Source of the DNA: Cyclobacteriaceae bacterium
Lineage (GTDB): Bacteria; Bacteroidota; Bacteroidia; Cytophagales; Cyclobacteriaceae
Assembly (NCBI GenBank): GCA_016787665.1
Contig: JAEUUC010000006.1
Location: 124,001 to 188,000 of the forward strand
Length of the DNA: 64,000 nucleotides
Reading direction: 5' to 3'
Shown: positions 1 to 64,000 of the stretch, piece after piece
Numbering within the stretch: the first letter of the stretch is position 1
Layout: each line of letters begins with the position of its first letter
Notes under the pieces: model-generated
Told to the model about the DNA's origin: nothing
The model's database searches: none
Seen by the model: the letters and a program-made list of their open reading frames with translations, nothing else
Position numbers and translations under genes: made by a program

Positions 1-446
1 AGGAATTGCTCGTCATTCAGCAGGAAGCACGCCACTGCAAACCCGCGTTGAACTTCGTGCACCGTTTCATTTCGGTAAACAATAAAAGAAGCGTGCTGGA
101 ATTGCAAGTGCCGCTGAGCGCGCGAAGGCCGCACTACTACATCGTGCGGGGGAGCGCCCCAGCCTGTTTCGTGCGGTCACGTGACATGAGTCTGCGGGCC
201 AGTCGCGAAATGGCGGAAATCGTAAGGCGAGCGAAAAAAGAAAAGGACACCCGCTTTCACTATGGCGAAGCCGAACAGAAGCTGATGGCCTACCTGGGTA
301 TGAACCCACATATCACACTCGATCAGTTTCGCGCCCTGGCGCGGCTAAGCCGGTTTCAGGCATCGCGCAAGCTCATCTTGCTGGTGCTGGCGCGTGTCCT
401 TCAGATTCTACCGACCGAGAAGGGCGACTTGTACTTACCGAGATGA
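1..446 (+). CDS. C-terminal part of an unidentified protein (5' end outside window)
   Basis: The reading frame is open from the left edge, so this is most likely the 3' end of a longer gene; the first in-window start would be a TTG at base 6. About 147 residues are visible. The last ~50 residues (ITLDQFRALARLSRF through a Val/Leu-rich helix to LYLPR) look like a winged-helix or helix-turn-helix fold: a short helix, a second helix with basic residues, then a terminal beta-wing. I do not recognise the family. No signal peptide or membrane segment is visible. It is followed by about 250 bases without a gene, so it is probably not co-transcribed with the PhoH gene. The DNA-binding idea is inference only. 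Confidence 0.5.
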   Translation, partial: ELLVIQQEARHCKPALNFVHRFISVNNKRSVLELQVPLSARRPHYYIVRGSAPACFVRSRDMSLRASREMAEIVRRAKKEKDTRFHYGEAEQKLMAYLGMNPHITLDQFRALARLSRFQASRKLILLVLARVLQILPTEKGDLYLPR

Positions 447-694
447 CGTTATCGTTACCAAATCGTTACCTGACAAAAGTAAATTCTTAGCCTGTCGGTT
501 GGATAAATTCAGGAGGCTCTGTAAGTTTAACCATCGATTGGACTGTCGCGAAGATACCAAGTGCCCTAACGATGCCCCAGGTGGTATTGTGAGGGTGGTG
601 TCTCCGCGATTTTCGTTTTAATCGCCCGTTGTTGCCCAACCTTCTCAGGCGGAGAAGCCGGTAGCCGCGGTATCACTCACCCACTTTTTCAGCT

Positions 695-2044
695 ATGTCA
701 AAAACCACTAAGAAGACAGAAAAGAAAATTTTTGTTCTCGACACGTCAGTCATCATCTACGAACACAACAGCATCCTCAACTTTGACGAACACGACATCG
801 GCATCCCGATAACGGTGCTGGAGGAACTGGACAATTTCAAGAAGGGAAACGACACCAAGAACTTTGAAGCCCGTGAGTTCATTCGCCTCATCGACAAACT
901 GGCCAAGAACCACATGCTGCACCAGTGGAACCCCATCAATGGTAAGGGCAAAGGGGATTTTAAAGTGCTGATGGATACCGGTGGCAATGGCTCGGTGGAT
1001 GCCAACAAAGTTTTCAATGAAGACAAGGCTGACCACCGCATTCTCAACTCGGCCTTGTTACTGCAAAAGGAAGAAAAAGGCCGGAAAGTCATTCTGGTTT
1101 CCAAAGACATTAACCTCCGGTTGAAGGCTAAAGCGCTGGGACTGCAGGCCGAGGATTACACCACCGGGAAAATCCAAAACATCAATTCGCTGCACACCGG
1201 CAAAACGGTAATTGACGAAGTGAATCCCGAAGTGATCAACCTGCTGTACGACAAAGGCTACTGCCCGCCCGAGGAGGTGTTAGGCAAGGAGGTTCCGCGA
1301 AAAAATCATTACTACATATTCAGAAGCGGAAAAAAATCGGTGCTCGCGTTTTACAACTCGGCCAACGGTATGGTCGAACAAGTGGAGAAACGAAATGCGT
1401 ACGGTATCAAACCGCGAAATGCCGAACAGGCCTTTGCCATACACGCAGTACTAAAACCGGAAATCAAACTGGTGAGCATGCAAGGCGTTGCCGGCACCGG
1501 AAAAACCCTGATTGCACTGGCCGCTGCGTTGGAACAAAAACGCGAGTACAAACAGATTTACCTCGCGCGGCCCATCGTACCGCTGAGCAACAAGGACATC
1601 GGCTACCTGCCAGGCGACATCAAGTCGAAGCTGAACCCCTACATGGAACCGCTGTGGGACAACCTGAAATTTATCCAGAACCAGTACAGCGAATCGGATA
1701 AGGAGTATTCGAAGATTACAGAAATGGTGCAAAACGAAAAACTGGTGATCACCCCGCTCGCCTACATCCGCGGGCGGAGTTTGTCCAATATTTGTTTCAT
1801 CGTGGACGAGGCCCAGAACCTGACGCCCCATGAGGTAAAAACGATTATTACCCGGGCTGGTGAAAACACCAAGATCATCTTCACGGGTGACATCTACCAG
1901 ATCGATACCCCCTACCTTGACTCGCAGAGTAACGGCCTGTCGTACCTCATCGACCGGCTGAAGGACCACGAACTGTACGCGCATGTTACGTTGGAGAAAG
2001 GCGAACGTTCGGAACTGGCTAACCTGGCCAACGAACTATTGTGA
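695..2044 (+). CDS. PIN domain-PhoH family ATPase (YlaK type)
   Basis: A 449-residue two-domain protein. Residues ~12-150 form a PIN nuclease-like domain that starts with FVLDTSVIIYEH, where Asp16 is the first acidic site residue; further acidic residues follow (EELDNFKKG, KADHRIL). Residues ~240-449 form a PhoH ATPase with a Walker A GVAGTGKT near residue 264 and a Walker B FIVDEAQN near 368. The PIN-PhoH fusion of this length is a known bacterial family with RNA helicase/ribonuclease-like activity demonstrated for some members. The ATG is preceded by a 248-base gene-free stretch, so the gene is probably monocistronic. No truncation is visible. Family assignment is firm; the cellular substrate is unknown. 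Confidence 0.93.
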   Translation: MSKTTKKTEKKIFVLDTSVIIYEHNSILNFDEHDIGIPITVLEELDNFKKGNDTKNFEAREFIRLIDKLAKNHMLHQWNPINGKGKGDFKVLMDTGGNGSVDANKVFNEDKADHRILNSALLLQKEEKGRKVILVSKDINLRLKAKALGLQAEDYTTGKIQNINSLHTGKTVIDEVNPEVINLLYDKGYCPPEEVLGKEVPRKNHYYIFRSGKKSVLAFYNSANGMVEQVEKRNAYGIKPRNAEQAFAIHAVLKPEIKLVSMQGVAGTGKTLIALAAALEQKREYKQIYLARPIVPLSNKDIGYLPGDIKSKLNPYMEPLWDNLKFIQNQYSESDKEYSKITEMVQNEKLVITPLAYIRGRSLSNICFIVDEAQNLTPHEVKTIITRAGENTKIIFTGDIYQIDTPYLDSQSNGLSYLIDRLKDHELYAHVTLEKGERSELANLANELL

Positions 2045-2195
2045 AAGCCGGAAATGGAGCGGGCCGTTCGGTTCCAAGGCAGAAAACCCTTGAAATTGGG
2101 GCGTTTCCCCACTCAGGGGCAAAGACTCCAATAAACCCAACCGGAGCCTGTTACTTGTATGGGCGGCAATCGATTAACAGCAACTTTTAACGAGT

Positions 2196-2459
2196 ATGTG
2201 GTTCAACTTAACCTTCCGAAAGTGGCCGCAGGAGCGCCAGCTTGAGCACGTGAGGGCGAAAGGCGTTGCCCTGGGTAGCCGCTTAAAGGAAGGGCGTTCG
2301 GTCTTCGTGTACATGGTGCGCAACCTGTTTGTACAAATCGTTTTTAAGAACGATCAGGAATGGCATGAAGTCGAAAACTTCATGGTATTCAATAGCCTGG
2401 AAAAACTGAATGCTTACCTGGAGCAGGATTTCCGGCTGGCGTTTAACACCGCGCGCTAA
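2196..2459 (+). CDS. small conserved-looking hypothetical protein
   Basis: An 87-residue protein beginning MWFNLTFRKWPQ, with no signal peptide or membrane segment. The composition is that of a real soluble protein, with mixed hydrophobic and charged stretches such as VFVYMVRNLFVQIVFK and a C-terminal helix EKLNAYLEQDFRLAF. It lies 151 bases after phoH on the same strand and its 3' end is 6 bases from the convergent sucD stop. I do not recognise a named domain. The beta-alternating middle followed by a helix suggests a small alpha/beta fold, which is inference. Confidence 0.6.
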   Translation: MWFNLTFRKWPQERQLEHVRAKGVALGSRLKEGRSVFVYMVRNLFVQIVFKNDQEWHEVENFMVFNSLEKLNAYLEQDFRLAFNTAR

Positions 2460-2465
2460 TTCAGA

Positions 2466-3344
2466 TTACTTTTTGCCGAGGGCTTTCAGCATGGTCTCCC
2501 CGATTAAGGCGGGTGACTCGACTACGTGAATACCGCATTCGCGCATCACTTTCATTTTCGCAGCTGCGGTGTCTTCCGCACCACCAATGATGGCACCGGC
2601 ATGGCCCATTCTGCGGCCCGGAGGTGCGGTTTGACCCGCAATGAAACCCACCACGGGCTTCTTGTTTCCAGTCTCCTTTATCCAACGCGCGGCCACAGGT
2701 TCGTAGCTTCCGCCAATTTCGCCAATCATGACGATACCCTCGGTTTCGGGATCGTTCATCAGCAACTCCACCGCGTCTTTGGTCGCTGTGCCGATGATGG
2801 GGTCGCCACCAATGCCAATGGCGGTCGTAATACCCAAGCCGGCCTTCACAATCTGGTCAGCGGCTTCATAGGTCAACGTGCCCGACTTTGATACAATGCC
2901 AATTGTACCCTTCTTGAAAACAAAGCCTGGCATAATGCCCACTTTCGCTTCGCCTGGTGTAATGACACCCGGACAGTTAGGCCCAATGAGGCGTACACCG
3001 CGGTCTTTAATGAATTGCTTGGCGATCATCATGTCTTTTACCGGAATGCCCTCCGTGATCGCTATAATCACTTTGATGCCAGCTGCAGCGGCTTCCATAA
3101 TGCCATCGGCTGCAAACGCGGGGGGCACAAAAATGATCGACACATCTGCCCCTGTTTTGCGAACCGCTTCCTCCACCGTGTTAAACACCGGGCGGCCCAA
3201 ATGCTCTTGTCCGCCTTTTCCGGGCGTTACGCCACCCACCACGTTGGTTCCGTACTCGATCATTTGCCCGGCATGAAACGTTCCTTCCGAACCGGTGAAA
3301 CCCTGAACAATGACACGTGAGTTTTTATTGACGAGTACGCTCAT
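2466..3344 (-). CDS. sucD: succinate-CoA ligase, alpha subunit (ADP/GDP-forming)
   Basis: A 292-residue protein, the usual length for the alpha subunit. It catalyses substrate-level phosphorylation of ADP/GDP from succinyl-CoA in the TCA cycle, as a complex with SucC. The N-terminal CoA-binding Rossmann region begins [24 protein letters not shown]. Residues IGPNCPGVI and the phosphohistidine motif GHAGAIIGG (His248) are present. sucC is not next to it, which is common in Bacteroidota. A well-formed TTG-N19-TATTTTTG promoter lies upstream. The product also serves propionate metabolism through methylmalonyl-CoA mutase, whose chaperone MeaB is 2.4 kb away, though on the other strand. Confidence 0.97.
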
Positions 3345-3362
3345 AAACCAATAGTTAGGTCA

Positions 3363-3392
3363 CAAAAATAGGACATAAATCCGGAGGGGCAA
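3363..3392 (-). promoter_or_regulatory. Bacteroidota-type promoter of sucD
   Basis: On the minus strand, TTG (3392-3390) is followed by exactly 19 bases and then TATTTTTG (3370-3363), matching the Bacteroidota primary-sigma pattern TTG-N19-TAnnTTTG. The sucD ATG follows 18 bases after the -7 element. Confidence 0.65.
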
Positions 3393-3397
3393 GCCAT

Positions 3398-3424
3398 AAA
3401 AAAAGGCCTCGAAAAAGAGGCCTT
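3398..3424 (-). terminator. intrinsic terminator after the CHASE2/FecR operon
   Basis: The stem AAGGCCTC / GAGGCCTT with a GAAAAA loop is followed on the minus strand by a run of T. It separates the FecR-like gene from the sucD promoter immediately downstream. Confidence 0.8.
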
Positions 3425-3445
3425 CTGAAATTGTTTTGATCCCGG

Positions 3446-4357
3446 CTACTTGGGTGCCTTCAACTTATTGCGAAGCAGGAATTCTTCGTAGGCTTCCTTG
3501 TACAAATCAACATCTGGCGCCATGCGAATGGCATCCTCGTAAGCTGCAATGGCATCGATGAACAGTTTATGCTCTTCATAGAAACCGGCCTGCAAAAACT
3601 TATTCAATGCCGTTTCATCTTTCACATCTCCGCTAATTTCAGCCCAGGCGGTTTTGATTTTCGCTGACTCGTCATCCGAGAGGTTTTTAACCAGGTAACG
3701 GCCGGATTTGATGTTGGGGTCACTCTTCGAAGACACAATGACCAGCAGCGCCTGCTTGGACTCCTTCTCAATTTTGGGATTGGAAAGGTCAAGGCGGTAG
3801 CGGCTCTCCGGTGTTTCTTCCTTCATCAACTCATCTTCATACATACTCATGACGGTAACCATAAAAGGACCTTGCGTTTTGGCCGATTCCCAATTGATGA
3901 TGACCGTCTTGTTGAAGATGCCGGCATACTGATTTTCCGGCAGGAACACTTTGATGTCGGGCGTGAACGTGGCACGCGTTACCGCTCCGGTGGCCGCCAG
4001 GCGGTTCTTCTTGGCTTCAGCGGAGTTAGCACTGAGAATGAAGTCGGTGTATTTGTTCAATACGCTGCTTCCCCTTCCTACTTTGCTGGCCAGGTCCGCC
4101 ACTTTATAATTTCCTGACTCGCGGATCTCCATCGGCTTTCCAGTCTTATGGACCAATCCCAGGTACGCATTATCGGCCAATTTGACCTCGTCAGACGCCT
4201 GCAGCGATGCTCCGGTTTTCACCGGCTGCCAGGCATCACCCGACTTGTATTCCACGCCTCCCTTATTGGCTATAACCCGGAAGGCATAGTCCTGGGCCAG
4301 CAACGTAAAGGACCCGGATACCAACGCCAAGACAGTTGCTAACAATTTGATTTTCAT
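3446..4357 (-). CDS. exported FecR-like protein with C-terminal helical (TPR-like) repeat
   Basis: A 303-residue exported protein. Residues 1-22 (MKIKLLATVLALVSG...LLAQ) are a signal peptide. Residues ~25-95 carry a FecR-like pattern: W-x-PV-x-TG, a D-x-V turn, NAYLGLVHKTG, then an ESGNYKV strand. The C-terminal ~45 residues (FYEEHKLFIDAIAAYEDAIRMAPD) look like one TPR helical hairpin. The gene starts 36 bases after the CHASE2 gene on the same strand, so the two are almost certainly one operon. Pairing of FecR-like and CHASE2 domains is known from other bacterial sensory systems, so this is probably the periplasmic partner of the CHASE2 protein. Function is inferred from context. Confidence 0.75.
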   Translation of the reverse strand: MKIKLLATVLALVSGSFTLLAQDYAFRVIANKGGVEYKSGDAWQPVKTGASLQASDEVKLADNAYLGLVHKTGKPMEIRESGNYKVADLASKVGRGSSVLNKYTDFILSANSAEAKKNRLAATGAVTRATFTPDIKVFLPENQYAGIFNKTVIINWESAKTQGPFMVTVMSMYEDELMKEETPESRYRLDLSNPKIEKESKQALLVIVSSKSDPNIKSGRYLVKNLSDDESAKIKTAWAEISGDVKDETALNKFLQAGFYEEHKLFIDAIAAYEDAIRMAPDVDLYKEAYEEFLLRNKLKAPK

Positions 4358-4393
4358 GGTTTTACCTAATGATTTATGGATAAAGTTAACGAT

Positions 4394-5728
4394 TTATTCG
4401 GAACTCTCGGGCGTTAATACGTCCTGCCCCCGTTTGGTAAGCCAAGGAATCTTTTCGCCCAGATACTTGAAAAGTGACTTAATCACAGTCGTATACAATT
4501 CAAAAGATGTGCCAACGAGGGCAATAGCTGCCAGAGCACCCGTCAGGTTCAGTTTGAAACTGAAAAGATTAAATGCTTCGATCATTAAAAAAACCAGAAG
4601 TGAAACCTGCAAGACCTGTATGGTAAGGCTCAGCGAGTCGAACCATACGGGAATCTTGCGCGTGATCCAACCGAACAACATAACATTGAGAAACACCAAG
4701 AAAAAAGCGATCACGTATTGTAAAGACTCGGGCAGTTCATCAACATAATCTTCATTGAGGATCATGGAGACGATGTTGGCATGCACAACGACTCCATACA
4801 TATCCGGTCTGGCGCGGCCTGCGTAGACCTTATTCAAAGGCGTGAAGAATTTATCGTCCCATGATGTGTCAAAGAGGTTTTCCCCAAGGAAGCCCATGAT
4901 CACAATTTTATCCTTCAACATGGACGGTAGAAATTGAGTGGTATCCAGCGACTGGCCCACATCCAAAACCTGATAACGCCCGGAGAGGTCGCCCGCCCCG
5001 AACCAATCGATAATATTTCCGCGGTAGTTGATAACTTCTGACGTCTTGCCACGCTCGAGGAATCGCTTCGTTTTCACGGAGTCGTACAACATGGCCATCT
5101 GAACGGAGAAAGCAAGGTGCTCCTCACCCCGAACAACGATTCGAGGCGTAAACCTTCGGCAAGTTTTGAGATCTTCCTGGTGGCCCGCCTCCGTCTCCAG
5201 ATTAACAAAACCCTCATGTGAATTTTGAACAACGAGAGGGTGGCTATGCGAAACGGAGTCGTAAATGTCTGTATCCCCAAGCGCTCGTATTAACGAGTCG
5301 GTTTGTTCGATTTTTTCTGCATGTACAAAATTCGGAAACGCTGAAGTTACTGAACCCAACAGCAGATTAGTCAGGGTGTCATAGTTTTGCGGACAGTTTA
5401 TCGAATCCTGGCTGGGGTGCAGACACACAAATCGAATATCCGTGCCAATAACTCTTGGCTTGCAGGCGATGATGGTGGCAATTTGTTCGGTTAATTGTCT
5501 TCGGTTTAGATAACCGGTGTTAACAATAACCACATTGGTATCCACCTTCAACTCATCGGTATCCCGAAACTGGGAAAAGGCTATGTCCGTGAGTTCCATG
5601 TCGCCCAGCGCCTTTCCAAGCGGATCAAACGCGTTGAAAATCTTGAGATCCGATATTTTCAACAATCCAAACAGAAAAATGAACACGAAGAGTGTACAAA
5701 GCAGGCTATCGAGTAGAAATCTCTTCAT
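4394..5728 (-). CDS. CHASE2 domain membrane protein without an output domain
   Basis: A 444-residue membrane protein. One transmembrane helix at residues ~5-25 leads into a large extracytoplasmic CHASE2 sensory domain (~45-330) with typical features: VVIVNTGYLNRRQLTEQI, a GFVNLE motif, DKIVIMGFLG and MYGVVVHANIVSMIL. Three helices follow at ~335-357, ~366-389 and ~395-415. CHASE2 domains normally feed cyclases, kinases or serine/threonine kinases; here only about 30 residues follow the last helix, with no catalytic domain. The FecR-like gene follows after 36 bases. It is divergent from meaB with 57 bases between starts. A TAGGTTTG -7-like element lies upstream. Confidence 0.88.
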   Translation of the reverse strand: MKRFLLDSLLCTLFVFIFLFGLLKISDLKIFNAFDPLGKALGDMELTDIAFSQFRDTDELKVDTNVVIVNTGYLNRRQLTEQIATIIACKPRVIGTDIRFVCLHPSQDSINCPQNYDTLTNLLLGSVTSAFPNFVHAEKIEQTDSLIRALGDTDIYDSVSHSHPLVVQNSHEGFVNLETEAGHQEDLKTCRRFTPRIVVRGEEHLAFSVQMAMLYDSVKTKRFLERGKTSEVINYRGNIIDWFGAGDLSGRYQVLDVGQSLDTTQFLPSMLKDKIVIMGFLGENLFDTSWDDKFFTPLNKVYAGRARPDMYGVVVHANIVSMILNEDYVDELPESLQYVIAFFLVFLNVMLFGWITRKIPVWFDSLSLTIQVLQVSLLVFLMIEAFNLFSFKLNLTGALAAIALVGTSFELYTTVIKSLFKYLGEKIPWLTKRGQDVLTPESSE

Positions 5729-5741
5729 AAATGTGGATTGC

Positions 5742-5749
5742 CAAACCTA
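5742..5749 (-). promoter_or_regulatory. -7 element of the CHASE2 operon
   Basis: The minus strand reads TAGGTTTG here, 13 bases before the CHASE2 ATG. No TTG is found at the ideal 19-base distance, so the call rests on one element. Confidence 0.35.
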
Positions 5750-5785
5750 AATGTAGAAATTTCGGTCGCATCCGTCCAACCCGCC

Positions 5786-6775
5786 ATGAGTGACCTTACC
5801 GTTGATACCATCACACACGCCCTGTTGGCAGGCGACCGCGTGATGCTTGGCCGGGCCTTTACGCTGGCCGAGAGCGCAAGGCGCGAAGATCGTTTGCTGA
5901 CCGAGCAAGTACTTCAAAACCTCCTGCCCCATACGGGCCGTTCGACCCGCATAGGCATTACGGGTGTACCCGGGGTGGGCAAAAGCACATTCATTGAGGC
6001 GTTGGGTGACTACCTCATCGATAAGGGAAAAAAACTGGCCGTGCTGGCCGTAGACCCCAGCAGCCCAAAAACGAAAGGCAGCATTTTAGGCGACAAAACA
6101 CGCATGGAAAAATTATCGAGGAACCCCGGAGCGTTTATCCGGCCCTCCCCTTCCGGTTTGTCGCTGGGCGGTGTTACGTCCGCCACGCGCGAGTGCGTGT
6201 TGTTGGCCGAAGCGGCCGGCTTTGATGTTATCATTATCGAGACGGTGGGTGTCGGGCAATCCGAAACGGCTGTGCGCGACATGGTGGATTTTTTTCTGCT
6301 GCTGATGCTGGCCGGCAGTGGTGATGAGTTGCAGGGAATAAAGAAGGGCATCATGGAGTTAGCCGATGGCGTGGCCATTACCAAAGCCGATGGCGATAAT
6401 CTGAAGCGGGCCCAGCAGGCACAAAGCGATTTTCAACATGCGTTACATTTATTCCCGGCAGCCGACTCCCAATGGACCACGCCCGTTTGGCTCACGTCAG
6501 CCGTTCAAGGGTTGGGCATTACCGAAACCTGGTTGATGGTGGAGCGATATGTGGAACACACGCAAGCCAACGGGTATTTGACGTATGTGCGCGAGCAGCA
6601 AAAAATATTGTGGTTACATGAACACCTGGAACGGCTCATCCTTCAAGCTGCCATGGAAACCCGATCGGGCAAATCAATGGCGCATATCGAACAAGAGGTG
6701 AAGGCCGGGCATGTGCTCCCTTCGGCAGCGGCCCGTCAGCTGTTTGAATCCCTGGGACGAGATTCCACCGGCTGA
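5786..6775 (+). CDS. meaB: methylmalonyl-CoA mutase-associated GTPase MeaB (G3E family)
   Basis: A 329-residue protein counted from the ATG at 5786. The frame extends upstream to a TTG at 5738, but those 16 residues are not typical, and the usual N-terminus MSDLTVDTITHALLAGDR fits the ATG. The P-loop GVPGVGKST is at residues 60-68. AVDPSSP, the DKTRM motif, IIETVGVGQSE and a TKAD specificity motif are all present, as expected for ArgK/MeaB GTPases. MeaB protects and loads B12-dependent methylmalonyl-CoA mutase; the mutase itself is outside the window. The 3' end overlaps the convergent DUF5522 ORF by 40 bases. Confidence 0.93.
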   Translation: MSDLTVDTITHALLAGDRVMLGRAFTLAESARREDRLLTEQVLQNLLPHTGRSTRIGITGVPGVGKSTFIEALGDYLIDKGKKLAVLAVDPSSPKTKGSILGDKTRMEKLSRNPGAFIRPSPSGLSLGGVTSATRECVLLAEAAGFDVIIIETVGVGQSETAVRDMVDFFLLLMLAGSGDELQGIKKGIMELADGVAITKADGDNLKRAQQAQSDFQHALHLFPAADSQWTTPVWLTSAVQGLGITETWLMVERYVEHTQANGYLTYVREQQKILWLHEHLERLILQAAMETRSGKSMAHIEQEVKAGHVLPSAAARQLFESLGRDSTG

Positions 6776-7017
6776 TCTTTTCGCACGTAGCCGTACGGAC
6801 AGTGACGACAACCGTTTTCACAGCAGTAGCCCCGCTTGAGAAGATACTGCTCCGTGAACACGACAAAGCCGTTTTCGAAGTAATAGTCCTCTTCGGTTAC
6901 CTTCTTGTTTTTTGACTTGGGGGGTAGCAAAATGCTGCAGTTTAGAAACAAGTATAAATGCGAATTGGCCCTAATTGTTTCAAAATAATTTGGCAGGCCG
7001 CTAAACAAAACGGCCAA
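6736..7017 (-). CDS. DUF5522 Cys-rich small protein (start uncertain)
   Basis: The conserved part is residues ~40-83: EEDYYFENGFVVFTEQYL followed by KRGYCCENGCRHCPYGY, with the CC-x3-C-x2-C cluster that defines DUF5522 and probably binds a metal. The longest frame gives 93 residues, but DUF5522 proteins are usually about 55-70 residues, and the first ~30 residues here (including a run of hydrophobic residues) may not be translated; no ATG lies closer. Its 5' part overlaps sequence upstream of the BtuF-like gene, and the 3' end overlaps meaB. Function unknown. Confidence 0.7.
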   Translation of the reverse strand: MAVLFSGLPNYFETIRANSHLYLFLNCSILLPPKSKNKKVTEEDYYFENGFVVFTEQYLLKRGYCCENGCRHCPYGYVRKDQPVESRPRDSNS

Positions 7018-7044
7018 GCGGGCTCAAATCCGTTTCTTTGCGGG

Positions 7045-8172
7045 ATGTTACGTATTCATCCGCTATTCCTACTTACGGCTGTCACGCTCTTGTTTCAATG
7101 CCGGCAAGCCGAGCGCCCGGCTTCTTTGAGTGATACCCGTCCGAAGTATGCCGAAGGTTTTTCATGGAAACGCGATGGGGGTGCCCTCTGGGTAGACGTT
7201 ACCTATCCTTTTCCGGGTGCCCGGCAAGGGTATCGGTATTTGCTCGTGAAACGTGGCGACCCGGTGCCTGCGCACGATACCGAAACACAGGTGATCTTTA
7301 CTCCGGTGCAACGTATCGTGTGCACCTCCACGACACACCTGCCGTTGCTTGATTACCTGGGTGCAACACAGACGCTCGTGGGGTTTCCGACTACTGACTA
7401 TATCTCATCTGAAAAAATGCGCGCGCGGGTGGATGCCGGCCAAGTAGTTGATGTGGGTGTAGACAAAGGAATGGATCTTGAAAAACTCATCGCATTGAAG
7501 CCGGATGTCGTTATGGGTTATAGCATGAGCAGCGACCTGGGTCAGCTAAAAAAAATCAAGGAGCTGGGTATCCCGGTTGTGACAAATGCCGAGTATCTCG
7601 AAAAACATCCCCTGGGCAGGGCCGAATGGATTCGGTTTATGGCTCTTTTGATGGGGAAGGAAGAGGTGGCGGATTCTGTCTTTCAGGCGATTGAACAGGC
7701 CTATCTGGAGACCGCGCAACAGGCCGCACAGCAAGTCAAGCGACCCACGGTGATGAGCGGTGTGCTGTATGGCGATGGGTGGTTTTTGCCAGGCGGAAAA
7801 AATTATGCTGCCCGGTTGTTGGCCGATGCGGGTTGCCAATACCTGTGGGCGGCCGACTCGACACAAGGCTTTTTGGAATTGAGTTTTGAATCCGTTTATG
7901 CGCAGGCGCGGGAAGCTGATCTCTGGATTGGCGTGGCCAACTTCAAAACCCTGGCCGAGTTAAAAGCCACCGAACCGCGCTATGAGTTGTTTAAGCCCTT
8001 TCGGCAACAGGGTGTTTACACGTACGACAAACGGCATGGCGCCCGCGGGGGGAGTGAATTTCTGGAGCTTGGCTACCTGCGCCCCGATCTGATTTTGAAA
8101 GACCTGGTGAAAATTGCGCACCCCGACTTGCTGCCGGGGTACGAGCTGTTCTTTCACGAGCGACTGAAATAA
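7045..8172 (+). CDS. BtuF/FhuD-type ABC transporter substrate-binding lipoprotein
   Basis: A 375-residue lipoprotein counted from the ATG at 7045. The frame extends upstream to 6958, but only from MLRIHPLFLLTAVTLLFQC does it give a normal lipoprotein signal peptide, with Cys19 as the lipidated residue. The body is a class III periplasmic binding protein: RIVCTSTTHLPLLDYLG, VGVDKGMDLEKLIALKPDVVMGY and a C-terminal LGYLRPDLILKDLVKIAHPDLLPGYELFFHERL. Such proteins carry iron-siderophores or cobalamin to an ABC importer. Proximity to meaB suggests cobalamin, but no permease or ATPase gene is adjacent, so the substrate is inference. Confidence 0.85.
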   Translation: MLRIHPLFLLTAVTLLFQCRQAERPASLSDTRPKYAEGFSWKRDGGALWVDVTYPFPGARQGYRYLLVKRGDPVPAHDTETQVIFTPVQRIVCTSTTHLPLLDYLGATQTLVGFPTTDYISSEKMRARVDAGQVVDVGVDKGMDLEKLIALKPDVVMGYSMSSDLGQLKKIKELGIPVVTNAEYLEKHPLGRAEWIRFMALLMGKEEVADSVFQAIEQAYLETAQQAAQQVKRPTVMSGVLYGDGWFLPGGKNYAARLLADAGCQYLWAADSTQGFLELSFESVYAQAREADLWIGVANFKTLAELKATEPRYELFKPFRQQGVYTYDKRHGARGGSEFLELGYLRPDLILKDLVKIAHPDLLPGYELFFHERLK

Positions 8173-8892
8173 TCACGGCTTGCGCAGATACACGTTTCCA
8201 TATTTGGATTCAAACGCATAACGGGGACCACTGCCCGGTTTTGCAGTTACGTAGGTGTGAAAGTTTCCGTCTTCTACGCCTTTGAGTGCCACATTCAGAT
8301 TTGAGTAAATCTGGCCATAGTTCGTTTCGGCAATTAACTCCCCCGTTTTGCTCTCATCCACCGTCACGTCTACGCCCCCATACGTGGCCTCAACTACCAG
8401 GGGGCCAAAAAAATTCACGACTTCGACCATACCATACACCGATTCAAGCTTTGTCTGGGTATTTCGAGGCACCTTCACCTCCAGTTTAATTTCAAGGTCA
8501 AGGCCGTAGGATTTCATATTCCAATCCACACCATGTTTGTCGCGGTACGCGTGATAATCCTCTTTGCTTTTGAACGTGATCTTATCGTCACCCCGGATCA
8601 CAGTTATGCGGTGAGGCAGGCTTTTGAGGTTGCGGATTTCATTCCGTACATAAACGGAGTTATTGTCGGTTGAACTCTCCAGCACAAACGCATCGTCATT
8701 TTCACCCGCATTAATGCTTACCTGTCCGGTAATCTGAACTTCATTCTTGTCCCAGGTGCTCACGCGCACCTGTTCGGGGTAATCGAAACGAAGGTCAATT
8801 TTCTGACCGGTTGCCACGGGGTAGCTTTTCTGAATAAAGGTTTGGCCCTGGGCCAAACCTGTTGAGAGAATAAGGGCAAGGATCGCACGCAT
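8173..8892 (-). CDS. exported DUF4097-type beta-helix-like protein (second of pair)
   Basis: A 239-residue protein with a signal peptide at residues 1-16 (MRAILALILSTGLAQG). The C-terminal part is built of short repeating beta strands of the form YG-x-V-x-V (VYGMVEVVNFFGPLVVEATYGGVDVTVDESKTGELIAETNYGQIYSNL...ESKYGNVYLRK), typical of DUF4097/GIN-like adhesin domains. It starts 3 bases after the stop of its paralogue-like neighbour and is the last gene of the ECF sigma factor operon. It is probably a periplasmic or cell-surface protein; no specific ligand can be named. Confidence 0.75.
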   Translation of the reverse strand: MRAILALILSTGLAQGQTFIQKSYPVATGQKIDLRFDYPEQVRVSTWDKNEVQITGQVSINAGENDDAFVLESSTDNNSVYVRNEIRNLKSLPHRITVIRGDDKITFKSKEDYHAYRDKHGVDWNMKSYGLDLEIKLEVKVPRNTQTKLESVYGMVEVVNFFGPLVVEATYGGVDVTVDESKTGELIAETNYGQIYSNLNVALKGVEDGNFHTYVTAKPGSGPRYAFESKYGNVYLRKP

Positions 8893-8895
8893 AAT

Positions 8896-9666
8896 CTACT
8901 TTTTGCGCAAGTAAATCTTACCGTAATCTGCCCGCATGGAAACGCTCATGCCGCCTCCGTTAATTTTTCCAGAAATTTTGTCGCTGTAGTTCACAAACTC
9001 GCCATCCCGTTCAACCTCGATTTTGAATTCGGGTGCCACAAATATTTCACCGTATGAGGTACTCAGCTTGAGGTTCGCCTTCAGGTTGGCCGGCAGTGTT
9101 ACATCTACATAACTATACACGGCCACGAGCGAGAGCGGGCCTTTCACATTGTTGCTGAAAGTTGCCTCAATGTGCCCATAAACACTTTTGGCGGTCAGCG
9201 GGCCGGTAATGTTCTCCAACTCAATGCTATTATACGTGGTGGAAATTTCCAGCTCGTTTTCCAGGTTTCGGGCCGCAATGGTTCCCCCATATTGAGACTC
9301 GTGTTCACAGGAAACGATGACTCCGCGGGGCACTAGAATCTTAACATCCGGAGAGTTCATTTTCTTCAATTGAAAAACCTCCACCACTCCGTCTTTCTCG
9401 GTTACGTTGATGCCCAGGCCGGTATTGTCCTCAAGGCCGAGGCCGTTGATGGCCCGCAACCCCTGCGAGCGTGGATCGGATTCACTCTTGCCGCTGCGCG
9501 AGGTGAAGATAATCTCGTTTCCGTTATGCCCTTCAAGGGTAACACGGCCGAGGTGAATTTCCAGGCGGCCGCTGTTGCGCGCCACTTTAAACTCCTGTCC
9601 CCACGCGGCTGTGGTCATCAATACCAACCCGGCCCAAACTGCCAATCTTGTTTTCATTCTTGTCAA
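8896..9666 (-). CDS. exported DUF4097-type beta-helix-like protein (first of pair)
   Basis: A 256-residue protein with a signal peptide (MKTRLAVWAGLVLMTTAAWGQ). The start is either the ATG at 9666 or the one three codons later. It has the same short YG/beta repeats as its neighbour (SQYGGTIAARNLENELEIS, VYGHIEATFS, VYSYVDVTLP, SYGEIFVA, DYGKIYLRK) and shares the C-terminal KYGNVYLRK/DYGKIYLRK signature. It lies 27 bases after the anti-sigma gene, so the operon order is sigma, anti-sigma, two DUF4097 proteins. The pair probably arose by duplication. Confidence 0.75.
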   Translation of the reverse strand: MTRMKTRLAVWAGLVLMTTAAWGQEFKVARNSGRLEIHLGRVTLEGHNGNEIIFTSRSGKSESDPRSQGLRAINGLGLEDNTGLGINVTEKDGVVEVFQLKKMNSPDVKILVPRGVIVSCEHESQYGGTIAARNLENELEISTTYNSIELENITGPLTAKSVYGHIEATFSNNVKGPLSLVAVYSYVDVTLPANLKANLKLSTSYGEIFVAPEFKIEVERDGEFVNYSDKISGKINGGGMSVSMRADYGKIYLRKK

Positions 9667-9693
9667 TTTTTTGTGTTTGAATTAGTTACTCGC

Positions 9694-10452
9694 TCATGAA
9701 AGTTTTAACAGTCCGCGGTGCGCTTCATCTTTCACCGCCTTCATCACCGACTCATCCTCAGCCATTTTTTGCAGTGAGGGCATTACACTTTTCTCCCTCA
9801 TTTGCACCAGCAGGCGAATCAGTTCAATTTTAACCACGGGATCCGTCTGGCTATCGAGCGATTGGATCAACCGTGAACGAACAGCCGGCTCGCGATAAAA
9901 ACGGGAAAGTGCCTCAAGCGCAGCCAGCCGCACGTTGGTATTGTCATCCGTGCTCATGACGTTTACGAGCACCCGAACAATCTCATCATCGGGCTTCTCC
10001 AGTTCGTAGGCGACCGTGGCGCCCTTCAACCGCGTGCTGGCCGATTGCGCATTAGCCAACTGGGCCAGCATCAACTGACGAGTTTCTTCCATTTGTTTAC
10101 GCATGGCGGCCAACTCCCTGCGTTGCGCATCCCACTGCCAGATCACCACAGACAATGCTACCAGGGCCAGTGCGGCTGCCAGCCGAAGTGTCCAGGGCTG
10201 CATCCAAACTTGCTTGCCCCTCGGTTGCTGCATTTCCTCTTGCAGCGCCTGGTCAAAGGCTTGCCGCAAAGAAGCAGGTGGTGTTTGTTCGGCTACCCGA
10301 TCCATTGCGCCCATTACCTCCTTCAGTTGTTTGTAGTGCTCGCGCACCGAAGCATCTGTTTCAATTTGTTTGAGCAACTGCGCAGCTTCTTCGGCTGGCA
10401 GTTTACCATCAACCAAATCGATTAGTTTACTTTCCAATTCTTCGCGTTTCAT
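9694..10452 (-). CDS. membrane-anchored anti-sigma factor-like protein with C-terminal HEAT repeats
   Basis: A 252-residue protein. The N-terminal ~50 residues (MKREELESKLIDLVDGKLPAEEAAQLLKQIETD) resemble the helical anti-sigma domain but lack the zinc-binding His/Cys set. One transmembrane helix is at ~90-107 (LAAALALVALSVVIW). The extracytoplasmic C-terminus holds helical HEAT-like repeats (EIVRVLVNVMSTDDNTNVRLAALEAL, DPVVKIELIRLLVQM, ESVMKAVKDEAHRGLLKL). The start codon overlaps the sigma factor stop (TGATG), so the two are translationally coupled. The HEAT sensor domain is the unusual part. Confidence 0.8.
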   Translation of the reverse strand: MKREELESKLIDLVDGKLPAEEAAQLLKQIETDASVREHYKQLKEVMGAMDRVAEQTPPASLRQAFDQALQEEMQQPRGKQVWMQPWTLRLAAALALVALSVVIWQWDAQRRELAAMRKQMEETRQLMLAQLANAQSASTRLKGATVAYELEKPDDEIVRVLVNVMSTDDNTNVRLAALEALSRFYREPAVRSRLIQSLDSQTDPVVKIELIRLLVQMREKSVMPSLQKMAEDESVMKAVKDEAHRGLLKLS

Positions 10453-10988
10453 CAGGCTTGGGTTTCCAGTTGAAAATACAGGTTGCGCAGATGTCCAATG
10501 GCCCGGTGTACTTTCACCTTTACATTGGCCACGGTTAAGCCGAGTTGGGCGGCCACCTCGTCATACTTCAGGTGCTGGAAGCGGGTGAGCACGAGTAACT
10601 CACGTGCATCATCATCCAGTCGGGCCAGTGCGCTGATCAGCTTTCGCTCCAGCTCTTCCTGCTCCAGGGCCTGTTGTAGCTCGTCTTTCATCTCAGTGGC
10701 GGATGCCAGCGGCACCCAACGTTGCTTTTTTGCCTGCTGGTAATAGTCCGAAAACGCATGGCGGGCCAGTTGGTAGATCCAAGCCTTGAAGGGCAACTCT
10801 GGCTTGTAGGTGTTTCGGTAGCGGAGCAGCCGAACAAATACATTTTGTGCCAGATCTTCGGCCATCTCCCGGTGGGCCGTCATGCGCAACAAAAAGTTGT
10901 AGATCCGAACGTGGTAACGCTCAAATAACAGGGAGGCCTTTGACAGATCACCGTTTTTCACGGCTTCCATGAGCTGTTCGTCTGTCAT
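10452..10988 (-). CDS. ECF-type RNA polymerase sigma factor (sigma-70 family)
   Basis: A 178-residue protein, the normal ECF size. Region 2 is seen at RIYNFLLRMTAHREMAEDLAQNVFVRLLRYR...FKAWIYQLARHAFSDYYQQ, and region 4 at ALARLDDDARELLVLTRFQHLKYDEVAAQLGLTVANVKVKVHRAIGHLRN. It directs RNA polymerase to its regulon and is presumably held inactive by the adjacent membrane anti-sigma factor. It is the first gene of a four-gene operon that ends in two exported DUF4097 proteins, the best candidates for direct targets or sensory partners. Autoregulation is likely but no confident ECF promoter could be assigned. Confidence 0.92.
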   Translation of the reverse strand: MTDEQLMEAVKNGDLSKASLLFERYHVRIYNFLLRMTAHREMAEDLAQNVFVRLLRYRNTYKPELPFKAWIYQLARHAFSDYYQQAKKQRWVPLASATEMKDELQQALEQEELERKLISALARLDDDARELLVLTRFQHLKYDEVAAQLGLTVANVKVKVHRAIGHLRNLYFQLETQA

Positions 10989-11141
10989 CAGTCGCCTGCT
11001 AGTTTTGATGGTTTTCGTAGGTGATTACCGGAGCCTCCAGGAAAGGTTACAAGTTGCTGAAAAATCACTCAAAAAAGAGCGCCTGAGCGCAGTACCGGTT
11101 TGGGGCACATGGCGAAAAGAATTAGTTTTGCCCCTCTTTTT

Positions 11142-11203
11142 CGGGGTGTAGCACAGCCCGGCTAGTGCGCCCCGACAGGTCGGGGAGGTCGGAGGTTCGA
11201 ACT
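11142..11203 (+). pseudogene. damaged tRNA-Pro copy with palindrome in place of the anticodon arm
   Basis: Bases 11141-11170 are identical to the first 30 bases around the 5' end of the intact tRNA-Pro at 11474. The D arm is intact. The 17-base anticodon arm is replaced by the 16-base palindrome CCCCGACAGGTCGGGG. The variable loop and the first half of the T arm (AGGTCGGAGGTTCGAA) match again, after which the match ends, so the 3' acceptor strand is missing. It cannot make a functional tRNA. It sits directly before and partly overlaps the start region of the GIY-YIG ORF. Confidence 0.8.
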
Positions 11204-11204
11204 T

Positions 11205-11483
11205 TTGCCTAGGAAATTGGAACAAGTATTCTACACCTACATCATTGAATCGACCAAGACAGGAACCTGGTATTATGGACATTCTGAGAATTTGAAACGA
11301 AGAATAATTGAACACAACTCGGGAAACACAAAATCGACAAGGAGCAAAGGGCCTTGGAAACTAATTTTCAAAAGACCATTTTTGAGGAAACTCGAGGCGG
11401 CTCGGTTTGAATTGAAGTTGAAGAAATTAAAAAACAAGACCTTCATTCAAAAATCGTTTTCTGAGTATTTCATCGGGGTGTAG
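11205..11483 (+). CDS. GIY-YIG nuclease-like small protein embedded between tRNA-Pro sequences
   Basis: A 92-residue single-domain GIY-YIG protein: YTYII strand, YYG in place of YIG (residues 23-25), catalytic Arg in LKRRI, EHN, and the catalytic Glu in LEAARFELKLKKLK (Glu64/Glu69). No ATG is available near the start; TTG at 11205 or 11217 is likely. The stop codon TAG and the last codons lie inside the intact tRNA-Pro gene, and the start region lies at the edge of a partial tRNA-Pro copy. The ORF is visibly more AT-rich than its neighbours, suggesting transfer. Small GIY-YIG proteins of this kind are abundant in Bacteroidota. Activity is unproven; a role in targeting the tRNA gene is inference. 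Confidence 0.82.
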   Translation: MPRKLEQVFYTYIIESTKTGTWYYGHSENLKRRIIEHNSGNTKSTRSKGPWKLIFKRPFLRKLEAARFELKLKKLKNKTFIQKSFSEYFIGV

Positions 11484-11548
11484 CACAGCCCGGCTAGTGC
11501 GCTACGTTCGGGACGTAGAGGTCGGAGGTTCGAATCCTCTCACCCCGA
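11474..11548 (+). tRNA. tRNA-Pro (anticodon CGG)
   Basis: A 75-base cloverleaf: acceptor CGGGGTG/CACCCCG, D arm GCAC/GTGC, anticodon arm CTACG-TTCGGGA-CGTAG with anticodon CGG, T arm GGAGG-TTCGAAT-CCTCT. CCA is not encoded. A strong terminator follows. The first bases double as the end of the GIY-YIG reading frame. Confidence 0.95.
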
Positions 11549-11560
11549 CAAAATCAGATC

Positions 11561-11595
11561 AAAGCCTTCATTTACACAATGAAGGCTTTATTTTT
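11561..11595 (+). terminator. intrinsic terminator after tRNA-Pro
   Basis: A perfect 12-base stem AAAGCCTTCATT / AATGAAGGCTTT with loop TACAC, followed by ATTTTT. Confidence 0.9.
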
Positions 11596-11615
11596 ATCGC
11601 ACTAAACATCATCTC

Positions 11616-12023
11616 ATGAGTAACCCCAGAAGAAGATTTATGACCCGGATGGGCGCTACACTGGTGGCCGCAGCTGCTGTGGCTGACGTAAACGGCCAGA
11701 CAACGAAAAGAGGCAAGCTCATCCATCACGTCTTCTTTTGGCTCGCAAACCCGAACGCACAAGAAGACCGCGCGCAATTGCTGGAGGGCCTTCGTTCACT
11801 CGGCAAAATCAAAACGCTGCGGGATTTTCGCATCGGCATACCGGCCGCCACGGAAGCGCGTGACGTGATCGATTCATCGTATTCATTCTCATTGTTTACG
11901 GTGTTCGATGACATCGCAGGGCACGATGCGTACCAGGTGGATCCGGTTCACACCCATTTTGTTGATACATACAAACACCTTTGGAAAAAGGTCACGGTAT
12001 ATGATGTAAATGACATCGGATAA
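11616..12023 (+). CDS. Dabb family (stress-responsive A/B barrel) protein with Tat-like signal
   Basis: A 135-residue protein. The N-terminus SNPRRRFMTRMGATLVAAAAVADV has a twin-arginine-type signal (RRRFM followed by a weakly hydrophobic stretch). Residues ~38-132 form a dimeric alpha/beta barrel (Dabb): KLIHHVFFWLANP, LLEGLRSLGKIKTLRDFRIGIP, YSFSLFTVFDDIAGHDAYQVDPVHTHFVD. Exported Dabb proteins occur widely in Bacteroidota with unknown substrates. The glycosyltransferase gene begins 7 bases downstream, so the two may be co-transcribed, though a functional link is not evident. Confidence 0.85.
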   Translation: MSNPRRRFMTRMGATLVAAAAVADVNGQTTKRGKLIHHVFFWLANPNAQEDRAQLLEGLRSLGKIKTLRDFRIGIPAATEARDVIDSSYSFSLFTVFDDIAGHDAYQVDPVHTHFVDTYKHLWKKVTVYDVNDIG

Positions 12024-12029
12024 AATCGA

Positions 12030-12932
12030 ATGGAAATACCCGCCATCAGCTTTCATCCCCAACCGCCAGCGGCAGAGGCTGTTTTCTCCATTCTGATTCC
12101 CAGTTGGAACAACCTGGCCTATTTGCAAGCCTGCGTCAACAGTATTCGGCAAAACTCCACCTACCGCCATCAAATCATCGTTCACGTCAATGAGGGGAAA
12201 GACGGTACGCTGGAGTGGGTGAAAGCGCAGGGGTTAGATTATTCCTACTCGGAAAAAAACGCGGGGGTGTGCTATGGATTCAACTCTCCGGCCACCCTGG
12301 CCACCACCGATTACATCGTGTTAAGTGATGACGACTTCTACTTTGCCCCGGGATGGGATGAACCGCTGTGGAGAGAAATTCAGGCGTTGAATCATATTTA
12401 TTTTTGCCTGAGCGGCACCATGATGGAACACAGCGTGAGCACTAATCGGTGCGCCCTGGCCCCGTTCGACTACGGAAAAACGGTTCGGGATTTTGATGAG
12501 CAACGATTTCTGAAGGAGTTTGCGGCCGTACCTTTTCACAACTGGACAGGCGGCAACTGGTACCCGATGGTGCTGCACAAAAAAATATGGCAGTTGATCG
12601 GTGGCCTCAGCACCGAGTTTTCACCCGGCATGGGCAGCGACCCTGACATGATGATGAAGCTTTGGGAAGTGGGTGTGCGGTATTACAAGGGCATCGGTTC
12701 CAGCCGTGTGTACCATTTCGTCTCGCGCAGCACAGCACGGGTGAAGAAGAATGACGGCCACACCCAATTTCTGCTTAAATGGGGAATGTCCATCTCCACA
12801 TTTTACAAAACATATTTGCACATGGGTGAACCGTTCACGGGCACAACCCATGAGCCGCGGGTGCCTCGCAGCCTGTTAATCAAGGATAAATTGAAGCGCT
12901 GGTGGTATTCGGGTAAGAACGCGCGAGTATAA
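12030..12932 (+). CDS. glycosyltransferase family 2 (GT-A fold)
   Basis: A 300-residue cytoplasmic GT-A enzyme. The N-terminal nucleotide-sugar site is at FSILIPSWNNLAYLQACVNSIRQNS, and the metal-binding motif SDDDFYF is near residue 99-105. The acceptor region includes HNWTGGNWYPMVLHKKIWQLIGGLSTEFSPGMGSDPDMMMKLWEVG, which is typical of GT2. No transmembrane helix is present, so it is probably peripheral. It probably works in surface polysaccharide or glycoprotein synthesis, in keeping with the adjacent convergent DegT sugar aminotransferase. Donor and acceptor are unknown. Confidence 0.88.
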   Translation: MEIPAISFHPQPPAAEAVFSILIPSWNNLAYLQACVNSIRQNSTYRHQIIVHVNEGKDGTLEWVKAQGLDYSYSEKNAGVCYGFNSPATLATTDYIVLSDDDFYFAPGWDEPLWREIQALNHIYFCLSGTMMEHSVSTNRCALAPFDYGKTVRDFDEQRFLKEFAAVPFHNWTGGNWYPMVLHKKIWQLIGGLSTEFSPGMGSDPDMMMKLWEVGVRYYKGIGSSRVYHFVSRSTARVKKNDGHTQFLLKWGMSISTFYKTYLHMGEPFTGTTHEPRVPRSLLIKDKLKRWWYSGKNARV

Positions 12933-12935
12933 AAA

Positions 12936-14090
12936 TTACCAGCCTCGTTTAATCACCTCGCAGATATGACGTACGTGCTCAGCTGTCATGCGCATATGCA
13001 GCGGCAGAACAATGTAACGATCTTCCACCGAGTCCATCATCGGCAGGTCGTCTCTGCGGCCACCTAACACCGAGTATCGGTCATTGCGGTAATGCACCTG
13101 CCCAGACTCGATTTTGTTGGTGCGCAAATAATGCATGAATTTTTCGCGGTCATCCACCAGGGCGGTGCATAACCAAGCGGCATGCGTGCGGTCGCTGGTG
13201 TCAGCACCAATCAACTGAATGCCCTGGGCGCCCTTTAATCCCTTTACGTATTCAGCAAAAAGTCCTTGGCGGTGGGCCAGCGTTTGATCGAATTCGTGCA
13301 AAGCAGCCAGACCCATGGCTGCGCCAATGTCTGTCATTTGGTATTTGTAGCCAACCTCCCAAATATCATTCTCCCATGTGCCTTTTTGTTTGTTCGAACG
13401 ATCGATGCCAAACCACCGAATACGCTCGGCTTTTGGCACCAACGACCGATCCTTGACCACGAGCATGCCGCCATCGCCAGTTGTCAAATGCTTGATGGCC
13501 TGGAAAGAGAACATGGTGAAGTCTGACAACGAGCCAATCGGTTTGCCCCGATACGTAGCACCCAGCGCATGAGCGGCATCTTCTACAAGGGGAATGTTGT
13601 GCTCATCGGCAATCGCCTGCAACTCGGCCATATCGCACGGCAGTCCACCGTAATGCACGCACACAATCGCTTTGGTCTTTTCATTGACCAACTGCCGTAC
13701 GTGATTCACATTGATGTTAAGCGTGAGTGGGTCCACATCCGCGAAACGGAACGTAACGCCCATGTAAAGGAAAGGAATAGTGGTGGCCGTGCAGGTGAAT
13801 ACCGGAGTGATTACTTCGTCCCCTTCTTTCAGCCCGGCCAGAATATAGGCCAGGTGCAGGGCATCGGTGCCAGAACCCACGGCCAGGGCTTTGCCTCCAC
13901 CGGTAAACTTTTCTTCAAACTCATTTTCAAATTGCGTCACGCGGGGTCCCTGACCTATCCACCGGCTTTGCAAAACCTCCGTTACGGCCGGTATGGCCGA
14001 AGCCGGCACATGTGGATAAAACAATACGATTCCTTCGCCTTCACCCATCAGGGGCAACTCGTTCATCGGCTTTTCCTTCACGCGATCCAT
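12936..14090 (-). CDS. DegT/DnrJ/EryC1/StrS family PLP-dependent sugar aminotransferase
   Basis: A 384-residue protein counted from the ATG at 14090 (MDRVKEKPMNELPL). The frame continues 14 codons upstream, but a TACCTTTG -7 element lies at 14113-14106, which would put the upstream ATG at 14132 before the promoter. PLP-enzyme features: GSGTDALHLAY near the N-terminal third, VEDAAHALGATY, and the lysine motif SFQAIKHLTTGDGG carrying the Schiff-base Lys. These enzymes aminate nucleotide-linked keto-sugars for surface glycans. The GT2 gene is convergent 4 bases away. Confidence 0.92.
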   Translation of the reverse strand: MDRVKEKPMNELPLMGEGEGIVLFYPHVPASAIPAVTEVLQSRWIGQGPRVTQFENEFEEKFTGGGKALAVGSGTDALHLAYILAGLKEGDEVITPVFTCTATTIPFLYMGVTFRFADVDPLTLNINVNHVRQLVNEKTKAIVCVHYGGLPCDMAELQAIADEHNIPLVEDAAHALGATYRGKPIGSLSDFTMFSFQAIKHLTTGDGGMLVVKDRSLVPKAERIRWFGIDRSNKQKGTWENDIWEVGYKYQMTDIGAAMGLAALHEFDQTLAHRQGLFAEYVKGLKGAQGIQLIGADTSDRTHAAWLCTALVDDREKFMHYLRTNKIESGQVHYRNDRYSVLGGRRDDLPMMDSVEDRYIVLPLHMRMTAEHVRHICEVIKRGW

Positions 14091-14105
14091 TGGAACAATT
14101 TCGGG

Positions 14106-14113
14106 CAAAGGTA
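14106..14113 (-). promoter_or_regulatory. -7 element of the DegT aminotransferase gene
   Basis: The minus strand reads TACCTTTG, 15 bases before the ATG at 14090. It helps to decide the start codon. Confidence 0.45.
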
Positions 14114-14131
14114 ACGCGAAGCCGAGGCACA

Positions 14132-14162
14132 AAAAAACCCGGCCAATGGGGCGGGTTTTTCT
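14132..14162 (-). terminator. intrinsic terminator after the peroxiredoxin gene
   Basis: The stem ACCCG(C) / (C)CGGGT is flanked by A and T runs; on the minus strand it ends in TTTTTTT. It lies between the peroxiredoxin stop (14176) and the DegT promoter. Confidence 0.8.
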
Positions 14163-14175
14163 TTCAAAACACCAA

Positions 14176-14814
14176 TCAGTTCAGATTGGGCTGAGGCGTA
14201 GTGCGCAGATAAGGCTTCACCCGATTATGCCCTTTCGGGAACCGGGCGGGAATTTCTTCATCCTTAACAGCCGCGGTGATAATGACATCCTCTCCGGGCT
14301 TCCAGTTGGCAGGCGTGGCCACACTGTAATTGGCCGTTAGCTGCAAGCTGTCGATGACGCGAAGAATCTCGTCAAAATTGCGGCCGGTGGCAGCCGGATA
14401 AGTGATGGTGAGTTTTACTTTTTTGTCGGGGCCAATGACGAACACGGAGCGCACGGTGAATTTGTCACTGATTTCGGGGTGAACCATATCGTACAGTTTC
14501 GCCACCTTAAAATCCGGGTCGGCAATGATGGGAAAATTCACTTCGGTTTGCTGGGTTTCGTTGATGTCGCCAATCCATTGCCGGTGCGACTCGAGTGGAT
14601 CAACACTTAAAGCCAGCACTTTGGTGTTCCGCTTGTCGAACTCGGCCCGCAGTCTGGCCACGGCACCCAATTCGGTAGTACACACGGGTGTAAAATCGGC
14701 CGGGTGTGAAAACAAGACACCCCACCCATTGCCCAGGTAACGGTGAAATTCAATCGTACCCTCGGTTGTTTCAGCCTTGAAATCGGGGGCTATTTCGCCC
14801 AATCGGATTGCCAT
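14176..14814 (-). CDS. 1-Cys peroxiredoxin (Prx6 type)
   Basis: A 212-residue protein from the ATG at 14814 (MAIRLGEIAPDFKAETTEG); an upstream extension of nine residues is unlikely. The peroxidatic cysteine is Cys45 in PADFTPVC, and no other cysteine is present, so it is a 1-Cys enzyme. The long C-terminal extension (ATPANWKPGEDVIITAAV...KPYLRTTPQPNLN) is that of the Prx6 subfamily. It reduces hydrogen peroxide and alkyl hydroperoxides. The Rrf2 regulator gene lies upstream on the same strand, and a 19-base palindrome in the prx promoter region suggests direct control. Confidence 0.95.
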   Translation of the reverse strand: MAIRLGEIAPDFKAETTEGTIEFHRYLGNGWGVLFSHPADFTPVCTTELGAVARLRAEFDKRNTKVLALSVDPLESHRQWIGDINETQQTEVNFPIIADPDFKVAKLYDMVHPEISDKFTVRSVFVIGPDKKVKLTITYPAATGRNFDEILRVIDSLQLTANYSVATPANWKPGEDVIITAAVKDEEIPARFPKGHNRVKPYLRTTPQPNLN

Positions 14815-14838
14815 AGCGTTATTCGTTTTATGTTGGGG

Positions 14839-14846
14839 CAAATATA
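14839..14846 (-). promoter_or_regulatory. -7 element of the peroxiredoxin gene
   Basis: The minus strand reads TATATTTG, 24 bases before the ATG. The palindrome at 14854-14872 covers the region just upstream, where the -33 element would lie. Confidence 0.5.
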
Positions 14847-14853
14847 TCTTTAA

Positions 14854-14872
14854 ATCTATAGATTTTATAGAT
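14854..14872. promoter_or_regulatory. 19-base palindrome, candidate Rrf2 operator
   Basis: A perfect inverted repeat ATCTATA-GATTT-TATAGAT located 8 bases upstream of the prx -7 element. The adjacent gene encodes an Rrf2-family repressor/activator, a family known to bind AT-rich palindromes of this size. Binding is inferred. Confidence 0.5.
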
Positions 14873-14932
14873 TATAAAACACTTGTCCCCGTCAACCGAA
14901 TTTTCAAATAGCTCAAACGATTGCGGGGGTAT

Positions 14933-15364
14933 CTAGGATTTTTTCCGCTTCTGGCGCTTAACGATTTCGGCCAAGGTATTTTGACCCAGAACCTCAAGCG
15001 TGGCATCGCGCACTTGCGAAAAGGCTTGCCGGATACCACACGTTTTTTCATCGCGGCACTCCTCACACGGTTCGTAGTAGTTGAGCGAAACACACGGCAA
15101 CAGCGCGATAGCGCCATCCATAAGGCGAATGACCTCCACCAGGTTCACCGTTTCGGGCTTGCGGTATAGATAGTAGCCGCCTCCTTTACCCTTTTTGCTG
15201 TGCAGAATTTTGGCGTGGCGCAGTTCCAGCAAAATAGCCTCCAGAAATTTCTTCGGGATGTGTTGGGCATCGGCAATTTCCTGAATTTGCACAGGCCCTT
15301 GCTGGTATCGCTCCGTAAGGTAAACCAGCGCGTGAATAGCGTATTTGCATTTTTTCGAAAGCAT
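14933..15364 (-). CDS. Rrf2 family transcriptional regulator with C-terminal Cys cluster
   Basis: A 143-residue protein from the ATG at 15364 (MLSKKCKYAIHALVYLTERY); the frame extends 14 codons further without support. The winged-helix domain has the family pattern PVQIQEIADAQHIPKKFLEAILLELRHAKILHSKKGKGGGYYLY. Cys91, Cys100, Cys103 and Cys109 (C-x8-C-x2-C-x5-C) could hold an iron-sulfur cluster or act as a redox switch, as in IscR/NsrR/RsrR relatives. It lies upstream of and co-oriented with the peroxiredoxin gene, which is probably its target. Confidence 0.9.
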   Translation of the reverse strand: MLSKKCKYAIHALVYLTERYQQGPVQIQEIADAQHIPKKFLEAILLELRHAKILHSKKGKGGGYYLYRKPETVNLVEVIRLMDGAIALLPCVSLNYYEPCEECRDEKTCGIRQAFSQVRDATLEVLGQNTLAEIVKRQKRKKS

Positions 15365-15479
15365 GCAGGGGCAAGATAGATTTTTGCCTTTACTTTGCAG
15401 CAGCAAGTTGGTCAGGATCTTTCATTCGATCCGGTAAGTGGGATGGAGAAAACGGAGGTTTCACTGACCTCTTCCTATC

Positions 15480-15536
15480 AAGCCGAGATAGCTCATCCCG
15501 ATCTGGCGCGGCCAGAATCGGGAGGTAGCGCAACTA
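15480..15536 (+). pseudogene. tRNA-Thr-like 5' fragment interrupted by a hairpin
   Basis: AAGCCGAGATAGCTCA (15480-15495) matches the first 16 bases around the 5' end of the intact tRNA-Thr 58 bases downstream with two differences. A 28-base GC-rich hairpin (TCCCGATCTGGC, loop GCG, GCCAGAATCGGGA; 15496-15523) takes the place of the D loop, then GGTAGCGCAACTA resembles the second half of a D arm. The rest of a tRNA is absent. Confidence 0.55.
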
Positions 15537-15537
15537 A

Positions 15538-15609
15538 GCCGGGGTAGCTCAGGGGTAGAGCAGCTGATTCGTAATCAGCAGGTCGTGAGTTCAAATCTCA
15601 TCCCCGGCT
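15538..15609 (+). tRNA. tRNA-Thr (anticodon CGT)
   Basis: A 72-base cloverleaf: acceptor GCCGGGG/CCCCGGC, D arm GCTC/GAGC, anticodon arm GCTGA-TTCGTAA-TCAGC with anticodon CGT, T arm GTGAG-TTCAAAT-CTCAT. CCA is not encoded. Confidence 0.95.
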
Positions 15610-15750
15610 CTCTGGCTATTGATTTGTTTGGGGCTTGTATCAAGCCGGCAGCTATCAGCGCTCGTCTTGTTACGACACTGGTCGAGTTCAACCCAATTCT
15701 AGTCGGACATCATGGCTGTTAAGGCGAACAAGCTAACATCATCGAAAAAC

Positions 15751-15782
15751 AAAAAGGCTGTTCGATTGAACAGCCTTTTTTT
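15751..15782 (-). terminator. terminator of the tRNA-Leu pair
   Basis: A perfect stem GGCTGTTC-GATT-GAACAGCC flanked by A5 and T7, immediately after the end of tRNA-Leu(CAG) on the minus strand. It can act in both directions. Confidence 0.85.
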
Positions 15783-15783
15783 G

Positions 15784-15865
15784 TGCCGAAGGAGGGACTC
15801 GAACCCTCACAGCTTGCGCCACACGCCCCTGAAACGTGCGTGTCTACCAATTTCACCACTTCGGC
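15784..15865 (-). tRNA. tRNA-Leu (anticodon CAG)
   Basis: An 82-base class II tRNA read on the minus strand: acceptor GCCGAAG/CTTCGGC, anticodon loop TTCAGGG (anticodon CAG), long variable arm, and T loop TTCGAGT. It is the second gene of a two-tRNA unit. Confidence 0.95.
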
Positions 15866-15940
15866 CTACCACAATCCAAACGTCACCGATTCAACATTCA
15901 AAATCTGAACTATTGAAACTAATGTTTTTGAATTTCAGGG

Positions 15941-16022
15941 TGCCCAGGACTGGACTCGAACCAGCACACCTTGCGGCACTACCCCCTCAAAGTAGCGTGT
16001 CTACCAATTTCACCACCTGGGC
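15941..16022 (-). tRNA. tRNA-Leu (anticodon GAG)
   Basis: An 82-base class II tRNA on the minus strand: acceptor GCCCAGG/CCTGGGC, anticodon loop TTGAGGG (anticodon GAG), long variable arm, and T loop TTCGAGT. It lies 75 bases upstream of tRNA-Leu(CAG) in the same orientation. Confidence 0.95.
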
Positions 16023-16279
16023 CAGACATCTAAAACAAATTTCCAATCCCCATCACAAAAGCACCTCTCTCGTGTTATCCTGGGCGTTTGCACCATCCCC
16101 ATTACGATAGGGTTCAACGCCCGGTTAAGGGGCTGCAAATGTAAATATTTTTGCCTGACACCAACATGGGGAATCCCCCTTTTCCGTGATTTTGAAATGT
16201 TTAATGCGGTTTACCAACCTACGCCCGGCTGTATAAACCATATCTTTATTATCTTAAGCCTTTAAACTAAACTGTTGAC

Positions 16280-19200
16280 ATGAGACGTTTGCTTACCCGC
16301 ACTGTTTGGACGGTTTTTATCACCCTTAGTCTTTCTTTCTCCCACCGGCTGGCCGCTCAAAATAACGCAGTGGCTATTGGTTCGGCTACCCCGCAGCAAA
16401 ATGCGGTGCTGCTGCTGGTAGGTGACGGTACCCAGGGTTTAGTGATACCAACGGTAACCAATCGGACTGCCGTTAGCGGCCCTGGAAAGGGAATGGTTGT
16501 TTTTGATGATAGTGATGACCGTATTTACTACCACGATGGCACGAATTGGGTCGGTGTGGGCGGTAGCGGAGCAGCCTTGATTGAAGTTGTTGGCAACAAC
16601 TTAACCATCGGTAGTGGAACAAGTAATCAGACCAATATTGCCCGGAATTTTTCTGCATCCGCACGAGGCTTTCTATATTGGGACGGAGCGAATTGGGTAC
16701 AGGCGCAATTTACACTGCCCGCAACAACCCAAGCCTTAGTCTATAACCCCGGAACCTCCAGTTGGGGATTTCAACCCATCAGCGGTGGTGGGGGAATTAC
16801 AACGCTCAATGCAGCCGATGCCACGCTTACGGTGACCAACCCTACCGGACCTACCACCACGATTGATATTGCCGCCAACGGGGTTACCACCAATGAGCTT
16901 GCCAATAATGCCGTAACCAATCCCAAGATTGCCGACAATGCGGTGAGCACGACCAAAATAGCTGATGATGCCGTAACGAGCGCCAAAATTGCCCCCGGAA
17001 CGATCACCGCAACTGATCTGGCCGGCAATATTTCAATTGGAACCACCGGAACCATAACTTCCAGTTCGCTCACCGTGTCAGGTTCTGGCACCACAACATT
17101 TAACGGCCGCACCTACACGTGGCCTAACCCTTCGCCTGCAGGCATTCTGACGCACGATGGAGCCGGTGGATTAACCTGGGCCCCAACCGGGTCGGGTGTA
17201 ACCGGTGTAACTGCCTCCCTCCCGCTTGCCAGTTCGGGCGGCACAACACCAAACATCACATTCCCCAGTTGGCCAGCCAACGCAGCGGGTGTACTGACCA
17301 ATAATGGAACCGGCACACTAAGCTGGGCCGCAGCTGGTGGCACCGGCACCGTGACTTCGGTTGGTTTAACAATGCCTTCGATATTCAACATCGCAGGATC
17401 TCCGGTTACCACATCGGGAACAATAAACGCAACACTGGCTTCGCAGGCCGCCAACACTTTTTTCGGAGCGCCCAATGGATCGGCCGGTGTTCCCACCTTC
17501 CGCAGTCTGGTGGCCAACGATATCCCCAGTCTTGATGCTTCGAAGATAACTTCGGGCACACTGCCGACTGGCCGCGGAGGAACCGGCCTGGCCGGACCCT
17601 TTACCAACGGGCAATTGCTGATTGGTAATGGTACAGGGCTAACGGCTGCCACGCTGACGGCTGGCACGGGGATCTCAATCACCAACGGGGCCGGTGCCAT
17701 AACCATCAACAGTACCGCGAGCGGAGATATTACCGATGTGGTGGCCGGCACAGGCCTTTCCGGAGGCGGAACAACAGGTTCTGTAACACTAAACCTCACC
17801 AACACAGCAGTAACGGCTGGGGCATACGGTAATGCAACCAACATCCCGCAACTGAACATCGATGCGCAGGGCCGAATAACCGGGGCTACCAACGTACCAT
17901 TCTCTCCAGGTATGACCAACCCGATGACTAACCCGGGCGATTTGATTTTAGGGGGAGCAGCTGGTGCCCCCACCCGGCTCGGCATTGGAGGCAATGGCCA
18001 GGTGTTAACCTCGAATGGCACTACGGCAACCTGGCAAAATTTAGCCGGGGGTGGCACGATTACCGGTGTTACACCCGGTTTAGGGTTAACAGGCGGTGGT
18101 GTGTCAGGGAACGTAACGTTGAATATAGTGGCCGGAACGTCCAATGGTGAGGTGTTGAAATGGAACGGATCTAATTGGGCTCCCGGCACGGACAACGTAG
18201 GCGGTGGTGGCGTGCCCACACTCACTCCGGGCCAAATTTTAGTTGGCAATGGCACTACTAATTCAGGAGTTGGTGTTTCGGGCGACCTGACCTTGGCGTT
18301 CCCAGCCAACTTTCAAATTGCGGCCGATGCCGTAACCACCGCAGAGATTGCGGCCAACACGATTACCAACTCAGATATCGATCCGGCAGCCGCTATCAGT
18401 GTAAATAAACTGGCAGCCGGTGGAGCTAATCAAATACTTCAAACCATTGCCGGTGTGCCCACGTGGTCGACCCTGGCGACCGGTGCAACGGATTTGAATG
18501 GACTAAGCGATGTGATTACTTCGGCACCTGCGGGCGGCCATGTATTGGTGTACAACAACGGCTCATCAAACTTTGAAAACCGCGCCTTGAGCGGTGACAT
18601 TGGCAGCGTATCGGCAACCGGTTTGGTAACCATTGCCAACGATGCCATCACGTCTCCAAAAATTGCCGCTGGCACGATCGTCAATTCGGATATTTCGGCC
18701 AGTGCCGCGATCGATGGCGCTAAGATCAATCCAAACTTTGTTGCCCAGAATGTCGTGACCACCGGGGCGGTAAGCGCGGGAGCAGTCAATGTAAACGGGC
18801 AAACCTACACCTGGCCGGCCGCGCAGGCAGCCGGAGTGTTGACGAATAATGGTTCGGGGACATTAACCTGGTCTCCAGCAGGCGGGACCGGGACAGTGAC
18901 GAGCGTAGGACTTTCATTGCCGTCTCTGTTCTCGGTGACTGGATCACCAGTGACCACTACCGGCACCTTAACGGCAACCTTGGCGTCACAGGCTGCGAAT
19001 TCCGTTTTTGCAGCCCCGAGTGGCGCGGCAGGGGCACCCACCTTTAGAACCTTGGTAGCCGCGGACATCCCCAATTTGGATGCGGGAAAGATAACAACAG
19101 GCACGTTACCCATAGCGCGGGGTGGTACCGGGTTGACTGCGGCACCAACGAATGGACAGTTGCCCATCGGTAATGGCACCGGTTACACCCTCGCGCCACT

Positions 19201-22174
19201 TACGGCCGGCAGTGGCATCAACATTGTAAATGCCGCTGGCAGCATCACGATCTCAGCAACCGGTGGACCATCGAACCTGGACGCGCTAACGGATGCTGCC
19301 GTGGCTACCCCCGTAGCGGGGCAGGTTTTGGTGTACAACGGCACCACAGACTTTCAAAACCGTACGTTAAGCGGAGACATTTCTACCATTAGCGCAACGG
19401 GTGCCGTTACCCTTGCCAACTCCGCTGCCACGCGCACGAACTTGGGGTTAGGGGCCCTGGCCACATTAGGAGCGGTTTCCGGTGGCGTGCTCGGCACCAT
19501 CACCGATGGCACCATATCGGGCGGGGATCTGGCGCCAAATATCGGGATCAGCACCACCGGCAATATTGCCGCAGCCAACCTTTCCGGTAATGGTTCCGGT
19601 ATTACCGCGTTAAGCGCATCAAATATTTCAACTGGTACCCTGCCCGTAGCCCGCGGTGGCACGGGTTTGTCCTCATTTGGCGGGGGCTTGTTATATGCCT
19701 CAGGACCCACCACGATCGGAGACATCGGCAACGGCACAGTCGGTCAGGTGTTGATGATGAATGCCACAACACCTACCTGGACTAGCTTGCCAACTGCGGC
19801 AACTCCCGCAAACACGGTGATACGCGGCAATGCAGGCGGTACCGCACAGGAGGCTTCCAGCATCTTTGATAATGGTACGTATACCGGCATTGGCCGCACA
19901 GCACCGATCGGAGCGTCCCGTTTTGATATCCAGGCCTCTGGTTTTGGAGCAGCCGCCTATGGTGGAATGTATATTCAGACTGACAACACCGGGTTGCCCT
20001 TTTATGGGTACTCTAACAATGGAGGCGGCTCCATGTGGACGTATTGGAATGGCGGAACCGGAACCTGGAATGTATTCAATGGTGGTGACCGACTCTCCGT
20101 AACTAATGCCGGAAATATTGGCATTGGGACAACTACCCCTTCCGGAAGGACTCACATAACCGGCACCGGCAATATTGGTTTAGTTAACGAAAGCAGTAAC
20201 ACGATAGGTACCTGGCAGTCCATATCCAATACAAGCACCGGTGGCCAGATATTCTCGATCATTTCTACAGGCTCTGCCAATGCTCAAGGTGCAGGCAAAC
20301 TGCTAATCACTGCAAACTCAGGTATTGGTACTACCGTTCGCGACATCTTGGCGATGAACCACGCCACCGGTCATGTGGGTATTGGTACAAGCACACCGAA
20401 TGCTCCCCTTCACATTTCGGCCAGCGGAACTGAAAAAAAGATCGTCCTTTTTGAGACTGCCAACAACGAGCATCAATATCTCGGTTTCGGCTACACTGGC
20501 CTGGGCGAATTGAAGTATCAGGTGGGATTCCCGGCCAACGACCATGTCTTTCTTGCGGGTAATGGCACAGCTGCAAGCAATGAGTTGCTGCGCATAAAGG
20601 GGACCGGGCAGGTAGGAATCGGGATTAGCGCTCCAAACAATGGTGTTTTGCATTTGGGCGGAGATGCGGGCTATAATGGTATTCATTTTACGCATGCCGG
20701 CTCCGGCAACACCAGTGCGGACGGATTCCTGGTAGGGCCACAAACAACCAACAGCAACCAGTTGATCGTGTGGAACTTTGAATCATCAGATATCTTGTTT
20801 GGAACCACGGCAACCGAGCGCGCTCGTTTTAACAGTGCGGGTAATTTCGGGATCGGTAGTACAAATCCGGTGGCACGACTCGATGTGTCAAGTGGGGGTG
20901 GATCCACGGCCCCCCAGGCCCGAATTTTCCAGAGCAATGGTGCAGACTTTGGACGGTTGCGGTTTGCATCTGCCGCATCAGGAACCAGTCACTGGGATAT
21001 TGGTGCCTTAACTACCGGCACTGCCGGCACTGAGCTTTTCACCTTCTGGAATCAAGCTGCCGGAATTAATGTGATGTCGCTACGCGGAACCGGACAGGTG
21101 ACATTAGCCAATACCGATTGGGATGTTAACGGGCTTCTGCTTCAATCAACAAGCACTAGTGCAGGTTCATCAATCCGCTTCACGAATCCGGCCGGTGGAA
21201 ATCGGACCTACGACATCATTGGTTCAACAGGTAGCGGTGCCGCAACTGGAATAGGCGCATTTGGCATCTGGGATGACACAAACGGTGCTTACCGGTTTGT
21301 GATTGGTCCTTCGGGTGATGTAGGTATTGGCATCAACAACCCTTCAAAGAAGTTGCATGCAGTTTCTAGTCCTACTACGGATTTTGATGCAGCGATTTAT
21401 GGTTCAAGTAGTGCTGGAGAAGGTATCGGCTTTTATGGCGCTATGGCTTTTAGAAGGGGCACAACAAATTATGGTGTTTACGCTCACTCTGATGCGATTG
21501 CAAATACCAGCCCTTTAGGGGTAAACAGAGGTGCCGATGGTGCATTAGTAAATTTTATGAGTGGTGGAGTAGTCCAGGGCCAGATTACAGTTTCGGGTAC
21601 CACAGTGGCTTACGGTGCTTTTACGGGTGTTCATTATGCAATATCAGACGAAAGCAATTTGCAAAGGGGCTTATTGGTTACGTTAACGGGAAGTAACAAT
21701 TATTACCATGGTACCCGTGAGGCTGAAATATTACATGGCATAAAAATTTCAACAGTTGCCAATGATGCCAAGATAATGGGGTCTTTTTTTGATCTAATTG
21801 ACCCCCACCAACCGCATTCTTTGGATAACCCGTATCAGATAATGTCAGTCGGTAACGGTGAGATGTGGATTGTTGACAATGGTTCAAATCTCGAACCCGG
21901 AGACTACCTGATCTCGTCTGGTGTTGCGGGCCATGGAATGAAGGACAGCGGAGAGTTTGAAGTTGCAAATATTATTGCCCGAGTTGCCGAGCCTGTAAAT
22001 TGGGGAACGGTGGCCGACACCATCAATGGAGTAAAACGAAAAAAAGTTGCCGTCTTCTACGAATCCTTTGTTATTAATCACAAAGCGGATAGGCTGGAAC
22101 GCGAAATCGATGGCCTAAAAACAGAACTGGCTGAGATCAGGAAAGTGCTAGGTCTTGAGGCAAAAAAGAACTGA
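16280..22174 (+). CDS. very large secreted repeat protein, tail-fibre-like
   Basis: A 1,964-residue protein with a signal peptide (MRRLLTRTVWTVFITLSLSFSHRLAAQ). It is rich in Gly, Thr, Ala, Asn and Ser, with almost no cysteine. Residues ~60-1150 hold low-complexity beta modules including three GTLP-x-x-RGGTGL motifs and two ~140-residue near-duplicates (335-476 and 850-991). Residues ~1200-1700 hold six GIG-x-x-x-P-x-x-x-LHI-type modules. The C-terminus (~1740-1964) has a globular part with GDYLISSGVAGHGMK and IIARVAEPVNWG, like autoprocessing tail-fibre ends, then a short coiled coil (LEREIDGLKTELAEIRKVLG) suggesting trimer formation. Such proteins are common in Bacteroidota with unknown role. 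The next two genes are T9SS-related and follow closely. Confidence 0.85.
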   Translation: MRRLLTRTVWTVFITLSLSFSHRLAAQNNAVAIGSATPQQNAVLLLVGDGTQGLVIPTVTNRTAVSGPGKGMVVFDDSDDRIYYHDGTNWVGVGGSGAALIEVVGNNLTIGSGTSNQTNIARNFSASARGFLYWDGANWVQAQFTLPATTQALVYNPGTSSWGFQPISGGGGITTLNAADATLTVTNPTGPTTTIDIAANGVTTNELANNAVTNPKIADNAVSTTKIADDAVTSAKIAPGTITATDLAGNISIGTTGTITSSSLTVSGSGTTTFNGRTYTWPNPSPAGILTHDGAGGLTWAPTGSGVTGVTASLPLASSGGTTPNITFPSWPANAAGVLTNNGTGTLSWAAAGGTGTVTSVGLTMPSIFNIAGSPVTTSGTINATLASQAANTFFGAPNGSAGVPTFRSLVANDIPSLDASKITSGTLPTGRGGTGLAGPFTNGQLLIGNGTGLTAATLTAGTGISITNGAGAITINSTASGDITDVVAGTGLSGGGTTGSVTLNLTNTAVTAGAYGNATNIPQLNIDAQGRITGATNVPFSPGMTNPMTNPGDLILGGAAGAPTRLGIGGNGQVLTSNGTTATWQNLAGGGTITGVTPGLGLTGGGVSGNVTLNIVAGTSNGEVLKWNGSNWAPGTDNVGGGGVPTLTPGQILVGNGTTNSGVGVSGDLTLAFPANFQIAADAVTTAEIAANTITNSDIDPAAAISVNKLAAGGANQILQTIAGVPTWSTLATGATDLNGLSDVITSAPAGGHVLVYNNGSSNFENRALSGDIGSVSATGLVTIANDAITSPKIAAGTIVNSDISASAAIDGAKINPNFVAQNVVTTGAVSAGAVNVNGQTYTWPAAQAAGVLTNNGSGTLTWSPAGGTGTVTSVGLSLPSLFSVTGSPVTTTGTLTATLASQAANSVFAAPSGAAGAPTFRTLVAADIPNLDAGKITTGTLPIARGGTGLTAAPTNGQLPIGNGTGYTLAPLTAGSGINIVNAAGSITISATGGPSNLDALTDAAVATPVAGQVLVYNGTTDFQNRTLSGDISTISATGAVTLANSAATRTNLGLGALATLGAVSGGVLGTITDGTISGGDLAPNIGISTTGNIAAANLSGNGSGITALSASNISTGTLPVARGGTGLSSFGGGLLYASGPTTIGDIGNGTVGQVLMMNATTPTWTSLPTAATPANTVIRGNAGGTAQEASSIFDNGTYTGIGRTAPIGASRFDIQASGFGAAAYGGMYIQTDNTGLPFYGYSNNGGGSMWTYWNGGTGTWNVFNGGDRLSVTNAGNIGIGTTTPSGRTHITGTGNIGLVNESSNTIGTWQSISNTSTGGQIFSIISTGSANAQGAGKLLITANSGIGTTVRDILAMNHATGHVGIGTSTPNAPLHISASGTEKKIVLFETANNEHQYLGFGYTGLGELKYQVGFPANDHVFLAGNGTAASNELLRIKGTGQVGIGISAPNNGVLHLGGDAGYNGIHFTHAGSGNTSADGFLVGPQTTNSNQLIVWNFESSDILFGTTATERARFNSAGNFGIGSTNPVARLDVSSGGGSTAPQARIFQSNGADFGRLRFASAASGTSHWDIGALTTGTAGTELFTFWNQAAGINVMSLRGTGQVTLANTDWDVNGLLLQSTSTSAGSSIRFTNPAGGNRTYDIIGSTGSGAATGIGAFGIWDDTNGAYRFVIGPSGDVGIGINNPSKKLHAVSSPTTDFDAAIYGSSSAGEGIGFYGAMAFRRGTTNYGVYAHSDAIANTSPLGVNRGADGALVNFMSGGVVQGQITVSGTTVAYGAFTGVHYAISDESNLQRGLLVTLTGSNNYYHGTREAEILHGIKISTVANDAKIMGSFFDLIDPHQPHSLDNPYQIMSVGNGEMWIVDNGSNLEPGDYLISSGVAGHGMKDSGEFEVANIIARVAEPVNWGTVADTINGVKRKKVAVFYESFVINHKADRLEREIDGLKTELAEIRKVLGLEAKKN
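17282..17707 (+). repeat. internal module copy A of the large repeat protein
   Basis: Encodes residues 335-476 (AAGVLTNNGTGTLSW ... GAGAITI). It aligns without gaps to copy B, exactly 1,545 bases downstream, with strong conservation of the PTFR-x-LVA-x-DIP-x-LDA-x-KIT-x-GTLP core. Confidence 0.85.
18827..19252 (+). repeat. internal module copy B of the large repeat protein
   Basis: Encodes residues 850-991 (AAGVLTNNGSGTLTW ... AAGSITI), the partner of copy A. The nucleotide sequences have diverged more than the proteins, so the duplication is not recent. Confidence 0.85.
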
Positions 22175-22175
22175 A

Positions 22176-23291
22176 ATGAAAAGGTTATTGCTTCTCGCTT
22201 TTTCAGTTGCGCCCGTGCTTGCGTTGGCCCAACTCACCATTTCCAACAGCACCCCGTTTAGCGCCAATGCTGGTACGGTCGTGAGCACCAACGGAGGTAT
22301 TGTGGTGAACAGCACGAACGTCAGTTTCAATAACGTTAACCTCGTACTCACCGGCACCGGTGCGCAGGCTTTGATCAACAACACGGCCAACGAGGTGCGC
22401 GTGAATGAGCTTGAGCTCAACGGAACCGGTGTAAAATCGATCACCAATGGTGCCTGGGGCATCAGCACCACGTTCACGCTTACACTCGGCAATCTGGTGG
22501 TGGGCAGTGGCAATAACGCAGCGCTCACCTATTACGGCACTACCGACCTGGCCGTAACCAATGCCAATAGTTATGTAGAAGGTAGATTGTTCACCGAAGT
22601 ATCCGGTATCGGACCCCGCAGTTTCCCCATCGGCAATGCAGCCGGATTCTTCCCCATCGTGTTGGAGAATGTTACCGATGTGGGTACGCGCCTGGGCCTG
22701 GAGGTCATTTCGGGAAGCCCCAACCTGGACAGTAAGATTCCGCGTGGCGTAGATGAAATTTTTAACGAACACTATTGGGAACTTACCACCTTCTCGGCCA
22801 ATAACCCGGCTTTCAGCGGCTCATTGGTTAGCCTTAGCTTGAATGGCACGCAGAACTTCTTGGGCGAACGGCTGGTGATTGAAGAAGACACGGACGGGAA
22901 TGTCACGAACCTGGGGGGTGCCAGTCGGCCGGATTTTGTTACCGGCACCGCTCCGGCTACCTCCAAGGCCAGTCTTTTTGCCCTCGGCCGGCTGGATGTG
23001 ATCGAACTTAAGATTTTTGATCTGATCAGTCCGAACAACGATCAGAAAAACGAAACGATTCGTATTGAGAACATTGAGGCCTTTCCGGAAAACACGGTAA
23101 CCCTGCTCGATCGCTGGGGAGTAAAAGTAAAATCGTGGACGAACTTTGTGAACTACACCGAGTCAAAACCCGACCAGAGCGACTTTGACTTTTCCAGTCT
23201 TGGTGAGGGCAACTATGTGTGTGCCATTGAATATACCGATGGCACAGGCAGCACGGTGAAGAAGTCAGGGATGATTACAGTGTTGAAGTGA
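22176..23291 (+). CDS. exported protein with CHU_C (type B T9SS) C-terminal sorting domain
   Basis: A 371-residue protein from the ATG at 22176 (MKRLLLLAFSVAPVLALAQ), one base after the stop of the large repeat gene; an upstream TTG start is unlikely because it breaks the signal peptide. The middle is beta-rich with Asn/Gly/Thr strands. The last ~85 residues (LKIFDLISPNNDQKNETIRIENIEAFPENTVTLLDRWGVKVKSW...NYVCAIEYTDGTG...KSGMITVLK) form the gliding-motility-associated C-terminal domain that targets proteins to the type IX secretion system and is linked to PorP/SprF partners. The next gene encodes such a partner. Confidence 0.9.
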   Translation: MKRLLLLAFSVAPVLALAQLTISNSTPFSANAGTVVSTNGGIVVNSTNVSFNNVNLVLTGTGAQALINNTANEVRVNELELNGTGVKSITNGAWGISTTFTLTLGNLVVGSGNNAALTYYGTTDLAVTNANSYVEGRLFTEVSGIGPRSFPIGNAAGFFPIVLENVTDVGTRLGLEVISGSPNLDSKIPRGVDEIFNEHYWELTTFSANNPAFSGSLVSLSLNGTQNFLGERLVIEEDTDGNVTNLGGASRPDFVTGTAPATSKASLFALGRLDVIELKIFDLISPNNDQKNETIRIENIEAFPENTVTLLDRWGVKVKSWTNFVNYTESKPDQSDFDFSSLGEGNYVCAIEYTDGTGSTVKKSGMITVLK

Positions 23292-23342
23292 GAAGTAATA
23301 AGTAAGAAGATGAGAATTATCGAATAGAAGAAAACGGGTGTT

Positions 23343-24527
23343 ATGATAAGACGTTTACTGCTTGGGTTCATTTCGGTGTTTGCGGTGGCTAATGGCTACA
23401 GTCAGGACATCCCGTTGTTCAGCCAAAAGCTGACAAACTCGTTTATCTACAACCCGGCCATGGCCGGTCACACGTTTGGTTCAATCACGGGTTCGTTTCG
23501 CAAAAACTATTTAGGTGTAGAGAATGCACCCCAGAACTTCTTCCTCAGCGCACACACACCCTTTGCCAATTATCGGTTTGGCACCGGCATCAACCTCTAT
23601 CAGGAAAACGTAAACTTTTTGCAGAACACGTATATCTCGGCCGCCTTCGCCTATCATCTTCATTTCAACAAACTGAGTGTGTTGTCGTTTGGTGTGGGTG
23701 GCGAGTACAACATGATGCGGGCCACGCGCGACAGCAATACCGGCACGGACGACCCGGTGTTTATTCGTCTCCAAAATGGTGAAAACACGCCTGACTTTTC
23801 GTTCGGTGTCATGTATCAAAATCAATACTTTAAAGCCGGCCTGGCCGCCAACCGTTTGTCCACCGCCTGGTTTCGCGAGCCCAATGCCCAGGTATTGTCG
23901 AGCTATTATTCCGGATATCTACAGGGGATGATTCCTGTGCGGGGTGGCGAAGATTTATTTGAACCCTATTTCGCCTTTCGCAAGTTTTCGGAAAGTAACG
24001 ACACGTGGGATGTTGGCGCCTACTACACAGTGAGCAACAAACTCACACTCGGAGCAGCTATGCGGGCGGGCAGTGTGGTGAATGCAACGGTGGCTTACCG
24101 GGTGTTGCCAAACTTGCTGCTCGGTTATTCACCCGAGATGGTGATGGGTTCTCCCCTGGGCGGCTTTCAGGGCACCTCACACGAGATAACGCTCCGGCTG
24201 GACTTCAACAATCAGGAATACAAGGAAAAAGCCAGCGCATCTTATTCAAACGCGGTGTCGTACAGACGTAAGACATTGACGACATCAACCGTGCGTAAGA
24301 GCCCCGGGGGCAAGTCACCATCGGCCCTCGCGAAAGCGCAGAAGCGCGTATCCTCGTTCTCTCCCAGCAAACGCTACCAAAACACAGCCAAGTTGGGCGG
24401 TGGGCGCAAGGGCGGCTCTACCAAATACAAGGGTTCTAAATCGGGCGGTGGCGTTAAACGCAAGGCGCCATCCAAGAAAAACAAATACAAGAGTTCGGGC
24501 AGGCGTAAGCCAACCAAGCGGAGATAA
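23343..24527 (+). CDS. PorP/SprF family T9SS outer-membrane protein with basic C-terminal tail
   Basis: A 394-residue protein. A signal peptide (MIRRLLLGFISVFAVANGYSQ) is followed by the family start DIPLFSQKLTNSFIYNPAMAGH, then a ~280-residue beta-barrel ending at TSHEITLRLDFNN. Family members normally end there. This one continues for about 100 residues of Lys/Arg/Ser/Gly (SYRRKTLTTSTVRKS ... GGGRKGG ... KRKAPSKKNKYKSSGRRKPTKRR) of low complexity. PorP/SprF proteins help to secrete or anchor type B CTD proteins, and the preceding gene is one. The basic tail may contact peptidoglycan, polysaccharide or nucleic acid; this is inference. Confidence 0.92.
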   Translation: MIRRLLLGFISVFAVANGYSQDIPLFSQKLTNSFIYNPAMAGHTFGSITGSFRKNYLGVENAPQNFFLSAHTPFANYRFGTGINLYQENVNFLQNTYISAAFAYHLHFNKLSVLSFGVGGEYNMMRATRDSNTGTDDPVFIRLQNGENTPDFSFGVMYQNQYFKAGLAANRLSTAWFREPNAQVLSSYYSGYLQGMIPVRGGEDLFEPYFAFRKFSESNDTWDVGAYYTVSNKLTLGAAMRAGSVVNATVAYRVLPNLLLGYSPEMVMGSPLGGFQGTSHEITLRLDFNNQEYKEKASASYSNAVSYRRKTLTTSTVRKSPGGKSPSALAKAQKRVSSFSPSKRYQNTAKLGGGRKGGSTKYKGSKSGGGVKRKAPSKKNKYKSSGRRKPTKRR

Positions 24528-24553
24528 AAAAATGCCCCGGAGTGGGGCATTTT
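24526..24553. terminator. bidirectional terminator between PorP/SprF and caspase genes
   Basis: The stem AAAATGCCCC / GGGGCATTTT with loop GGAGT lies between two convergent genes. The T run is longer on the minus strand (7 T). Confidence 0.9.
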
Positions 24554-24572
24554 CGTTTAGATGTTCTGCCGA

Positions 24573-27500
24573 TTAATTTTCCTCCAGCACGCTGATCGGA
24601 AAATCCTGACCATTAGAGCGCCCGGTCGGGTACTGAGCCGTGCCCCCGTATTGCTTACTTAATTCGGGCACCCTCTCCTCCATATACAACTTCAATTCGT
24701 TGGCGGTGATCTTTTTGTCACCATTGTCCGCCTTACCTCCGAGAGCCTCCAGCAGTGCGTACGTAAATACGCCATGTTTGAGTACATCAAACTCGGTGGC
24801 AAACTGCTTGGATCCCGAAGAGGCGATGATCACCGTCCCGGAGCTGCGCGAGAGCTGGATGAGTGCCTTTTCATCCGAAGCGGCCGCCCGCACATTAAAA
24901 TCTTTCACAGCCCCACCGGAATGGCAGGCATCCATCAAAATTATTTGTTTGGTGGATTTAATCTTCGACAGGTAGCCAACCAATTCTGAACTCGCCAACG
25001 CTTTTGCCTGCAATTGCCCGGGGTCGCCATAAATTTTGGTCACATCGTGCGGGACGAAGTAGAACGGGCTTTCCCCGTCTGCATTTTTGTTTTCTTCATC
25101 CTGACTGCCATGGCCAGCATAATAAAACACAAATACATCCTCGGGCTTCGCCCGGGTGGCAAGGCTTTTTAACGCGGTCACAATGTTGTCCTTAGTCGCC
25201 TCCTCGTTGTACAGTTCGGTTTTCGTCACTCCCTTAAAAATATTCTGCTTGCGGCTCGCGAGTTGTTCCACAAACGAGCGGGCATCGGGCTCGGCATAAT
25301 TCAGATTATAAGACTGGTTTTTGTACTTGTTGATGCCTATGGCAAGGATATGCAGAGATGCCGTTGCCATTCGTTCACCCACGTACTCCACGCGCACAAC
25401 ATCAGGCCGCGATTCGACCTTTTGGTAACTCACGACAACCACCTTAAACTCATTCATCTCGTTGACCAGGTCAATGGTGTAGGAGCGAACTACTTTATCG
25501 TTATCCCGGGCTGTCTTAACATCGCGGTCGGTTTGGATCAATTTATCATTGTGATAAATATTCACCTCTTTCACACCTCCGCCACCGTCAAAAATTTCCA
25601 CATCCAGAGTCAGGGCTTTGGCGGTGGTGACCAGGCGACCTTCCTGATACTGCACCTGTCCGCTTGAAATCAGTTTCCGATTATCAAACAGGCCAGCGGA
25701 GGGTTTCTGCAGTTTGGAAAGATCGAAAATCCGTTCGCCCTCTTCCCGCAGAATTTCTTCTACCCGTCTGCCTTGGGCCATACTCTTCTCCAGGTGCTTA
25801 GGTTTGTACAAGATCTCGAAGTACTGCTCGGCAGTAAAGAAATCAGCCAGTTGGTGAATGCCCCGGTTAATGTGCCAACCAAAATACTGGCTGCCGGCCG
25901 AGGTACAGGAAAAATAACCCCGTTGTGTCCAGCAGACCCACTCGTTGTCTTCGGTGATAAATAAAGTCGCAAAAGGCAACAAGCGCTCGGCCAGGTTTTT
26001 ATAAACCTCTTCAATGCCCCGCGCCACCTGCTTATCTTTCACTTTAAGGACTTCAATCACCTTCTTCCAGGCCTCCTTGCTGGGTTCTTTGGAAAGAGAA
26101 TCCAAATCCATAGAAGTAAAATACTCGCCCCACTGCTCGTCCTTAAACTCCGGTGTCTGCCGAATGCTTTGAGAGGCACCCGTCTCTGAAATTTTCCACA
26201 TGATGATCGACTGATCTTCGCCACCCGAGGCGAGGTATCGCCCGTCAGGGCTCAACGTGATACTCCGCACGGCACCCGAATGCCCCACGAATTCCTTCAT
26301 GGGGTATCCGTTGCGATCAAACATCTTCAACGAAAAATTGCTCGCAATAACAATGTGGCCTTCGAGCGTAGCCTGAAAATCCAAGATTGCTCCATCTACT
26401 CCCGGATCAAGCTCAATGGCCTTACCCTTCGGTAAATCCAACTTGAAGTCGGATGATTTTTTTATGCCTTCATTTAGGTTCTTGATGGGGGGCGTGTACC
26501 GATTAGGGCTTGCATTGAGTTTAAGGGTAAAGAAATCATAGCTGGCTGAATACTGTTCCTGCCCGTCAATCTTACTATCGACATACAATTCCAGGCCTTG
26601 CCCGAACGCCAGATGCTCAATGGAATTACCCTTGCCCTTTATCTTGCGGATAAGCTTTCCATTGAACGGATTCCACAGACAGATTTCGTTATTCCATCCC
26701 CCGGCTGATGCCACGATGTAGGTTCCATTATCGGAGGGTGCAAAGGCAGCCGCCTGTACGGTGTGATCGTGGCCTTTGAAATCGCTGAACTTATTGCCAG
26801 CCGGAATGCCATAGCTCTCGCCATTACCAACACCATCCAACACAACCATCATTTTAGAATCAGTCGAAAAGGCAATAGCCGTTACCACATCTTGAGACGG
26901 CAGCGATTTGATAAATGAGCCATCCGGCTTCCATAAATTCAGTTCAAATGCATCGCTGCTGCTGGCGAGGTATTGGCCATCTGGCGAATAAGCTACCTTG
27001 TAAATCGAGCCTTTATGTTTTTTTAGCGTGCGCGGATTAAACTTGTTTTGTCCGCGATCCAATCCACCCAAACCATACACCACAATGTCGGCACTGCCTT
27101 CAATGGCAACGGCCAGATCTTGGGTAGCCGCATTTAACGAGATGGCCTTCACCGGTGCCTCGGCTTGCAGGGTGTTAACTACCGTATAGTTTCCCCCGGC
27201 TTCAGCCACCTTCCAAATCTGAATGGTGGCATCATCGCTCGCGCTCACCAAAAATTTGCCGTTACGGGTGAAGGCCAGCCCATTAATGACATTGGTGTGG
27301 CCCACGGCTGTGCCCATTTGTTTTCCCTTTTCCAGGTCGATAATCACAATGGGGTTTTCATTTCCCACCGGATAGCCGGCAACGGCCAGCAATTTACCAT
27401 CAGGCGACAAGGCCGAAGCGTAAAACATGCCCTCCGGTCCGTCACCAATCTGAGATTCAAATTTTTTGAGCATCTCCCCGTTGGCGGCATTCCAGACCCG

Positions 27501-27689
27501 TACGGTCTTGTCTTCTGACACGGAAATAATCCGAGCCCCATCCGGGGTGAACTCAAGGGATTGAACCCGGGCTGAGTGGCCCATGGAGTTAATGACAATC
27601 CGCGGAATTGATGACTGAGCCGCCAGATCACGCGACCCAAATAAGCCAACCAAACCTAAAAACCATGCTAAACGGCTAAAACACAACAT
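24573..27689 (-). CDS. exported WD40-repeat protein with C-terminal caspase (C14) domain
   Basis: A 1,038-residue protein from the ATG at 27689 (MLCFSRLAWFLGLVGLFGSRDLAAQ, a signal peptide); the frame extends 11 residues upstream to 27722. About 6-8 WD40 repeats occupy residues ~40-520 (GHSARVQSLEFTPDGARIISVSEDKTVRVWN, GHTNVINGLAF, GHSGAVRSITLSPDGRYLASGGEDQSIIMW). A linker includes an Ig-like strand region (~690-780). The C-terminal ~250 residues are a caspase/metacaspase-like peptidase with catalytic His in FYYAGHGSQ (~855) and catalytic Cys in DACHSGG (~920). WD40-caspase fusions are known in bacteria. The signal peptide implies action outside the cytoplasm. Substrate unknown. Confidence 0.93.
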   Translation of the reverse strand: MLCFSRLAWFLGLVGLFGSRDLAAQSSIPRIVINSMGHSARVQSLEFTPDGARIISVSEDKTVRVWNAANGEMLKKFESQIGDGPEGMFYASALSPDGKLLAVAGYPVGNENPIVIIDLEKGKQMGTAVGHTNVINGLAFTRNGKFLVSASDDATIQIWKVAEAGGNYTVVNTLQAEAPVKAISLNAATQDLAVAIEGSADIVVYGLGGLDRGQNKFNPRTLKKHKGSIYKVAYSPDGQYLASSSDAFELNLWKPDGSFIKSLPSQDVVTAIAFSTDSKMMVVLDGVGNGESYGIPAGNKFSDFKGHDHTVQAAAFAPSDNGTYIVASAGGWNNEICLWNPFNGKLIRKIKGKGNSIEHLAFGQGLELYVDSKIDGQEQYSASYDFFTLKLNASPNRYTPPIKNLNEGIKKSSDFKLDLPKGKAIELDPGVDGAILDFQATLEGHIVIASNFSLKMFDRNGYPMKEFVGHSGAVRSITLSPDGRYLASGGEDQSIIMWKISETGASQSIRQTPEFKDEQWGEYFTSMDLDSLSKEPSKEAWKKVIEVLKVKDKQVARGIEEVYKNLAERLLPFATLFITEDNEWVCWTQRGYFSCTSAGSQYFGWHINRGIHQLADFFTAEQYFEILYKPKHLEKSMAQGRRVEEILREEGERIFDLSKLQKPSAGLFDNRKLISSGQVQYQEGRLVTTAKALTLDVEIFDGGGGVKEVNIYHNDKLIQTDRDVKTARDNDKVVRSYTIDLVNEMNEFKVVVVSYQKVESRPDVVRVEYVGERMATASLHILAIGINKYKNQSYNLNYAEPDARSFVEQLASRKQNIFKGVTKTELYNEEATKDNIVTALKSLATRAKPEDVFVFYYAGHGSQDEENKNADGESPFYFVPHDVTKIYGDPGQLQAKALASSELVGYLSKIKSTKQIILMDACHSGGAVKDFNVRAAASDEKALIQLSRSSGTVIIASSGSKQFATEFDVLKHGVFTYALLEALGGKADNGDKKITANELKLYMEERVPELSKQYGGTAQYPTGRSNGQDFPISVLEEN

Positions 27690-28095
27690 ATCGATGGCAG
27701 ATTTGATATGTAAATCTACCATTTTTTATACAAGCGGAGAGCAAAAGTAACCCAAGCCCCGAAACGCGGGCCTCGGTGAGCCGATGAGCCCGGCTATAAG
27801 AGCTGAACAGAAGGCCCGGAGTGCGAGTATCGAACCGATTGGCTCTTCACGGCAAGTCGGAAAAACAAAGAAAAAAACACCACCATAGACAACAGATACA
27901 GTGCAATCATAGCCGTAACGTTTAATGACTCAAAGATGGGCTGCCCAATACGCCCATGCCCGCCAAAGCGATTTGTTTGGGCACCCACGTAAGTTTTTTT
28001 TGCCGTTTTTACGTTTTTTTGACGAACACCGCCAAAACGGAACCATTTTTGCCACCGCAAACAGGTTCAATCCATCAAATAAACACGGATTCTTC
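27690..28095. other. 406-base intergenic region without a supported gene
   Basis: Divergent region between the caspase and subtilase genes. It has T- and A-rich tracts around 27990-28020 upstream of the subtilase and no clear TTG-N19-TAnnTTTG promoter. An 88-codon minus-strand ORF with one hydrophobic stretch lies here, but nothing supports its translation. Confidence 0.6.
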
Positions 28096-29736
28096 ATGAG
28101 TTTTAAAAGCCTTACCCGACCCGTCCTCCAGGTAATGACGGCTCAGCTTTTTGTGATTTGGGCATTGAGCGCCAGCGCGCAATCTAAAACTGTACCCAAC
28201 GATTGGTTTTTACGCGATCCCCAGTTGGATTCTCTTCAGGGTGTAAGTTCCGAGCGCACCTATCAAACCCTGCTCAAAGACAAACCATCACGTACGGTCA
28301 TTGTTGCCGTGATCGACTCCGGTGTTGACATCGAGCACGAAGACCTCAAAGACGTACTCTGGATCAATGAAGATGAAATTCCGGGCAATGGCGCAGACGA
28401 TGACAAAAACGGCTATGTTGATGATGTGTACGGGTGGAATTTCATCGGTGGCAAGAACGGAAACGTGAATGCGGATACGTATGAACTCACCCGCGAGTAT
28501 GTGCGGCTAAAGGCAAAATATGGCCAACCGGGCATGAAGATTTCACGGAAACAACAGGCAGAGTATGATGGTTGGTTGAAAATCAAAGACAAGTTTGAAA
28601 AACTGAAAGAAAAAAATGCGCAGCAATACAAGCTGTACGCCAGTCTGTACTCCAATGTGCGAATGAGCATTGATACGTTGCAGAAACTGCTGAACACAAC
28701 TGAGCTCACCGCGGAGAAATTAGAAAGTCTGCAGACCAACAGCCCTACCCTGCTGTTTGCGAAAGGTTTTCTACTCAACATGTTTCGCAATATGGAGGAT
28801 GGCGAGAGCCTGGACGCCTACATGGGACAACTCAAAGAGGCGGTGGACTATTATGAAGTGATTGTCAAGTTTGGGTATAACGAAGACTTTAATTCGCGCG
28901 AGATCGTGGGGGACGATTACAACAACCCCTACGAAAAAGGCTATGGAAATAATGATGTGAAGGGCCCCGACTCCAAACACGGAACCCACGTGGCCGGAAT
29001 TATTGCAGCCAACCGAACGAACAACATCGGCATACGCGGCATTGCCGACAACGTAAAAATCATGGCGGTGCGTGCCGTGCCCAACGGAGATGAACGCGAC
29101 AAAGATGTTGCCAACGCCATTATCTATGCAGTCGACAATGGCGCCCACATCATCAACATGAGTTTTGGAAAAAGTTATTCACCTCAAAAAGAAGTAGTGG
29201 ACAAAGCTGTCCGGTATGCCGAGCAGAAAGGTGTGCTGCTTATTCACGCTGCCGGCAACGATGCAGAGAACTCAGACGAGGAGAAAAATTTTCCCAATCG
29301 GTTTTTCCTGGATGGTAAGGAAGCACGAAACTGGCTGGAAATTGGCGCCAGCGCCTGGGGAGCAAACGAGAATTTCGTGGCTGACTTTTCCAACTATGGG
29401 AAACGCAACGTTGACTTCTTCTCGCCCGGTGTTGAAATCTATTCAACTGTACCGGGTGGCCAATACGAGCATCAGAGCGGAACGAGTATGGCCAGCCCAA
29501 GCGCTGCCGGTGTGGCTGCCCTCGTTATGTCTTATTTTCCCGAATTGAGTGCCTTCGAAGTGCGTGACATTTTGCGTCAATCCACCCGCCAGTTTGATAA
29601 TCTGGAGGTAGAAAAGCCAGGTGGCGGGCGTGTGCGCTTCGAATCGTTGAGCAGCACCGGGGGTTTAATCAACGCCTACGAAGCCGTACTGGCGGCCCAA
29701 AAAACGAAAGAGCAAAAGGCAATTAAATCCCGCTAA
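28096..29736 (+). CDS. S8 family (subtilisin-like) exported serine peptidase
   Basis: A 546-residue protein from the ATG at 28096 (MSFKSLTRPVLQVMTAQLFVIWALSASAQ, a signal peptide); the frame runs 57 codons further upstream without a signal sequence. Catalytic Asp is in AVIDSGVDIEHEDL (~74), His in HGTHVAGI (~295) and Ser in GTSMASPSAAG (~465). The Asp-His spacing of ~220 residues is far larger than in subtilisin (about 30). The insertion (~115-280) is mostly helical and charged (KLKEKNAQQYKLYASLYSNVRMSIDTLQKLL). This insert is characteristic of a Bacteroidota subtilase group. No T9SS sorting domain follows, so it is probably periplasmic. The stop is 2 bases before the next start. Confidence 0.92.
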   Translation: MSFKSLTRPVLQVMTAQLFVIWALSASAQSKTVPNDWFLRDPQLDSLQGVSSERTYQTLLKDKPSRTVIVAVIDSGVDIEHEDLKDVLWINEDEIPGNGADDDKNGYVDDVYGWNFIGGKNGNVNADTYELTREYVRLKAKYGQPGMKISRKQQAEYDGWLKIKDKFEKLKEKNAQQYKLYASLYSNVRMSIDTLQKLLNTTELTAEKLESLQTNSPTLLFAKGFLLNMFRNMEDGESLDAYMGQLKEAVDYYEVIVKFGYNEDFNSREIVGDDYNNPYEKGYGNNDVKGPDSKHGTHVAGIIAANRTNNIGIRGIADNVKIMAVRAVPNGDERDKDVANAIIYAVDNGAHIINMSFGKSYSPQKEVVDKAVRYAEQKGVLLIHAAGNDAENSDEEKNFPNRFFLDGKEARNWLEIGASAWGANENFVADFSNYGKRNVDFFSPGVEIYSTVPGGQYEHQSGTSMASPSAAGVAALVMSYFPELSAFEVRDILRQSTRQFDNLEVEKPGGGRVRFESLSSTGGLINAYEAVLAAQKTKEQKAIKSR

Positions 29737-29738
29737 GC

Positions 29739-30482
29739 GTGACGCACAAGGACATGATATTCGGAACCCGGGCGGTGATTGAAGCCGTGCGCGCGGGGCG
29801 CCCCATTGAGAAAGTGCTGATTCAATCGGGCTTGTCAAACGAACTGATACGAGAGCTGCTGGACGAAATTAAAAAGCACAAGGTGCCCATGAGTTTTGTG
29901 CCGGCCGAAAAACTGGCACGCCTGTCGTCAAAAAATCACCAGGGGGTTGTTTGTCTGTTGTCAGCCGTAACGTACGCGCGGGTGGAGGACCTGATTGATT
30001 TTGCCTACCATCAGGGTAAGGATCCCTTGTTTTTAGTTGTCGATCGGGTAACCGATGTTCGGAATTTTGGGGCCATGGCCCGCACAGCCGATTGTGCCGG
30101 CTTGACGGGCATTATTATTGGTGACAAAGGCAACGCGCCCATCACCGGAGATGCCGTAAAAACTTCGGCAGGTGCCTTGAACTACCTGCCCGTTTGCAAA
30201 GTGCCCGATGTTCGAAAAATTATTTCGCTGCTAAAGCAAAACGGGATCAAGGTGGTAGCCTGCACGGAAAAAGCCACTGATGACGTATACGCCAGCAACC
30301 TGACGGGGCCCTTGGCGATCATTGTCGGTTCGGAAGAAGACGGCATTTCGCCCGACCTGCTAAAGGTTGCGGACCAACTGGTAAAAATTCCGATGTTCGG
30401 AAACATCGCCTCGCTTAACGTCTCCGTGGCCGCGGCCATCAGCATGTATGAAGCTGTGCGTCAGCGCCAGGCTCAGAGGTAA
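29739..30482 (+). CDS. rlmB: 23S rRNA (guanosine-2'-O)-methyltransferase, RlmB/TrmH type SPOUT enzyme
   Basis: A 247-residue protein starting at a GTG two bases after the subtilase stop, or at the ATG at 29754 (MIFGTRAVIEAVRAGRPIEKVLIQSG). An N-terminal substrate-binding domain (L30e/L7Ae-like, ~1-75) precedes a SPOUT methyltransferase domain with the three motifs: VVDRVTDVRNFGAMARTADCAG, IIVGSEEDGIS and IPMFGNIASLNVSVAAAISMYE. These methylate a ribose in 23S rRNA (G2251 in E. coli) or a tRNA. The last 10 bases overlap the convergent guanylyltransferase gene. Confidence 0.92.
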   Translation: MTHKDMIFGTRAVIEAVRAGRPIEKVLIQSGLSNELIRELLDEIKKHKVPMSFVPAEKLARLSSKNHQGVVCLLSAVTYARVEDLIDFAYHQGKDPLFLVVDRVTDVRNFGAMARTADCAGLTGIIIGDKGNAPITGDAVKTSAGALNYLPVCKVPDVRKIISLLKQNGIKVVACTEKATDDVYASNLTGPLAIIVGSEEDGISPDLLKVADQLVKIPMFGNIASLNVSVAAAISMYEAVRQRQAQR

Positions 30483-31552
30483 TCGTTGCCATTGGGCTTC
30501 GCGCGCAGATCGTTCACAAAGCGCCTGAACTGCTCTTCCCGGTCCTTTTCCACAACAATCACCACATTGTCGAACACACCCACCAGGTAACCGTTGAGTC
30601 CCTGCACGACCACCAGCTTGTCCTTTGGCGCCTCTACAATGGAGTTTCGCGTTTCGTACAACAGGGCATCCGCAGCCACAACGTTGTTGTGGGCATCCTT
30701 GGGCAAAACGTCATGAAGAGCGCCCCACGAGCCCAGATCGGACCATGTAAAATGGCCAAGTACGACAAAGACATTGTCGGCTTTTTCCATGATCCCGTAG
30801 TCGATCGAGACATTCTTCACCAGGCTATACACCGTTTTAACAGCCGCCTCCTCATCCGGTGAATCAAAACGAGCCGCGGCTTCATGAAATACTTCGGCCA
30901 TATCCGGCAGATACCGGTCAAAAGCTTTTAAAATGCTTTTCACACTCCAGATGAAAATGCCGGAATTCCACACAAAGTCTCCGCTCTCCAGAAATTTTTT
31001 CGCCAGGGCCAGCTCGGGTTTCTCGGTGAAAGTTTTTACCGGCTTGATCAGTTTCTTGTTTTCGATGTATTGAATATACCCGTAGCCGGTTTCGGGTCGG
31101 GCCGGTTGAATGCCCAGCGTGATCAGTTTTTCTTCCTGGGTGGCTTGCTCCGCTGCCTTCTTAACCGTGGCCGTGAACTCGGCTTCTTTTAGAATCAAGT
31201 GATCAGACGGGCTCACAACCATCACCGCATCCGGATTTTTCTTCCGGATCTTCAGGCTGGCATAGGCGATGCACGGTGCCGTGTTTTTCCGCATCGGTTC
31301 CTTCAAAATTTGATCGGGCGGCAGTGCGGGCAGCTGCTCCTGCACCAGGTGTGCATGTTCCTCGCTGGTCACAACGTAAATATTTTCCGGGTCACATATC
31401 GGCAAATACCGGTCGTACGTTGATTGCAGGAGGGTTTTGCCGCTTCCCAGCACATCGAGAAACTGCTTGGGTTTGGAATTGCGGCTGTAGGGCCAAAACC
31501 GAACGCCAACGCCTCCGGCCATTAAAACAACAACAAGATTTTTCTTTAGCAT
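30473..31552 (-). CDS. mannose-1-phosphate guanylyltransferase
   Basis: A 359-residue nucleotidyltransferase with the signature AGGVGVRFWPYSRNSKPKQFL near the N-terminus. It also has VSPSDHLI, ETGYGYIQY and FTEKP motifs and a C-terminal left-handed beta-helix-like segment (HNNVVAADALLYETRNSIVEAPKDKLVVVQGLNGYLVGVFDNVVIV). It makes GDP-mannose from mannose-1-phosphate and GTP for surface glycans. The phosphomannose isomerase domain of the bifunctional type II enzymes is absent. It is convergent with rlmB. Confidence 0.93.
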   Translation of the reverse strand: MLKKNLVVVLMAGGVGVRFWPYSRNSKPKQFLDVLGSGKTLLQSTYDRYLPICDPENIYVVTSEEHAHLVQEQLPALPPDQILKEPMRKNTAPCIAYASLKIRKKNPDAVMVVSPSDHLILKEAEFTATVKKAAEQATQEEKLITLGIQPARPETGYGYIQYIENKKLIKPVKTFTEKPELALAKKFLESGDFVWNSGIFIWSVKSILKAFDRYLPDMAEVFHEAAARFDSPDEEAAVKTVYSLVKNVSIDYGIMEKADNVFVVLGHFTWSDLGSWGALHDVLPKDAHNNVVAADALLYETRNSIVEAPKDKLVVVQGLNGYLVGVFDNVVIVVEKDREEQFRRFVNDLRAKPNGNDYL

Positions 31553-31749
31553 GACGTTAGATGCCCATTACAACTGTTAGGCTTGAGAAACCATCCACAA
31601 AAAAGGCCGTAAAACAAGTCGGTAGAACTTTAATCACTTTTCGGAGAACCACTTACCGCAAAATTTGTATATTGTTAAATAATGGTCGCCAAAAATTGAG
31701 CGATAAAGATATAAACCATTTTTTGGTTTCATAGTTTGTTTGGAAAGTT

Positions 31750-33936
31750 ATGATTGTTGCAGAAGAAAAAGATTTGTTGAAAGATAAACTCAAAGAAATA
31801 TTTGGGTATTCCGGCTTTCGTGGAAACCAGGAGACCGTCATACGAAATATTTTAGGGGGGCGAAACACATTCGTGATTATGCCCACCGGTGCCGGAAAAT
31901 CGCTCTGCTATCAGTTACCGGCCATGGTTCAGCCGGGGCTCGCCATCGTAATCTCTCCGCTGATCGCCCTGATGAAAAATCAGGTGGACCAGATGAACGC
32001 GTATGGCGTAAATGCGCGTTTTTTAAACTCAACATTAAGCAAGGCTGAAATCACCCGCCTGCGCAAAGACTGTGTAAGCGAGAAAGTAAAACTTTTATAT
32101 GTAGCGCCCGAATCGTTAAACAAAGAGGAAAATATCGCCTTTCTGCAAAAGGTGAAAATCTCGTTTGTAGCCATTGACGAGGCTCACTGCATTTCGGAGT
32201 GGGGTCACGACTTCCGCCCCGAATACCGCAAGATCAAAACGATGATCGGCCAGTTGGGCGACATGCCGGTAATTGCGCTTACCGCTACCGCCACCCCCAA
32301 GGTGCAGCTGGATATTCAAAAGAATCTTCAGATGGAAGAGGCTGATGTGTTCATCTCCTCCTTTAATCGAAAAAATCTGTTTTACGAGGTTCGCCCCAAA
32401 AAAGAGACCAAAAAGCAACTCGTTCGCTTTCTGAAGGAAAACAAAGGTAAGTCGGGCATTATTTACTGCCTCAGTAGAAAGAAAGTGGAGGAGATCGCCC
32501 AACTACTCAACGTGAATGGTTTTCGGGCGGCACCCTATCATGCCGGGCTGGATCCCGATGTGCGGATCAAAAATCAGGATGACTTTCTCAACGAAGAGGT
32601 AGACATCATTGTGGCGACCATCGCCTTCGGAATGGGTATTGACAAACCCGATGTGCGGTTTGTGGTGCACTACGATGTCCCCAAATCACTGGAGGGATAT
32701 TATCAGGAAACCGGCCGCTCGGGTCGTGACGGACTCGAAGGTCATTGTCTAATGTTCTACAGTCACAACGACCTCAACAAACTCGAAAAGTTCAACAAGG
32801 ACAAACCGGTTCAAGAGCGTGAAAACGCACGCATCCTGTTGCAGGAGATGGAATTCTATGCCGAGTCGCCCGTTTGCCGCAGGCGCCAGTTACTTCACTA
32901 TTTCGGGGAGGAATACATGGAAAAGAACTGCGGCATGTGTGACAACTGCACGCACCCGCGTGAGCGATTCGATGGCACTGAATATGTCAAGATTGCGCTC
33001 GAAGCCGTGCAACAGACCAATGAACGGTTTGGCCTTGGGCACCTCGTGCATGTGATTCGCGGCATTGAAGATGAATACGTAAAAAGTTACGGCCATTTTG
33101 ACCTTCCGGTATTCGGCAAAGGAGATACGGAAGATGCCGATTTCTGGAAGTCGGTGATTCGCCAGGCGCTGGTATATCAATACCTGGAAAAAGATATTGA
33201 GAACATCGGTGTGCTCCGGGTGACCGAGAAAGGAAAGAAATTCATTAAAAAGCCCCATCCGGTGGAACTGGCACGTGACCATGATTTCACCACCGATGTG
33301 GATGAAGAGGAAGAATCCAGCGAGCGACAGCCCGTCAATACCAAATCGTATGACGAGAAGTTGTTTGAGATGCTGAAAACCTTGCGCAAGAAAATGGCCA
33401 AGGAAAAGAACCTTCCGCCATACGTCATCTTCCAGGATCCTTCGCTGGAGGAGATGGCCACCACCTACCCGACCAGCAAAGAGGAGTTGGCTTCGGTGAA
33501 CGGGGTGGGCATGGGTAAGGTCAACAAGTTCGGCAAGGAGTTTCTGGAGTTGATTCAGAAATATGTAGATGAGAATGATATTGAAACCGCGGCTGACGTG
33601 GTGGTGAAGTCTTCCGTCAACAAATCCAAAGTCAAAATTTTTATCATTCAGCAAATTGACAAAAAGGTTGACCTGGAAGAGATTGCCGAGTCAAAAAGCC
33701 TGACGTTTGATGAACTGCTGACGGAAATAGAAAACATCTGCTACAGCGGAACCAAGCTGAACCTGGATTATTACCTGGAAGAGGCCATTGAAGAAGACAA
33801 GCAGGATCAACTGCATGACTATTTTCTGAATTCGGAAACCGATAGCATTGAAGATGCGTTGAACGAAAATGAGGGTTGCTCGGAAGAGGAGGTGCGCCTG
33901 ATGCGCATCAAATTCCTAAGCGAGTACGCGAATTAA
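31750..33936 (+). CDS. recQ: ATP-dependent DNA helicase RecQ
   Basis: A 728-residue protein. Helicase motifs: I MPTGAGKSLCYQLPA, II IDEAHCISEWGHDFRPEYRKI, TATATP, and VI YYQETGRSGRDG. The zinc-binding region is CRRRQLLHYFGEEYMEKNCGMCDNC (~378-402). A winged-helix RQC domain (~405-510) and an HRDC domain (~550-625: YDEKLFEMLKTLRKKMAKEKNLPPYVIF ... VNGVGMGKVNKFG) follow. The last ~100 residues are an extra acidic helical extension seen in Bacteroidota RecQ. It unwinds recombination intermediates. A small DUF1648 membrane protein gene begins 6 bases downstream. Confidence 0.97.
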   Translation: MIVAEEKDLLKDKLKEIFGYSGFRGNQETVIRNILGGRNTFVIMPTGAGKSLCYQLPAMVQPGLAIVISPLIALMKNQVDQMNAYGVNARFLNSTLSKAEITRLRKDCVSEKVKLLYVAPESLNKEENIAFLQKVKISFVAIDEAHCISEWGHDFRPEYRKIKTMIGQLGDMPVIALTATATPKVQLDIQKNLQMEEADVFISSFNRKNLFYEVRPKKETKKQLVRFLKENKGKSGIIYCLSRKKVEEIAQLLNVNGFRAAPYHAGLDPDVRIKNQDDFLNEEVDIIVATIAFGMGIDKPDVRFVVHYDVPKSLEGYYQETGRSGRDGLEGHCLMFYSHNDLNKLEKFNKDKPVQERENARILLQEMEFYAESPVCRRRQLLHYFGEEYMEKNCGMCDNCTHPRERFDGTEYVKIALEAVQQTNERFGLGHLVHVIRGIEDEYVKSYGHFDLPVFGKGDTEDADFWKSVIRQALVYQYLEKDIENIGVLRVTEKGKKFIKKPHPVELARDHDFTTDVDEEEESSERQPVNTKSYDEKLFEMLKTLRKKMAKEKNLPPYVIFQDPSLEEMATTYPTSKEELASVNGVGMGKVNKFGKEFLELIQKYVDENDIETAADVVVKSSVNKSKVKIFIIQQIDKKVDLEEIAESKSLTFDELLTEIENICYSGTKLNLDYYLEEAIEEDKQDQLHDYFLNSETDSIEDALNENEGCSEEEVRLMRIKFLSEYAN

Positions 33937-33942
33937 ACAGAC

Positions 33943-34407
33943 ATGAAGAACAGGCGATGGATGGACGCGGCAGCGGGTGCCGTTGTGGTGGCGGTTTTGG
34001 TGTTATTGATCGGTCGATACAACCGGTTACCCGACCTGGTTCCCACTCATTTCAGCTTTTCAGGGGTAGCTGATGCACAAGGGCCGCGGCACTTGCTGTG
34101 GATTATTGCCAGTCTGATGGTGCTGCTGTACGCAGGGCTGACGCTGCTGGCCGCGCGTCCGCATTGGTATAATTACCCGGTGGAGATTAACGAGCAAAAC
34201 AAATTCCGGCAAGAGCAGAATATGGTACGGTTTATCACGCGGGCCAAGGTTGTGGTTGTCGCGTTGGTTGGTTTACCCATCGTTCAATCCACCAATCTGG
34301 CGTTAGGTGTGCACGCCAACTTCTTCCCCTTAGCTATCCTCAGCCTGGTTGCGATCTTACTTGCCTTGGTTGGTTACCATTTATTTCAGGCATTTCGGCT
34401 AGCTTAG
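33943..34407 (+). CDS. small DUF1648 membrane protein
   Basis: A 154-residue protein with four probable transmembrane helices (AAAGAVVVAVLVLLIG, LLWIIASLMVLLYAGLTLLA, ITRAKVVVVALVGLPIVQ, FFPLAILSLVAILLALVGYHLF). After the first helix comes the DUF1648 signature RLPDLVPTHFSFSGVADAQGPR, a periplasmic loop conserved in this family and in SdpI-like proteins. Function unknown. It starts 6 bases after recQ and ends 4 bases before the M1 peptidase gene, so the three may be co-transcribed. Confidence 0.82.
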   Translation: MKNRRWMDAAAGAVVVAVLVLLIGRYNRLPDLVPTHFSFSGVADAQGPRHLLWIIASLMVLLYAGLTLLAARPHWYNYPVEINEQNKFRQEQNMVRFITRAKVVVVALVGLPIVQSTNLALGVHANFFPLAILSLVAILLALVGYHLFQAFRLA

Positions 34408-34411
34408 CCGA

Positions 34412-36028
34412 ATGAAAATTCTTTGGCTGTTCTTACTCTCGTTACTGCCGGCAACTAGTCTGGCTCAAAGTTTTTCCCGTGCCGATTCACTTCGGGGCAC
34501 GTTGAATACCAATCGCTCGTGGTGGGATGTTCAGCATTACGACCTGACCGTTGAGCCGGAATACGAAACCAAGTCCCTGCGGGGTCACCTTCAAATGGTT
34601 TTTCGTACCGTTCGGTCCGGGTCTATCCTGCAAATCGACTTACAAACACCGCTGCTGTTGGATTCGGTGATCTGGCATGGCCGAACGCTGCCTGCGCAAC
34701 GCGATGAACAGGCCTTTTTGGTGTCCTTTCCACAGGCGATCGAAGCCGGGCAGGTAGATACGCTGAGCATCATCTACCATGGCGTGCCTCGGGAAGCGGT
34801 TAATCCTCCGTGGGATGGGGGTTGGATCTGGGCCCGCGATGCGAAAGGCCGGCCCTGGATGTCGGTGGCCTGCCAGGGTTTGGGTGCCAGCGTGTGGTAT
34901 CCCTGCAAAGATCACCAAAGCGATGAGCCCGACTTGGGGGCAACCCTCACCGTGGTAACCCCAAATGAGTTGGCGGGTGTGGCCAATGGGCGGTTGATCA
35001 AAAAAGAAGAGAAAAATGGAAAGACTGCGCACACCTGGCGGGTAACAAACAAGATCAATTCCTATAACCTCGTGCCGTATATCGGGCACTACGCTGACTG
35101 GAGCGACTCCTACGCAGGTGCAAAGGGAAAGCTTGATCTCTCCTATTATGTTTTGGATTATGAAATCGAAAAAGCGAAAAAACAGTTTGTGCAGGTACCG
35201 TCAATGCTAAAATGTTTTGAGTACTGGTTCGGGGTCTACCCGTTTTATTCGGATGGATTTAAGTTGGTCCAGTCTCCTCATCTAGGCATGGAGCACCAGA
35301 GCGCCATTGCGTATGGTAACAAATTCATGAATGGCTATCTGGGGAGCGACCTCTCCGGCACAGGCTGGGGGTTGAAGTGGGATTTCATCATCATTCACGA
35401 AAGCGGCCACGAGTGGTTTGGCAATTCCATCACCACCCCCGACATAGCCGACATGTGGGTACATGAAGGCTTCACCGCCTACTCCGAAACGCTTTATACG
35501 GAATGCCTTTTTGGCAAAGAGGCCGGTTCCGACTACGTCACCGGCACACGCAGACTAATTCAGCATGACAAGCCCGTGATTGGGCCCTATGGCGTAAACA
35601 CGGAAGGCAGTGGTGACATGTATTATAAAGGTGCTAACCTCATCCACACCTTGCGCCAATTATTTTCATCGGATGACGCCTTTCGTCAGTTTTTGCTCGA
35701 TGTCAACAAGCGATATTTCATCAGCCAAGCCTCTAGCGCAGACATCGAGAAACTCTTTTCAGTTCACCTGGGCCGGGATCTTTCCCGGATTTTTGATCAG
35801 TACCTCCGTACCACGCAAGTCCCCGTTTTGGAGTATCGTTTGGAAAACAACAAACTGAGCTACCGGTGGACGAACGTGTTAGAAGGATTTGACCTGCCCG
35901 TGAAGGTCGCCAACACGAAAACCTGGCTGAAGCCCTCGCAGGAGTGGAAGAAATACAAAGGCGCGTGGCGCCAAACTGAACTCGTGATTGATCCGAATTT
36001 TTACATCCACGTGAACCGGGTCGAGTAA
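34412..36028 (+). CDS. M1 family metallopeptidase (aminopeptidase N-like), exported
   Basis: A 538-residue protein with a signal peptide (MKILWLFLLSLLPATSLAQ). The N-terminal beta-sandwich domain (~20-220) is followed by the thermolysin-like catalytic domain. The zinc site is HESGHEWFGN (HExxH near residue 329) with the third ligand Glu in WVHEGFTAYSE, 18 residues further. The substrate-gating motif GMEHQ, variant of GAMEN, is at LGMEHQSAIAYG. At 538 residues it lacks the large C-terminal helical domain of PepN. It probably trims peptides in the periplasm. Confidence 0.93.
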   Translation: MKILWLFLLSLLPATSLAQSFSRADSLRGTLNTNRSWWDVQHYDLTVEPEYETKSLRGHLQMVFRTVRSGSILQIDLQTPLLLDSVIWHGRTLPAQRDEQAFLVSFPQAIEAGQVDTLSIIYHGVPREAVNPPWDGGWIWARDAKGRPWMSVACQGLGASVWYPCKDHQSDEPDLGATLTVVTPNELAGVANGRLIKKEEKNGKTAHTWRVTNKINSYNLVPYIGHYADWSDSYAGAKGKLDLSYYVLDYEIEKAKKQFVQVPSMLKCFEYWFGVYPFYSDGFKLVQSPHLGMEHQSAIAYGNKFMNGYLGSDLSGTGWGLKWDFIIIHESGHEWFGNSITTPDIADMWVHEGFTAYSETLYTECLFGKEAGSDYVTGTRRLIQHDKPVIGPYGVNTEGSGDMYYKGANLIHTLRQLFSSDDAFRQFLLDVNKRYFISQASSADIEKLFSVHLGRDLSRIFDQYLRTTQVPVLEYRLENNKLSYRWTNVLEGFDLPVKVANTKTWLKPSQEWKKYKGAWRQTELVIDPNFYIHVNRVE

Positions 36029-36050
36029 CGGGTGGCGGCAGCACAAATGT

Positions 36051-36058
36051 TATCTTTG
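36051..36058 (+). promoter_or_regulatory. -7 element upstream of purD
   Basis: TATCTTTG ends 7 bases before the purD ATG, matching TAnnTTTG. No TTG at the ideal distance was seen. Confidence 0.5.
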
Positions 36059-36065
36059 CCACGCT

Positions 36066-37352
36066 ATGAACATTCTCATCATCGGCAGCGGGGGGCGCGA
36101 GCATGCCCTGGCCTGGAAGATCAGCCAGAGCCCGCATTGCGAAAAACTTTTTGTTGCACCCGGTAACGCGGGCACGTCTCAAGTCGCTGAAAATGTGGCG
36201 CTCCGGGTGGACGATTTCTCCGGGCTCGGCCGTTTCTGTGTTGACCGCCAAATTGGTTTGGTGGTGATCGGTCCGGAAGTTCCGCTGGTGAAAGGGCTGC
36301 GGGATTATTTTGAAGCGCAACCTGACTTACACAACATTCCGATTGTCGGGCCGGGGCATTCGGGCGCGCGGCTCGAGGGTAGCAAGGATTTTTCCAAGGC
36401 GTTCATGGTTCGTCATGGCATTCCCACTGCGCAGGCGCGGACGTTCACAGCCGCTGAACTTGACGAAGGGCTTCAGTACCTGGCAGGCCAACAACCGCCC
36501 ATCGTGTTGAAAGCCGATGGGCTCGCAGCAGGAAAAGGTGTGGTGATCTGCGCAACGGTGGCCGAGGCTCAGCAGGAGCTACGCGAAATGTTGGGCGAAA
36601 GAAAGTTTGGCGATGCCAGCGCCAAAGTGTTGGTTGAGCAATTCCTGACCGGCATCGAATTGTCTGTGTTTATCCTCACCGATGGAAAAGATTATGTTGT
36701 GTTGCCCGAGGCCAAAGACTACAAACGGATTGGCGATGGCGATGCCGGCCCGAACACAGGCGGCATGGGGTCTGTATCACCCGTGGTCTTTGCCGACTCG
36801 ACCTTTTTGAAGAAAGTGGAACAACGAGTTATTGAACCTACACTCAGCGGTCTTCAGCAAGAAAACATCCCGTACCGCGGCTTTATTTTCATCGGGCTCA
36901 TGAACGTGAAGGGCGAGCCGTTTGTCATTGAGTACAATGCCCGGATGGGCGATCCTGAAACGCAATCGGTGATGAGCCGCATTGACAGCGATTGGGTTGA
37001 GGTGCTCAGCGCTTGCGCCAAGGGCGAGCTGGCCGGAAAGAAACTAAAGATCAGTGATGAATTTGCCGTAACGGTGGTCATGGCAGCCGAAGGCTATCCA
37101 GGCGATTATGCCAAAGGGCAAATAATTACCGGCCTGGCTTCGACAACGGATGCCCGGGTGTTTCATGCCGGCACGCGACAAACGGACGAAGGCGTGGTTA
37201 CGGATGGCGGGCGCGTGCTGGCCGTCACCGGCAAGGGCGCCAGCCTGGATGAAGCTCGGCAACGGGCCTATCGCACGGTGGCTGGCATTCACTGGCCGGG
37301 TGCACAATACCGTAAGGATATTGGCCTTGATTTGATTAATTTTGGAAAATGA
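36066..37352 (+). CDS. purD: phosphoribosylamine-glycine ligase (GAR synthetase)
   Basis: A 428-residue ATP-grasp enzyme of normal length: N-terminal MNILIIGSGGREHALAWKISQS, VGPGHSGARLEGSKDFSKAFM, LKADGLAAGKGVVI and the ATP-grasp core NTGGMGSVSPV with MGDPETQSVMSRI. It catalyses the second step of purine synthesis. The stop codon TGA overlaps the ATG of a small gene (ATGA, 37349-37352) that heads a PIN toxin pair, so the end of purD is translationally coupled to an accessory unit. Confidence 0.97.
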   Translation: MNILIIGSGGREHALAWKISQSPHCEKLFVAPGNAGTSQVAENVALRVDDFSGLGRFCVDRQIGLVVIGPEVPLVKGLRDYFEAQPDLHNIPIVGPGHSGARLEGSKDFSKAFMVRHGIPTAQARTFTAAELDEGLQYLAGQQPPIVLKADGLAAGKGVVICATVAEAQQELREMLGERKFGDASAKVLVEQFLTGIELSVFILTDGKDYVVLPEAKDYKRIGDGDAGPNTGGMGSVSPVVFADSTFLKKVEQRVIEPTLSGLQQENIPYRGFIFIGLMNVKGEPFVIEYNARMGDPETQSVMSRIDSDWVEVLSACAKGELAGKKLKISDEFAVTVVMAAEGYPGDYAKGQIITGLASTTDARVFHAGTRQTDEGVVTDGGRVLAVTGKGASLDEARQRAYRTVAGIHWPGAQYRKDIGLDLINFGK

Positions 37353-37519
37353 TCATTAAGATGCCAACGAATGCGTCCCGTGCCAAGGTCGACAAGGCTT
37401 TGAAAAATCTTGTTAAGAAGAAAGTGAAAGGATTTAAGGCGGGTAAGTATTTTGGTCAATTAGTTAGAGGTTTGGATGGCGTAACCTATCAGCGCTCGGT
37501 TCGAAATGAATGGAGTTGA
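37349..37519 (+). CDS. 56-residue basic protein, probable antitoxin of the downstream PIN toxin
   Basis: A short frame starting MIIKMPTNASRAKVDKALKN and ending in TYQRSVRNEWS. It is Lys-rich and helical in the first half (KVDKALKNLVKKKVKGFKAG). It overlaps the purD stop by 4 bases and the PIN gene start by 14 bases, exactly the tight arrangement of type II antitoxin-toxin operons. It does not resemble AbrB/VapB, Phd or RelB that I can recognise, so the family is unnamed. Base composition is more AT-rich than purD. Confidence 0.72.
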   Translation: MIIKMPTNASRAKVDKALKNLVKKKVKGFKAGKYFGQLVRGLDGVTYQRSVRNEWS

Positions 37520-37874
37520 GTTGGTTGTCGACACTAACGTTTTGATTAATCTGGCCGAGGGCAAGCCCGGGCTCGATCAGTACTTGAACGGAAATCGACT
37601 TTATGTTTCTTCCATAACTGAGATTGAGCTGTTGGGATGGTATAAGATAACAAAAGAGCAAGCTGCCTTTTTTACCCTACTTCTGAGCGATTGCAAAATG
37701 GTGGGGTTAAAATCGGAGGTGAAAAAATTGGCGATCGATCTTAAGCAAAAGCAAAAAGTAAGATTACCGGATGCCATTATAGCTGCGACCTCTCTCTATC
37801 TCGACCTGCCCCTCGTTACGTATGACTCGGGATTTGAAAAGATCAAAAATGTAAATCTGATTTTACTGAGCTAA
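37506..37874 (+). CDS. PIN domain protein, VapC-like toxin
   Basis: A 122-residue single PIN domain. Acidic site residues: Asp9 in LVVDTNVLINL, Glu41 in ITEIELLG, Asp89 in RLPDAIIAATSL and Asp107 in VTYDSGF, a complete set for a metal-dependent ribonuclease. It overlaps the preceding 56-codon gene by 14 bases. VapC toxins cleave tRNA or rRNA; the target here is unknown. It ends 6 bases before ricT and is in the same direction, so it sits between two housekeeping genes. Confidence 0.88.
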   Translation: MNGVELVVDTNVLINLAEGKPGLDQYLNGNRLYVSSITEIELLGWYKITKEQAAFFTLLLSDCKMVGLKSEVKKLAIDLKQKQKVRLPDAIIAATSLYLDLPLVTYDSGFEKIKNVNLILLS

Positions 37875-37880
37875 GATCGT

Positions 37881-39032
37881 ATGGGTTGCGCATGCGGAAC
37901 AAAAAAAGATGGCCAGGTCAGCGGCTGTAATAACAACGGGGCCTGTGGCACCGGGGGTTGCAATAAGATGAATGTGTTCGACTGGCTGTCGAATATGGAC
38001 ATGCCAGTGGAAGACCGTTTTGACGTAGCCGAGATTCGCTTCAAGAACGGACGCAAAGATTTTTATCGCAACACCGAGAAAATCCGGTTGACCACCGGTG
38101 ATGCCGTAATTGTGGAATCGGCAACCGGCCACCACATCGGCCACGTATCGCTGCAGGGTGAGCTGGTTCGGTTGCAGATGCAAAAGAAGAAGATTGCAAA
38201 CGACAGCGAAATCAAAAAAATTTATCGCCTGGCGAACGCCAAGGACCTGGAAAAGTTTGAGGAAGTTCGAAAGCGTGAGCTGCCTACGCTGTATCGCACC
38301 CGCGAAATCATCCGCCAGATGAACCTCGGGATGAAGCTGTCGGACATCGAATACCAGGCCGACAACACCAAAGCCACATTTTACTATTCGGCCGAAGATC
38401 GTGTGGATTTTCGCGAGCTGATTCGTGTACTGGCAGGTGAGTTCAAAATACGGGTGGAGATGCGCCAAATCAACATGCGCCAGGAGGCTGGCCGGCTTGG
38501 CGGCATTGGTGTTTGCGGGCGCGAACTCTGCTGCTCCACCTGGCTCAGTGACTTCAAAAACGTAGCAACCAGCGCGGCCCGATACCAAAACCTCTCGCTC
38601 AACCCTAGCAAGCTTTCCGGCCAATGCGGTCGACTCAAGTGTTGCCTCAATTATGAGTTGGAGACGTATATGGAAGCCTTGCGCGACATTCCGGATGTGG
38701 AGAAGCCCTTGCAAACCGAACGGGGCGATGCCTCATTACAGAAGACCGACATCTTCCGCAAAATCATGTGGTTTGGTTTTCGTGATGACAACAACTGGCA
38801 CCCGGTGAGCATCGAGCGCGTCAATCAGATTTTGGAAATGAATAAGGCAGGTAAAAAGCCCGCCTCACTGGAAGTAGACGTGGAAGAAGTGCGCGAGCCC
38901 GTTCAAGTACTCAATAAGGACCTCGAGAATCTTGACAAAAAGTTCAAGAACAAGAGCAAGAAGAAGCATAAGAACCGCAACAGGCGTAGAGACAACCGCG
39001 GTCCTCGCCCTAATCAACCGAAACAAGGATGA
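37881..39032 (+). CDS. ricT: RicT-like PSP1 domain protein (regulatory iron-sulfur complex subunit)
   Basis: A 383-residue protein. The N-terminus MGCACGTKKDGQVSGCNNNGACGTGGCNK is Cys-rich. The PSP1 domain spans ~45-260, with GHHIGHVSLQGELVRLQM and the hallmark GGIGVCGRELCCSTWL ... QCGRLKCCLNYE, whose cysteines bind iron-sulfur in the Bacillus YaaT/RicT complex. The last ~60 residues are a Lys/Arg/Asn-rich tail (KKFKNKSKKKHKNRNRRRDN), suggesting RNA binding. The ricT-gldH order is common in Bacteroidota. The gldH start overlaps its stop by 4 bases. Confidence 0.93.
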   Translation: MGCACGTKKDGQVSGCNNNGACGTGGCNKMNVFDWLSNMDMPVEDRFDVAEIRFKNGRKDFYRNTEKIRLTTGDAVIVESATGHHIGHVSLQGELVRLQMQKKKIANDSEIKKIYRLANAKDLEKFEEVRKRELPTLYRTREIIRQMNLGMKLSDIEYQADNTKATFYYSAEDRVDFRELIRVLAGEFKIRVEMRQINMRQEAGRLGGIGVCGRELCCSTWLSDFKNVATSAARYQNLSLNPSKLSGQCGRLKCCLNYELETYMEALRDIPDVEKPLQTERGDASLQKTDIFRKIMWFGFRDDNNWHPVSIERVNQILEMNKAGKKPASLEVDVEEVREPVQVLNKDLENLDKKFKNKSKKKHKNRNRRRDNRGPRPNQPKQG

Positions 39033-39502
39033 GAGTTCTCGTTCCGGTAGTTGTTCTGGCGTTGATGGCTTCCTGCGATCGCACGCGTGTGTTTGAGGAC
39101 AATCACGATTTTACGAATCGTGTCTGGAATGTAAACGACACGGTTCGCTTCACTTTTCAAATTGACGATACGACCCAGCGTTACAATATCTATTATAACA
39201 TCCGCAATTCCCGCCATTACCCCTGGTCGCGTTTGTTCGTCAACTGGTCGCTTCAGGATTCTACCGGCAAGCCGTTAGTGTCCAGTTTGTCTTCGGCTTA
39301 CTTGTTCGAACCAAAGTCGGGAAAGCCGTTGGGCGAAAGTGCCCTGGGAGATATTTATGACCACCGGGTGCCCCTGGTGAGCCGGCAGGCGTTCGCGTAC
39401 CCCGGCCCCTATACCGTGTCGCTTCAGCAGTTTATGCGAACGGATTCGCTTTCGGGTATTCTCGCGGCAGGTGTTCGGGTGGAAAAGATTGAACTGCCCT
39501 AA
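39029..39502 (+). CDS. gldH: gliding motility lipoprotein GldH
   Basis: A 157-residue lipoprotein: MRVLVPVVVLALMASC, with Cys16 as the lipidated residue. The mature part has the family features NRVWNVNDTVRFTFQIDDTTQRYNIYYNIRNSRHYPWSRLFVNW, GEIYD-like GDIYDH and a C-terminal FMRTDSLSGILAAGVRVEK. GldH is required for gliding in Flavobacterium and for surface protein export, and its presence supports a T9SS-bearing organism. Translation is coupled to ricT by ATGA overlap. Confidence 0.92.
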   Translation: MRVLVPVVVLALMASCDRTRVFEDNHDFTNRVWNVNDTVRFTFQIDDTTQRYNIYYNIRNSRHYPWSRLFVNWSLQDSTGKPLVSSLSSAYLFEPKSGKPLGESALGDIYDHRVPLVSRQAFAYPGPYTVSLQQFMRTDSLSGILAAGVRVEKIELP

Positions 39503-39555
39503 AGCCGTATAATCCATCAAAATTTCAGGTATTTCAGTCGGATTTGTAGACATCT

Positions 39556-39606
39556 ATGCCATTGTGTCACCTTTTGGCACAAAAAAGCCGATGGCATAAT
39601 CCTTGA
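39556..39606 (+). promoter_or_regulatory. nested inverted repeats and sigma-54-like site upstream of dnaK
   Basis: An outer inverted repeat ATGCCAT (39556-39562) / ATGGCAT (39591-39597) encloses an inner one, TGTGTCA (39563-39569) / TGGCACA (39575-39581), with one mismatch. The right outer arm begins TGGCAT-N5-TTGA (39592-39606), resembling a sigma-54 -24/-12 element. No CIRCE element is present. The site lies 40 bases before the dnaK ATG. Confidence 0.4.
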
Positions 39607-39645
39607 CCCTCCCCCAGCAGATTTGAAATCGTAATCAACAGCTAT

Positions 39646-41556
39646 ATGGGAAAGATAATTGGCATTGACTTAGGAACAACCAACAGTTGCGTAGCCGTTA
39701 TGGAAGGCAACGAACCGGTGGTAATCGCTAACAGCGAAGGCCGCAGAACGACCCCTTCGATCGTAGGCTTTTTGGACAACGGTAAAGGCGAACGCAAAGT
39801 GGGCGACCCGGCCAAGCGTCAGGCCATTACCAATCCCAAGAACACGATACAGTCCATCAAACGCTTCATGGGCAAGAAGTACGATGATGTGACAGGCGAA
39901 ATGAAAATGGTAAGCTACCAGGTAGAGCGGGGTAACAACGACACCGTGCGGGTGCGCATTGGCGATCGTTTGTACACGCCTCAGGAAATTTCGGCCATGA
40001 TCCTGCAAAAGATGAAGTCCACGGCCGAAGATTATCTGGGCACTACCGTGACGGAAGCCGTGATCACCGTTCCCGCGTATTTTAACGATGCGGAACGTCA
40101 GGCTACCAAGGAAGCCGGGCAAATTGCCGGCTTGGACGTAAAACGTATCATAAACGAACCCACAGCCGCAGCACTCGCCTATGGCCTCGACAAGAAAAAC
40201 AAAGACATGAAAATCGCAGTGTACGACCTGGGCGGTGGTACGTTCGACATTTCCATTCTTGAATTGGGCGATGGCGTTTTTGAAGTGAAATCGACTAATG
40301 GTGACGTGCACCTGGGTGGTGACGACTTCGACATGCGCATCATGAACTGGCTGGCGGATGAGTTTAAGGCCGAGAAAAATATAGACTTGCGCAAAGATCC
40401 AATGGCCCTGCAACGCCTCAAGGAAGCTTCAGAAAAAGCTAAGATTGAGCTATCCAGCGGAAACGAGACCGAAATAAATCTGCCGTATATCACGTCTGTA
40501 GATGGTGTGCCTGAACACCTGGTGAAGAAATTGAGCCGGGCGAAGTTTGAGCAACTCTGCGATGACTTGATTCGCAGAACGCTGGAGCCGTGCCGTAAGG
40601 CCGTGGCCGATGCCGGTGTAAACGTTTCTCAAATTGACGAGGTCATTCTGGTGGGTGGTTCAACCCGCATCCCACGTATTCAGGAGGAAGTAGAAAAATT
40701 CTTCGGCAAAAAACCGTCCAAAGGTGTGAACCCCGATGAAGTAGTGGCCGTGGGTGCTGCTATTCAGGGTGGTGTACTCACCGGAGAAGTGAAGGATGTG
40801 TTATTGCTTGACGTTACGCCACTGTCGCTGGGAATTGAAACCCTGGGCGGTGTGATGACCAAGCTTATCGAGTCGAATACGACCATTCCTTCGAAAAAAT
40901 CGGAAGTGTTTTCGACCGCAGCCGATAATCAACCCTCCGTTGAAATTCACGTGCTGCAGGGTGAACGCCCGATGGCGAAAGATAACCGCACCATTGGTCG
41001 CTTCCACCTGGATGGCATTCCTCCGGCACCGCGTGGCGTTCCTCAAATTGAGGTAACCTTTGATATCGATGCCAACGGCATTCTCCATGTATCGGCCAAG
41101 GACAAAGGCACCGGCAAAGAGCAGAAGATTCGAATTGAAGCTTCCAGCGGATTAACCGATGCCGAAATCCAGAAGATGAAGCAAGAGGCTCAGGCCAATG
41201 CGGAATCGGATAAGAAAACCAAAGAGCGCATTGAAAAAATCAATCAGGCTGATTCACTGATCTTCCAAACCGAAAAGCAACTGAAGGAGTACGGTGAGAA
41301 ATTGTCAGATGGTAACAAAAACGCGATCAACGGTGCACTGGAGAAACTGCGCGAGGCGCACAAGAGCCAGGATCTGACGGCCATTGACAATGCGATGAAT
41401 GCTTTGAATACGGCCTGGCAGGCAGCCGCATCGGAAATGTACCAGGGAGGCGCCCAGGCTGGCGCGCAACCGGGTGCCGGTGCGCAGGGCGGCCCGGCTA
41501 CCGGTGGCAACGAAGCCACTGATGTAGAATATGAAGAAGTGAACGACAAGAAGTAG
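39646..41556 (+). CDS. dnaK: molecular chaperone DnaK (Hsp70)
   Basis: A 636-residue Hsp70 of normal length. The ATPase domain has [51 protein letters not shown] and [10 protein letters not shown]. The linker is [20 protein letters not shown], and the substrate-binding domain and helical lid follow. The C-terminus ends in a Gly/Ala/Gln-rich stretch and [11 protein letters not shown]. It folds nascent and stressed proteins with DnaJ and GrpE, neither of which is adjacent. A strong terminator follows, so it is monocistronic. Confidence 0.98.
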
Positions 41557-41579
41557 ATCTGGCGATGATTGATCGCCCG

Positions 41580-41613
41580 AAGGGTCACCGAAACAGGTGA
41601 CCCTTCTTTTTTT
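41580..41613 (+). terminator. intrinsic terminator of dnaK
   Basis: The stem AAGGGTCACC / GGTGACCCTT with loop GAAACA is followed by CTTTTTTTT. Confidence 0.92.
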
Positions 41614-41708
41614 AACGAAGACAGAGTCTGCTGAAAAAAATGTGGGTCTGAAATCGATTGAGATAGGTTGACCCCTTTCCTAACCTGCTTTCTGTCTGTT
41701 TCGTTGCC

Positions 41709-41716
41709 TATCTTTG
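41709..41716 (+). promoter_or_regulatory. -7 element of the aspartokinase gene
   Basis: TATCTTTG lies 20 bases before the ATG at 41737 and fits TAnnTTTG. It argues against the upstream in-frame start at 41668. Confidence 0.5.
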
Positions 41717-41736
41717 CCGCCCTAATAAAAGCCGAT

Positions 41737-43056
41737 ATGATCGTTGTAAAGTTTGGTGGCACTTCCGTTGGCAAGCCCGAGCGTATGAAGAAAGTGGCGG
41801 ACCTTGTGCTCACCACACCCGGTAAAAAAATTGTTGTGCTTTCCGCTCTCAGTGGCACCACCAATACGCTCGTGCGCATTGGCGATCACTTGATGAACCA
41901 TCAACCCGGGGAGGCAAGCCGGGAAATTGCATCGCTGGAGAAACATTACCAGGCGTTTGTCGGGGACCTTTATCAGTCGGCCTCGTACCGGGCGATAGGT
42001 GAAGAAATTGTCGGTCGCTATTTTAGTCTGTTTCGCTTGCTGGCGGCTGGCCGTTTTGACGACCGGAGCTACCGCGAACTGCTGGCGCAGGGTGAACTGA
42101 TCTCAACGGAATTGTTTTATCATCACCTGCAGGAGCGAAAGATTACTGCCCGCCTGCTGCCGGCCCTTCACTTCATGTCCATTGATGAAAACCAGGAGCC
42201 TGAACTCGATAAAATCAGCGAACGACTTCAGCCGCTGATTGCCACCCTCGGCAATGTGGAGATCCTGGTGACGCAAGGCTACATCTGCCGAAACCACCTC
42301 AATGAAATTGATAATCTGAAAAGAGGCGGCAGCGACTACACGGCTTCATTGATTGGTGCAGCCATTAAGGCCGATGAAATTCAAATCTGGACCGATATTG
42401 ATGGCATGCACAATAACGACCCACGCGTAGTCAAGAAAACGGTTCCCATTGCAGAGTTAACGTTTGATGAAGCCAGCGAGCTCGCCTATTTCGGGGCTAA
42501 GATTCTGCACCCCTCCACCATTGTGCCCGCGCAGAAGTTTGGTATACCGGTACGTCTGAAAAACACGATGGATGAACAAGCGGCCGGCACGTTGATTAGC
42601 GACAAGGGTAGCCGCGGACAAATTAAAGCCGTAGCCGCGAAGGACAACATCACTGCCATCCGCATCAAGTCTTCGCGCATGTTGTTGGCCTACGGGTTTC
42701 TTCGCCAGGTTTTCGGTGTTTTTGAAAAATACCGGACGCCTATCGATATGATTTCCACTTCGGAGGTAGCGGTTTCCATTACAATCGATGACGCGCGTCA
42801 CCTGGAGGAAATTGAGCGCGAGCTCCGCGCGCTGGGATCAATTGAAATTGATCAGCAGCAAACCATTATCTGCATAGCCGGCCAGGGTCTGGCCGAGAAA
42901 CCGGACGTTTTAAAGCTTGTTTTTGATGCCCTCCCAACCGTGTCGGTGCGTATGGTCTCCTTCGGTGGAAGTCCAAACAATATTTCGATTCTGGTGCCCA
43001 CCCCATTCAAAGACCAAGCCCTTCAACAGCTTAATCGAACGGTATTTGGATTGTAG
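41737..43056 (+). CDS. lysC: aspartate kinase
   Basis: A 439-residue protein from the ATG at 41737 (MIVVKFGGTSVGKPERMKKVADLV); a frame extension to 41668 precedes the promoter element. The kinase domain has KFGGTSVG, RGGSDYTASLIGAAI and EASELAYFGAKILHPSTIVPA. Two C-terminal ACT domains (~305-439) give feedback control. It phosphorylates aspartate, the first step to lysine, threonine and methionine. No homoserine dehydrogenase domain is fused, so it is monofunctional. Confidence 0.95.
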   Translation: MIVVKFGGTSVGKPERMKKVADLVLTTPGKKIVVLSALSGTTNTLVRIGDHLMNHQPGEASREIASLEKHYQAFVGDLYQSASYRAIGEEIVGRYFSLFRLLAAGRFDDRSYRELLAQGELISTELFYHHLQERKITARLLPALHFMSIDENQEPELDKISERLQPLIATLGNVEILVTQGYICRNHLNEIDNLKRGGSDYTASLIGAAIKADEIQIWTDIDGMHNNDPRVVKKTVPIAELTFDEASELAYFGAKILHPSTIVPAQKFGIPVRLKNTMDEQAAGTLISDKGSRGQIKAVAAKDNITAIRIKSSRMLLAYGFLRQVFGVFEKYRTPIDMISTSEVAVSITIDDARHLEEIERELRALGSIEIDQQQTIICIAGQGLAEKPDVLKLVFDALPTVSVRMVSFGGSPNNISILVPTPFKDQALQQLNRTVFGL

Positions 43057-43113
43057 CGCACGTGCCTCAAGATATCGCGTGCTCGTTTCGGTCTCTTTCG
43101 TTACTTTACACCG

Positions 43114-44004
43114 ATGACCGTCTCACCCCGCTCGCCTTACCTCCTGTCCGGTATCGCCTTTGCCATCCTGTGGTCTTCCGCGTCAACGGCCGGGAAGTTC
43201 GGGCTGCAGTCAGCTGATCCCCTGTGGTTTTTTACGCTTCGCTTCCTCATCGCGGGCGTCTTGTTGCTGTTTTTTGTTCATGGTATTCAGCGCAGCCGCC
43301 TGCCCCACGAGCACGAGTGGGTGCCGTTACTTGTCTTCGGTTGTTTTAATACCGCCCTCTACCTCGGTATTTTCATTATTGCCCTCCAATATGTAGCTGC
43401 GGGTATCACTACCCTGAGCATCGCCCTCAATCCACTTTTGATCGGCCTGCTCTCGGCATTCTGGCTGAAGCGACCGATAGCGGGGCGGGCGTGGCTGAGT
43501 TTGCTCATCGGGTTGGCCGGAGTTGGCGTGGCAACATATCCCCTTGTTGCCACCAGCCACGCCACGCCTGGTGGATTAGCCCTTATCGGCCTGAGCATGC
43601 TGACGTACTCCATCGGTTCCGTGTATTATTCCTCCGTGCCTTGGCAACTGCCGAGGCTCGCCATCAACGGCTGGCAAGTGTTGTTTGGCGGGGTAATGCT
43701 GCTCCCGTTTGCTCTGGCGTGGCCGTTGCGGACAACCGAATACGATCTTCGGTTCTGGGGCTCCCTGCTCTGGCTGGTCGTTCCGGTGTCCATGGTTGCC
43801 GTGCATTTATGGCTGCAATTGCTTAAGTCGGATGCCGTAAAAGCCGCTATGTGGTTGTACCTCTGCCCCGTCTTCGGCATTCTCTTTTCGTGGTGGTTTT
43901 TGGATGAGCCCTTTACCCTTTTCACCGTGGTTGGCGGTGGGCTGGTTGTTCTCGCCTTATACCTGGGCCAATCCCAAACATACCCAACCAGAACAGACAA
44001 ATAA
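43114..44004 (+). CDS. DMT superfamily transporter (EamA domains)
   Basis: A 296-residue integral membrane protein with about ten helices arranged as two EamA repeats. The first begins YLLSGIAFAILWSSASTAGKFGLQSADPLWFFTLRFLIAGVLLL. The second includes PGGLALIGLSMLTYSIGSVYYSS and the C-terminal KAAMWLYLCPVFGILFSWWFLDEPFTLFTVVGGGLVVLALYLGQ. Such carriers export small metabolites such as amino acids. It follows lysC by 57 bases, which would fit amino-acid export, but the substrate is not determined. Confidence 0.9.
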   Translation: MTVSPRSPYLLSGIAFAILWSSASTAGKFGLQSADPLWFFTLRFLIAGVLLLFFVHGIQRSRLPHEHEWVPLLVFGCFNTALYLGIFIIALQYVAAGITTLSIALNPLLIGLLSAFWLKRPIAGRAWLSLLIGLAGVGVATYPLVATSHATPGGLALIGLSMLTYSIGSVYYSSVPWQLPRLAINGWQVLFGGVMLLPFALAWPLRTTEYDLRFWGSLLWLVVPVSMVAVHLWLQLLKSDAVKAAMWLYLCPVFGILFSWWFLDEPFTLFTVVGGGLVVLALYLGQSQTYPTRTDK

Positions 44005-44066
44005 GGTCGGTTCGGCAGTTTCATTTTTTCATTTATCTTTAATGCGACTGACCTAACCCCTGTATT

Positions 44067-45365
44067 ATGGAAACGCTGGTGATCATTGTTTTTGTAATCG
44101 GCTACCTGGCGATTGCACTTGAACATCCCATCAAAATCAACAAGACGGCAACCGCTCTGCTAACGGGCGTCTTGTTGTGGACCATTTATGCGATGTCATC
44201 AACCGAGGGTCATGTAGGCGAACAGTTATCACATCATTTAGCCAAGATTTCCGAAATATTATTTTTTCTGTTGGGCGCCATGACCATTGTGGAACTGGTG
44301 GATGCCTACCAGGGGTTTCGTTTGATCACGGACCGCATCAACACCAAGAACCCGGTGAAACTTCTTTGGCTCATCTGTTGGGTTACGTTTTTTTTGTCTG
44401 CCATTCTGGATAACCTGACTACGTCCATTGTGATGGTGTCACTCATCCGCAAACTCATACCCAATAAAGACATGCGCATGTTTTTTGCGGGTATGATTGT
44501 GATTGCCGCCAATGCCGGGGGGGCGTGGACACCCATTGGGGACGTGACGACCACCATGCTGTGGATCGGTGGTCAAATCACCACCGTCAACATTATGAAG
44601 GTGCTGTTCCTGCCCAGCGTAATCTGCATGCTGGTGCCTCTCGTTTATCTCACCTTCACGCTTAAAGGCGATCTCGGTATCACCACCGGTGCATCAAGCG
44701 CAACTGATTTAAGCGGACACGAGGGGTACAACCATGAAAGAATCCGGGGCGGCACCACCATGCTGTTGCTGGGCGTGGGAGCACTGATTTTCGTTCCCAT
44801 CTTTAAAACCATCACACACCTGCCACCCTACATTGGCATGATGCTCGGCCTGGGCGTGCTGTGGGTTGTATCCGAATTCATTAACCCTCATGCCGATGAG
44901 GCGATGCGCAAACCCTACACCGCTTCCGGTGCTTTGCAACGCATTGATTCCTCAAGTGTGCTTTTCTTCCTCGGCATCTTGCTGGCCGTTGGGGCGCTGG
45001 AATCCATTGAACTGCTGCACCACTTTGCGGTGTGGCTTGATACCACTGTTGGAAGTCAGTCGGTGATTGTTACCCTCATTGGCCTTCTCTCGGCCGTAAT
45101 CGATAATGTGCCTTTGGTAGCGGCCAGCATGGGTATGTACGACCTGGCTACCTATCCGCCCGATCATTTTATCTGGGAATACCTCGCCTACTGTGCCGGC
45201 ACTGGTGGTTCAATCCTGATTATCGGATCGGCCGCGGGCGTGGCGGTGATGGGCATGGAGAAGATTGACTTCATCTGGTACATGAAGCGCGTCAGCCTGA
45301 TTGCCATGCTGGGGTACTTTGCCGGCTGTGGCGCTTACCTCCTCATTTACAACTTTCTGCATTAG
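44067..45365 (+). CDS. nhaD: NhaD-type sodium:proton antiporter
   Basis: A 432-residue membrane protein with about 11-12 helices of the ion transporter (IT) superfamily: LFWLICWVTFFLSAILDNLTTSIVMVSLIRKLIP, GMIVIAANAGGAWTPIGDVTTTMLWIGGQ and the C-terminal VTLIGLLSAVIDNVPLVAASMGMYDL ... GTGGSILIIGSAAGVAVMG. The paired DNLTTS and DNVPLV motifs and the GGAWTPIGDVTTTMLW stretch are typical of NhaD. It exchanges Na+ for H+. A TATCTTTA -7-like sequence lies about 30 bases before the ATG. Confidence 0.93.
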   Translation: METLVIIVFVIGYLAIALEHPIKINKTATALLTGVLLWTIYAMSSTEGHVGEQLSHHLAKISEILFFLLGAMTIVELVDAYQGFRLITDRINTKNPVKLLWLICWVTFFLSAILDNLTTSIVMVSLIRKLIPNKDMRMFFAGMIVIAANAGGAWTPIGDVTTTMLWIGGQITTVNIMKVLFLPSVICMLVPLVYLTFTLKGDLGITTGASSATDLSGHEGYNHERIRGGTTMLLLGVGALIFVPIFKTITHLPPYIGMMLGLGVLWVVSEFINPHADEAMRKPYTASGALQRIDSSSVLFFLGILLAVGALESIELLHHFAVWLDTTVGSQSVIVTLIGLLSAVIDNVPLVAASMGMYDLATYPPDHFIWEYLAYCAGTGGSILIIGSAAGVAVMGMEKIDFIWYMKRVSLIAMLGYFAGCGAYLLIYNFLH

Positions 45366-45374
45366 TTAATATCC

Positions 45375-45687
45375 GTGCATCTGCGTATCCCGCAGTCCAA
45401 CCTTCCAAGAATTGTATTTGTGGGCGGTGGGTTCGGAGGGCTGCGACTGGCCCGTCAGTTGGCCAGAGGGAATTTTCAGGTAGTCCTGATTGATAAGAAT
45501 AACTACCACGCTTTTCCTCCGCTGTTGTACCAGGTGGCAACGGCCGGCCTGGATGCCAGCGCAATTGCAACTCGTCGGCTTTGGCAGCCGGGTGCTCGTG
45601 CTGTTGACATGGGGACAAAGCTATCTGAGCTCAGATAAACGATTCCGGCTCATTATTCGGCCCTTTAAGAAAGCGGTTGCCCGCTAA
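45375..45687 (+). pseudogene. NDH-2 (type II NADH dehydrogenase) remnant with internal deletion and frameshift
   Basis: The first ~65 residues (NLPRIVFVGGGFGGLRLARQLARGNFQVVLIDKNNYHAFPPLLYQVATAGLDASAIA) are the FAD-binding N-terminus of NDH-2, normally about 430 residues long. Near base 45570 the homology ends. In a second frame, LVGFGSRVLVLLTWGQSYLSSDKRFRLIIRPFKKAV matches the membrane-anchoring C-terminus of the same family. So roughly 300 residues are missing and the two ends are out of frame. The gene cannot make NDH-2; an 87-residue truncated product is possible. The remnant's end touches the convergent antiporter gene. Confidence 0.85.
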
Positions 45688-46664
45688 TCGATGCTGATCA
45701 GGTACACCGTATAGCCGATATACGCAGCCAGCATGAGAAACGCTTCCCAGCGGTCGAGTTTATTCTTATGCAGCGTGAACATAAAGAATGTCAGCAGGGT
45801 GGTGCTGGCAAAAAGAACGTACATATCGAAATTCATCGCAGCGTTGTAGCCCATGGGGCTTACGGTACTGGTGATACCGAGGATGAAGAAGATATTAAAG
45901 ATATTGGAGCCCACAACGTTGCCAATGGCTATGTCTGCATTTTTTCGATAGGCAGCCACGGCTGAGGTAGCCAATTCAGGCAGCGAAGTGCCCGCGGCCA
46001 GAATGGTAAGCCCAATGAGCTTTTCACTCAGACCAAAATGCTGCGCTATCGAAATGGCATTGTCAACCACCAATTTGCCGCCACCGATCAGCATGGCCAG
46101 ACCGGCCACAATCATGCCTACTGACACCCACGTGCCATAAATTTTTATCCCATCGCCCTCATCCATTTCGGATGTCTGCTTCATGGTTCGATAGATATAG
46201 ATCAAAAACAGACCGAAAAACCCAAGCATGATAAAGCCATCGACCCGGCTGGCGATGCCCTGATAGCCGGTTGGGATATCTGATGACCCCCACAGCAGCT
46301 GATCGTTTACGAGAACGAACAACATGATGGCCGCCACCAGCGAAAGTGGAATTTCATACTTCACCGTATTGCGCTGAACCACCAACGGGAAAATGAGACC
46401 TGAAATACCCAGGATAAACAACAGGTTGAAGTTGTTGCTGCCAATAACATTACCAAATGAGGCATCATTCTTTCCGTCCAGCGCGGATAAAAGACTAACG
46501 ATAAGCTCGGGCATAGACGTACCGAACGCCACCACGGTGAGCCCGATTGCCAGATTAGACACTCCGAACTTTTTGGCAGCCGAAGATGCTCCGTTAACGA
46601 GAAAGTCTGCGCCCTTGATCAGAATCAAAAAGCCGACAAGAAGTAAGACAATTGAAAAAAACAT
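45684..46664 (-). CDS. calcium/sodium antiporter (CaCA family, YrbG-like)
   Basis: A 326-residue membrane protein with ten helices in two inverted repeats. The paired ion-binding motifs are FGTSMPELIVSLLSA with GNVIGSNNFNLLFILG in the first half and AGTSLPELATSAVAA with GNVVGSNIFNIFFILG in the second, each with the conserved acidic residue. It exchanges Ca2+ for Na+ or H+ across the inner membrane. It is convergent with the NDH-2 remnant, overlapping it by 4 bases. Confidence 0.95.
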   Translation of the reverse strand: MFFSIVLLLVGFLILIKGADFLVNGASSAAKKFGVSNLAIGLTVVAFGTSMPELIVSLLSALDGKNDASFGNVIGSNNFNLLFILGISGLIFPLVVQRNTVKYEIPLSLVAAIMLFVLVNDQLLWGSSDIPTGYQGIASRVDGFIMLGFFGLFLIYIYRTMKQTSEMDEGDGIKIYGTWVSVGMIVAGLAMLIGGGKLVVDNAISIAQHFGLSEKLIGLTILAAGTSLPELATSAVAAYRKNADIAIGNVVGSNIFNIFFILGITSTVSPMGYNAAMNFDMYVLFASTTLLTFFMFTLHKNKLDRWEAFLMLAAYIGYTVYLISID

Positions 46665-46725
46665 TTGGAAAAGGGGGTTTAGTTAGCGGACAAATGATAA
46701 TAATAGTGGCAACTTGGAAAGTCGC

Positions 46726-47058
46726 TCAAATTCTTATCACGCCAAACCTTAACCAAACCAAACCTCGTGCTACTGGCACCCCCGTTTGTGAAATCGAAGG
46801 GATCGAATAACAATGCCGAATGGTCGGCACCTGAACATCGTTCCTTTCTGAAAATTCGGCCGTAATTTTTGATTCGCTGGAGGAAAGCGTTTCCGTGGGA
46901 ATCATGATGGCCTCACCTTCAATCGGGGCCGCGACAAGAAAGGTGTCATCTAACCGATTATCAACAACAGGCCGAGCGGGGACAAACACAACCGCCAGCG
47001 CCAACAAGGCCAAAAATAGCCATGAATTTTGCTGACCAGTCGTAGCTCTCGGTGACAT
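46726..47058 (-). CDS. small single-pass membrane or exported protein, unidentified
   Basis: A 110-residue frame from the ATG at 47058. One hydrophobic helix (SWLFLALLALAVVFVPA, ~12-29) is followed by a polar segment with acidic and Thr/Ser stretches. I do not recognise it. Support for it being real: a TTG-N18-TAACTTTG promoter reads into it from the palindrome at 47067-47080, and the frame fills the space between the antiporter and coaX. It may be an exported protein with a non-cleaved anchor. Frame-only evidence, so moderate confidence. Confidence 0.45.
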   Translation of the reverse strand: MSPRATTGQQNSWLFLALLALAVVFVPARPVVDNRLDDTFLVAAPIEGEAIMIPTETLSSSESKITAEFSERNDVQVPTIRHCYSIPSISQTGVPVARGLVWLRFGVIRI

Positions 47059-47066
47059 CACAAATT

Positions 47067-47080
47067 CAAAGTTAACTTTG
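47067..47080. promoter_or_regulatory. overlapping divergent -7 elements in a perfect palindrome
   Basis: CAAAGTTAACTTTG is self-complementary and carries TAACTTTG on both strands, pointing to coaX on the right and to the 110-residue gene on the left. On the minus strand a TTG lies 18 bases upstream of the -7 element. Confidence 0.5.
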
Positions 47081-47115
47081 GTGGCCCAACCTCAAAAAGG
47101 GTTAGCAAAAAACTC

Positions 47116-47835
47116 ATGAATGCTGTAATGGATATTGGAAATACCCGGGGGAAAGTCGCTTTTTTTGAAAAAAACCGCTTACTAGCCGTTCATGAGTTTT
47201 TAGATGAAACCCTGGCTACTCAAATATTACAAGCAGGCGGGCCTATCCACATTATCGTAAGCAACGTGAGCAACCAGTTTCGCGGGCCATTACCGGTGGA
47301 GGTTAAGGGGCAATACCTGGCGCTAACGCCTGAACTGCCGATTCCCCTGCGGCTAAATTATGAGACGCCCCAAACTCTCGGTGCCGACCGTATTGCCGCT
47401 GCCTGCGGAGCTGCTGCGCGTTTTCCGGGAGAAAATTGCCTGGTCATCGACCTGGGCACCTGTATCAATTATGAACTGGTAACGAGCGACCGGGTGTACC
47501 GTGGTGGCGCCATTTCACCGGGTGTCCAAATGCGTTTCCTCGCGATGCACCAGCAAACCGCCCGACTTCCATTGGCTGAACCGATCCCAAAAGCCGCCCT
47601 AATTGGTCAGTCCACCATTACCTGCCTGCAAAGCGGAGTGCTGAATGGGGTGGTGGCTGAACTGACGGGTATGATTGCCCGATACGAAATGCAATGCTCC
47701 GGAAAACTTCACGTTATCCTCTGTGGAGGCGATGCTCAACTTTTTGAAAACCAGTTGAAACCGCCCATATTTGTGGCCCCCAATTTAGTTCTGGAGGGTT
47801 TAAACAGCATTTTGGAGCATAATGTGGCAACATAA
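47116..47835 (+). CDS. coaX: type III pantothenate kinase
   Basis: A 239-residue ASKHA-fold kinase: VMDIGNTRGKVAFFE at the N-terminus, TLGADRIAAACGAAARFPGENCLVIDLGTCINYELV, GGAISPGVQMRFLAMHQQTARLP and the C-terminal VILCGGDAQLFE. It phosphorylates pantothenate, the first step of coenzyme A synthesis, without the feedback inhibition of CoaA. Its last 14 bases overlap the next gene, and it heads the conserved run to the PpiD-type isomerase. Confidence 0.95.
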   Translation: MNAVMDIGNTRGKVAFFEKNRLLAVHEFLDETLATQILQAGGPIHIIVSNVSNQFRGPLPVEVKGQYLALTPELPIPLRLNYETPQTLGADRIAAACGAAARFPGENCLVIDLGTCINYELVTSDRVYRGGAISPGVQMRFLAMHQQTARLPLAEPIPKAALIGQSTITCLQSGVLNGVVAELTGMIARYEMQCSGKLHVILCGGDAQLFENQLKPPIFVAPNLVLEGLNSILEHNVAT

Positions 47836-49111
47836 AAGGGCGTTTCTTCTTCCCATTTTTTTTATGACTTGTTTTGCAGCCGCTGGGCAGACGGCCAAAA
47901 CCCCTTTTTCAGCTTTTGGCATAGGGGAGTATTACGGCACAGGATTGGCCCATAATCAGGGCATGGGTGTTGGCCTCAGCAACCCGCAGTCGTATTACAC
48001 CAACAACATGAACCCGGCCTTATTGGTCTTTAATAAAGTGACCTCGTTCAGTGCCGGTATTCTAGGTGAACGCAGAACCCTCCGGGATTCGGCACGATCG
48101 GAAAAGAACATCAGCGGTAACATCAACTACCTCGTGTTGGCCATGCCGATCAAATACAGCAAATGGGTACCTACGCGCTGGAGCATGGCTCTGGGTCTAC
48201 AACCTTATTCAGAAGTAAACTACCGTTTTTCCTACACGTCACCGATTATCAATAGTACCAATACGGTAGACGTTGAAGAGGTTGGCAGTGGTGGGATTAA
48301 TCAGGCATTCTGGTCGAATGCCGTGTCTTTGACAGAAGACCTTTCCGTTGGTGTGAAAGCAGCTTATCTGTTCAGCGCCATTACGATTCAAACGGTAAAT
48401 CAACTGGCCAACACCACCCAAACCGTGGTGTACAACCCCCTGGTTTACCAACGTATAAATGTGCGCGATTTCAATTTTACGCTGGGGCTCTCCTACCATC
48501 GCGATTCGGTAGGCCGGAGGAATCATCGAATCAACGCGGGGTTGATTTATGATTTCACCCGCGACATCAATGCGATTTACTACCAGCGCCTTGAACGAAG
48601 TGTAGCCGGTACCACGGTTGACTCCACCGTGCTGGTAACCAGCGAATCAGGCAGCATTCGTCTGCCTCAAACTATTGGGGCCGGTTTTTCGGTTAGTAAT
48701 TTCAACAACCGCTGGACTATCGGTGTCGATGCGATTTTTCAGGACTACCGCAAATTCAGCGGATTTGGTGGTGATACCCCCGCGACCCAGAATGCCTGGC
48801 GCTTCGCCCTTGGAGCCGAGTTTACGCCTGATCCAACATCCCTCAGCACCTATCTAAAACGAATCACATACCGAACGGGTGTAAGCCTCAACGAATATCC
48901 GTATTTGATAAATGGCGCACCTGTGCGTGATTTTGGCATTAATTTTGGCTTCTCGTTACCAGTAAACCGGGGCTTTTCCAGCCTCGATTTTGCCGCAAAA
49001 GTGGGGCAACGGGGCAGTATTGGAAAGAATCGCATTGAAGAGAGCTACTTTAAGCTTTATTTTGGCATGACTTTTAATGATCAATGGTTTATAAAGAGAA
49101 GGTTTGACTAA
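47822..49111 (+). CDS. outer-membrane beta-barrel protein, function unknown
   Basis: A 429-residue protein with a signal peptide (MWQHKRAFLLPIFFMTCFAAAGQ). It starts KTPFSAFGIGEYYGTGLAHNQGMGVGLSNPQSYYTNNMNPALLV, a motif seen in Bacteroidota OmpP1/FadL-like barrels, followed by alternating beta strands up to the C-terminal aromatic strand YFKLYFGMTFNDQWFIKRRFD. The pattern of ~14 strands is consistent with a transport porin. It overlaps coaX by 14 bases and is followed by a TPR protein gene. The order coaX, barrel, TPR protein, lptC is conserved in many Bacteroidota, as I recall; no substrate is assigned. Confidence 0.85.
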   Translation: MWQHKRAFLLPIFFMTCFAAAGQTAKTPFSAFGIGEYYGTGLAHNQGMGVGLSNPQSYYTNNMNPALLVFNKVTSFSAGILGERRTLRDSARSEKNISGNINYLVLAMPIKYSKWVPTRWSMALGLQPYSEVNYRFSYTSPIINSTNTVDVEEVGSGGINQAFWSNAVSLTEDLSVGVKAAYLFSAITIQTVNQLANTTQTVVYNPLVYQRINVRDFNFTLGLSYHRDSVGRRNHRINAGLIYDFTRDINAIYYQRLERSVAGTTVDSTVLVTSESGSIRLPQTIGAGFSVSNFNNRWTIGVDAIFQDYRKFSGFGGDTPATQNAWRFALGAEFTPDPTSLSTYLKRITYRTGVSLNEYPYLINGAPVRDFGINFGFSLPVNRGFSSLDFAAKVGQRGSIGKNRIEESYFKLYFGMTFNDQWFIKRRFD

Positions 49112-49112
49112 C

Positions 49113-50465
49113 ATGAAAACAAACATGACCTATTTCCGCCAGATTGGGCTATTGGCTTTGTTTACTGCTGCTTTTGCCGCCAGCGCGCAAACGCCTTGCA
49201 AAAACAATATGCCTACGGACCCGGCACTGCGTGCCAAACTGGAAGAGAACAAAGTAATCTATGAAGACGCTATGCGCAGCGGAAACTACCGCGGCTCTAC
49301 GGCATCGCTTCAATGGATTTTAAACAACGCACCCCAGTGGCATACCAACGCCTATATCCACGGTGCCGATATCTACGATAAACTGGCTGGAGCAGAAAAA
49401 GACCCCGCCAAAAAACTGGCTCTGGCTGACTCACTCATGATTATCTATGACCTGCGGATCAAGAACTGCGGTGATGAAATCAATGTGCTGAACCGCAAAG
49501 CCGGCTATTCGGCAAAATATTTCTCCCAAAACAAGGAGCGCACGGCATCGGTATTGGCACTGTTCGACCGCGTGTTTGAAATCAGCGGTAACAACGTAAA
49601 CGATGGCAACCTCGAACTCTACATGAAGGTGGTTCAGCTGAACCAGGCCTTATTGAAGAATCTTACCGAGGAGCAGATTTTGGCCCGTTACGATAAGATC
49701 TCAGCCGTGATTGATGCTAAAATGCAAAAGGCGGCTACAGAGAATAAGCAAGACCAGATCGAAAAACTGAAAACCATTAAAGCCAATGTTGATGACATCC
49801 TCGTCAAACTGGTAACGGTAGACTGCCCGTTCGTGAAGAAAAACCTGGAGCCGAAATTCAAGGCAAACCCGAACGATGCTGCCCTGGCCAACCGAATCTT
49901 CATGTTTATGACGAAAGGTGGCTGCATTGAAGATCCGCTCTGGTTAGAAGCTGCTGAGGTTGTACACAAAAACACTCCGGATTTCGGATTGGCAAAAAAC
50001 ATGGCCAAGGTATATGCGAAAAATAAGAACTATGACAAGGCCGACTCGTACATAGCCGAGGCCATAACGCTGGCGAAAACGCCTTCCGAAAAAGCTGATT
50101 CATATATCATCCAAGGCGACCTGCTTTCGACCCGCGACCAGAAGTCGGCTGCCCGCGAGTCCTACCGCAAAGCCATTGCTGCCGATGGATCAAATAAGGA
50201 AGGCTTTGAAAAAATCGGTGACCTGTACATGAGTTCATTCAATGAGTGCAAAAAGCAAAAGTCGATGGCCGAAGATCGCCTGATCTACATTGCCGCGTAC
50301 GACATGTATGCCCGGGCGGGCAACAGCCAGAAAATGGCCCAGGCACGCGCCTCGTTCCCCTCGGTAACCGAATTGTTCGAACTGAGCTGGAAAGAAGGGG
50401 AGAGCAAACCTACGGGTTGCTGGATAAATGAAACCGTAGTGTTGAAAACCCGCGGTAAGGAATAA
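49113..50465 (+). CDS. exported TPR repeat protein
   Basis: A 450-residue protein from the ATG at 49113 (MKTNMTYFRQIGLLALFTAAFAASAQ). The frame extends three codons upstream to a TTG that overlaps the previous gene's end. Helical repeats cover the body; the clearest TPR units are ADSYIAEAITLAKTPSEKADSYIIQGDLL and AARESYRKAIAADGSNKEGFEKIGDLYMSS. A Cys pair (TPCKNN, NCGDE) near the N-terminus may form a disulfide. It starts one base after the barrel gene stop. It may be a periplasmic partner of the barrel; inference only. Confidence 0.88.
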   Translation: MKTNMTYFRQIGLLALFTAAFAASAQTPCKNNMPTDPALRAKLEENKVIYEDAMRSGNYRGSTASLQWILNNAPQWHTNAYIHGADIYDKLAGAEKDPAKKLALADSLMIIYDLRIKNCGDEINVLNRKAGYSAKYFSQNKERTASVLALFDRVFEISGNNVNDGNLELYMKVVQLNQALLKNLTEEQILARYDKISAVIDAKMQKAATENKQDQIEKLKTIKANVDDILVKLVTVDCPFVKKNLEPKFKANPNDAALANRIFMFMTKGGCIEDPLWLEAAEVVHKNTPDFGLAKNMAKVYAKNKNYDKADSYIAEAITLAKTPSEKADSYIIQGDLLSTRDQKSAARESYRKAIAADGSNKEGFEKIGDLYMSSFNECKKQKSMAEDRLIYIAAYDMYARAGNSQKMAQARASFPSVTELFELSWKEGESKPTGCWINETVVLKTRGKE

Positions 50466-50483
50466 CCCGAAAGAAAACCAATC

Positions 50484-50513
50484 AAAGGCTGGCTGCAAGG
50501 CCAGCCTTTTTTT
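50484..50513 (+). terminator. terminator-like hairpin abutting the lptC start
   Basis: The stem AAGGCTGGC / GCCAGCCTT with loop TGCAAG is followed by T7 and then directly by the lptC ATG at 50514. It has the form of an intrinsic terminator but also covers the lptC ribosome-entry region. Confidence 0.75.
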
Positions 50514-51035
50514 ATGAAACCCATTTGGTCAATCATCCTGCTGGCTACGCTCACCTGGGCCTGCGGTAAAACCGAAACCCAGGTGCCCGAGCCCTACACC
50601 GGCCCCCTGCGCGTGGCGGAAAACGTGGATATGCTCTACCATGAGAAGAATCAACTCAAGATCAAGTTGGTTGCCAAAACCATATCCGAGTTTCAAAATG
50701 GCGACCGTGAGTTTCCGCACGGAGTGTATTTAGAGTTTTACGATGAACGGGGCGACCTGCAATCGACTTTAAAAGCCAATGAAGCGTTTTATTTTAAGGA
50801 AGAAAATAAATGGCGCGGCCGCGGTGATGTAATTGTCGTCAACCTCCAAAAGAATCAACAACTAAACACCGAAGAACTTTTCTGGAAGCCCGACACCAAA
50901 CGGATCTTTACCGAGAAATTTGTCAAAATCAAACTCGATCAGGAAATCATCTTCGGCACAGGCCTGGATGCCGCCCAGGATATGAGCGATTACGAAATAA
51001 AGAAAACCGAGGGTGAATTTATCATCCGCGACTAG
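50514..51035 (+). CDS. lptC: LPS export ABC transporter periplasmic lipoprotein LptC
   Basis: A 173-residue lipoprotein: MKPIWSIILLATLTWAC, with Cys17 as the lipidation site. The mature part has the LptC fold pattern: ENVDMLYHEKNQLKIKLVAKTISEFQNGDREFPHGVYLEFYDERGDLQSTLKANEAFYF and a second beta repeat ending in a GTGLDAAQDMSDYEIKKTEGEF signature common to LptC. It passes LPS from LptB2FG to LptA. The signal peptide fixes the start at 50514, immediately after a hairpin and T run. No other Lpt gene is adjacent. Confidence 0.93.
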   Translation: MKPIWSIILLATLTWACGKTETQVPEPYTGPLRVAENVDMLYHEKNQLKIKLVAKTISEFQNGDREFPHGVYLEFYDERGDLQSTLKANEAFYFKEENKWRGRGDVIVVNLQKNQQLNTEELFWKPDTKRIFTEKFVKIKLDQEIIFGTGLDAAQDMSDYEIKKTEGEFIIRD

Positions 51036-51037
51036 TT

Positions 51038-51196
51038 ATGAAACTCATCGATATCATCCTGCTCTCCCTGGCGGCCGGTTTCATCATCATCGGTATCTAT
51101 GAATTGATGACGGTGGGGATTGGATTTGCCTATTTGCCCATCATGTTCTCGGTGACCTTGTTTTTCGTCTACACCTGGCGCAAGCGGGGCAAGTAG
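51038..51196 (+). CDS. 52-residue two-helix membrane protein
   Basis: A short frame starting 2 bases after the lptC stop: MKLIDIILLSLAAGFIIIGIYE and ending FVYTWRKRGK. Two hydrophobic helices (~4-20 and ~29-46) are joined by a short loop, with a positively charged C-terminus that should be cytoplasmic. It lies in the coaX-lptC-isomerase run in the same direction. Small membrane proteins at this position are seen in relatives, as I recall, but I cannot name the family. It is too short for routine ORF calling. Confidence 0.65.
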   Translation: MKLIDIILLSLAAGFIIIGIYELMTVGIGFAYLPIMFSVTLFFVYTWRKRGK

Positions 51197-51272
51197 GGTC
51201 GGCAGGTTTCGTCCCCCTTCTTAACTCCCTGATAATCAAACAAATTTATTCGGTTTTGCCCAAAATTCGCCT

Positions 51273-51302
51273 TTGGCGATAAGGCCAAAGCACTTAAATT
51301 TG
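51273..51302 (+). promoter_or_regulatory. Bacteroidota-type promoter of the PpiD-like gene
   Basis: TTG (51273-51275), exactly 19 bases, then TAAATTTG (51295-51302), with the gene's ATG 32 bases later. Confidence 0.65.
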
Positions 51303-51334
51303 CGCCTCATTTCAAGATTTAGACATTAGCATTT

Positions 51335-53473
51335 ATGGCATTGATTGGAACGCTCCGCACTAAGATGACCAAGTGGGTGGTGGGCTTTATTATGGTGGCC
51401 TTGGCCGCGTTTATTGTGGGCAGTGATTTGATTGGCAGTGGACCGAACGCACTGATCGGTGGCCAGGACACCTCGGTAGGCAGCATTGCGGGTAACACCA
51501 TCAGCAACAAAGAGTTTATGGATGCCGTGCAGGAGCGCGAAACCAATTACCTCCTGAGCTTTGGCCGGCAGCCGGGCGATCGCGAAATGCCAACCCTGCG
51601 CCAGCAGGCTTGGGAGATTTTGCTTCTGCGCAATGCCATTCAGCCGCAATACGAAAAAGTGGGCATTCGCGTGACCAGCGATGAGGTATGGGACATGATC
51701 CAAGGCAAGAATGTAGATGAGAACATCAAAAACTCATTCCGCGATTCAGCTGGTAACTTTGACAGCCGCAGGGTAGTCGAATACATCAACAACTTCAATA
51801 CACCTGCACCGGTAGAGCCTCAAGCGCGTGCCATGTGGGAGGAAAGCCGATATCGCTGGAATACCTTTCAGAAAGAACTAGCGGCCGGCCGCGAACGTCT
51901 TAAGTATGAAAACCTCTTAGTGAAAACGACCTACGTCACGGCTGCCGAAGCTGAGCGCGATTATCACAATCAAAACGATGTGGCCGAGGTGGCCTATCTC
52001 TATGTACCGTTTTATGCCGTGAGCGACTCGCAGATAACCGTGAGCGATAACGACCTGAAGGCCTATTACACCCGAAACAAGAAGCGCTACAAGACCGAAG
52101 AAAGCCGCAGCCTGAGCTACGTGCTTTATCCGATTACGCCCTCCCCTGCCGACTCTGCCGCGGTACGCGAAGAATTGACTCGTTTGGCAACTGAGTTAAA
52201 GACTACCGCTGATGATTCCGTTTTTGCGATCAACAACTCCGATAATCCGTCCACCGCATTCTCGAAATACAACAAAGGCAATCTCCCGGCCTCCATCAGC
52301 CCGGAAGAACTGCAACCCGGCTTCGTTAAGGGTCCCTTTCTCGATGGTGATACCTACAAAGTGATGAAAGTGGTGAAGGTTGGTAAGGACACGACCTACA
52401 GCGCCCGCGCCAGCCATATTCTAATCCGGTGGGAAAGTGAAACAGACGAAGCTAAGAAAACGGCCCGCGACAAGGCCCGCAAGATTCTCAATGAAATCAA
52501 AGCCGGTGCCTCTTTTGCCGAAAAAGCCCGTGAGCACGGCACAGACGGTACCGCCTCAAAAGGCGGTGACCTGGGTTGGTTCCAAAGCGGCATGATGGTG
52601 AAGCCCTTCGAAAAAGCCGTGTTTGATGCCCGCAAAACCGGGCTGCTGGGCGATGTAGTGGAAACACAATTCGGCTATCACCTGATTGACGTTACTGCGG
52701 TAAAGGATAACACCACGTACTCAATCGCCTCCATTGAGCGTACGATTACAGAAAGCGATGAAACCCGTAACGAAGCGTTCCGCAAAGCCGATGCTTTCGC
52801 CACGGACCTTTCGGGCGTGGACGACTTCAAGGAGAAAGCTAAACAGGAAGGCCTGAATGTGTACGAAGCCAACGACCTGTTGCCAACTGAGCGCAGAATG
52901 AATAACCTGAACGATGCCCGTGTCACCATTTCCTGGGCGTTCCGCGAAGGAAAAGTTGGAAAGGTATCGCCCGTGAACGAGATCGAAGGAAATTATGTGA
53001 TAGCCGTAGTAACCAACGAACTGGAAGAAGGTGCTAAACCGTTTGAAAAAGTGAAGGAAGAAATTCGGCCAATAGTAAAAAATGAAAAAATTGGCGAGTA
53101 CCTCGTTAAGCAACTAACCGGAAAGACCGGCACGTTGGAGGAAATCGCCAGTAGCTTCGGTGCCGATGCTAAGGTGGGCACCTCCAGCGACCTGAAAATC
53201 AATGCCACCTCATTGCCGACCATCGGATTCGATCCCATCGCCATTGGTGGTGCGTTCTCGGTAACAGCCGGCAAACGCACGGCACCGATCATCGGTGAAA
53301 CCGGGGTCTCCATCTTCGAAATGAAAAACCTCACGCCTGCACCTGCCATCGGAGACTATACCATGTTTAAGAATCAACTGAAACAGGGCCTGGACGGCCG
53401 GGTAGGCTACTACATTACAGAAGCCATTCGCGAAGGCGCGAACATCAAAGACAAGCGCTACCGGATGTATTGA
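51335..53473 (+). CDS. membrane-anchored peptidylprolyl isomerase (PpiD/SurA_N type)
   Basis: A 712-residue protein. An N-terminal anchor (MALIGTLRTKMTKWVVGFIMVALAAFIVGSDLIG, helix ~14-30) is followed by a SurA_N_3-like chaperone region (~50-230). A parvulin PPIase domain spans ~355-460, with ASHILIRWESETDEAKKTARDKARKILNEIKAGASFAEKAREHGTDGTASKGGDLGWFQSGMMV and TQFGYHLIDV. A second, degenerate parvulin-like region follows (~520-710). It folds outer-membrane and periplasmic proteins and is essential-looking in Bacteroidota. It has its own promoter and terminator. Confidence 0.93.
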   Translation: MALIGTLRTKMTKWVVGFIMVALAAFIVGSDLIGSGPNALIGGQDTSVGSIAGNTISNKEFMDAVQERETNYLLSFGRQPGDREMPTLRQQAWEILLLRNAIQPQYEKVGIRVTSDEVWDMIQGKNVDENIKNSFRDSAGNFDSRRVVEYINNFNTPAPVEPQARAMWEESRYRWNTFQKELAAGRERLKYENLLVKTTYVTAAEAERDYHNQNDVAEVAYLYVPFYAVSDSQITVSDNDLKAYYTRNKKRYKTEESRSLSYVLYPITPSPADSAAVREELTRLATELKTTADDSVFAINNSDNPSTAFSKYNKGNLPASISPEELQPGFVKGPFLDGDTYKVMKVVKVGKDTTYSARASHILIRWESETDEAKKTARDKARKILNEIKAGASFAEKAREHGTDGTASKGGDLGWFQSGMMVKPFEKAVFDARKTGLLGDVVETQFGYHLIDVTAVKDNTTYSIASIERTITESDETRNEAFRKADAFATDLSGVDDFKEKAKQEGLNVYEANDLLPTERRMNNLNDARVTISWAFREGKVGKVSPVNEIEGNYVIAVVTNELEEGAKPFEKVKEEIRPIVKNEKIGEYLVKQLTGKTGTLEEIASSFGADAKVGTSSDLKINATSLPTIGFDPIAIGGAFSVTAGKRTAPIIGETGVSIFEMKNLTPAPAIGDYTMFKNQLKQGLDGRVGYYITEAIREGANIKDKRYRMY

Positions 53474-53490
53474 TTGAATAACGTCAAGAT

Positions 53491-53515
53491 AACGCCCTCT
53501 GCGGAGGGCGTTTTT
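53491..53515 (+). terminator. terminator of the PpiD-like gene abutting the DUF493 start
   Basis: The stem AACGCCCTC / GAGGGCGTT with loop TGCG ends in TTTTTG; the ATG of the next gene is at 53520. Confidence 0.8.
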
Positions 53516-53519
53516 GTTT

Positions 53520-53783
53520 ATGGACGAAAAGTGGTATCAGGATTTTAAGGAGAAACTGGACGGCTACTATACCTGGCCGGCCCCGTACACCTTTAAGTTC
53601 ATTGTTCCCAAAGGAAAGGAAGAAGAGGTGCGGGCTTTATTTCCCTTACACCTGGCTAATGAACGTGAATCAAGCCGCGGGCGATATACCAGCCTGACCT
53701 TTGTTATGCCGATGAGTTCCAGTGATGCGGTGATTGCGGTTTATCAGAAAGCCTCCGTTGTAGAAGGCCTGATCGCCCTGTGA
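53520..53783 (+). CDS. DUF493 family protein
   Basis: An 87-residue protein from the ATG at 53520 ([41 protein letters not shown]); a TTG two codons upstream lies in the terminator. The DUF493 (YbeD-like) ferredoxin-like fold is recognised by FKFIVP and the C-terminal [30 protein letters not shown]. The family is probably regulatory with unknown ligand. Its start follows directly on the isomerase terminator. Confidence 0.88.
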
Positions 53784-53817
53784 ACTTCGGATAAATTGTA
53801 CCTTCGCAGCCAAACCC

Positions 53818-54057
53818 GTGCCGCCCATGTGGAACGAAGAAAACAACAAACTGAAACGATCTTTCGTCTTTGCCGATTTTTCAGAAGCCTTTGCCTTTAT
53901 GACGCGTGTCGCATTGCTGGCCGAGCAAGCCAATCATCACCCGTGGTGGAGCAACGTCTACAACCGGGTGGATATTGAGTTGCAGACACACGATGCCGGA
54001 AACATCGTGACGGAAAAGGACCGGGCACTGGCGGCAGCCATTGATCGTCTGATATGA
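53818..54057 (+). CDS. pterin-4a-carbinolamine dehydratase family protein
   Basis: A 79-residue frame with GTG at 53818 or ATG at 53827 as start. The family core [61 protein letters not shown] contains the conserved HHP-W-x-NVYNRV and THDAG-x-x-T-x-D motifs. The enzyme dehydrates the 4a-hydroxytetrahydropterin formed by aromatic amino-acid hydroxylases, or acts as a stress-related DCoH-like protein. It is shorter than the usual ~95-100 residues, lacking an N-terminal strand. The stop overlaps the rsmI start (ATGA). Confidence 0.88.
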
Positions 54058-54734
54058 GCGGAACTGCACTTTATATCGTGCCCACTCCCATTGGCAACCT
54101 GGCGGATATCACGTTTCGCGCATTGGACGTTCTCAAATCGGTCGACATCATTCTGGCGGAAGATACCCGTACGTCACGGGTACTACTCAATCACTACAAC
54201 ATTGAACGTCCCCTGCAGAGCTATCACATCTTCAACGAGCACCAAGCCGTTACACGGCTTATCGATCGCATGAAACAAGGTGAACGTTTTGCACTCATCA
54301 GCGATGCGGGAACTCCGGGTATCTCCGACCCCGGCTTTCTGCTGGTGCGCGAGACGTTGAAGGCCGGTCTGGGCGTAGATTGTCTGCCCGGCCCCACGGC
54401 TTTCATACCAGCCTTGATTAAGTCCGGGTTTCCGACTGACCGGTTTGTCTTTGAAGGATTCCTGCCTCACAAAAAGGGGCGACAAACTGCGCTGAAGCAA
54501 TTGGCCCAGGAACCCCGGACCATCGTTTTGTACGAATCGCCCCACCGGCTGAAAAAACTGATTGAAGAACTTCGCGAGCACCTCGGTGCCGACCGCATGA
54601 TTTCCGTTTCGCGGGAGCTGACAAAAAGGTTCGAAGAAACGATAACCGGATCAGTAGCCGAGGTACAGGCGAGTTTCGCTGATCGCGAGGTGAAGGGTGA
54701 AATCGTAGTTGTGATCCATGGCCAAGAAAACTAG
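54054..54734 (+). CDS. rsmI: 16S rRNA (cytidine(1402)-2'-O)-methyltransferase
   Basis: A 226-residue tetrapyrrole-methylase-fold enzyme: [43 protein letters not shown] at the start, [55 protein letters not shown] and a C-terminal GEIVVVIHG. It methylates the ribose of C1402 in the decoding centre. The end overlaps the next gene by 17 bases. Confidence 0.96.
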
Positions 54735-55500
54735 CACGCGATTTCCGCCAATTGTATTAGCCTGCCTGAGCATGGCCTTTCTGGTAGCCGGATGGCTCAT
54801 GTCCTCTTTTCCGGTGTTGATTCTGGCCGCGTTGGCGCCACTGTTTGCCATCACCGACCAAAGCCTGGAGAGTGAAAATCCGTGGAACGGCCTGGAGCTG
54901 ATTTGGATAACCCTCACGGCCGGTCTGCTGGCGGCCTGGCAATTTGATTTCATCCACCTTATTACCGCCTTCATTCAGGCGATCGGCCTCACGTTGGCGT
55001 TTGGCAGCTACGTTTGGGTTGGGCGCACGTTGGGACCGCGCATTGGCAAATGGGTAACCATTCTGTTCTGGTTGGCCCTGGAGTATTTGTTGATTAAGTC
55101 ACCCTGGCGGACCGACCTCATCCTGCTGGCCGATGCGTTTCAACTGAAACCCTCGTGGTTGAAATGGGACGCGAGCCTGGGCTTCACGGCTGTTACGCTC
55201 TGGATTCTTATCTCGAATTGGCTTTTTTATGTAGCCATTTTCCGATCTTCCATTAACCTGATGGCCTTGGTCGCGTTTATTCTGGTGGCTTCCCTGCCGC
55301 CCATTGTATCGGTACTGTCCTTATCGTCCGTACCAATTACCCGCGACATTATGGAAGCCGTGTACCAGGGCGGCACCGGCCCAGACGTTTATATGGCGAA
55401 GGGCGAACTGGTGGCCCGTAGTGCGCTATGGATTATGGCGCTGGTGTTGATGTTTACAGGCGTAAAAGCAGTCACGCAAAAAGAAAAAAAGAAAAAATGA
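54718..55500 (+). CDS. polytopic membrane protein, resembling the N-terminal part of Lnt
   Basis: A 260-residue protein with about seven or eight helices (VLACLSMAFLVAGWLMSSFPVLILAALAPLFAI, LIWITLTAGLLAAWQ, LITAFIQAIGLTLAFGSYVW, WVTILFWLALEYLLI, TAVTLWILISNWLFYVAIF, LMALVAFILVASLPPIVSVLSL, ALWIMALVLMFTGVKAV). The SFPVLILAALAPLFAI stretch resembles apolipoprotein N-acyltransferase. No carbon-nitrogen hydrolase domain follows, so it is not a working Lnt; the likeness may be only general. It overlaps rsmI by 17 bases and the next gene by 4. Confidence 0.7.
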   Translation: MAKKTSTRFPPIVLACLSMAFLVAGWLMSSFPVLILAALAPLFAITDQSLESENPWNGLELIWITLTAGLLAAWQFDFIHLITAFIQAIGLTLAFGSYVWVGRTLGPRIGKWVTILFWLALEYLLIKSPWRTDLILLADAFQLKPSWLKWDASLGFTAVTLWILISNWLFYVAIFRSSINLMALVAFILVASLPPIVSVLSLSSVPITRDIMEAVYQGGTGPDVYMAKGELVARSALWIMALVLMFTGVKAVTQKEKKKK

Positions 55501-56309
55501 ATTTGTCGGACATTCGAAACGAAGTCATCCGGTTAAGCCGCGATGTTGGTGCCTTTATTGAGAAAGAGTGTTACTCGTTTGACCGCTCCCGAATTGAGCA
55601 AAAAGAAGGGTTTAACAATTTGGTGTCCTATGTCGACAAAGAATCCGAGAGGAGGTTAGTTACCCGCCTGCGCGAGTTGGTACCGCAAGCTGGCTTCATC
55701 ACCGAAGAAGGTACCGTGGAGCAAGCCCGGGAGCAGGAGTACAACTGGATTATTGACCCGCTGGATGGTACTACCAACTTTCTGCACGGCCTGCCGGTAT
55801 TTGCGATCAGCATTGCGCTGATGCATCACAAAAAGATTGTGTTGGGTGTTGTGTATGAAATCAATCGCCAGGAATGTTTTCATGCTGTGGTGGGTGAACC
55901 TGCCCGTTGCAACGATCAGATCATTTCGGCCTCACCTGCCCGAACCCTGGGCGAGAGTTTGCTCGCTACCGGATTTCCCTACTATCATTTCGAAAAACGT
56001 GATGAATATCTGGCCATCATTAAGGAATTTCTGGAGCGCACACATGGCGTGAGACGAATTGGAAGCGCAGCAGTCGACCTGGCCTACGTGGCCTGTGGTC
56101 GGTTTGAGGGATTTTTTGAATACAACCTAAACGCGTGGGATGTGGCAGCCGGCATTTTCATTTTACAACAAGCCGGAGGCACCGTCAGCGACTTTTCGGG
56201 TGGTGAGAATTTTCTTTTCGGAGGGGAACTATGCTCGGCTAATGGCTATATCCATGCCGAAATGCTGAGCGTCATTCAAAAAAACTGGGGAAATTCACTG
56301 CCTGTTTAA
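55497..56309 (+). CDS. inositol monophosphatase family phosphatase
   Basis: A 270-residue protein from the ATG at 55497 (MNLSDIRNEVIRLSRDVGAFIEKECYSF), overlapping the previous stop by 4 bases (ATGA). The metal site motifs are GFITEEGT, WIIDPLDGTTNFLHGLPVFAISIAL and the C-terminal NAWDVAAGIFILQQAGG with SAAVDLAYVACGRFEGFFEYNLNAWD. Family members hydrolyse inositol-1-phosphate, fructose-1,6-bisphosphate or 3'-phosphoadenosine compounds; the sequence alone does not decide. A divergent -7-like element of the next gene lies downstream. Confidence 0.93.
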   Translation: MNLSDIRNEVIRLSRDVGAFIEKECYSFDRSRIEQKEGFNNLVSYVDKESERRLVTRLRELVPQAGFITEEGTVEQAREQEYNWIIDPLDGTTNFLHGLPVFAISIALMHHKKIVLGVVYEINRQECFHAVVGEPARCNDQIISASPARTLGESLLATGFPYYHFEKRDEYLAIIKEFLERTHGVRRIGSAAVDLAYVACGRFEGFFEYNLNAWDVAAGIFILQQAGGTVSDFSGGENFLFGGELCSANGYIHAEMLSVIQKNWGNSLPV

Positions 56310-56434
56310 CCGATTTCAGTTTTTAACCACATAATATATAGGCATGTGTTGTTTATCTTCGCTACGTCAATCGAATGCAACCTTTGGTTGATTGGCTTCC
56401 TGACAATTTCAATTACGAAATCAAACCTCAATTT

Positions 56435-59245
56435 ATGAATTACAAACTTAGAATTTTCGGGTTCCTGGCCTTGCTGCTTACCGCATGGTGCGGATTTGCC
56501 CAAAACCTGCAGGATAAATTGCCTGTCGATCCGCAGGTGAAAGTGGGTAAGCTACCCAATGGATTAACCTATTACATTCGGCAAAACGCCAAGCCGGAAA
56601 ATAAGGTTGAGCTCCGGCTGGTCGTGAATGCCGGCTCCATTCTGGAGGACGATGATCAACAGGGCCTGGCTCACTTTACCGAGCACATGGCGTTTAATGG
56701 TACCAAGAACTTTAAGAAGAATGACCTGGTGTCTTACTTACAGTCAATCGGAGTAAAATTCGGTGCCGATTTAAATGCCTACACCAGCTTTGATGAAACC
56801 GTTTATATTTTGCCCATACCCACGGACAAAAAAGAAAACATTGATAAAGGATTCCAGGTATTAGAGGACTGGGCCAGCAACGTCTTGTTCGATGGCGAGG
56901 AGATCGAAAAAGAACGTGGTGTGGTGCTGGAAGAATCCCGGCTCGGTAAAGGTGCGCAGGACCGCATGCGCAAACAGTACTTCCCGAAACTCTTTGAAGG
57001 CTCCAAGTATGCCGATCGCCTCCCCATTGGTAAGGAGGACATTCTGAAGAACTTTAAGCACGATGTCATCAAACGCTTTTACAAAGACTGGTACCGGTCC
57101 GACCAAATGGCCGTAGTGGTGGTGGGTACGCTGGAACCGGCTGAAGCGGAGCGCCTCATCCGTCAGCATTTTGAGAAACTCAAGAACCCGTCAAAGCCAC
57201 GAAAGCGAACGGTGTTCCCCGTGCCCCCGCGGAGCAAAACGGAGGCTCTCGTGATTACCGACAAAGAGAATCCGAACTCTATTTTGCAAATGGTGGGCTC
57301 GCCCCAACCGTTTACCGAGGCGGCTACGCTGGCCGAATACCGCGCCTCCATTATCAAGAACATGGTGCAAACCATGTTGAGCGAACGCCTTCAGGAACTT
57401 ACCCAAAAGGCCGACCCTCCTTTTGTCTTTGGCGGAAGTATTCAGGGAGGCTTTATTCGCAATTACGAGTCGTACCAATCCTTTGCACTGCTGAGCAAAG
57501 CTGGAATTGAACCGGCCGTAAATGCCATAGTAATGGAAAATGAGCGCGCCCGCAGGTTTGGCTTCACCAAAGGTGAGTTAGAGCGCACCAAAAAGAATCT
57601 GCTTAAGCAACTGGAGCGCAGCTACAACGAACGTGACAAGACTGAATCGGAGCGTTACGCCAATGAATACATCCGCCACTTTTTGGCACAGGAACCCATT
57701 CCGGGCATCGAAAACGAGTTCAACTATTACAAACAGTTCTCGGAAACCATCACCTTAGAAGAGGTAAACAAGTATACGGCCACCAACATCCCGGCCAATC
57801 AGGGAAAACTGGTGTTGCTGCTGGCGCCCGAGAAACCTGACTACGAACTGCCGACCAACGAGAAATTGTTAGCTATGGTAGAGGCAGCGTCAAAAATGGA
57901 AGTTACACCGTACGAAGAAAAAGCGGTGGCCGCCAGCCTGATGGACGAGCCCCCCGTGGCCGGCCGGATTGGCTTCCAGAAAGAAAACAAAGAAGCTGGT
58001 TACTATGAGTTGACGCTCGGCAACGGGGTTAAAGTGATTTTGAAACCCACTGATTTCAAAAATGATCAGGTGATGCTTACGGGTTTCCGTTTTGGCGGAC
58101 AATTCAACTACGATGTGAAAGATCGTTTGAACGCGGAAAACGCGGCTACCCTGGTCAGCCAAATGGGCATTGGCAAGTTTACGCCCGTAGATCTGCAAAA
58201 AACACTGGCCGGAAAAACAGCCACCGCTAGTCCTCGGTTTTCCACCTTGACGGACGGCATCAGTGGCTCCAGCAGTGCGGCTGATGTGGAAACGATGCTT
58301 CAGATGGTGCACCTGTACTTCACGCAACCACGCAAGGATGAAGAACTGTTTAAGTCATTCGTCAATCAGCAGCAGGCCATGATGCAGAATATGATGGCCA
58401 ATCCGCAAATGGTGTTTCAAGATTCGTTGCTGCGCACGGTCTATCGAAATCATCCACGGGGACCACGTATTCCAAGTGCTGCCGATTATGGGAAGATCAA
58501 CCTTGATCGGGCTCTGGAAATCTATAAAGAGCGATTCGGAAACGCCAATGGCTTTACGTTTGTTATCATCGGGGCGTTCACCCTGGATAAGATAAAACCC
58601 TTAATTGCTACCTACCTGGCCAGTCTGCCGTCAGACAAAACCAAAACCTCTGCTCTCCAAGATGCAGGCGTGCGGCCGGTTAAGGGAGTGGTGAAAAAAG
58701 AAGTTAAACGCGGCACGGAGCCAAAGAGCTTCATTGCCCTTCAATTCAATGGTGAAGCTCCGTATAGCATTACTGAACAGTTGAAAATGACTGCGCTGGT
58801 CGAGGTCATTAAAATCAAGATGATCGAAACGCTGCGCGAGTCGTTGGGCGGCACGTATACCTCAAACATGAGTGGTTCATTGAGCAAGTATCCTTACGAA
58901 AGCTATAGCATTAGCGTCTCTATTCCCTGCGGACCGGAAAATGTCGACAAGCTGATTACCGCAACCCTGGGAGAAATTGAGAAAATCAAAAAGAACGGCC
59001 CCCTTCCGGCTGACCTGGCCAAAGTGAAAGAAGGCTGGAAGAAAACTTATCAAGAGAACCTGAAGGACAATAGCTACTGGATGCGCCAATTGCAAAGCAG
59101 CATCGAAAATGGATATGCTGCCTCCGAAATTCTGAACTTCGAAAAGGTGATGGACGCCTTTACGCCCAAAGAGATTCAGGAGGCCGCAAACAAATATTTT
59201 GATGGGCGAAACTTTGTTCAGGTTGTGCTGAACCCGGAGAAATAG
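56435..59245 (+). CDS. M16 family zinc peptidase (two M16 domain pairs), exported
   Basis: A 936-residue protein from the ATG at 56435 (MNYKLRIFGFLALLLTAWCGFAQ, a signal peptide); a 20-codon upstream extension lacks a signal sequence. The inverted zinc motif HFTEH (residues 80-84) lies in GLAHFTEHMAFNGT, with the third ligand in the EEIEKERGVVLEESRLG helix ~75 residues later. Four ~220-residue alpha/beta domains follow the pitrilysin layout; the second pair lacks HxxEH and is catalytically silent. It is probably periplasmic. A strong terminator follows. Confidence 0.94.
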   Translation: MNYKLRIFGFLALLLTAWCGFAQNLQDKLPVDPQVKVGKLPNGLTYYIRQNAKPENKVELRLVVNAGSILEDDDQQGLAHFTEHMAFNGTKNFKKNDLVSYLQSIGVKFGADLNAYTSFDETVYILPIPTDKKENIDKGFQVLEDWASNVLFDGEEIEKERGVVLEESRLGKGAQDRMRKQYFPKLFEGSKYADRLPIGKEDILKNFKHDVIKRFYKDWYRSDQMAVVVVGTLEPAEAERLIRQHFEKLKNPSKPRKRTVFPVPPRSKTEALVITDKENPNSILQMVGSPQPFTEAATLAEYRASIIKNMVQTMLSERLQELTQKADPPFVFGGSIQGGFIRNYESYQSFALLSKAGIEPAVNAIVMENERARRFGFTKGELERTKKNLLKQLERSYNERDKTESERYANEYIRHFLAQEPIPGIENEFNYYKQFSETITLEEVNKYTATNIPANQGKLVLLLAPEKPDYELPTNEKLLAMVEAASKMEVTPYEEKAVAASLMDEPPVAGRIGFQKENKEAGYYELTLGNGVKVILKPTDFKNDQVMLTGFRFGGQFNYDVKDRLNAENAATLVSQMGIGKFTPVDLQKTLAGKTATASPRFSTLTDGISGSSSAADVETMLQMVHLYFTQPRKDEELFKSFVNQQQAMMQNMMANPQMVFQDSLLRTVYRNHPRGPRIPSAADYGKINLDRALEIYKERFGNANGFTFVIIGAFTLDKIKPLIATYLASLPSDKTKTSALQDAGVRPVKGVVKKEVKRGTEPKSFIALQFNGEAPYSITEQLKMTALVEVIKIKMIETLRESLGGTYTSNMSGSLSKYPYESYSISVSIPCGPENVDKLITATLGEIEKIKKNGPLPADLAKVKEGWKKTYQENLKDNSYWMRQLQSSIENGYAASEILNFEKVMDAFTPKEIQEAANKYFDGRNFVQVVLNPEK

Positions 59246-59263
59246 CGGTCAATCGCGTAAATC

Positions 59264-59290
59264 AAAAAAGGCCCTCACCGGGCCTTTTTT
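59264..59290. terminator. bidirectional terminator between M16 and permease genes
   Basis: The stem AAAAAAGGCCC / GGGCCTTTTTT with loop TCACC sits between two convergent genes. Confidence 0.93.
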
Positions 59291-59294
59291 GTTT

Positions 59295-61715
59295 TTACTC
59301 CGTTCGTATCGATCTGGCCGGGTTAGCTGAAGCTGCCTTGAATGATCGCATACCCACGGTGAGCACGGCAATACCAATGGTCACCAACAGACCCGTTGCG
59401 AAGACGGAAGGCCCCAACGTTATCTTATAGGCGAATTGTTTGAGATAGAAACCGGCAATCCACCATGCTAACGGAGCTGCCAACAAAAATCCAATCCCGA
59501 TCAAGATCAAAAACTCGCGTGAAAACATCAGCAGAATGCTCTCGACCGAAGCACCCAACACCTTTCGAATCCCGATCTCCTTCGTCTTCTGATTGGCCAT
59601 AAAGGCCACCAGACCGAACAAGCCCAGGCAACCAATGGCAATCGAGATGCCGGCAAAGACGGAAAGCATGACCGATGACCGTTGCTCGCTCTCGTAGAAC
59701 TCACGAATATTCTCATCCAAAAACTCGTAGCTAAAGACGGACAGCGGATAGGCGGCCTCCCACTTTGCCTGTATTTCGGGCAACACGCGCTGAAAGTTGG
59801 CTGGTTCAATTCGCAATGCCAAACGCTGGTATCGGCTCAACATGTTTTGCATAGCCGTTGGTTCTATCTGGCTTGAGAGCGAAGTCGTATGGAAATTCTC
59901 CACTACACCCGCTACCTCCAGCATACGTCCCCAAATGCGAACGCGCTTGCCTAATATCGAATCAGGTGCTGAAAATCCTGCCACCTCGGTGAACTTCCGA
60001 TTGACCAACGTGGTGCGCGGTGTATCCAAATCTTCAATATTCTTGCCTGCGATTAATTTGAGGTCAAAAACATCCAGGTAATTTCCATCGGCTGGTTTGA
60101 CCTGGGTGCCCCGGGCATCCTCTTCACTCTTGCCTTCCATCAGAAAATCAGAGCCCATGACATAGCCGGATGAAGGGGGAGCAAAACACAAGCTATAGCC
60201 TTCTACACCGGCCAGACGAGCTACCTCCTGCGCCAACGTCCTTGACTTGCTTGCCTGTAGAGAATCTCCGGGCTGCGGCCGTTCCCGCTCGGGAATGGGT
60301 ATCACCACGATAGCATCCTTGCGGAAACCAAGGTCCTTCGTTCGGAAATAATTCATCTGACTAATCAACACCAGCGTGAGTATGACCAACAACTGGGAAA
60401 TAACGAATTGGGTGACAACCAGCGCTTGTCGCAACCGGAATCCGGATGCATTCCGGTTTGTGCCCGAATTCTTCAACGCTGAAACCGGGTTGTAACCCGA
60501 AATAACAAAAGCGGGATAAAGGCCTGACAGCAATGATACCACGATAAACACAGTGCCCATAAAAGCCAGTAATACGGGATTGCTCAACAAATCGAACGTC
60601 AACTCCAATTCCAAAAATGAGTTGACGCGGCCCAACACCAACTGAACAAGTACAAATGAGAGTAACAGAGCAAAGAAGGTAACCAGGCTGGTCTCACCTA
60701 AGAATTGCCCCACCAATTGGGTGCGCGATCCGCCAAGTGTTTTCCGGATTCCCACCTCTTTTGATCTCCGGATGGCCTCGGCCGTGGTGAGGTTGATAAA
60801 ATTTATTGAAGCCGTAATGATGAGGAAAAGACTAACGGCACCAAGGGCGATGAGGTAAACACGGCTAACCGCGTTGTAGTTGTAATTGCCGATCTCATCG
60901 TCAAAATGCAAATCAGCCAACGAGCGGATCACATAACGCTGTTGCCCCCAGTCAGCTTCACGATTATGCTTTTTGGCGAATGCTTCGAGCTGACTTTCAA
61001 TGGAGGAAACGGATTCCCCTTCCTTCAGCAAAAAATAGCAATGCTCATCACTCCAGATACTGCCCCACCCGTTTTCCTCGTTGGACTTTCGGATGGTTTC
61101 GTACGAAAGCAGCAAGTAAAACGGAAGATCAGATTGCAAGGGGGGATCTTCGACAACAGCACCAATTTTAAACTCCTGGTCATTGAACTTAATGATCTCG
61201 CCAATTGCATCTTCCTTACCGAAATACTTTTTGGCTGATGCAACACTGATCACGGCCTCGTTGGGTTCATCCAACGCCTTGGCTGCGTCACCGATAATGG
61301 TTTTTCGGTCGAACACACGGAAGATATTCGGCTCCGTGTACACCACACCACGCTCCTCCTCAAATTTTTTGAAATCACCATCCGGCTGCGGAACCAACAC
61401 CAGCGCATTGGCGCGATACTGGGTAAACACGACTTCCTCCGCTTGCGGGAAATCAAGCCGAAAAGCCGGGGGCAGTACGGAGGGCACACCGGCCGTGAAC
61501 CCCCACTCACCGTCATTGCCTTTGCCGGAGGTGACTACGCGATAGATCCGGTCAAACTTGCTGTGATGGCGGTCGAAACCAGTGTGAAATTGAAGAATGA
61601 GGAAAAGGATGATGGTGCCCGAAATGCCCAGAGTAAGGCCGGCTACATTCAAGAATGTGGTACCCCGTTGGCGGAGGAGCGTTCGAAAACCGGTGATCAC
61701 ATAGTTTTTTATCAT
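59295..61715 (-). CDS. FtsX/MacB-type ABC transporter permease
   Basis: An 806-residue permease with two FtsX-type halves. The first half has helix ~20-40 (FLNVAGLTLGISGTIILFLIL), a MacB periplasmic core (~45-280) and three helices (~285-405) with IRKTLGGSRTQLVGQFLGE. The second half has a periplasmic domain (~440-680) and helices ~685-790 with IGIRKVLGASVESILLMFSREF. The layout is typical of Bacteroidota MacB-like permeases, which act as mechanotransmission devices or lipoprotein/peptide exporters with a partner ATPase. No ATPase gene is adjacent. Confidence 0.92.
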   Translation of the reverse strand: MIKNYVITGFRTLLRQRGTTFLNVAGLTLGISGTIILFLILQFHTGFDRHHSKFDRIYRVVTSGKGNDGEWGFTAGVPSVLPPAFRLDFPQAEEVVFTQYRANALVLVPQPDGDFKKFEEERGVVYTEPNIFRVFDRKTIIGDAAKALDEPNEAVISVASAKKYFGKEDAIGEIIKFNDQEFKIGAVVEDPPLQSDLPFYLLLSYETIRKSNEENGWGSIWSDEHCYFLLKEGESVSSIESQLEAFAKKHNREADWGQQRYVIRSLADLHFDDEIGNYNYNAVSRVYLIALGAVSLFLIITASINFINLTTAEAIRRSKEVGIRKTLGGSRTQLVGQFLGETSLVTFFALLLSFVLVQLVLGRVNSFLELELTFDLLSNPVLLAFMGTVFIVVSLLSGLYPAFVISGYNPVSALKNSGTNRNASGFRLRQALVVTQFVISQLLVILTLVLISQMNYFRTKDLGFRKDAIVVIPIPERERPQPGDSLQASKSRTLAQEVARLAGVEGYSLCFAPPSSGYVMGSDFLMEGKSEEDARGTQVKPADGNYLDVFDLKLIAGKNIEDLDTPRTTLVNRKFTEVAGFSAPDSILGKRVRIWGRMLEVAGVVENFHTTSLSSQIEPTAMQNMLSRYQRLALRIEPANFQRVLPEIQAKWEAAYPLSVFSYEFLDENIREFYESEQRSSVMLSVFAGISIAIGCLGLFGLVAFMANQKTKEIGIRKVLGASVESILLMFSREFLILIGIGFLLAAPLAWWIAGFYLKQFAYKITLGPSVFATGLLVTIGIAVLTVGMRSFKAASANPARSIRTE

Positions 61716-61882
61716 ATGTCTGTAGATGCAATCGCGGCACCGTTTGTTTTATGAACGACAACACAGGCCAATCACATGCCAAAGCGGCTCCACCTCAAAA
61801 AAGGCCCCGTTGTTGGGCTTTGGCTGTCCGGTTTCATCCGATACCGTCCGCAACCGGACATTCAAAATCGTCTTCGAAATAG

Positions 61883-61890
61883 TACCTTTG
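61883..61890 (+). promoter_or_regulatory. -7 element upstream of the FeoB-associated gene
   Basis: TACCTTTG ends 4 bases before the GTG start, fitting TAnnTTTG and an almost leaderless transcript. Confidence 0.45.
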
Positions 61891-61894
61891 AGGC

Positions 61895-62044
61895 GTGCTG
61901 CAGAACATTTTAATCATTCTCGTATTCGCATGCGCGCTGGGGTATCTTACCCGGCTGGCGTGGCGAAGTTTTCAGCACCGGGGCCAATGCCAGTCCGGAT
62001 GCGGAAAGTGCGCGGCTGCCTCCGACCGTTTGGAAAAGGTGTAA
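61895..62044 (+). CDS. FeoB-associated Cys-rich membrane protein
   Basis: A 49-residue protein with a GTG start: MLQNILIILVFACALGYLTR ... then CQSGCGKCAAASD ... KV. One N-terminal helix is followed by a short Cys-rich tail (C-x3-C-x2-C). This is the layout of the FeoB-associated small proteins found beside ferrous iron transporters. No feoA or feoB lies in the window, so it is a stand-alone copy. It is convergent with the radical SAM gene 12 bases away. Confidence 0.72.
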   Translation: MLQNILIILVFACALGYLTRLAWRSFQHRGQCQSGCGKCAAASDRLEKV

Positions 62045-62055
62045 AGATTCTGATT

Positions 62056-63084
62056 TTAGGCCCACACCCGGGTACCCTCGGTACAATTCCGGCACATTTC
62101 AATTTCGCTTCGCGAGCGCAACAAGGAAGCCCGGAAATTCTGATAATCTTCGCCCTGCCAGATCTCCTTAAAACTTCGCTGGGTGACATCGCCCAGGACA
62201 AAATGGGCGTCTTTGTCGAAACAACACGGCACCACTTTGCCATCCCAGGTGATCACACAACTGTGCCACATCTTCCAGCAATGGTTGTCAAATTTGTTTT
62301 TGATCGCGTAGGTTCCATCCGGCTGCAACCGGTAGCGGGAGTACTTGTCCTGAACGGGAATGAGCGGAGAGCCGTTTTGATAATCGTAGATCTGCGCGGT
62401 TTTCAATTTTACTTGATCCACACCCAGTTGGCGTGCCAGTCGGTGCACCTCCGGAATTTCATGTTCGTTGGGTTTAACCACCAGAAACTGAAAAATGATA
62501 TGCGGTGTGGATGAACCCAGCGCCTTTCTAACGTTGAGCATGGTGCGCGCGCCTTCTACTACTTTCTCGAGGTTACCGCCAATGCGGTAAGCCTGATAGG
62601 TCTCTTGTGAGGTGCCGTCAATCGAAATAATCAGGCGGTCAAGACCGGACCGCACCGTAACCTCAGCATTCTTTTCGGTCAGGTAATGGGCGTTGGTTGA
62701 AGTTGCGGTATAGATGCCACGCTGCGAAGCATAAGCCACCATCTCCAGAAACCGGGGATGCAGATAGGGTTCGCCCTGAAAATAGAACGTGAGATAACTC
62801 AACGTGGGTGCCAACTCATCAATCACACGTTGAAACAAATCCTCCTGCAACATGCCCGTGGGTCGGGTGAACGAACGCAAACCACTGGGGCATTCGGGAC
62901 AACGCAGATTGCATGATGTGGTCGGCTCGAAAGCGATGGAAATCGGCAGGCCGGATAAAAGGGGCGCCTGCCTCCAACGCGAGCGTTGGTAACTGCTCCA
63001 AATCTGCCCCGCGTTGATTACGCGCAGTGGGGTTGTCTTTCGCAAAAATTGGAGACTGTCGCGCCAGGCTGTCATAACGTTCAA
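62056..63084 (-). CDS. radical SAM protein with SPASM domain
   Basis: A 342-residue protein. The radical SAM [4Fe-4S] motif C-x3-C-x2-C is in TTSCNLRCPECPSG near residue 58-65. A TIM-barrel core follows with FYFQGEPYLHP, TSTNAHYL and IISIDGTSQETYQAYR. The C-terminal SPASM region binds auxiliary clusters: HCWKMWHSCVITWDGKVVPCCFDKDAHFVLGDV ... EMCRNCTEG. Such enzymes modify peptides or carbohydrates. No precursor-peptide gene is obvious nearby. It is divergent from the DUF4105 gene with 37 bases between starts. Confidence 0.92.
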   Translation of the reverse strand: MNVMTAWRDSLQFLRKTTPLRVINAGQIWSSYQRSRWRQAPLLSGLPISIAFEPTTSCNLRCPECPSGLRSFTRPTGMLQEDLFQRVIDELAPTLSYLTFYFQGEPYLHPRFLEMVAYASQRGIYTATSTNAHYLTEKNAEVTVRSGLDRLIISIDGTSQETYQAYRIGGNLEKVVEGARTMLNVRKALGSSTPHIIFQFLVVKPNEHEIPEVHRLARQLGVDQVKLKTAQIYDYQNGSPLIPVQDKYSRYRLQPDGTYAIKNKFDNHCWKMWHSCVITWDGKVVPCCFDKDAHFVLGDVTQRSFKEIWQGEDYQNFRASLLRSRSEIEMCRNCTEGTRVWA

Positions 63085-63121
63085 AAATACCGCTTACCCC
63101 GCTATTGTTTATCTTTCGAAC

Positions 63122-64000
63122 GTGAAAAGAATTATCGTTTGGTTGATCGGGGCACTCCTCATCCTGATCAGTAGCCCGGCAGCCAAGGCACAAACCTATC
63201 GGCTATCAGAGGCTGCCGAAATATCCGTGATCACCTGTGGACCTGATGTCAACGAACTCTATTCAGCGTTTGGCCACAGCGCCATCCGGGTGCGCGATCC
63301 CCAACTCGGATTCGACTATGCGTTTAACTACGGGGTGTTTGATTTCGATCAGCCGAATTTCTACCTAAACTTCGCGCGCGGTCGCAACTTCTACATGCTC
63401 GCAGCTTATGATTTTGCTGACTTTGAAAATTCATACAGGCGGGCCGAGCGCTTTATCCACGAGCAGGTACTTCAGCTCACGTATGCTCAGAAACAAAAGA
63501 TATTCGACTTTCTGGTGTGGAATGCGCAAAAAGAAAACCGAACCTATCGCTACGATTACTATCGCGACAACTGTGCCAGTCGCATTCGGGACGTACTGCA
63601 AAGCCAACTGGGCGCTGACGTGAAATGGGACAGCTCCTCCTTTGAACCCCAACACTCCTTCCGCCAAAAGACCGATGAATATCTTGGTCCGCTGCCCTGG
63701 GGAGATTTAGGCATCGACATTTGTCTGGGCGCGCCCATCGACCGTCAAATGACAGCCTGGCAATACATGTTTTTGCCGGATTACATTGATTACTTCGTAC
63801 AGCATGCGCAAGTAAAATCGGATTCGGCCTGGCTACCGCTTACACGTGAACGAGTCGTGATCTTTGAGCCAGAGCCTGTCGATGCCTGGATCGCCTTCGT
63901 TCATCCGTGGATTGCCTTTGGATCTCTGCTGGCAATTGTGGTGGCGATTTCCCTTTGGGACTGGCGCAGGCAAAACCTAAGCCGCTGGCTGGATGTGTTG
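63122..64000 (+). CDS. DUF4105 domain exported membrane protein (3' end outside window)
   Basis: The frame opens at a GTG at 63122 and is still open at the right edge (293 codons visible). The signal peptide is MKRIIVWLIGALLILISSPAAKAQ. The DUF4105 (Lnb-like N-terminal periplasmic) domain is recognised by YSAFGHSAIRVRDP, FDYAFNYGVFDFDQPNFYLNFARGRNFYML and YYRDNCASRIRDVL, with conserved His and Cys residues of an NlpC/P60-like fold. A transmembrane helix begins near residue 260 (HPWIAFGSLLAIVVAISLW). TATCTTTC, a -7-like sequence, lies 5 bases upstream of the GTG. Confidence 0.85.
   Translation, partial: MKRIIVWLIGALLILISSPAAKAQTYRLSEAAEISVITCGPDVNELYSAFGHSAIRVRDPQLGFDYAFNYGVFDFDQPNFYLNFARGRNFYMLAAYDFADFENSYRRAERFIHEQVLQLTYAQKQKIFDFLVWNAQKENRTYRYDYYRDNCASRIRDVLQSQLGADVKWDSSSFEPQHSFRQKTDEYLGPLPWGDLGIDICLGAPIDRQMTAWQYMFLPDYIDYFVQHAQVKSDSAWLPLTRERVVIFEPEPVDAWIAFVHPWIAFGSLLAIVVAISLWDWRRQNLSRWLDVL

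Follow-up and report, generated by a model that had tools for sequence, protein, structure and literature searches.

A GIY-YIG nuclease gene nested between a damaged and an intact tRNA-Pro gene likely belongs to a widespread selfish element of tRNA genes

Bacterial genomes likely harbor a selfish element, widespread and so far undescribed, that inserts copies of itself at tRNA genes and leaves one working copy of the invaded tRNA behind. We describe it from a 64,000-nucleotide stretch of a Cyclobacteriaceae bacterium (the window; genome G000), in which a cassette of about 0.4 kb at tRNA-Pro(CGG) consists of a short GIY-YIG nuclease gene between a damaged and an intact copy of the tRNA (Table 1). 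As judged from sequence, this layout is that of an insertion within a tRNA gene that preserves one whole tRNA, and related layouts recur in the same genome, in its relatives and in other phyla.

An earlier note on this DNA had described the locus in outline, and most of that description holds. The start of the tRNA is exactly repeated over 30 bases and no longer (11141-11170 and 11473-11502), and the 92-codon GIY-YIG frame, whose TAG stop lies inside the intact tRNA-Pro, is as AT-rich as the note had claimed: its GC content is 36.8%, against 50.9% for the window, and 0.3% of 269-bp stretches are equally AT-rich. The damaged copy does lack its 3' acceptor strand, but the anticodon arm that the note called missing is replaced by a palindrome rather than lost, and the copy is longer than had been stated, extending into the T-loop. 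The same palindrome recurs in the Pro copy of another genome of the genus (G017, locus L010). The sequence upstream of the damaged copy is, by alignment, homologous to the native tRNA-Pro leader of a relative, G049, and the intact tRNA is the sole CGG tRNA among this genome's tRNA matches. Translation more likely starts at the TTG at 11217, giving a protein of 88 amino acids, since homologues begin at that position. Several homologues share C-terminal residues such as FIGV or FIGM with the window's ORF, as would be expected if their frames also run into the start of a tRNA-Pro gene.

Table 1. Features of the tRNA-Pro(CGG) locus, in window coordinates.
Feature	Position	Strand	Basis
Leader before damaged copy	11115..11141	+	blastn of 11115-11201 vs G049: 84% over 89 bp, minus strand
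Damaged partial tRNA-Pro(CGG), positions 1-61, T-loop end GGTTCGAA, without 3' acceptor strand	11142..11201	+	local alignment score 81
Palindrome CCCCGACAGGTCGGGG, 7-bp perfect stem, in place of anticodon arm	11170..11185	.	sequence
GIY-YIG nuclease ORF, single-domain, 92 codons from TTG	11205..11483	+	Pfam PF01541, 8.6e-15
Intact tRNA-Pro(CGG)	11474..11549	+	ARAGORN; Rfam tRNA, 63 bits
Hairpin then T-rich stretch, terminator-like, 3' of intact tRNA	11561..11589	+	by eye from sequence

Integrase-type integration usually leaves a partial tRNA duplication and one intact copy, and the locus does show a direct repeat of part of a tRNA with one intact tRNA present. That it is an ordinary scar of this type at a tRNA att site, with the GIY-YIG gene as a passenger, is nonetheless scarcely credible: between the two copies the tRNA strand encodes the GIY-YIG ORF only and no recombinase, duplication affects the 5' part of the tRNA about as often as the 3' part across loci, and the same ORF family occupies most sites with nothing else recurrent. 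We also rejected a group I intron in the tRNA, as Rfam models at gathering thresholds match nothing but tRNAs in the window and the intact tRNA is uninterrupted. Origin from a phage or plasmid was likewise rejected: a search of phage records returned no protein match, a scan of viral contigs returned 76 pattern stretches with no relative among them, and the plasmid matches listed (5 of 133 records) cover the tRNA gene alone, about 20% of the query.

The earlier note had proposed to look in relatives for an empty site with one tRNA-Pro. Such a site, with one tRNA-Pro(CGG) and neither ORF nor tRNA fragment, occurs in G049 and G008, the former also rearranged. Four of the 30 Dabb loci fetched from the genus contain tRNA-Pro(CGG), two of them filled (G000, G017) and two empty (G049, G008). 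Both outer flanks are 96% identical between G049 and G000; the tRNA is inverted in G049, and a mere 277 bp stand there in place of 3.4 kb of the window (8217-11651), so this pair does not represent a pure insertion. The inverted single tRNA-Pro and the Dabb gene of G049 come almost directly after the gene at 6958-8172, without the intervening 3.4 kb that include the ECF sigma factor operon. G008 and G017 differ in arrangement at the tRNA by the cassette alone, with a flank identity of 72%. Other tRNA genes differ between G000 and G049 as well (36 tRNA matches in G049, 30 loci fetched, 32 distinct tRNAs analysed). At tRNA-Pro(AGG), G000 has 160 bp lacking in G049, which contain no ORF and end in a 17-base copy of the tRNA end, and the upstream flank is 98.7% identical over 1576 bp up to the tRNA end. 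At tRNA-Met and tRNA-Ser(TGA), ORF cassettes are present in G049 and deletion remnants in G000.

Some cassettes form tandem arrays. The units of five such arrays are 97.3-100% identical: those of G202 and G255 are 100% identical over 300 bp, with periods of 317 and 322, and those of the three others 97.3-99%; we take the arrays to be young. Unit number varies among close relatives (Asp, Arg(CCG)). An assembly artefact was rejected, as single-contig genomes (G023, G033, G202 and G255 among others) contain arrays and cassettes. Many matches lie a few hundred bases from contig ends (G024:C5, G024:C98, G005:C11, G001:C11, G217:C42, G137:C97 and similar), and arrays probably break short-read assemblies. 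The near-identity of the units and their varying number, together with the reported precedent of tRNA-Tyr and SegB in phage T6 (PMC13096335), would agree with a model in which breaks made by a resident nuclease in the tRNA region let recombination multiply tRNA-ORF units locally, perhaps to the benefit of the host and with no need of horizontal homing. We consider such purely local amplification quite improbable: the extra tRNA copies are damaged, so that tRNA dosage is not raised, filled and empty sites alternate among relatives, and nucleases of the same isotype are related across phyla.

The arrangement that the earlier note had proposed to search for, a GIY-YIG ORF adjoining a partial copy of the same tRNA, is common in Bacteroidota and beyond. 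Among 120 loci pooled by protein similarity (the source genome, its relatives and 76 of 80 named loci, with duplicates removed), 103 have the GIY-YIG gene within 200 bp of a tRNA gene, on the tRNA's strand in 103 of 103 cases. A cognate partial tRNA copy lies nearby in 90 of these 103. Among 98 control stretches at a distance none has such a copy, and comparisons with non-cognate tRNAs give 67 of 1236. The remaining 17 of the 120, some of them at contig ends, have no tRNA within 200 bp. Left out of the pool are L005 and L037 (second array units), L074, L081, L083 and L084 (contigs of L010-L013), and four loci of the source genome, L007, L008, L009 and L046; including the latter four gives 103 of 124, plus L008 at a tmRNA.

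Relatives and named genomes show this association alike. Protein matches occur in 26 of 39 genomes of the relatives sample, the source genome included, where 30 loci and 12 further regions were examined (11 of the 12 were pooled, L060 was not). For the named genomes, 80 loci were kept of 267 confirmed relatives; 69 of the 80 lie within 200 bp of a tRNA, 69 of 69 on the same strand and 55 with a copy scoring at least 30. By group, the loci near a tRNA number 53 of 61 in Bacteroidota, Ignavibacteria and others, 14 of 17 in Patescibacteria and 2 of 2 in Chloroflexota. A phylum-wide draw found a GIY-YIG match to the profile at 1e-6 or below in 128 of 198 genomes. Its independent loci lie near a tRNA in 23 of 29 cases, on the same strand in 23 of 23 and with a copy in 22 of 23; the other six are at contig ends, 212-765 bp from a tRNA, or in loci with no tRNA. 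Ten further loci include six near a tRNA; for one of the six the tRNA call is unassigned. The isotype labels of L003, L004 and L073 were set by hand because the nearest called tRNA is not the duplicated one, with L073 counted as Val in the isotype-tree test described below and L003 pooled with a spurious tRNA-Ser. ARAGORN calls spurious or odd tRNAs (tRNA-Ser(gct), tRNA-???) on damaged copies or arrays (L003 1404-1484, L015 1915-2002, L246), and automatic tRNA counts near cassettes may be inflated. In the isolate Roseivirga sp. E12 (L073, 2678-3641), two GIY-YIG units precede tRNA-Pro(GGG) and the adjoining tRNA-Val has its own ORF-less damaged copy, so that two invaded tRNAs lie side by side. 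Other environmental isolates with a cassette are Chryseotalea sanaruensis, at tRNA-Pro(AGG), and Mucilaginibacter flavidus, at tRNA-Arg.

Within the source genome, a search with the window's ORF returned nine GIY-YIG matches; two long GIY-YIG proteins (592 and 465 aa) and one weak match from a Pfam-profile search are not counted. Five of the nine lie within 60 bp of a same-strand tRNA, namely Pro(CGG), His, Leu(CAA), Arg(TCT) behind Pro(TGG), and Val(TAC); as a measure of chance expectation, the positions no more than 200 bp from a tRNA make up about 0.5% of the genome. In the cassette beside Arg(TCT), the duplicated tRNA is Pro(TGG), at a distance of 125 bp. The tRNA-Val is followed by a tandem array, whose second unit, 390 bp from the tRNA, is the sixth match. 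The seventh (L008, G000:C4:431223-434444; GIY-YIG at 1501-1737) stands directly behind the tmRNA gene (1035-1430), and past it the tmRNA 3' end occurs a second time; tmRNA thus seems to be targeted like tRNAs. The other two matches, and one more found with the Pfam profile, lie between palindromic repeats (L007, L009 and L046; coding strand, approximately 1200-2050). These repeats look dispersed and are of the CTCAGCGTGACA, CATTCCGGG and CTCGCCATGACG types, and the three nucleases may belong to them.

The earlier note's reading of the locus as a cassette, which captures the insertion-in-tRNA layout with one tRNA kept, has to be extended in two respects: a mirror layout exists, and damaged tRNA copies without an ORF occur elsewhere in the genome. 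Across the 90 loci with a partial copy, 40 have the order damaged 5' part, ORF, intact tRNA, with 33 of these 40 copies starting at tRNA position 1, and 37 have the order intact tRNA, ORF, damaged 3' part, with 31 of the 37 copies ending no more than 2 bases from the tRNA's last base; in the other 13, copy and tRNA lie on one side of the ORF. Both mirror layouts span many isotypes and phyla. The copy thus mostly retains the outer end of the tRNA, as after an intragenic insertion that resupplies the rest. As for copies without an ORF, the source genome has 38 tRNA genes once a spurious ARAGORN call on a damaged Leu copy is set aside, and 16 of them lie no more than 500 bp from a cognate partial copy (score at least 28), five with an ORF and 11 without; some of the ORF-less copies are deletion remnants.

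Most damaged copies are marked by a perfect palindrome in an arm or loop of the tRNA. A stem of at least 7 with a loop of at most 8 is present in 63 of 90 damaged copies; the same holds for 11 of the 90 intact tRNAs and for 82 of 1800 control windows. These palindromes are often clean loop insertions at recurrent sites: in the Arg D-loop, CCTGCCTGCCGGCAGGCAGG is inserted at GGATA/GAGCA in several phyla, and in the Leu(CAA) T-loop the site is GGTTC/GATTC. The T-loops of Leu(CAA), Arg(CCG) and Cys carry related palindromes of the CCTGCCC...GGGCAGG type. In Phe and His the palindrome lies in the T-loop, in Ser in the anticodon loop or D-loop, and in Pro, Gly, Ala and Val it replaces the anticodon arm; its position follows the isotype. 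Within isotypes, palindrome site and nuclease clade agree no better than chance (15 changes, with as few or fewer in 147 of 500 within-isotype shuffles). A common exact T-loop end for all 5' copies was considered and dropped, as only part of them end there. In the source genome the pattern TCCCGA-N2..12-TCGGGA occurs 16 times (the reversed pattern once), in 13 cases in damaged tRNA copies and otherwise in RNase P RNA, in an ORF and in one place elsewhere. The form TCCCGAT...ATCGGGA sits in the RNase P RNA gene (assigned by Rfam) and in an ORF that is GreA-like by eye (L055 779-796, L059 769-786); Rickettsia palindromic elements likewise sit inside RNA and protein genes.

An alternative starts from these palindromes: the moving unit would be a REP-like palindrome that lands in tRNA loops, the second tRNA would be a rescue duplication, and the Slx1-like nuclease would handle hairpins or branched DNA in a RAYT-like role. 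The clean insertions at recurrent tRNA sites, the enrichment of stems in damaged copies, the concentration of the TCCCGA/TCGGGA palindromes there, the three other GIY-YIG genes between palindromic repeats, and the branched-DNA nucleases that are the protein's nearest solved structures all agree with such a scenario. It does not itself account for nuclease lineages that track isotypes, it leaves unexplained why the ORF lies between both copies in both mirror layouts, and 27 of 90 damaged copies have no such stem; we judge it unlikely. A role for the damaged copies as structured RNAs, for example as decoys for tRNA-cutting toxins or phage defences with the nuclease as partner or passenger, would agree with their position adjoining the tRNA on its strand, and with the parts of the tRNA fold that they keep, whose arms are lengthened by palindromes in the loops. 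Such a role is very improbable, given that most copies have lost or displaced the anticodon loop or one of the other loops, that whole acceptor strands are missing, and that copies decay and vanish between close relatives.

Nuclease lineages track the tRNA isotype and not the host phylum. A tree of 103 nucleases, built on few columns and with many open forks, requires 32 changes of tRNA isotype, compared with a mean of 70 (lowest 64) in 300 shuffles; by phylum the same tree requires 23 changes, compared with 25.5 (lowest 23). The family is under purifying selection in measurable pairs, with dN/dS of 0-0.19 in 10 of 11, an outcome in favour of the earlier note, which had named a lack of selection (dN/dS near 1) as grounds against its reading; the window ORF's own pairs are saturated. 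Catalytic residues Y12, Y23, G25, H37 and E69 are invariant in 24 aligned proteins, and R33 is at least 90% conserved. GIY-YIG (PF01541) is the ORF's sole Pfam family, with no HUH-type Y1 transposase, and a search of NCBIfam with the ORF protein returned no family. In profile comparisons UPF0213 and SLX1 score far above I-TevI (0.054), and a structural model and its fold matches place branched-DNA nucleases as the nearest solved structures. By these comparisons the protein is a minimal Slx1/UPF0213-like GIY-YIG protein without an added domain, and not of the I-TevI lineage.

We lean toward an explanation in which isotype-specialised elements, each cassette carrying a predicted tRNA-gene-cutting nuclease, spread by homing into tRNA genes. 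The nuclease would cut the same tRNA gene in a cassette-free chromosome, and recombinational repair would copy in the ORF plus a complete tRNA, with each nuclease lineage presumably cutting one tRNA isotype. The cut would fall either in the palindrome-bearing arm or loop or in the T-loop, in which several of the 5' copies stop, and the palindrome may block re-cutting of the damaged copy or its recombination with the intact one. Break-induced unequal recombination would give rise to tandem arrays, as reported for SegB of phage T6 (PMC13096335). We hold homing with unequal recombination most likely because the cassettes resemble SegB-like chemistry carried out by another GIY-YIG lineage on chromosomes. 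Homing does not account for how a single-domain Slx1-like protein without an added DNA-binding domain would recognize a single tRNA, nor for donor immunity, since the intact tRNA leaves any intragenic site uninterrupted. The excess of ORF-less damaged copies over those with an ORF in the source genome (11 versus 5) also counts against it, as does the chance-level agreement of palindrome site and nuclease clade within isotypes.

If homing is right, these are very small selfish elements aimed at single-copy tRNA genes, which invade an essential gene without an intron or integrase and belong to the repair-type Slx1 branch of GIY-YIG, not to the branch already known for homing. Homing would then also make sense of several oddities met at tRNA genes, namely puzzling partial copies, hairpins, erroneous tRNA calls and breaks between contigs, and would offer natural nucleases of predicted tRNA-gene specificity. 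More tentatively, we propose that the cassettes form a new class of mobile element of chromosomes, which abounds in Bacteroidota and extends to several other phyla. In this class, one Slx1-like lineage per tRNA isotype (or tmRNA) would home into the essential gene and leave a complete tRNA, with palindromes in the left-over copy marking cut sites. If this is true, the tRNA set of a genome records its invasions.

The cassettes share individual traits with several known systems. Like integrative elements at tRNA att sites, they duplicate part of a tRNA and leave one intact copy; they differ in having no recombinase and no cargo, in their size of about 0.3-0.4 kb per unit, and in duplicating either the 5' or the 3' part. 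REP/RAYT and Rickettsia-type palindromic elements are short palindromes inserted in RNA and protein genes. The cassettes share such short inserted palindromes with them, but their linked enzyme is a GIY-YIG nuclease in place of the HUH transposase of REP/RAYT, and in the source genome the palindromes lie mostly in damaged tRNA copies. The closest parallel is SegB of T-even phages, a free-standing GIY-YIG homing endonuclease of the tRNA region (PMC13096335, PMC2988022). SegB of phage T6 is reported to cut neighbouring tRNA genes with a preferred motif, RAWTSGAAC; its breaks lead through recombination to tandem tRNA-segB units, and the 5' end of the tRNA shares microhomology with the 3' end of segB (PMC13096335). 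The reverse complement of this motif, GTTCSAWTY, is the tRNA T-loop consensus. A GIY-YIG nuclease adjoining tRNA genes of many isotypes, and tandem tRNA-nuclease units, are common to SegB and the cassettes; SegB is phage-borne and of the I-TevI-type homing group, whereas the cassette nuclease is chromosomal and nearer to UPF0213/Slx1. The cassettes moreover carry a palindrome-scarred partial copy of one tRNA, which we have not seen described for SegB in the accounts consulted. Among the matches listed in a literature search that covered neither subscription papers nor preprints, none describes chromosomal GIY-YIG genes between tRNA copies. One analysis of the superfamily sets stand-alone Slx1-like proteins apart from the known selfish GIY-YIG lineages and asks whether other members might be parasites (PMC1564403). 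With Slx1/UPF0213 (COG2827), the cassette protein shares the minimal GIY-YIG sequence and fold and the absence of an added domain. To our knowledge neither UPF0213 nor Slx1 is known as mobile or tRNA-linked, and the nesting of such a protein in tRNA genes is what the cassettes add to this family.
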